Below, piece after piece: positions 1 to 18,903 of a stretch of DNA of 18,903 nucleotides. The stretch covers positions 1-18,903 of the forward strand of contig JADFWA010000379.1 of the NCBI GenBank assembly GCA_015222855.1, given 5' to 3'. The DNA is from Pseudomonadota bacterium. GTDB lineage: Bacteria; Desulfobacterota; Syntrophia; Syntrophales; JADFWA01. The position numbers and the translations under genes are program-made. The notes under the pieces are model-generated. The model ran no database searches and was not told the DNA's origin. It was given only the letters and a program-made list of their open reading frames with translations. Every line of letters begins with the position of its first letter. The stretch's first letter is position 1.

Positions 1-1
1 G

Positions 2-247
2 GGCAGTGTTTATATTGAACGTACTGCTGTGAACTCTATCAAGAACATCAGGCGAACCAAAAGGGCCATTACCAAAGCCTTCAAGATTCAGATGGCGGGT
101 TTGGGATTTTCGCTGGTCGAGGTTCTTTCTCCCTGCCCCACCAACTGGAAGATGTCGCCCGTGGATGCCTGCAAGTGGGTGGAAGAAACCGTCACCAAGA
201 CTTTTCCCCTCAAGGTTATCAAGGACGAAGCCGGGAAAATTGACTAA
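2..247 (+). CDS. korB: 2-oxoacid:ferredoxin oxidoreductase, beta subunit (3' end only)
   Basis: This is the last 81 codons of a gene that begins before the window. The frame is open from base 2 and reads through the GTG at 29, so that GTG is an internal valine, not a start. The sequence FSLVEVLSPCPTNW is the conserved C-terminal motif of the thiamine-diphosphate-binding beta subunit of 2-oxoacid:ferredoxin oxidoreductases. These enzymes decarboxylate a 2-oxoacid to its acyl-CoA and reduce ferredoxin, or run in the reverse, CO2-fixing direction. The gamma subunit follows 17 bases downstream, so the two are cotranscribed. Whether the substrate is 2-oxoglutarate, a branched-chain oxoacid or another acid cannot be told from this fragment; the symbol is provisional. 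Confidence 0.85.
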   Translation, partial: GSVYIERTAVNSIKNIRRTKRAITKAFKIQMAGLGFSLVEVLSPCPTNWKMSPVDACKWVEETVTKTFPLKVIKDEAGKID

Positions 248-264
248 AAAGGATTGATTTTGTT

Positions 265-807
265 ATGAAAAAAACAATCTTTGCAGGATTTGGGGGTCAG
301 GGCGTCCTTATGATGGGTTATGCCTTTGCAGTGGCAGCCATGAGGGACGGAAAGGAAGTGACTTATCTCCCCTCCTATGGCGCAGAAATGCGCGGAGGGA
401 CCGCCAACTGTACAGTTTCCGTGTCGGACGAGGAGATTTTCTCGCCCGTGGCTTCTTCTCCCGATTATGCCGTGATCATGAACAATCCCTCCATGATTAA
501 ATATGAGAGCACGATCAGGGAAGGGGGAATTATTATTCTCAATTCTAACCTTGTGGACAAAGAACCATCCAGGGATGATGTGGTTGTTGTCAATGTACCG
601 GCAATTGATATCGCCAAAAAGCTGGGAAGCGAGCGCGCCATCAATATGATAATGCTAGGGGCCTTCGTGGCAAAGACAAAAATTACCTCCCTGGACTCTA
701 TACTGAATGGACTGACCGAAATCGTGAAGGGAAAGAAGGCCAGTCTCATGAAGATGAACCGGAAAGGCCTGGACAGGGGCGCTGAATACGTCTTAAAAGG
801 AGCCTGA
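265..807 (+). CDS. korC: 2-oxoacid:ferredoxin oxidoreductase, gamma subunit
   Basis: The 180-residue product is full length for the gamma (catalytic-domain) subunit of 2-oxoacid:acceptor oxidoreductases. It starts with the family glycine motif GFGGQGV (residues 8-14) and has the conserved YGAEMRGGTANCTV stretch (about 38-51). It forms the heteromeric enzyme with the alpha and beta subunits, making acyl-CoA, CO2 and reduced ferredoxin in the cytoplasm of anaerobes. The ATG at 265 has an AAAGGA about 12 bases upstream, a rather long spacing. The beta subunit ends 17 bases before it. The stop overlaps or abuts the next start (TGATGATG), which points to translational coupling with the ACT-domain gene. 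Substrate class (KOR or VOR type) is unresolved. Confidence 0.9.
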   Translation: MKKTIFAGFGGQGVLMMGYAFAVAAMRDGKEVTYLPSYGAEMRGGTANCTVSVSDEEIFSPVASSPDYAVIMNNPSMIKYESTIREGGIIILNSNLVDKEPSRDDVVVVNVPAIDIAKKLGSERAINMIMLGAFVAKTKITSLDSILNGLTEIVKGKKASLMKMNRKGLDRGAEYVLKGA

Positions 808-809
808 TG

Positions 810-1238
810 ATGAAAACCGTGAAACAGATTGACCTCACATTAATAAACAAACCGGGACAGCTATATCTCGTCAGTGATATGTTGGGTGAGAACAAAATCA
901 ATATTATAGCCTGCTATTTTACCTCTCAAGAAAAAGAGGTTAATTTCCATTTTATCGCCAGCGACCCTGACAAAGCCATCAACGTTCTGAAAACAGCGGG
1001 GTACAAGATAGGGACAAAAGAGGTAATCGCCTGTGAAATCCCCAGCCATCCAGGTGGACTGACCGCCGTATTACGGTTGCTGAAAGATGTCGATATCAAT
1101 ATAGATTACATATACTCCTGCTTCGGAACGGGTAATACCACCGTAGTGATCATAGGGGTGGATCCAGTCGATAAGGCCTTGAAGGTCATGGAAGACAACT
1201 GGATACGCGTTCTGGGCAGCGACCTTTATCATATCTGA
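810..1238 (+). CDS. tandem ACT-domain protein
   Basis: The protein has about 142 residues with two ACT-like halves. Residues about 3-65 begin with KQIDLTLINKPGQLYLVSDML, and about 75-140 contain PGGLTAVLRLLKDVDINIDYIYS. ACT domains bind amino acids or related ligands and usually regulate a partner enzyme; no catalytic domain is attached here. Small tandem ACT proteins are often encoded next to 2-oxoacid:ferredoxin oxidoreductases and aryl- or phenylacetate-CoA ligases in anaerobes, so a role in sensing an amino acid whose 2-oxoacid is the substrate is reasonable but inferred. Two starts are possible, ATG 807 and ATG 810. I chose 810 because AAAAGGAG (795-802) is then 7 bases away rather than 4. 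The gene is coupled to the gamma subunit. Confidence 0.8.
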   Translation: MKTVKQIDLTLINKPGQLYLVSDMLGENKINIIACYFTSQEKEVNFHFIASDPDKAINVLKTAGYKIGTKEVIACEIPSHPGGLTAVLRLLKDVDINIDYIYSCFGTGNTTVVIIGVDPVDKALKVMEDNWIRVLGSDLYHI

Positions 1239-1261
1239 TTACGGGGCCGTGACCGGCCGCA

Positions 1262-2157
1262 GTGCCATCCAAACGTGGCCTCGTTCTGAAACATACTTCC
1301 CTTTTTGAGTTCTCTAAAGGCAACCCCGTAATAGCTCACCAAGAAATTAATATCTTGCACAAAAGATCATTTAACGGTAATTATCTCACCGCCGGATTTG
1401 AGTACGAAACGATATGGGCATTTGGAGCCAATTGCGATATTGGTGATCTGGATGTGATTGCCAGATTAGACCGCCTCTGCGATGACATAGGTATTGATAC
1501 CATAGAGACAGGTGTAACCATTGCCGTCGCCATGGAAGGTGGACTCCTGCCTTTTGGCGATTGGGATGGTGCACTAAAACTTCTTGATGAAGATGTCAGA
1601 AATGGCACGCCCATCGGTAAGATTATCGGCAGCGGGAGCGTTACAGCCGGCAAGATACTCGGAGTAACGAGGGTCCCGGCCGTTAAAGGTCAAGGTATGC
1701 CCGCCTATGACCCAAGGGCCATCCAGGGAATCGGGGTCACATACGCCACATCCACCATGGGTGCGGATCATACAGCCGGTTACGCAATCGCCACCAACGT
1801 TATGAAGGTGGGCGGTTATGTGGACCCACTGAAACCGGAGGGACAGGTGGAACTGTCAAGAAATCTCCAGATCGCCACGGCAGCGCTTGATTCTACAGGA
1901 ATCTGCCTCTTCACCGCCTTTCCCGTCCTCGATCAGCCTGAGACCTTTGAGGCGTCTACAGAATGCTCAACGCCTGCTATGGATTGAACCTGACGGCGGA
2001 CGAAGTGTCTGAACTGGGTAAAAATGTCCTCAAGATCGAAAGGGATTTTAACACAAGGGCCGGCTTTACAAACAAAGATGACAGGCTGCCGGAGTTCATG
2101 TATAGCGAATCCCTTGCGCCTCACAATCAGGTGTTGAACAAAAACCAATTTTCTTGA
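1262..2157 (+). pseudogene. aldehyde:ferredoxin oxidoreductase, 5'-deleted and frameshifted remnant
   Basis: From about 1379 the frame reads like the middle of a tungsten-dependent aldehyde:ferredoxin oxidoreductase: EYETIWAFGANCDIGDLDVI, then GADHTAGYA, then STGICLF, whose Cys (residue 215 counted from 1262) matches the C-terminal [4Fe-4S] ligand. Family members have about 600 residues. The N-terminal tungstopterin domain and the CxxC cluster ligands are missing. Near 1950 the frame changes: after ETFE the first frame ends at 1987, while the next frame reads GVYRMLNACYGL and continues with LKIERDFNTRAGFTNKDDRLPEF, the family C terminus, to 2157. One extra G at about 1951 would restore the frame. 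Codons 1262-1378 are not recognisable as this family. An active enzyme is not possible without the cofactor domain. Confidence 0.82.
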
Positions 2158-2347
2158 AAGTGAAGATTTCTTGACCGGGGGGGCGTCCCGCAAGGAGGTG
2201 CAATAAAAACAGGCATATCCCTTACCGGGAAGCTTCCGCACCAATCCTTTCAAATATCGAATCTCCCCGCCGCAAGCTGCAATGCTTTTTCACCTTGTTT
2301 GAAACGCTGTATTTTAGTATACCAGAGAATCTTTTGAGTAGAAGAAG
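2158..2347. other. intergenic spacer with no recognised gene
   Basis: These 190 bases separate the aldehyde oxidoreductase remnant from the membrane-protein and protease group. I see no coding frame of useful length, RNA gene or clear terminator. An AT-rich stretch at about 2295-2325 (TTTGAAACGCTG followed by TAGTATACC) could hold a promoter for the downstream operon, but the spacing of the best boxes is poor, so no promoter is called. Confidence 0.4.
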
Positions 2348-2596
2348 GTGGCAACGCGGATGTACTGGTGGGGGAAACAGCTTTCAATAGGAGTAATCTC
2401 ATTATTTTTCCTTATATTCGGGATTGATCTCCTCATTTCAATTTACCGTTTGAACAGCCCGCATGAATTTATTATGGGGTTTTTCGCGGCAAGCCTTATT
2501 ATCCTGATCAGTGCCGTCGGCCTGCTCTACCCTGCTGTCAGGATATTTACCCGATTAAGAACAAAAAATGTGGATGAAGATGACAGCAATCAATAA
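2348..2596 (+). CDS. small two-helix membrane protein, function unknown
   Basis: The 82-residue protein has two predicted membrane helices, about residues 11-32 (LSIGVISLFFLIFGIDLL) and 41-67 (FIMGFFAASLIILISAVGLL). A short polar loop separates them and the tail is acidic (VDEDDSNQ). No family is recognised. The GTG at 2348 is used here with a weak purine-rich upstream sequence (GAAGAAG); ATG 2360 is an alternative that removes four residues. It overlaps the first M16 gene by up to 29 bases, so the two are probably translationally coupled. That coupling, and the shared membrane or export setting, suggest it works with the M16 pair, but this is inference. Confidence 0.65.
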   Translation: MATRMYWWGKQLSIGVISLFFLIFGIDLLISIYRLNSPHEFIMGFFAASLIILISAVGLLYPAVRIFTRLRTKNVDEDDSNQ

Positions 2597-4082
2597 CAAA
2601 CTGGTTTTCTTTATAGTTCTGGCCTTAATACTCTTCGGTTTAACGGCCAGGGCAAACAGCTATGATCTTGAAAAAAGGGTCAGGGAATTCACCCTTGAAA
2701 ACGGCCTGAAGGTACTGATGCTTGAGAGGCATCTTGCACCCACGGTCTCACTTTACATAAGGCACAGGGCAGGCGCCGTCGATGAGATAAGCGGCAGGAC
2801 AGGCACCGCCCACCTCCTGGAACACATGATGTTCAAGGGTACGAAAACCATCGGGACAAGGAACTTCAAAGAAGAGAAAAAGATTCTTGATGAAATAAGA
2901 AGGGTAGGAAACGCCCTTGACATGGAAAGAGTGAAGGGGGACACAGCCGATAAAGAAAAGCTGAAAAGACTGAGTCAACAATTAAAGACCCTTCAAAAAA
3001 TGGGGAAGAAATGGGTTGTGGGAAACGAAATCGGCAGACTCTACACGGAAAACGGGGGCATTAACCTGAATGCCTCCACCGGCCGGGATCTGACGACCTA
3101 TCACGTAAGCCTCCCCTCCAACAAGATTGAACTCTGGGCAAGGATAGAATCGGACAGAATGATAAACCCGGTCTTCCGTGAATTTTACTCCGAGCGGGAA
3201 GTGGTTATGGAAGAGAGGAAGCAGACCACCGAATCCGTCCCGGCCAGAAAGCTCATGGAGCAGTTCCTTGCATCAGCCTTTACGGCACACCCTTACAGGA
3301 GACCCGTTTTGGGCTGGGCCTCAGACATGCGTTTTTTGAACATCGATTACACAGGGGAGTTTTTCAATGCCTATTATGCCCCCAATAACACCGTGATCGC
3401 CGTGGTCGGGGACATTTCACCGGACGCTGCCATTGATATCATAAAAAAATACTTCGGCAAAATACCAGGCCATAAGCTTCCCGCTTCACACATAACAGAA
3501 GAACCCAAGCAAAAAGGGGAAAAGAGGACAGAGCTGCTATATGATGCAAACCCCCGTATCATAATAGGTTATCACAAGCCCACCCTTCCCTCCTTCGATG
3601 ATTACGTCTTCGACGTCATTGATTCAATCCTTTCAGGAGGAAGGACATCGAGACTCTTTAGAACACTGGTCGAGGAGAAGGGTATTGCCGAAAGCGTAAA
3701 CACGGCAAACGGCATTCCGGGTGCGAGGTTTCCGAATCTCTTCGCCATATTTGCAACGCCCAGATATCCTCATACGAACAAGGAAGTGGAGGATGCCATT
3801 TACGAAGAACTCGAAAAGCTGAAAAGGGAGCTGGTAAGCGAAAGGGAAATCGAAAAGACAAAAAACCAACTAAGGGCGGATATTATAAGGGATCTCAATT
3901 CCAATTCAGGGCTTGCCAGCCGGCTGTCATACTTTGAAGCCGTTGCAGGAGACTTTCGATACATAACCCGTCACATAAAGGTCATAGAAAAGATTACCCC
4001 TGAAGACATCATGAGAACGGCAAAAAAATACTTCAACCAGGATAATCGCACGGTTGCTGTATTAAAAAGGAAGAGTCAATGA
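2568..4082 (+). CDS. exported M16 zinc protease, catalytic subunit
   Basis: The 504-residue protein has an N-terminal hydrophobic segment (about 11-26) ending in LTARA, a typical signal-peptidase I site, so it is probably exported to the periplasm. The M16 inverted zinc motif is intact at HLLEH (His82, Glu85, His86). The third ligand is probably Glu188 in IELWARIESDR. The gap between them is longer than in classic members because a charged, probably helical insert lies at about 100-155. Two peptidase-like halves follow. The C-terminal half has GGRTSRLFRTLVEEKG but Glu where the Tyr of the usual GLAYS motif stands, so substrate-binding residues probably come from the partner encoded next. ATGs at 2568, 2574 and 2580 are all possible starts; none has a strong ribosome site, which fits coupling to the overlapping upstream gene. 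It overlaps the next gene by 4 bases (ATGA). Confidence 0.88.
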   Translation: MWMKMTAINNKLVFFIVLALILFGLTARANSYDLEKRVREFTLENGLKVLMLERHLAPTVSLYIRHRAGAVDEISGRTGTAHLLEHMMFKGTKTIGTRNFKEEKKILDEIRRVGNALDMERVKGDTADKEKLKRLSQQLKTLQKMGKKWVVGNEIGRLYTENGGINLNASTGRDLTTYHVSLPSNKIELWARIESDRMINPVFREFYSEREVVMEERKQTTESVPARKLMEQFLASAFTAHPYRRPVLGWASDMRFLNIDYTGEFFNAYYAPNNTVIAVVGDISPDAAIDIIKKYFGKIPGHKLPASHITEEPKQKGEKRTELLYDANPRIIIGYHKPTLPSFDDYVFDVIDSILSGGRTSRLFRTLVEEKGIAESVNTANGIPGARFPNLFAIFATPRYPHTNKEVEDAIYEELEKLKRELVSEREIEKTKNQLRADIIRDLNSNSGLASRLSYFEAVAGDFRYITRHIKVIEKITPEDIMRTAKKYFNQDNRTVAVLKRKSQ

Positions 4083-5461
4083 AACGAATCCGCTTTCTAA
4101 TCACACTAATATTTCTTATCCTCTTTGCCTCCGTAGCCTGTGCGGCAGAACCCTCCCCACTCATAAATCCGGACGACATAAGATACCAGCCGTTGACCTT
4201 TACACCACCAAAGGCCGAAAGGGTGGTGCTTGAAAACGGCATGATCCTCTATATCCTTGAAGATCACGAGATTCCCATCGTCAATATATCCGCTATTATA
4301 AGAACCGGCTCTATTTACAATCCAGAAGAAAAAGAGGGGCTTGCCGAGATCACGGGAGATGTGATGAGGACCGGCGGGACAAAGAACATGACCGGTGATG
4401 AGATTGATGATGCGCTTGAGTACTTTGCCGGCGCGATTGATGTATCAATCGGCATGGAGTCAGGATCAGCCACGCTCTCCGTGCTCAAAGAAAACCTGGA
4501 TGAAGGACTTGACATCTTTTCCGCAATTATAATGAATCCGGTCTTTGACGAAAACAAGCTGAAGACGGCGAAAAATCTGAAGATCGAAGCCCTGAGAAGA
4601 GTGCTGGACGAACCTCAAAAGGTGGCCTTCAGGGAATTCAGAAGATTAATATACGCTGGAAATCCCAGGGGAAAATTGCCTTCCATAGATTCAGTCGGGA
4701 AAATAGCAAGAGACGACCTCGTCAGAGTCCATGGGAAATTCTTTTATCCCGGAAATCTAATGATGGCCGTAGTCGGCGACATAACCAGAGATGAGGCGGT
4801 GTCAAAGATAAAACGATATTGGGGGGCATGGAACCGAAAGGGGGAGACGGCAAAGATACCTTACCCAAAAGCAAAGCAAAAGGGAGCAACCAATTACATA
4901 TTCAAAGACGTTCCTCAATCGACCATTATAATAGGGCACTTGACACCAGAAAAGAAGAATCCTGATTTTTATCCATTTACGGTTCTTGATTTTATCCTGG
5001 GCAGCGGGGGATTTCGGTCACGCATTATCCATGAAGTAAGGAACAACCTGGGTCTCGCATACAGTACCGGAAGTTTTTACAGTGGAAGGAGCGGATACGG
5101 TATCTTCGGCGCCTACGCCATCACAAAAACCTCCTCCACGGCAAAGGTACTATCATTGATTATGTCGATCATCAATGATGTCAGAAACAAGGGGGTAACC
5201 GAAAGCGAACTTTCATGGGCCAAAAAGTCCATCAACAACAGGTTTATCTTTGCCTTTGACTCCACGGATCAAATAGCGGTTCAGCAGATGATGATCGAAT
5301 ACAATAAACTGCCTGAGAATTTTCTTACAACATATCGAACCAAAATAGGAAATGTAACTGCGGAAGATTTGAAAAGGGTTGCAGAAAAGTACCTTCCTCC
5401 CAACCGGGCGACTATACTTGTCGTAGGGAAGGAAAATTTACAATTGAAGATTTTCGATTGA
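4079..5461 (+). CDS. exported M16 family protein, non-catalytic partner
   Basis: The 460-residue protein has a signal peptide (hydrophobic about 6-20, SVACA then AEPSP). It has the two-half M16 fold signature (FYPGNLMMAVVGDI at about 222-235 and GGFRSRIIHEVRNNLGLAYS at about 310-329). The zinc motif is absent: the region equivalent to HxxEH reads GLAEITGDVM (about 87-96). By contrast the Arg/Tyr features of the substrate-binding subunit are present (Arg313/Arg315 and Tyr328). This is the division of labour known for heterodimeric M16B proteases and for mitochondrial processing peptidase. The ATGA overlap with the catalytic gene implies equimolar synthesis and complex formation. The substrate is unknown; periplasmic peptide turnover or processing of exported proteins are both open. 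Confidence 0.88.
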   Translation: MKRIRFLITLIFLILFASVACAAEPSPLINPDDIRYQPLTFTPPKAERVVLENGMILYILEDHEIPIVNISAIIRTGSIYNPEEKEGLAEITGDVMRTGGTKNMTGDEIDDALEYFAGAIDVSIGMESGSATLSVLKENLDEGLDIFSAIIMNPVFDENKLKTAKNLKIEALRRVLDEPQKVAFREFRRLIYAGNPRGKLPSIDSVGKIARDDLVRVHGKFFYPGNLMMAVVGDITRDEAVSKIKRYWGAWNRKGETAKIPYPKAKQKGATNYIFKDVPQSTIIIGHLTPEKKNPDFYPFTVLDFILGSGGFRSRIIHEVRNNLGLAYSTGSFYSGRSGYGIFGAYAITKTSSTAKVLSLIMSIINDVRNKGVTESELSWAKKSINNRFIFAFDSTDQIAVQQMMIEYNKLPENFLTTYRTKIGNVTAEDLKRVAEKYLPPNRATILVVGKENLQLKIFD

Positions 5462-5527
5462 AAATTAAAAAATTGTCTCAATAATCAATGTCAATTGTCA
5501 ATAATCAATATTTAATAGTCAATTGCC
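5446..5527. repeat. inverted degenerate heptamer array A (between convergent genes)
   Basis: The left arm is GAAGATT, TTCGATT, GAAAATT (5446-5466). The right arm is AATAATC, AATGTC, AATTGTC, AATAATC, AATATTT, AATAGTC, AATTGCC (5480-5527). The right units are degenerate reverse complements of the left ones. The array fills the whole spacer between the convergent M16 and HDOD genes, and its left arm contains the M16 stop codon. Confidence 0.7.
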
Positions 5528-5528
5528 T

Positions 5529-6422
5529 TCACGAAAGCAGAGAAGCTAATGTCTCGGCCTCCTCTTCCATTCGTCTGATCAGTTCCTCCTGAAATCTCTT
5601 CAAGGCGGCCTCATCCCATTTTAGCCCATGCGACCGGGACAGATCGATGATCTCGGGACAAAAAAGTTCCTCGCTCAAAACAGACTCAGCCTCCTTATCA
5701 TCCGGCGATTCATTAAGGTACGTGAGCAAATCGGCCGCATGCACCACCAGGGGAAATAGAGATTCTTTTTTAGCTTCACCGGGACAATGGTGAAAACCCA
5801 CGGCGGTTAAGAGATTTTCCGGAAACATCCACCTCTTGAGAAGCATCATCCCCACTTCCTCATGTGTTATGCCGAGGATGTCTTTCTCCGCCTCAAACAT
5901 CCTGTGTTTTAAATGTCCTGCTGTCTCAATTATTTCGGAGAATTCCATGGGCAGAGCCATGTATATGATCAGCTTTCCTATATCATGGATGAGACCCGCC
6001 ATAAAAAAGTCATTGGTATCGCCCTTTAAATCGGCTGCGATAATTTTTGCCGCAAGTCCGCATGAAAGAGAGTGTTCCCAAAACTTCCCGATATCGAACC
6101 GGCTGTCCTTCCTCAAATTCTTGAAGCTGTTGAACAGGGCTTTCGTCAGAACCAAATTTCGAATCTCCGTGTATCCAAGGACCGTCAAGGCGTGCTGGAT
6201 GGAGCTCACCTCTTTCACCAAGCCGAAAAACGGGGAATTGGCCATTTTTAGTATCGCGGCGGCGAGGGATTGATCATGGCTGATCACCTTCATAAGATCC
6301 CTTGACGAACTTTCCGGGTCGGAGGTAATCTCCATAACCCGGACAGCCACAGTGGGTAAAGTAGGAAAGGCGTCAATCCTGTCGGTCAGGGCGGATAGAT
6401 TTGGGGTTTTGGTTTGAGTCAT
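5529..6422 (-). CDS. HDOD-domain signalling protein
   Basis: The 297-residue product matches the HDOD family, a metal-dependent-phosphohydrolase-related domain found in bacterial regulators. Residues about 15-210 form the domain: FPTLPTVAVRVMEI, SPFFGLVKEVSSIQHALTVLGY and HDIGK (146-150). His117 (WEHS), His187 (ITHEE) and His211-His212 are also present, so the classical HD residues survive, unlike in many HDOD proteins. HDOD proteins generally act as signalling adaptors in motility, stress or c-di-GMP pathways. A start at 6479 would encode 19 extra residues from a repeat; I chose ATG 6422 because GGAGGG lies 6 bases upstream. It follows the receiver-GGDEF-HD-GYP gene on the same strand, 60 bases downstream, and is probably cotranscribed with it and functionally linked. 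Confidence 0.87.
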   Translation of the reverse strand: MTQTKTPNLSALTDRIDAFPTLPTVAVRVMEITSDPESSSRDLMKVISHDQSLAAAILKMANSPFFGLVKEVSSIQHALTVLGYTEIRNLVLTKALFNSFKNLRKDSRFDIGKFWEHSLSCGLAAKIIAADLKGDTNDFFMAGLIHDIGKLIIYMALPMEFSEIIETAGHLKHRMFEAEKDILGITHEEVGMMLLKRWMFPENLLTAVGFHHCPGEAKKESLFPLVVHAADLLTYLNESPDDKEAESVLSEELFCPEIIDLSRSHGLKWDEAALKRFQEELIRRMEEEAETLASLLS

Positions 6423-6438
6423 CTTAGTCCCTCCGGGA

Positions 6439-6493
6439 TTGACTATTGAAGATTGAAGATTGTTGGGGAAAATCTTCAATCGTCAATAGTCAA
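6439..6493. repeat. inverted heptamer array B (near-perfect hairpin)
   Basis: The left arm GACTATT, GAAGATT, GAAGATT (6441-6461) faces the right arm AATCTTC, AATCGTC, AATAGTC (6471-6491) across a 9-base loop. With the flanking TT/AA pairs the stem is 23 bp with one mismatch. The right arm contains the stop codon of the GGDEF gene, and the whole element lies in the leader of the HDOD gene. It could modulate readthrough between the two genes, but lacks a T-run typical of an intrinsic terminator. Confidence 0.8.
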
Positions 6494-8180
6494 ATTTTTT
6501 GCTCGTCAATTTCCCAATCTTTTCTTTTGCCATTGGAAGAACTCCGTCAAGAACGGGCAGCAATTCATTTTCCTCAATGATATCCAAAAACATACCGACC
6601 AGCATGGGATCAAACTGGGTTCCGGCATTGTCCACAAGCTCCCATATCGCTTTTTCCAGGGTAAGCATCTCACGATAGGACCTCTCCGACGTCATGGCAA
6701 CCAGGGCATCCGCTATGGCAAATATTCGGGCGCCAAGTGGAATTTCTCCCCCTTTCAGACTTTCCGGATAGCCTGACCCATCGTAATTTTCATGGTGATA
6801 CATAAGAACCGACCGCTCATTGGCAAAAAAATCAAATAGTTCAGTCAGTTCGACCAGCATATAGGGATGGCTTTCAATCTGAGCTTTCTCTTTGTCACTC
6901 AGAACCCCTTTCTTGGTCAACAACTCCTCTCCCAATAAAATCTTGAAGCAGTCGTGAAGGACAGCCGCCCGTTTGAACGTATCAATAATAGTAGGGGGAA
7001 GACGGAGCTTATCACATATTAGATCTATATATTGCGCGACTCGCCGATCGTGATTCTGGAACCTGTAACCTCCCATATTCCGAACCAGAAGTTCCAGTGA
7101 TGCTACAGATGCCGTCTTCGTTTTCTCCAGAACGGCCGTAAGGCGTTCTTTGAAGTGTCTGATGTTTTCATCACCATTGGCTTCTTCCTCTGTAGACAGG
7201 CCCTGGGACTCCCCCTGATAAACCTCCACGCGGTTCCTTCCCCTGGCCTTGGCCAGATAAAGGGCCTTGTCCGCATAGGTCAACAGATCCCTGGCCTGGG
7301 GGGGGCGATGGTCCTGCAGCGAGGCCACCCCAATGCTTACGGTTACCGCCGTTGAGTTGGTTTCATCGTTATGAATCCTGCTTTCGCAAAGCTCGCGAAA
7401 CTTTTCCGCCACCTTTTGTGCCCCGACGATGTCGGTCTGGGGAAGCAGCGCCACCAACTCCTCTCCACCGTATCGAAAACATAAATCCGAATTCCTTGTA
7501 TGATCCTGCAAACAGACAGAAAGTTCTTTTAAGACAAAATCCCCAAAGGTATGTCCAAAGATATCGTTGATATCCTTGAAATAATCCAGATCTATCATCA
7601 GGCATGACATATCTGATTGGTATCTCCGGGCACGGCCAAACTCCCGTTCTAAAACCTCGTGCATATGACGATGATTATATAGACCGGTAAGCCCGTCCTT
7701 TGTGGCAAGTTCGTTCAAGTGTCTGTTTTGTTCTTCAATGACTTTTTTTGACCTTTCCGATTCTTCTACGACCTGTTTGAAATACTTATTCCGCCTGTGC
7801 AATTCAAGAAACAGGTTGACCTTGCACTTTAAAATATGCGGGTTCAGCGGCTTAAAGATATAATCAAACACCCCTGTCTCGTATTCCTTGAATACAAGTT
7901 CACTGCCTTTGTCAGTGGCAGTGATGAAGATAACAGGAATGTGCATGTTTTCTTCGTTTTTCCTCATCAGTTCGGCAGTTTCAAAACCGCCCATATCCGA
8001 CATCTGAACATCAATGAGAGCAAGGGCAAAGTCATATTTGGCAATGAGACCGAGGGCCTCATTGCCTGAGCCTGCCTTGATAATATTCAGATCAGGACTC
8101 TTCAGCATATCTTCGAGTTTCAGAAGATCTTCAGGCTTGTCGTCCACAATAAGGATGTCAATCTTTTCCGTCTCATTCAT
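6483..8180 (-). CDS. response regulator with receiver, GGDEF and HD-GYP domains
   Basis: The 565-residue protein has three domains. The receiver (about 7-125) has Asp13/Asp14, phospho-acceptor Asp57, Thr87 and Lys110. The GGDEF diguanylate cyclase (about 155-322) has an intact active site GGEEL at 238-242 and an RxxD inhibitory site (RNSD, 229-232) five residues before it. The HD-GYP region (about 365-535) has His377, HD at 409-410, HHENYDGSGYP at 462-472 and a conserved ARIFAIADALVAMTSERSYR. One substitution stands out: the usual HDxGK reads HDCFK. It should make c-di-GMP under phosphorylation control and may also degrade it. AAGGAT lies just upstream of ATG 8180. No sensor kinase is in the window. 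The HDOD gene follows and may be an output or partner. Confidence 0.92.
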   Translation of the reverse strand: MNETEKIDILIVDDKPEDLLKLEDMLKSPDLNIIKAGSGNEALGLIAKYDFALALIDVQMSDMGGFETAELMRKNEENMHIPVIFITATDKGSELVFKEYETGVFDYIFKPLNPHILKCKVNLFLELHRRNKYFKQVVEESERSKKVIEEQNRHLNELATKDGLTGLYNHRHMHEVLEREFGRARRYQSDMSCLMIDLDYFKDINDIFGHTFGDFVLKELSVCLQDHTRNSDLCFRYGGEELVALLPQTDIVGAQKVAEKFRELCESRIHNDETNSTAVTVSIGVASLQDHRPPQARDLLTYADKALYLAKARGRNRVEVYQGESQGLSTEEEANGDENIRHFKERLTAVLEKTKTASVASLELLVRNMGGYRFQNHDRRVAQYIDLICDKLRLPPTIIDTFKRAAVLHDCFKILLGEELLTKKGVLSDKEKAQIESHPYMLVELTELFDFFANERSVLMYHHENYDGSGYPESLKGGEIPLGARIFAIADALVAMTSERSYREMLTLEKAIWELVDNAGTQFDPMLVGMFLDIIEENELLPVLDGVLPMAKEKIGKLTSKKFDY

Positions 8181-8282
8181 GGCAATCCTTGTTACTGGTC
8201 ATTTAACAGGCGGTACTTTCGTTTTCTATATACATGAAAGAGAAATGTCCGTCTACAAAAATCACATTGGGGTAAAAAAACA

Positions 8283-8311
8283 TTGCAAAAAGCATCTCAT
8301 CCACTTAGATT
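8283..8311 (+). promoter_or_regulatory. possible sigma70-type promoter for the M20 gene
   Basis: In the 186-base divergent spacer (8181-8366), TTGCAA (8283-8288) and TAGATT (8306-8311) are 17 bases apart. Each matches four of six consensus positions. It lies about 56 bases before the M20 start. This is a weak match in AT-rich sequence; nothing else recognisable is in the spacer. Confidence 0.22.
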
Positions 8312-8366
8312 GAGATTTTGGTCAACCATACTTGCCGAAAGTAAAGAGGATAAAAGGAAAGCCACG

Positions 8367-9605
8367 ATGGATATGAAGATTTTTGAAAGGATAGCAAGCA
8401 GAATAGATTCTTATAAAGACGAGATGATACGGATGCAGTTGGGACTCACCACCATCCCTGCCCTCTCTCCCGACAATGGAGGGGACGGAGAATATGAAAA
8501 GGCGAAGTTCCTCATTGATTGCCTCCATAACCTGGGTTTCAATGATATCAAGGAATACAATGCCCCGGATGTCAGGGTTTCATCAGGTGTTCGTCCCAAT
8601 ATTGCCACCACCATACCCGGGAAAAATCGGGAGAAAACAGTCTGGATACTGACCCATACCGACATTGTCCCTCCGGGAGAAATCGGTCTATGGGAATCGG
8701 ATCCCTACAGGGGATACGTTAAAGACGGGCGGATATACGGAAGGGGAACGGAAGACAATCAACAGGATATGGTGGCGTCAATATTTGCGGCCAGGGCCTT
8801 TGTTGACGAAGGCATTACCCCGGAGAACGGGATAGGATTGACCTTTGTGGCGGACGAAGAAACCGCCAGCAAATACGGCCTTGAATACCTGCTAAAAAAT
8901 GAAAAGGGCATCTTCAGGAAAACCGATATCCTTGTGGTCCCCGATTTCGGAAATGAAGAGGGGACCATGATAGAGGTGGCTGAAAAAAGTATGCTCTGGC
9001 TTCGGTTCAAAACAACGGGAAAACAGTGTCATGCAAGCAAACCGTCACTTGGAAGAAACGCCTTTCTGGCGGCATCACATCTTGTGGTAAGACTGAATGA
9101 TCTTCACGATATCTTCGATGCATCAGACCCTCTTTATCAACCCCCTGCAAGCACCTTTGAGCCGACGAGAAAAGACGCCAATGTACCCAATATCAACACA
9201 ATCCCGGGAGAGGATGTTTTCCATATAGACAGCAGGGTTCTCCCGCAATACAGGCTACCGGATGTAATATCCGAAACGAGAAAGATGGCCGACGAAATAG
9301 AGGAAAAATTTGGGGTGTCAATCGAAATTACACCCATCCAGCAGGGACAGGCCCCCCCTCCAACACCCGACGATGCACTCGTTGTAACCTCCCTTCAAAA
9401 GGCCGTTTCCGATGTATACGGGGTTGATGCCTCACCTTGCGGGATAGGCGGCGGAACCGTTGCAACCTTTTTTCGCAGGGAGGGATATCCGGTTGCCGTA
9501 TGGTGCAAAATCGGCCCGACCGCACACCAGCCCAATGAAAACTGCATCATCGCAAATATGATCGGAAACGCAAAGGTATACGCGCATCTATTCCTGCAGG
9601 GGTAA
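8367..9605 (+). CDS. M20 family metallohydrolase (ArgE/DapE type)
   Basis: The 412-residue protein has the co-catalytic dizinc residues of M20 enzymes: His97 and Asp99 (HTDIVPPG), Asp130 (GRGTEDNQQD), the catalytic pair Glu164-Glu165 (ADEETA), Asp193 (VPDFG) and His387 (GPTAHQPNE). The dimerisation lid domain lies between about 205 and 320. Such cytoplasmic enzymes remove acyl groups or C-terminal residues, as in succinyl-diaminopimelate desuccinylase, acetylornithine deacetylase and carboxypeptidase G2. The substrate cannot be assigned here. The frame is open back to 8283, but ATG 8367 is chosen because AAGGAAA (8354-8360) precedes it and family similarity starts there. It stands alone, divergent from the c-di-GMP regulator and with no biosynthetic neighbours, so a catabolic or salvage peptidase role is as likely as lysine or arginine synthesis. 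Confidence 0.88.
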   Translation: MDMKIFERIASRIDSYKDEMIRMQLGLTTIPALSPDNGGDGEYEKAKFLIDCLHNLGFNDIKEYNAPDVRVSSGVRPNIATTIPGKNREKTVWILTHTDIVPPGEIGLWESDPYRGYVKDGRIYGRGTEDNQQDMVASIFAARAFVDEGITPENGIGLTFVADEETASKYGLEYLLKNEKGIFRKTDILVVPDFGNEEGTMIEVAEKSMLWLRFKTTGKQCHASKPSLGRNAFLAASHLVVRLNDLHDIFDASDPLYQPPASTFEPTRKDANVPNINTIPGEDVFHIDSRVLPQYRLPDVISETRKMADEIEEKFGVSIEITPIQQGQAPPPTPDDALVVTSLQKAVSDVYGVDASPCGIGGGTVATFFRREGYPVAVWCKIGPTAHQPNENCIIANMIGNAKVYAHLFLQG

Positions 9606-9610
9606 ACTTA

Positions 9611-9676
9611 GAGTTCGGAGTTCTGAGTTCTGAGCTTAAAGCCCCAAACCCGAAACTTTGAACTCTGAACTCCGAA
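9611..9676. repeat. inverted degenerate heptamer array C
   Basis: The left arm is GAGTTCG, GAGTTCT, GAGTTCT, GAGCTTA (9611-9638). The right arm is AACTTTG, AACTCTG, AACTCCG (9654-9674). The 17-base inner arms 9614-9630 and 9660-9676 pair with a single mismatch. It begins five bases after the M20 stop. Confidence 0.8.
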
Positions 9677-9791
9677 GGCGAAGGCTGAAAATCTGTTGCA
9701 ATCCTATATTTACAATGGTAGCATTCCAGTCATATAAAACCCACATGGTCTTTCGGCCGCAACGAAACACGAAAGTATTACAGCGGATTTT

Positions 9792-9839
9792 GTTGGGTTT
9801 CGTCCCTCAACCCAACCTACGAATCTGCGTAATCTGCGG
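9792..9839. repeat. small hairpin plus nonamer direct repeat in the phoH leader
   Basis: GTTGGGTT (9792-9799) and AACCCAAC (9809-9816) form a perfect 8-bp stem with a 9-base loop. Next to it AATCTGCGT and AATCTGCGG (9822-9839) are a direct nonamer pair. Both resemble short intergenic repeats I recall from many bacterial genomes. With array C they fill most of the 262-base spacer before phoH. Confidence 0.6.
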
Positions 9840-9867
9840 ACAACTTTCATATAAAAGGTTAGAATTT

Positions 9868-10854
9868 TTGAAACCACAACCTGAAGACATCTCAGTCAAA
9901 AAGATAAGTTTCCGGGACAATGCTGCAATCAAAGTGCTGATCGGGGAACATGACAGCAATATAAAGCTGATAGAAAAAATAGAAGAGGTAAAGCTTTACG
10001 TCAGGGGAAATGACATTTCAATATCCGGAAATGTCATCGGTGTGGATATTGTTGAAAAACTCCTTGTTCAACTCTATTCCCTCATCAAAAAAGGATACCC
10101 TATCTACAGCACCGATATAGATTATGCCCACAGGATACTTTCCGAAAACAGTTCTACAAACATCGAGGAAATATTTCTCGACACGGTTTTCATCTCATCA
10201 ACGAAGAAGACCATTACGCCGAAGAGCATCGCCCAAAAACTTTATATTGACTCCATAAGAAAGTGTGACATGGTCTTTGGTATTGGTCCTGCAGGAACAG
10301 GAAAGACTTATCTCGCCATGGCCATGGCTGTAGCCATGCTTCTTGAGAAAAAGGTCAACCGGATTATATTGACAAGACCGGCGCTGGAGGCCGGTGAAAA
10401 GCTCGGCTTTCTGCCGGGCGATCTTTCCGAAAAAGTCAATCCTTACCTCAGACCACTGTATGACGCACTCTACGATATGGTGGATTTTGACAAGGCATCA
10501 ACCCTGATAAACAAAGGAATAATCGAGGTAGCTCCCCTTGCCTTTATGAGAGGAAGAACCCTGAACGATTCCTTTATAATTCTCGATGAAGCACAGAATA
10601 CCACTTCGGAACAGATGAAGATGTTCCTGACCAGAATGGGTTTCGGCTCAAAGGCCGTGATAACCGGAGACGTAACCCAGACAGACCTCCCCCCGGACAA
10701 AATATCCGGATTAATCGAAATCGAAAGTATCCTGAAAAAAACGAGTGGTATCAGGTTTGTCTACTTCTCGGGGGTTGACGTGGTGAGACATTCCCTTGTC
10801 CAGGACATCATACGCGCTTATAGCCACCTGGATCGAAGCAGGGGGAGAAAATAA
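9868..10854 (+). CDS. phoH: PhoH-like ATPase (YbeZ type)
   Basis: The 328-residue protein has an N-terminal KH-like region (about 10-70) and then the PhoH P-loop domain. Walker A is GIGPAGTGKT at about 138-147, and the Walker B region is FIILDEAQN at about 236-244. The typical MRGRTLNDSF and GDVTQTDLP motifs are present. YbeZ-type PhoH proteins are cytoplasmic ATPases that act with YbeY in RNA maturation, and ybeY lies downstream here. The frame is open upstream to 9658, but that stretch translates array C and the hairpin, so it is not protein. The first start after the repeats is TTG 9868, with AAAAGG (9853-9858) nine bases before it. The usual phoH-yqfF junction is interrupted by the GxxExxY cassette. 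Confidence 0.9.
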   Translation: MKPQPEDISVKKISFRDNAAIKVLIGEHDSNIKLIEKIEEVKLYVRGNDISISGNVIGVDIVEKLLVQLYSLIKKGYPIYSTDIDYAHRILSENSSTNIEEIFLDTVFISSTKKTITPKSIAQKLYIDSIRKCDMVFGIGPAGTGKTYLAMAMAVAMLLEKKVNRIILTRPALEAGEKLGFLPGDLSEKVNPYLRPLYDALYDMVDFDKASTLINKGIIEVAPLAFMRGRTLNDSFIILDEAQNTTSEQMKMFLTRMGFGSKAVITGDVTQTDLPPDKISGLIEIESILKKTSGIRFVYFSGVDVVRHSLVQDIIRAYSHLDRSRGRK

Positions 10855-10865
10855 AGGCGAATATT

Positions 10866-11319
10866 ACCGCCGAGATCGCTGAGAACGCAGAGATGACACA
10901 AAAATTAAATAAGATTACAGAAGAGATCATTGGTGCAGCGATAGCTGTTCATCGTGAACTCGGTCCCGGCCTTTTGGAATCAGCATATGAAGCATGTTTA
11001 GCCTATGAATTGATTGACCATAGGTTGATGGTGGAACGTCAAAAATCCCTACCCGTGAAATACCGGGGTACAAAGGTAGACTGCGGCTACCGTATAGACC
11101 TTCTGGTGGAAGAAAAAATAATCATAGAATTAAAAGCAGTAGAAAAGCTGGGGGCAATCCATGAGGCTCAACTTTTATCTTATTTGAAATTGTCTAACTG
11201 TAAAGTAGGGTTATTGATCACTTTAATGTTAAAATCCTTAAAAACGGTATACGTAGATTGGTTAATGATTTTAGTGAATAATTGTATATTTTCTCTGCGC
11301 GCTCAGCGTTCTCTGCGGT
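10866..11319. mobile_element. candidate GxxExxY cassette bounded by inverted nonamer arrays
   Basis: The left array is CGCCGAGAT, CGCTGAGAA, CGCAGAGAT (10868-10894). The right array is TTCTCTGCG, CGCTCAGCG, TTCTCTGCG (11291-11317), whose reverse complements are CGCAGAGAA, CGCTGAGCG, CGCAGAGAA. Over 28 bases (10866-10893 against 11292-11319) the ends match at 24 positions. Only the GxxExxY gene lies between them, in an operon whose flanking genes are normally neighbours. There is no transposase, and no convincing target duplication beyond a possible GAAT near both ends. Mobility is inferred. Confidence 0.55.
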
Positions 11320-11321
11320 GA
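10893..11321 (+). CDS. GxxExxY protein, PD-(D/E)XK nuclease-like, C-terminal frameshift
   Basis: The name motif is present at residues 26-32 (GLLESAY), preceded by IIGAAIAVHRELGP. A PD-(D/E)XK-like core follows: Asp69 (YRIDLLV), Glu79-x-Lys81 (IIELKAVE) and Gln93 (HEAQLLSYLKL). The function of the family is not established; a nuclease-like activity is inferred from the core. After GLLI (106-109) the tail becomes atypical (TLMLKSLKTVYVDW) and the last residues are translated repeat. In the next frame 11222-11281 reads FNVKILKNGIRRLVNDFSE and stops, the expected family ending. One missing A at about 11220 explains this. The original gene therefore ended at 11281, ten bases before the right array. 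The putative catalytic residues are upstream of the lesion, so activity may remain. The ATG lies in the last nonamer of the left array. Confidence 0.85.
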   Translation: MTQKLNKITEEIIGAAIAVHRELGPGLLESAYEACLAYELIDHRLMVERQKSLPVKYRGTKVDCGYRIDLLVEEKIIIELKAVEKLGAIHEAQLLSYLKLSNCKVGLLITLMLKSLKTVYVDWLMILVNNCIFSLRAQRSLR

Positions 11322-11332
11322 ATGATCACAAA

Positions 11333-13726
11333 ATGTTTACGAACAAAATATCCACAAAGGCAAAAAATGGGTCGGCTCTAATTGATTTGATCCCTGAATT
11401 TGCCAGAAATGTTCTCTTCCAGAGGTGGACGATCACAATCTCCCTGTGCTTGTTTCTCTCTTTACTCCTTACACCCCATATCCATTTTATGCACCCTACC
11501 TATAAAGTCGGTTCTATCGCAACCAAAGATGTAAGGGCCGACCGTGACTTCCTGGTTGAAGACAGAACATCCACCGAACAGAAAAAGATGAAGGCAATCA
11601 AAAACATAAAGCCTGTATATGATTACGACAGGGATATCCCCTCCATGCTGGGGATGAACATCGCCGGGGCATTTACGTCGATGGAAGAAACATATCGCAA
11701 AATCGACGAAGAGAAGTCTTATGAAGGCAAACAGGCCATTTTAGAAAAAGCAAGAAAAAATTTCGAAGAAACACTGGGAACAACCCTCACAGACAGCGAA
11801 TTTAATATACTCAGCAAGCACAAATTTTCATTAGATGTATGCAATAACATTGTGAAACTGATCTACTCCGTCTACAATGAAGGTCTGATAAGCCAAAGCA
11901 TCTTCTCGAAAAGGGAAAGGGATACCGGTATTATAGTCAGGAATGTAAAGACGCAAAATGAGGAAGAGAAAACAGATCTTTCTTCAATCCTGAAGATAAA
12001 GGAAACAGAGGCATTTTTATCAAAACAGTCAAAGATAGTCCTCGGCAATGAAAAAGCAGAAATTAGGAAAGTTGCGGTCTCTTTAGCAAAAAGACTACTC
12101 CAGCCAAGTCTCACCCTCAATAAAAATGAGACGGAAGAGAGAAAACAGGTCGCTCTGAACAATGTAAAACCTGTCTACTCCAAGGTGCAGAAAAATGAGA
12201 TAATTATTCGTGAAGGAGAAAAGATTACCCCCGCGGATCTGGACAGGCTTGAGACCTTCTTCAAGGTACAGAAAGGAAAAAGATTTTTAAATTGCTCCAT
12301 ATTCCTGGGGATGTTCTTTACGATCATGATTCTCTCCGTCACATTCTATTATTTAGCCCGAAACTGGCTAAAAACCCTTGAAAAATCCAACGTTGACATC
12401 CTGTTTTTAGCGACCGTAGTAATCCTCCAGATACTTTTGGTAAAGGCCGGAATTTTCATATCCGAATCAATAACCCGCTCCTTTGCCTTCATCCATGCTG
12501 ACGCATGTTTCTACGTTATACCTTTTGCAGTGGGCGCCATGCTCGTCACGGTTATTCTCAGCAGGAGTACCGCACTTGTTTTCTCTGTTTTTTCCTCCTA
12601 TCTTGCAACCTTTCTCTTCAGTGAAAGGATGTCCATCTTCCTGTTTTCCTTCCTTGGATGTGTAGTGGCGGTCTACTACATAGTTCGCTGCAAGCAGCGC
12701 ACGGCATTTCTTAAGGCCGGTTTATTCGTGGGCATGATTAACATTGTTGTCATCATCTGCCTGACTCTACTTGCAGGCACCACATTCTCGACAGACACAC
12801 TCATTAAACTCGCCATGGGAATTACCGGTGGTATAATTTCAGGAATAATCGTGGCAGGAATCGCCCCGCTGTTTGAAACCCTCTTCGGTTACACTACTGA
12901 CATAAAGCTTCTTGAACTTGCCAATCTCAATCAACCGATATTCCAACAGATGATTATAAAGGCGCCGGGAACTTATCACCACAGCATAATAGTGGCATCC
13001 ATGGTGGAGGCTGCCGCCGAGGCCATAGCCGCAAATTCGCTCCTGGCCAAGGTAAGCGCTTACTATCACGATATAGGCAAGCTGAAAAACCCCCTTTACT
13101 TCATAGAAAATCAACAGAACGGGGAAAATAAACATGATAAACTCTCACCCAAAATGAGCAGCTTGATCATTATCTCCCATGTCAAAAATGGGTGCGAACT
13201 GGCCAAAAAGTATAAACTGGGGAAAACAATCACGGACATTATAAGACAACATCATGGAGCAAGCCTGGTCAGTTACTTCTGTGAAAAGGCAAAGAAGGAT
13301 AGAAACCCCTCCATCCGGTCAATACCGGAAAGTGATTTCAGATACTCAGGGCCAAAACCTCAGACAAGGGAAGCCGGGCTCGTTTTACTGGGCGATGTAG
13401 TGGAAGCATCATCACGTATGCTGACAAACCCGACACCTTCAAGGATAAAGGCCCTCGTCAGGAAGAGAATTGAACAGGTTCTTGCCGACGGGCAGCTCGA
13501 TGAATGCGCGCTTACGCTGTCCGATCTCAATAAGATTTCTGAGAGTTTCATGAGGATTCTAAACGGCATATTCCATCAGAGGATAGACTATCCCGAACCC
13601 GTAATTAAAGAAGTTGACATCAGAAAAGAGAACAATGGCGGCACTGATAGAAAACAGGCAGAAAAAAATAACGGTAGATCTCAAGCGGGTGCAGCGGGCC
13701 TTGCACGACATACTGGAAAACCTTGA
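11333..13726 (+). CDS. yqfF: 7TM-HD membrane phosphohydrolase (YqfF/PgpH type)
   Basis: The 797-residue protein has one N-terminal membrane helix (about 32-48), a large extracytoplasmic domain (about 55-315), a seven-helix block (about 318-515) and a C-terminal HD domain. Metal-ligand motifs are YHHS (548-551), HDIGK (579-583), His640-His641 and Asp688 (LLGDVVEA). In Firmicutes the family (PgpH) hydrolyses cyclic di-AMP; in this lineage the ligand is not proven. The TTG-started frame from 11282 translates the right nonamer array, so ATG 11333 is chosen; its only Shine-Dalgarno-like sequence, GGTGA, is 11 bases away at the array end. The tail after about residue 755 is low in complexity and overlaps ybeY by 92 bases. 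The usual order phoH-yqfF-ybeY is kept apart from the inserted cassette. Confidence 0.9.
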   Translation: MFTNKISTKAKNGSALIDLIPEFARNVLFQRWTITISLCLFLSLLLTPHIHFMHPTYKVGSIATKDVRADRDFLVEDRTSTEQKKMKAIKNIKPVYDYDRDIPSMLGMNIAGAFTSMEETYRKIDEEKSYEGKQAILEKARKNFEETLGTTLTDSEFNILSKHKFSLDVCNNIVKLIYSVYNEGLISQSIFSKRERDTGIIVRNVKTQNEEEKTDLSSILKIKETEAFLSKQSKIVLGNEKAEIRKVAVSLAKRLLQPSLTLNKNETEERKQVALNNVKPVYSKVQKNEIIIREGEKITPADLDRLETFFKVQKGKRFLNCSIFLGMFFTIMILSVTFYYLARNWLKTLEKSNVDILFLATVVILQILLVKAGIFISESITRSFAFIHADACFYVIPFAVGAMLVTVILSRSTALVFSVFSSYLATFLFSERMSIFLFSFLGCVVAVYYIVRCKQRTAFLKAGLFVGMINIVVIICLTLLAGTTFSTDTLIKLAMGITGGIISGIIVAGIAPLFETLFGYTTDIKLLELANLNQPIFQQMIIKAPGTYHHSIIVASMVEAAAEAIAANSLLAKVSAYYHDIGKLKNPLYFIENQQNGENKHDKLSPKMSSLIIISHVKNGCELAKKYKLGKTITDIIRQHHGASLVSYFCEKAKKDRNPSIRSIPESDFRYSGPKPQTREAGLVLLGDVVEASSRMLTNPTPSRIKALVRKRIEQVLADGQLDECALTLSDLNKISESFMRILNGIFHQRIDYPEPVIKEVDIRKENNGGTDRKQAEKNNGRSQAGAAGLARHTGKP

Positions 13727-14084
13727 CTGCCGGGACAAAGAGATAAGCCTTCTCTTCATCGATGATGACGGCATAAGGGAAATCAACAAGGAATACCTGG
13801 GCAGAGATTATCCCACCAATGTCATCGCATTCTCCATGACGGAGGGTGAATTTGGCGACATCAATCCAGATATGCTTGGTGATATCATCATCTCCGTAGA
13901 AACAGCGCTTAGAAACGCGAAGGACGCCGAAATTGAATTTGAGGAGGAGCTGGATTTCCTCATGATCCACGGCATTCTTCATCTTCTGGGATATGATCAC
14001 GAGACATCCGAAGCGGATGCAAGGCGGATGGAAGAAAAGGAAAGGGAACTGTTTTTCGCGCTGAATAATTATATGATAGAATAA
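13635..14084 (+). CDS. ybeY: endoribonuclease YbeY / rRNA maturation factor
   Basis: The 149-residue product has the family zinc motif HGILHLLGYDH at 112-122 (His112, His116, His122). It also has the conserved DYPTNVIAFSM (58-68) and LGDIIIS (81-87). YbeY is a cytoplasmic metal-dependent endoribonuclease needed for correct 16S rRNA 3' maturation and ribosome quality control, and it often works with the PhoH-like ATPase encoded upstream. The frame opens at TTG 13614, but ATG 13635 gives the usual N terminus (MAALIENRQ) and has AAAAGAG a few bases before it. The start lies inside the end of yqfF, a 92-base overlap, so translation is probably coupled to it. Confidence 0.93.
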   Translation: MAALIENRQKKITVDLKRVQRALHDILENLDCRDKEISLLFIDDDGIREINKEYLGRDYPTNVIAFSMTEGEFGDINPDMLGDIIISVETALRNAKDAEIEFEEELDFLMIHGILHLLGYDHETSEADARRMEEKERELFFALNNYMIE

Positions 14085-14102
14085 ACTGCTACCGGCTTTA
14101 GC

Positions 14103-14132
14103 TGTAGGGGCGTATTGCTATACGCCCCTACA
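14103..14132. repeat. perfect 13-bp palindrome between convergent genes
   Basis: The arms 14103-14115 (TGTAGGGGCGTAT) and 14120-14132 pair perfectly around a 4-base loop. A second, smaller stem GTGCC/GGCAC lies at 14138-14150. Neither has a T-run, but together they fill the 80 bases between the converging ybeY and transglycosylase genes and could stop or stabilise both transcripts. The GTAGGGGCG sequence resembles an interspersed palindrome I recall from other genomes. Confidence 0.75.
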
Positions 14133-14164
14133 TACCTGTGCCTTTGGCACTTTGTGCCTGAATA

Positions 14165-15913
14165 TTATCTTTCCACAACTATGATCTGGCCGGGGTAAAT
14201 CCGGTCCCTGCGGCTGAGATTGTTCAGTTTCAAAAGTGACCTTAACTTGACCTTATGTTTTTTTGCGATCTTGTCAGGGCTGTCCCCCTCTCGAACCGTA
14301 TAAGTCTTTGTCGCGGTGCGACTCTTGATTTTGATGATCTGACCGATACGAAGCCTGCTGCTACGCAGGTTGCTAACTCGTTCTATCTCGGAAACGGTCG
14401 TGTTGAAATGTCTCGCCAGAAGCCACAGGGAATCACCCTGCTTTACCCTGTATTCAATCACTTTACCCGGTAATAGTGCTACCTTGCCGATCCTGACACG
14501 CTTCTTTACAGGCCGCTGGACATAGCCATAGCCTCGAATCGGAATCTTCAGCCGCTGCCCTTCCCTGATTCTATGCCTGCTTTTCAGGCGGTTATAGGCC
14601 ATGATAGCCCGTGTAGAGCTTTTATATCTTCCGGCAATAATGGAAAGAGACTCGCCCTTTCTCACCCTGTGTCTCACGAAGGCCGGACAGGGCGCTTTCC
14701 GTTTGGGAATTTTATTAGCAACCAGGGCAAATCGTTCCGCCGTTCCAGGAGGAACTTTCAGATCATATTCCCTGTCGGGTGTCAGCTTATACCTGAGTTC
14801 CGGATTGAGCGACGTTACCTTTTCCTTTGAAATATTCAGATGGAGAGCAATGTCTCGCAAGTGCATACATTTGCTTGTCTTAACCAATTCATAAGAAACA
14901 GGCCTTTTCAAATCGTTACCCAGGTCCATCCCGTATTTATCCGGATCCTTCATGATATGTAGCGTTGCCAGGAAACGGGGAACGTAACGCGCGGTTTCGT
15001 AAGGCAGCCGACGGTAAAGATCCCAGAAATTATCCAGATAATTGACATGCTGCCTTGATATAACCTTCAGAACCCTTCCTTCACCGCAATTGTATGCGGC
15101 AAGCACCGTCATCCAGTCTCCAAACATACCGTGGAGTTCCTTCAGATATGCAATAGCTGCTTCCGTTGACTTTACAACATCCATCCTTTCATCTATCCAG
15201 TTGTCACGTTTGAGACCAAATTTATAGCCTGTCGAAGGAATGAATTGCCACAGTCCGAGAGCACGGGCACGGGAAAGCGCCTTAATCTTGAACCCGCTCT
15301 CAACCAGTGGAAGCCAGGAAAGTTCTTCAGGCAATCCCGCTTTTTTCAAATGGTCCAGGATGGTCTGGCGGTAAAAACCGGAACGCCGATAAGATTCGAT
15401 AAAAAATCTGCGTTCCGAAGTCTGAAAGCGTCGAATTTCCTTTTTAATATCCTGATTCATAACAAGAGGTATTTCGCTTCCATTCCCCGTTGCGACCGTG
15501 TGCCTTGAGGCGTAAATCTCCAGAATACGCTTGGATATCATAAAACGCAGATCATCTTTCTGCCGGGAAATATCCAGATTTCCGTTAACATCCAATATGA
15601 GTTCATACGCGTTATCCAGTGATTTCAAGGCATTTTCAAGATCCCCTTTTTCCCAGGAATCCTGGGACTGACCGAGCAGATCAAGGGCTTCATCCATAAT
15701 CTCCTGTTCATTATTTTTCTTCTTCCAGTTAAACAGGTTGCTGGAGGTCTTCTTTGCCTCTGTCAACTGTTTCTCTTCAATCGCTGTATCAGCAGGAGAA
15801 GGATTCTGTGAGAGGTTTTGCGTGGATGACCCGCCGGTTGCCTGCATCTGATGGACACAGGAACATAAAAGAATAGAAAGTATCAGCAACAATAATTTAT
15901 TCAGTCGTAACAT
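14165..15913 (-). CDS. mltD: MltD-like lytic transglycosylase lipoprotein with three LysM domains
   Basis: The 582-residue protein begins with a lipoprotein-type signal (hydrophobic 6-16, LLCSC, Cys19 the likely lipidated residue). A low-complexity linker and a helical region follow. The GH23 SLT domain lies at about 185-290 with catalytic Glu205 in LPLVESGF and the motifs ALGLWQFIPSTG and AAYNCGEGRV. Three LysM peptidoglycan-binding repeats end the protein, about 414-458, 487-529 and 536-580. It cleaves murein strands to 1,6-anhydro products, probably at the inner face of the outer membrane. AGGAG is nine bases before the ATG. The second LysM is separated from the first by a basic linker. 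It follows prfB on the same strand with a 77-base spacer that holds heptamer array F. Confidence 0.93.
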   Translation of the reverse strand: MLRLNKLLLLILSILLCSCVHQMQATGGSSTQNLSQNPSPADTAIEEKQLTEAKKTSSNLFNWKKKNNEQEIMDEALDLLGQSQDSWEKGDLENALKSLDNAYELILDVNGNLDISRQKDDLRFMISKRILEIYASRHTVATGNGSEIPLVMNQDIKKEIRRFQTSERRFFIESYRRSGFYRQTILDHLKKAGLPEELSWLPLVESGFKIKALSRARALGLWQFIPSTGYKFGLKRDNWIDERMDVVKSTEAAIAYLKELHGMFGDWMTVLAAYNCGEGRVLKVISRQHVNYLDNFWDLYRRLPYETARYVPRFLATLHIMKDPDKYGMDLGNDLKRPVSYELVKTSKCMHLRDIALHLNISKEKVTSLNPELRYKLTPDREYDLKVPPGTAERFALVANKIPKRKAPCPAFVRHRVRKGESLSIIAGRYKSSTRAIMAYNRLKSRHRIREGQRLKIPIRGYGYVQRPVKKRVRIGKVALLPGKVIEYRVKQGDSLWLLARHFNTTVSEIERVSNLRSSRLRIGQIIKIKSRTATKTYTVREGDSPDKIAKKHKVKLRSLLKLNNLSRRDRIYPGQIIVVER

Positions 15914-15939
15914 TGAGAAAAACTCCTTTTAAATGCAAG

Positions 15940-16000
15940 GGTAAAAGGTAAAAGGTAAAAGGTCAAGGGAAAAACACTTACCATCAACCTTTAACCTCTC
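15940..16000. repeat. inverted heptamer array F
   Basis: GGTAAAA occurs three times in tandem (15940-15960), followed by GGTCAAG (15961-15967). Facing it are ACCATCA, ACCTTTA, ACCTCTC (15980-16000), degenerate reverse complements. The second right unit includes the prfB stop codon. The arms pair imperfectly. Confidence 0.7.
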
Positions 16001-17083
16001 ATCAAATACGCCTCTATAAAGGCATCTATATCTCCATCCAGGACACTATTGACATTTCCCACCTCAATATTCGTCCTGTGATCTTTTACCATTTTATAGG
16101 GGTGAAGTACATAAGAACGGATCTGGCTTCCCCAGGCGATTTCTTTTTTTGACTTGCCCATCTCATCCAGCTTTTCGCTCTGTTCCTGGAGTTTGAGTTC
16201 ATAAAGTCTTGATTTCAGTACCTTCATCGCCATAGCCTTATTCTTGTGCTGGGATCTCTCATTCTGACACTGAACGACAATCCCCGTGGGGATATGTGTA
16301 AGCCTGACGGCGGAATCGGTCTTGTTAACGTGCTGTCCACCGGCGCCGGCAGCCCTGTACGTATCTACTCTCAAATCACTTTCATTGATCTCCACCACTA
16401 TTTCATCATCCACCTCCGGATATACAAAGACAGATGCGAAAGAGGTATGCCTCCGCCCACCCGTATCAAAGGGAGATATGCGTACAAGCCTGTGTACTCC
16501 AACTTCCGCCCTGGCATACCCATAGGCATATTCCCCCTCCATGGTCATTGTGACACTCTTTACACCCGCCTCATCACCTGGCTGAAAGTCAATGATACTT
16601 GTAGAAAAGCCTTTTTTTTCAGCCCATCTCAGGTACATCCGTAAAAGCATTTCCACCCAGTCCTGGGCCTCGGTACCGCCGGCGCCGGCATTAATCGACA
16701 TTATGGCATTCATCGGATCCTGCTCACTCCCCAGCATCATCTTGAACTCCTCATCCTTCAACGATGCCTCAAGTTCGTCAAGATCCCCTTTTATTTCCTC
16801 CAGTATCTCCTCATCATTTTCTTCACAGGCTATCTCAAAGAGAACTCCCAAATCCTCAATGGCACTTTCATACCCCTTCCAGTTCTCTACTACAGCCTCC
16901 AGTTTAGTCTTTTTCTTTAATATCTCTCTGGCTCTTTCCTGATCACTCCAGAAATCTTCCTCCAATGAAAATTTTTCGAATTCCTTTATTTCCTTCTCTT
17001 TGCCGGCAATGTCAAAGACAACCTCTGAGATTGTCGATCCTCTTTTTTATATCCTCCATAGCTTCAGATAACTCTTCGATCAT
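15991..17083 (-). CDS. prfB: peptide chain release factor 2, with programmed +1 frameshift
   Basis: The product of 363 residues is made from two frames. Codons 1-23 run from ATG 17083 (preceded by GAGGAGGA, 7 bases away) to CTT 17015, followed by an in-frame TGA (17012-17014). A +1 shift continues with GAC at 17013 and reads DIAGKEKEIKEFEKF and on to the stop at 15991. RF2 recognises UGA and UAA and triggers peptide release; the shift autoregulates its level through its own stop codon. The tripeptide SPF is at about 203-205 and the catalytic GGQ at about 248-250, almost the same positions as in E. coli. A single-frame call would begin at a TTG at 16965 and lose the first 39 residues. Confidence 0.95.
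17011..17026 (-). promoter_or_regulatory. prfB: RF2 programmed +1 frameshift site
   Basis: On the minus strand the sequence reads AGAGGTTGTCTTTGAC. The slippery CTT is followed by TGA and then C, the same CUU-UGA-C core as in E. coli prfB. AGAGG, a weaker Shine-Dalgarno-like sequence than the E. coli AGGGGG, ends four bases before the CTT. Low RF2 leaves the UGA unread and promotes the shift. Confidence 0.92.
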
Positions 17084-17118
17084 TTTTTTATCCTCCTCAA
17101 AAATAAATTACAGTTCAG

Positions 17119-17279
17119 CCACTAAGGCACAAAGGCACGAAGAAAAGGATATGAATCCCGTGCGAAAAGCACAAATACTCTAGCAAACATCTTGGTTTTC
17201 TTATCAATTTTAACGTGCCCCTTATTAAAATGGCATTAAAAATTTGTATTATAATCTTGGTGTCTTAGTGGCTTTGTGG
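17119..17279. repeat. inverted octamer arrays around a non-coding core (array G)
   Basis: The left arm CCACTAAG, GCACAAAG, GCACGAAG (17119-17142) and the reverse complements of the right arm (17256-17279), CCACAAAG, CCACTAAG, ACACCAAG, all fit NCACNAAG. The arms enclose a 113-base AT-rich core without a coding frame. The unit continues to within two bases of the lnt stop codon (17281-17283). The architecture matches the GxxExxY cassette but without cargo. Confidence 0.75.
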
Positions 17280-17280
17280 C

Positions 17281-18819
17281 CTAAGCTCTTTTTCTGAAAA
17301 AAAATGGCAGCAAAATTAACAAGACCAGACAAAGAAGGGCAAATAAATCGCCATATCTCGAATAAAAGGTCTTATGATCAATGAACTGCGCAGTTCCCGT
17401 AAGTGACGTTCTTTCGAACAATCCTGTCTTCGAGATAATCTTTCCTGTTGGTCCTATTATAGCGCTTATACCGGTATTGGCTGCCCTTACAATACAAAAT
17501 CGGTTTTCCACCGCCCTGAATACAGCCATGGAAAGATGCTGATAGGGGGCGGATGACCTGCCAAACCAGGCATCGTTGGTTATATTTACAAGAAGCGATG
17601 CCCCTCTTTTCCTGTATTCCCTGCTGATCTCGGGAAATATACTTTCAAAGCATATAAGAACGCCGATTCCTCCCCCGTCCATCCCAAGAGGGTAATGTCC
17701 CCTGCCCGAACGGAAGTCCCCTGCGCCAACCACCAGTTTTTCCAGAAAGGGAAAGAAAGAACGAAATGGCACATATTCGCCATAAGGGACCAGATGCATC
17801 TTGTCATATCTCCCGACAACATTGCCGGCGGGAGATACCAGATAAGCGCTATTCAAAAGACGCGTCTTCCCCTGCTCTCTTTCAAAGCTTGGACTCCCGA
17901 AGAGGAGATATGATTTTGACTTTTTTGCAACCCTCAGGATATCCCTGTGATTGTCATCTACATTCTGGAAAAAAAGGGGGACGGCAGTCTCGGGCCAGAC
18001 AATCAATCCCCCCTCCGATTGCGGCACCTTAAGGGACAGGTCTTTGTAGGTATTCAGTGTTTCCCTCTGATACCGCGGATTCCACTTTATGCTCTGATCA
18101 ATATTCCCCTGAATCAGTGCAACCTTAACCGACCTTGCATCTTTTAAAGTTTCTCTTAAGTTATCGATACGTAACATCCCATAGCAAAAAACCAGCGCCA
18201 ACAGGACACACCCGGCAACTACTCCGTATAACACACTCTTCTTTTGGGTACGAACAGATATAAGACCATAAATAATACAATTTATAAAAACTATCAGAAA
18301 AGTTATTCCATATATACCTGTTACATCGACAATCTGAATCAGGAAAGTATTAACATATTGAGAATAGGCCAGATTTTCCCACGGGAATCCTGTAAAAAAG
18401 TTGGATTTCCCATATTCGAGGCATGTCCACAACAGTGGCGCTGAGATTATCTCGGGTATCCCTCCCCCTTTCCTTCCTCTAAGGAAAATCACCCCGGCAG
18501 AGAAAATGGAAACATACACGCTCAAATAAACCGCCAAGAGCAGCATGACCAAAACACCGAGGTAAAAGGGAAGATAACCGTATCTTACTACTACAATGGT
18601 AACCCAGTAGATTATGCCGATGTTGTATACAAGGCCTGTAATAAATCCTATTAAAATCCCTTCCGAAAGGCTCTTCCCCCTGAGAGCATACAAAAGGGGT
18701 ACAAGCGAAAACCAGGCAAGAATCCCAAAACCAAACTTGGGAAAGGAAAGGAAAAGGAGAATTCCTGAAGCTACGGATAGAACTAAATTGACGGGCGTCA
18801 GTGCCCGAAAGACAGGCAT
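17281..18819 (-). CDS. lnt: apolipoprotein N-acyltransferase
   Basis: The 512-residue protein has an N-terminal block of about six membrane helices (residues about 10-215), a nitrilase-type domain (about 230-480) and a final helix (about 489-508). The catalytic triad is complete: Glu277 (IVWPETAVP), Lys340 (YDKMHLVPYGEY) and Cys390 (LICFESIF), close to Glu267, Lys335 and Cys387 of E. coli Lnt. It adds the third acyl chain to the N-terminal cysteine of lipoproteins in the inner membrane, which fits a diderm host and a lipoprotein transglycosylase two genes on. AGGAG lies 10 bases upstream of ATG 18819. The 3' end abuts array G. Confidence 0.95.
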   Translation of the reverse strand: MPVFRALTPVNLVLSVASGILLFLSFPKFGFGILAWFSLVPLLYALRGKSLSEGILIGFITGLVYNIGIIYWVTIVVVRYGYLPFYLGVLVMLLLAVYLSVYVSIFSAGVIFLRGRKGGGIPEIISAPLLWTCLEYGKSNFFTGFPWENLAYSQYVNTFLIQIVDVTGIYGITFLIVFINCIIYGLISVRTQKKSVLYGVVAGCVLLALVFCYGMLRIDNLRETLKDARSVKVALIQGNIDQSIKWNPRYQRETLNTYKDLSLKVPQSEGGLIVWPETAVPLFFQNVDDNHRDILRVAKKSKSYLLFGSPSFEREQGKTRLLNSAYLVSPAGNVVGRYDKMHLVPYGEYVPFRSFFPFLEKLVVGAGDFRSGRGHYPLGMDGGGIGVLICFESIFPEISREYRKRGASLLVNITNDAWFGRSSAPYQHLSMAVFRAVENRFCIVRAANTGISAIIGPTGKIISKTGLFERTSLTGTAQFIDHKTFYSRYGDLFALLCLVLLILLPFFFRKRA

Positions 18820-18903
18820 TTATCGACAACTCCTAACTCGTATTATCGGCGTATCGGCGTCAGGTCTTGCAATGCAACATTTGGCGTAACTACTCAGCCA
18901 CCA
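18820..18903. other. upstream edge of lnt, no gene seen
   Basis: These 84 bases hold the lnt ribosome site (AGGAG on the minus strand) and a direct tandem repeat of ATCGGCGT (18845-18860). The rest runs to the window edge without a recognisable gene. Confidence 0.4.

Follow-up and report, generated by a model that had tools for sequence, protein, structure and literature searches.

The segment at positions 10,866 to 11,319 of the window (the whole 18,903-nt stretch of DNA analysed here, which is contig C297 of a 1.90-Mb draft genome that is 80.6% complete) is probably one copy of a widespread transposon-like cassette, in which the gene of a putative GxxExxY nuclease lies between inverted arrays of short units. 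Gene and arrays together resemble a mobile cassette that lacks any known transposase. That they form a single unit, as the original prediction had proposed from the letters of the window, is supported by their co-occurrence and by closely related cassettes found at different sites. GxxExxY is a common family without an assigned function, and the array packaging, together with the covariation of unit and protein, gives it a testable one, namely array recognition.

The window locus and its insertion site

The window gene scored 145.1 bits with TIGR04256 (cut-off 35) and 138.5 bits with PF13366 (cut-off 22), in both cases above the curated cut-off. These were the only profile matches of the gene, which had none to a known transposase, and a profile search revealed no IS66-type transposase gene in the window element. 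No Rfam family matched the window at gathering scores. The original prediction had described a single gene inside three nonamers on each side in inverted orientation, with its start in the last left nonamer and its original stop ten bases before the right array, and the analysis agreed on every one of these points (Table 1). The two arms are 28 nt each, 86% complementary and 398 nt apart, and the ATG at 10893 overlaps the last left nonamer. Nonamer dimers with at most 2 mismatches were seen 4 times in the window, always at the cassette, against 0.05 expected from shuffles. Within the 142-aa ORF, the Pfam and NCBIfam matches extend to residues 111 and 117, and the remaining C-terminus is encoded in another frame, so that either the window gene carries a frameshift or the draft sequence contains an error at this point. 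As a consequence of the frameshift, the ORF as read crosses the right array. As read, this copy is frameshifted and probably no longer autonomous. Just outside the right array lies a possible remnant of an outer inverted repeat, whose left counterpart appears by eye to be degenerate in the window copy.

Table 1. The cassette and its neighbours in the window
Feature	Position	Strand	Basis
phoH, bordering the insertion site on the left (upstream)	9868..10854	+	profile matches
Left array, three nonamers (ACCGCCGAGAT CGCTGAGAA CGCAGAGA) aimed into the gene	10866..10893	+	arm alignment and nonamer scan
GxxExxY (PF13366) gene, PD-(D/E)XK superfamily, probably frameshifted near the C-terminus	10893..11321	+	profile matches, conserved residues of relatives
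C-terminal piece of the GxxExxY gene in another frame, family's normal stop at 11279-11281	11222..11281	+	translation FNVKILKNGIRRLVNDFSE, then stop
Right array, three nonamers in inverted orientation	11292..11319	-	arm alignment and nonamer scan
Possible leftover of an outer inverted repeat like that on sister elements (GTGATCATTC followed by ACC)	11320..11329	-	by eye, weak
yqfF-type 7TMR-HDED/HD gene, bordering the insertion site on the right (downstream)	11330..13726	+	coordinates are those of the search frame
ybeY, next gene of the cluster	13614..14084	+	profile matches

The genes phoH, yqfF and ybeY stand in a row in the window with the GxxExxY gene between the first two, and the segment had been taken for a piece inserted between genes that are normally adjacent. 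We read the yqfF locus in 17 relative genomes (18 loci), leaving out one genome (G205) with partial matches only. In 16 of the 17, phoH lies directly 5' of yqfF with 14-260 bp between the protein matches, a spacing too short for a GxxExxY gene; on the yqfF locus of the remaining genome, G215, phoH was not found. The unit is therefore missing from this place in 16 of 16 readable relatives, which supports an insertion. The search for a base-exact empty site yielded none: the phoH-yqfF gaps of these relatives could not be aligned base by base to the window flanks. A trial in a genus of 5 genomes (g22) returned a sister locus of one cassette that differs by a 1.7-kb segment.

Inspection by eye showed that the phoH-yqfF gap itself holds other inverted arrays in one genome of the same genus (G001) and two of the family (G002 and G003). 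These gaps (L081, L082 and L098, respectively) each contain a different inverted-array stretch, with units such as CACTTTAGG, CTAAAGTG and GGTTGAAGG/CACGGTTCA. The differing arrays suggest that the gap may be an insertion hotspot or a place of repeated replacement. Nested arrays were also seen by eye at three loci (L021 on C354 of G000, L012 and L015), for example an ATTGGTT/AACCAAT-type hairpin inside or beside a CGCAGAG hairpin. Taken with the gap arrays, they hint at hotspot behaviour, and the element may be 'repeat-targeted', as had been proposed.

Upstream of phoH, the window also contains a gene-less inverted array of GAGTTCNGA-type units (9607-9683, between a peptidase gene and phoH), whose arms of 31 nt are 77% complementary and which looks like a hairpin of the heptamer class. 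It is followed at 9790-9840 by a hairpin-like GTTGGGTTTCG / AACCCAACC stretch and then CTGCGTAATCTGCGGA, which resembles repeats of other genomes.

Array packaging in the family and the unit-protein match

Four GxxExxY genes are present in the genome of the window, and by eye they carry different unit types: CGCNGAGAN in the window, CGCAAAGNN on C395, CGCYAAGAA on C418 and CGCAGATNN on C164. At the C164 locus both arms lie 5' of the gene, the other flank being only 29 nt long before the contig ends. A first survey found an inverted repeat (SW of at least 16) between the flanks of 32 of 37 GxxExxY loci (permuted 9.4%). Within the host phylum, where GxxExxY is present in 72 of 197 sampled genomes, the same threshold was reached at 94 of 115 usable loci (permuted pairs 6.7%), out of a set of 119 from which three loci with short flanks and one N-masked locus were dropped; 21 of the 115 are without a strong inverted repeat, and some of the strong ones, such as L056, L200 and L162, are not unit arrays by eye. 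A scan of named genomes extended the family to 16 NCBI phyla, two Methanosarcinales archaea included, among the best 80 of 580 confirmed places, and inverted repeats with SW of at least 16 flanked 74 of the 78 usable loci (two had short flanks). Being the best 80 of 580, this set samples one protein clade, and its permuted control is high (22%) because that clade shares one unit; two of its loci, L268 and L297, duplicate L035 and L057 of the host-phylum set. Mechanically called neighbour ORFs, taken as controls, had a flanking inverted repeat with SW of at least 16 in 5 of 72 and 2 of 18 cases. For yqfF, 0 of 15 real pairs reached SW 16, the permuted value of 42% at 16 being high probably because strands were mixed in the permutation.

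Most of the flanking inverted repeats are arrays of short units, usually three, with a 7-nt core and a period of 8-10 nt. Trains of at least three CRCNNAN units that point into the gene were found on the left of 53 and on the right of 65 of the 119 host-phylum loci (both sides 41, either or both 77), compared with 20 left and 14 right for opposite-strand, outward trains, and with 0.2 left and 0 both in shuffles. Counted over the 101 loci with an inverted repeat of at least 14, exactly three units on each side at 8-10 nt occur in 46, and at least two on each side in 65. Spacer lengths are mirrored in 43 of these 46 three-plus-three loci (20% by random pairing), a figure that the alignment from which the arms come favours. 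The 54 loci of class CRCNRAG (the duplicates L268 and L297 included) share a sharp end, TT[CAT]AC-CRCNRAG, and conservation fades about six bases outside it. Together, these results confirm that inverted short-unit arrays flank most other GxxExxY genes, as the original prediction had anticipated, but the units are not generally CGCNGAGAN nonamers. Of the two outcomes named beforehand as speaking against that prediction, namely a gene present at this site, with unrelated flanks, in all close relatives, and a lack of association between other GxxExxY genes and inverted short-unit arrays, neither occurred.

Across unrelated hosts, the sequence of the unit goes with the protein clade and not with the host. 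We placed 199 GxxExxY sequences (L268 and L297 being duplicates) on a tree, distinguished six unit classes and dropped the 57 sequences without a clear class. Over the 142 labelled loci, unit class changes only 7 times, against a mean of 31.6 and a minimum of 27 in 100 shuffles. For host family the same tree needs 88 changes over 119 loci of the own phylum (shuffled 99.0), and for host phylum 30 over 80 named loci (shuffled 46.6). A GYR-type motif (G[YF][RKQ]xD) beside the catalytic Asp coincides with class CRCNRAG at 92 of 92 labelled loci, and 17 of the 19 labelled loci with a GxxxAD motif are not of that class. The remaining labelled loci comprise 2 with TYxPD and 27 with 'other' motifs, and since 13 of the latter are of class CRCNRAG, the GYR motif is not the sole motif of its class. 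The short motif near the catalytic Asp separates the unit classes in part. As far as sequence comparison can tell, the GxxExxY protein is strongly suggested to recognise its own arrays; co-inheritance of gene and arrays as one linked unit would give part of the covariation.

The GxxExxY and D...ExK residues form invariant columns in the family alignment. We modelled an own-genome copy (L003) rather than the frameshifted window copy, and the model (pLDDT 96.8) has PD-(D/E)XK structural neighbours. A sequence search of solved structures gave no convincing relative (best E 0.45), the Cas4 profile matches were weak (E 0.009-0.015), and PADLOC and PHROGs returned weak nuclease/Cas4 matches only; an excerpted report includes one locus with a GxxExxY call where another tool saw cas4. 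In 13 of 14 pairs picked from the nearest loci, dN/dS was 0.03-0.30 (one pair was undefined), which shows that the protein is under purifying selection.

Genes of the four-helix-bundle family PF05635 are packaged in a similar manner. They are bounded by inverted repeats at 29 of 30 own-phylum loci (L317-L346; permuted 6.6%) and, within the family, at 7 of 10 loci (ten of L101-L114; permuted 10% at the same threshold), mostly by heptamer-like arrays of about 7-nt units. These array-bounded genes would form a second element class parallel to GxxExxY. PF05635 genes share the architecture although they encode no nuclease, and what mobilises such cassettes may thus be some enzyme other than the encoded protein. 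Excerpts of one paper (PMC4990558) describe tandem heptamers that precede the S23p ORF of the Coxiella 23S intervening sequence, report that this sequence is excised by RNase III, and recall old proposals of mobility for such sequences.

Copies at other sites and their possible spread

Among four related genomes, the best match to the window element is L035 on C78 of G003, 76% identical from array to array, which by eye lies between the end of an exopolysaccharide-kinase-like gene and another gene. The phoH-yqfF site of G003 is without the window element, and the matches of phoH and yqfF stop near the gene ends. We compared 265 locus pairs that were at least 70% identical and had 500 nt of room. 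In 226 the alignment ends near the gene match (within 150 nt upstream and 200 nt downstream, so that not all 226 reach the arrays), in 27 it continues on each side for over 300 nt, and the other 12 are mixed. Two pairs, each from different places within a single genome, are the cleanest: L164 and L167 of G070 are 95.1% identical, with similarity ending where the right array ends on its outer side, and L171 and L177 of G103 are 83.9% identical, with similarity ending at both arrays. On C3 of G136, three GxxExxY cassettes (L134, L135 and L077) that are 94.6-96.9% identical lie within 3 kb. One pair stays similar beyond the arrays, by about 12 nt on the left and about 26 nt on the right, and in another pair the similarity reaches 197 nt beyond the gene match. 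This trio could represent a recent local burst or a local duplication.

Matches to the array pattern number 49 in G003, 24 in the window's own genome and 19 in G224, with 0 for the reversed pattern. We read 20 copies or half-copies without the gene, 19 of them in G003 and one in G224; 16 keep the gene start behind the left array, 13 the 3' tail before the right array and 10 both. The sample was drawn from matches to the window element, including those to its gene start, and for several copies the reading covered a single side. They look like internal-deletion, MITE-like derivatives that have lost the middle of the gene. Plasmids and phages were considered as vehicles and rejected: relatives of the L003 protein (E 1e-5) occur in 7 of 72,556 plasmid and 0 of 50,697 phage records. 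The plasmid records also gave no match to the DNA around one gene-bearing element, L176.

An outer repeat, GTAACNN[TC]TCA[CG]C, is frequent on copies in G003 and some other genomes. In the cleanest duplication test, restricted to the 14 elements with the outer repeat on both sides, direct repeats of about 8 bp abut it in 3 (permuted 3/182), namely the gene-bearing L176 (8/8) and L037 (7/8) and the gene-less L374 (9/10). Allowing up to one mismatch in GTAAC, the outer repeat stands on both sides of few gene-bearing elements, 3 of 74 in the own phylum (0 at the control position) and 1 of 63 in other phyla (2 at the control position), and it is thus a secondary feature of the cassettes. The 54 class-CRCNRAG loci gave no target duplication beyond a 2-nt signal in a scan spanning 0-8 nt outside the units, and the window copy shows no clear one. 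Across 137 elements we counted 9 direct repeats of at least 8 nt against 1.07 expected, a result inflated by nested arrays, to which five of the nine belong. A mixed test of 33 elements (51 loci less 18 without a usable pair) yielded 3 repeats of 8 nt or more (0.1% when permuted); one of these, beside the gene-bearing L057, is 11 nt long. The outer repeat is close to the TIRs of ISDge4 (ISBst12 group, IS66), GTGACTACTCAGCA / GTAACTGCTCAGCA, which are reported with an 8-bp repeat in an excerpt of PMC12898284.

Reading by eye also revealed L423 (C133 of G000), a unit-less 151-bp copy framed by the outer repeat with an 8/8 duplication. L423, L401 and L426 are small miniature elements that resemble ISBst12/IS66; their ends are of the GTAACTATTCAGC type, their duplications match at 8/8 or 7/8 bp, and array units may be present or absent. 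In G054, at L400, L410 and L415, the GTAAC outer motif by eye precedes heptamer-like arrays (GTAAC CGTTCAC CGTTGAC), and both element classes, GxxExxY and heptamer, may use it.

From these observations we infer that the GxxExxY protein moves the cassette. The protein would bind the arrays at both ends, as DNA, perhaps in the form of an extruded cruciform or a single-strand hairpin, and the nuclease would cut at or beside them, after which repair or replication would copy or relocate any stretch bounded by two inverted arrays. Deleted, gene-less copies would be served in trans. A small subset in the host phylum would have acquired ISBst12/IS66-like outer ends with duplications of about 8 bp, and may use a transposase of that kind instead. 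On a broader reading, which we put forward tentatively and at somewhat less than even odds, GxxExxY would be the founding enzyme of a new class of autonomous mobile elements. As a lone PD-(D/E)XK nuclease it would read, at both ends, an inverted short-unit code specific to its clade, and would spread cassettes as well as their deletion derivatives through bacteria and archaea; the four-helix-bundle/heptamer elements would make up a second class beside it.

The main rival holds that the cassettes are passengers moved in trans by a DDE enzyme of IS66/ISBst12 type or by a Y1/RAYT enzyme that acts on hairpins, while GxxExxY binds the arrays in some other role. It draws on the resemblance of the outer repeat, with its duplications of about 8 bp, to the ISDge4 TIRs (in the excerpt of PMC12898284), on the coincidence of the clearest duplications with this IS66-group-like repeat, on its framing of the unit-less L423 (by eye), and on the Y1_Tnp (PF01797) genes found in 9 of 9 genomes looked at. 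However, the outer repeat marks very few gene-bearing elements, and movement in trans leaves unexplained why the unit follows the GxxExxY clade. We consider this reading unlikely, with something like one chance in a handful; for the subset with outer repeats it is a live rival, for the class less so.

The original prediction suggested a homing-like or repeat-targeted element. In a homing-like one, the nuclease would cut the cassette-free allele and repair would copy the cassette in. PD-(D/E)XK homing nucleases exist, and a lone nuclease-type gene without a transposase fits such an origin, as do, by eye, the different inverted arrays in the phoH-yqfF gap of relatives and the nested arrays. Array copies of one subfamily are nevertheless scattered over many contigs of G003 and of the window's own genome, and their edges share no common target beyond A/T richness. 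This distribution is better explained by transposition-like spread, so the homing part of the prediction is not supported, and we regard homing as improbable. We give still less weight to an immobile origin, in which the arrays would act as RNA hairpins that terminate transcription, protect mRNA or are processed by RNase III, in the manner of 23S rRNA intervening sequences. The inverted arms can form long hairpins, the window copy lies between genes, and the RNase III excision described in excerpts of PMC4990558 is a precedent, but such hairpins would not account for related copies at different sites, deletion derivatives and the absence of the cassette from this site in relatives. Slightest of all is the chance that genes inserted into pre-existing array hairpins and that gene and repeats have separate histories, because, against the excess of array arms over GxxExxY genes in the own genome (36 merged arms, some probably chance, vs 4 genes), the gene-less copies in their selected set mostly retain the gene start (16/20) and tail (13/20), and unit and protein covary.

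Relation to known systems

Array cassettes may be an origin of the dispersed short-repeat families that genome papers list as unexplained, as in the excerpted PMC2996986. If the nuclease drives the movement, the cassette would be mobile without relying on the chemistry of any known transposase, and if GxxExxY is indeed a founding enzyme, with the heptamer class beside it, the two would together explain a large share of the dispersed short-unit repeats in prokaryotic DNA that have so far had no explanation. The array code also offers a natural set of protein-DNA specificity pairs, such as the GYR-type motif with class CRCNRAG. Among the papers listed in our searches of the open-access PMC literature, none linked GxxExxY to repeats.

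Among known systems, REPIN/RAYT, as described in an excerpt of PMC3116915, is like the cassettes in its inverted, hairpin-forming doublets that are dispersed in extragenic DNA, in its single enzyme family and in its many gene-less copies. It differs in that the cassette protein is of PD-(D/E)XK type and not a Y1-type transposase, and in that the cassette ends are arrays of short units with the gene inside. Cas4/Hjc-type PD-(D/E)XK nucleases differ too, since GxxExxY has no solved relative by sequence and matches the Cas4 profile weakly. The 'multicopy nucleotide sequences' of Geobacter bemidjiensis are intergenic palindromic or direct repeats of 6-42 nt with non-random insertion, and the excerpt of PMC2996986 links no gene to them. 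The 23S rRNA intervening sequence with its S23/four-helix-bundle ORF likewise sets a small ORF in an inverted-repeat frame, but it encodes another protein family, and the window copy lies outside any rRNA gene, in the phoH-yqfF gap. Where a homing element has one specific target allele, one cassette subfamily occupies many different sites.

Insertion sequences and MITEs, in particular the IS66 family and its ISBst12 group, share with the cassettes their sharp inverted ends and internally deleted derivatives. The likeness to the ISBst12 group may extend, in a subset of cassettes, to the duplications of about 8 bp and to an outer repeat like that of ISDge4 (excerpt of PMC12898284), whereas the window element has no known transposase and most cassettes have no outer repeat. 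The cassettes have terminal inverted repeats as DNA transposons do, and gene-less copies share both ends with the gene-bearing element (10 of 20), as MITEs do. We would file the cassette as a new variant of small, TIR-bounded mobile DNA, which would become categorically new if the nuclease proves to be its motor.
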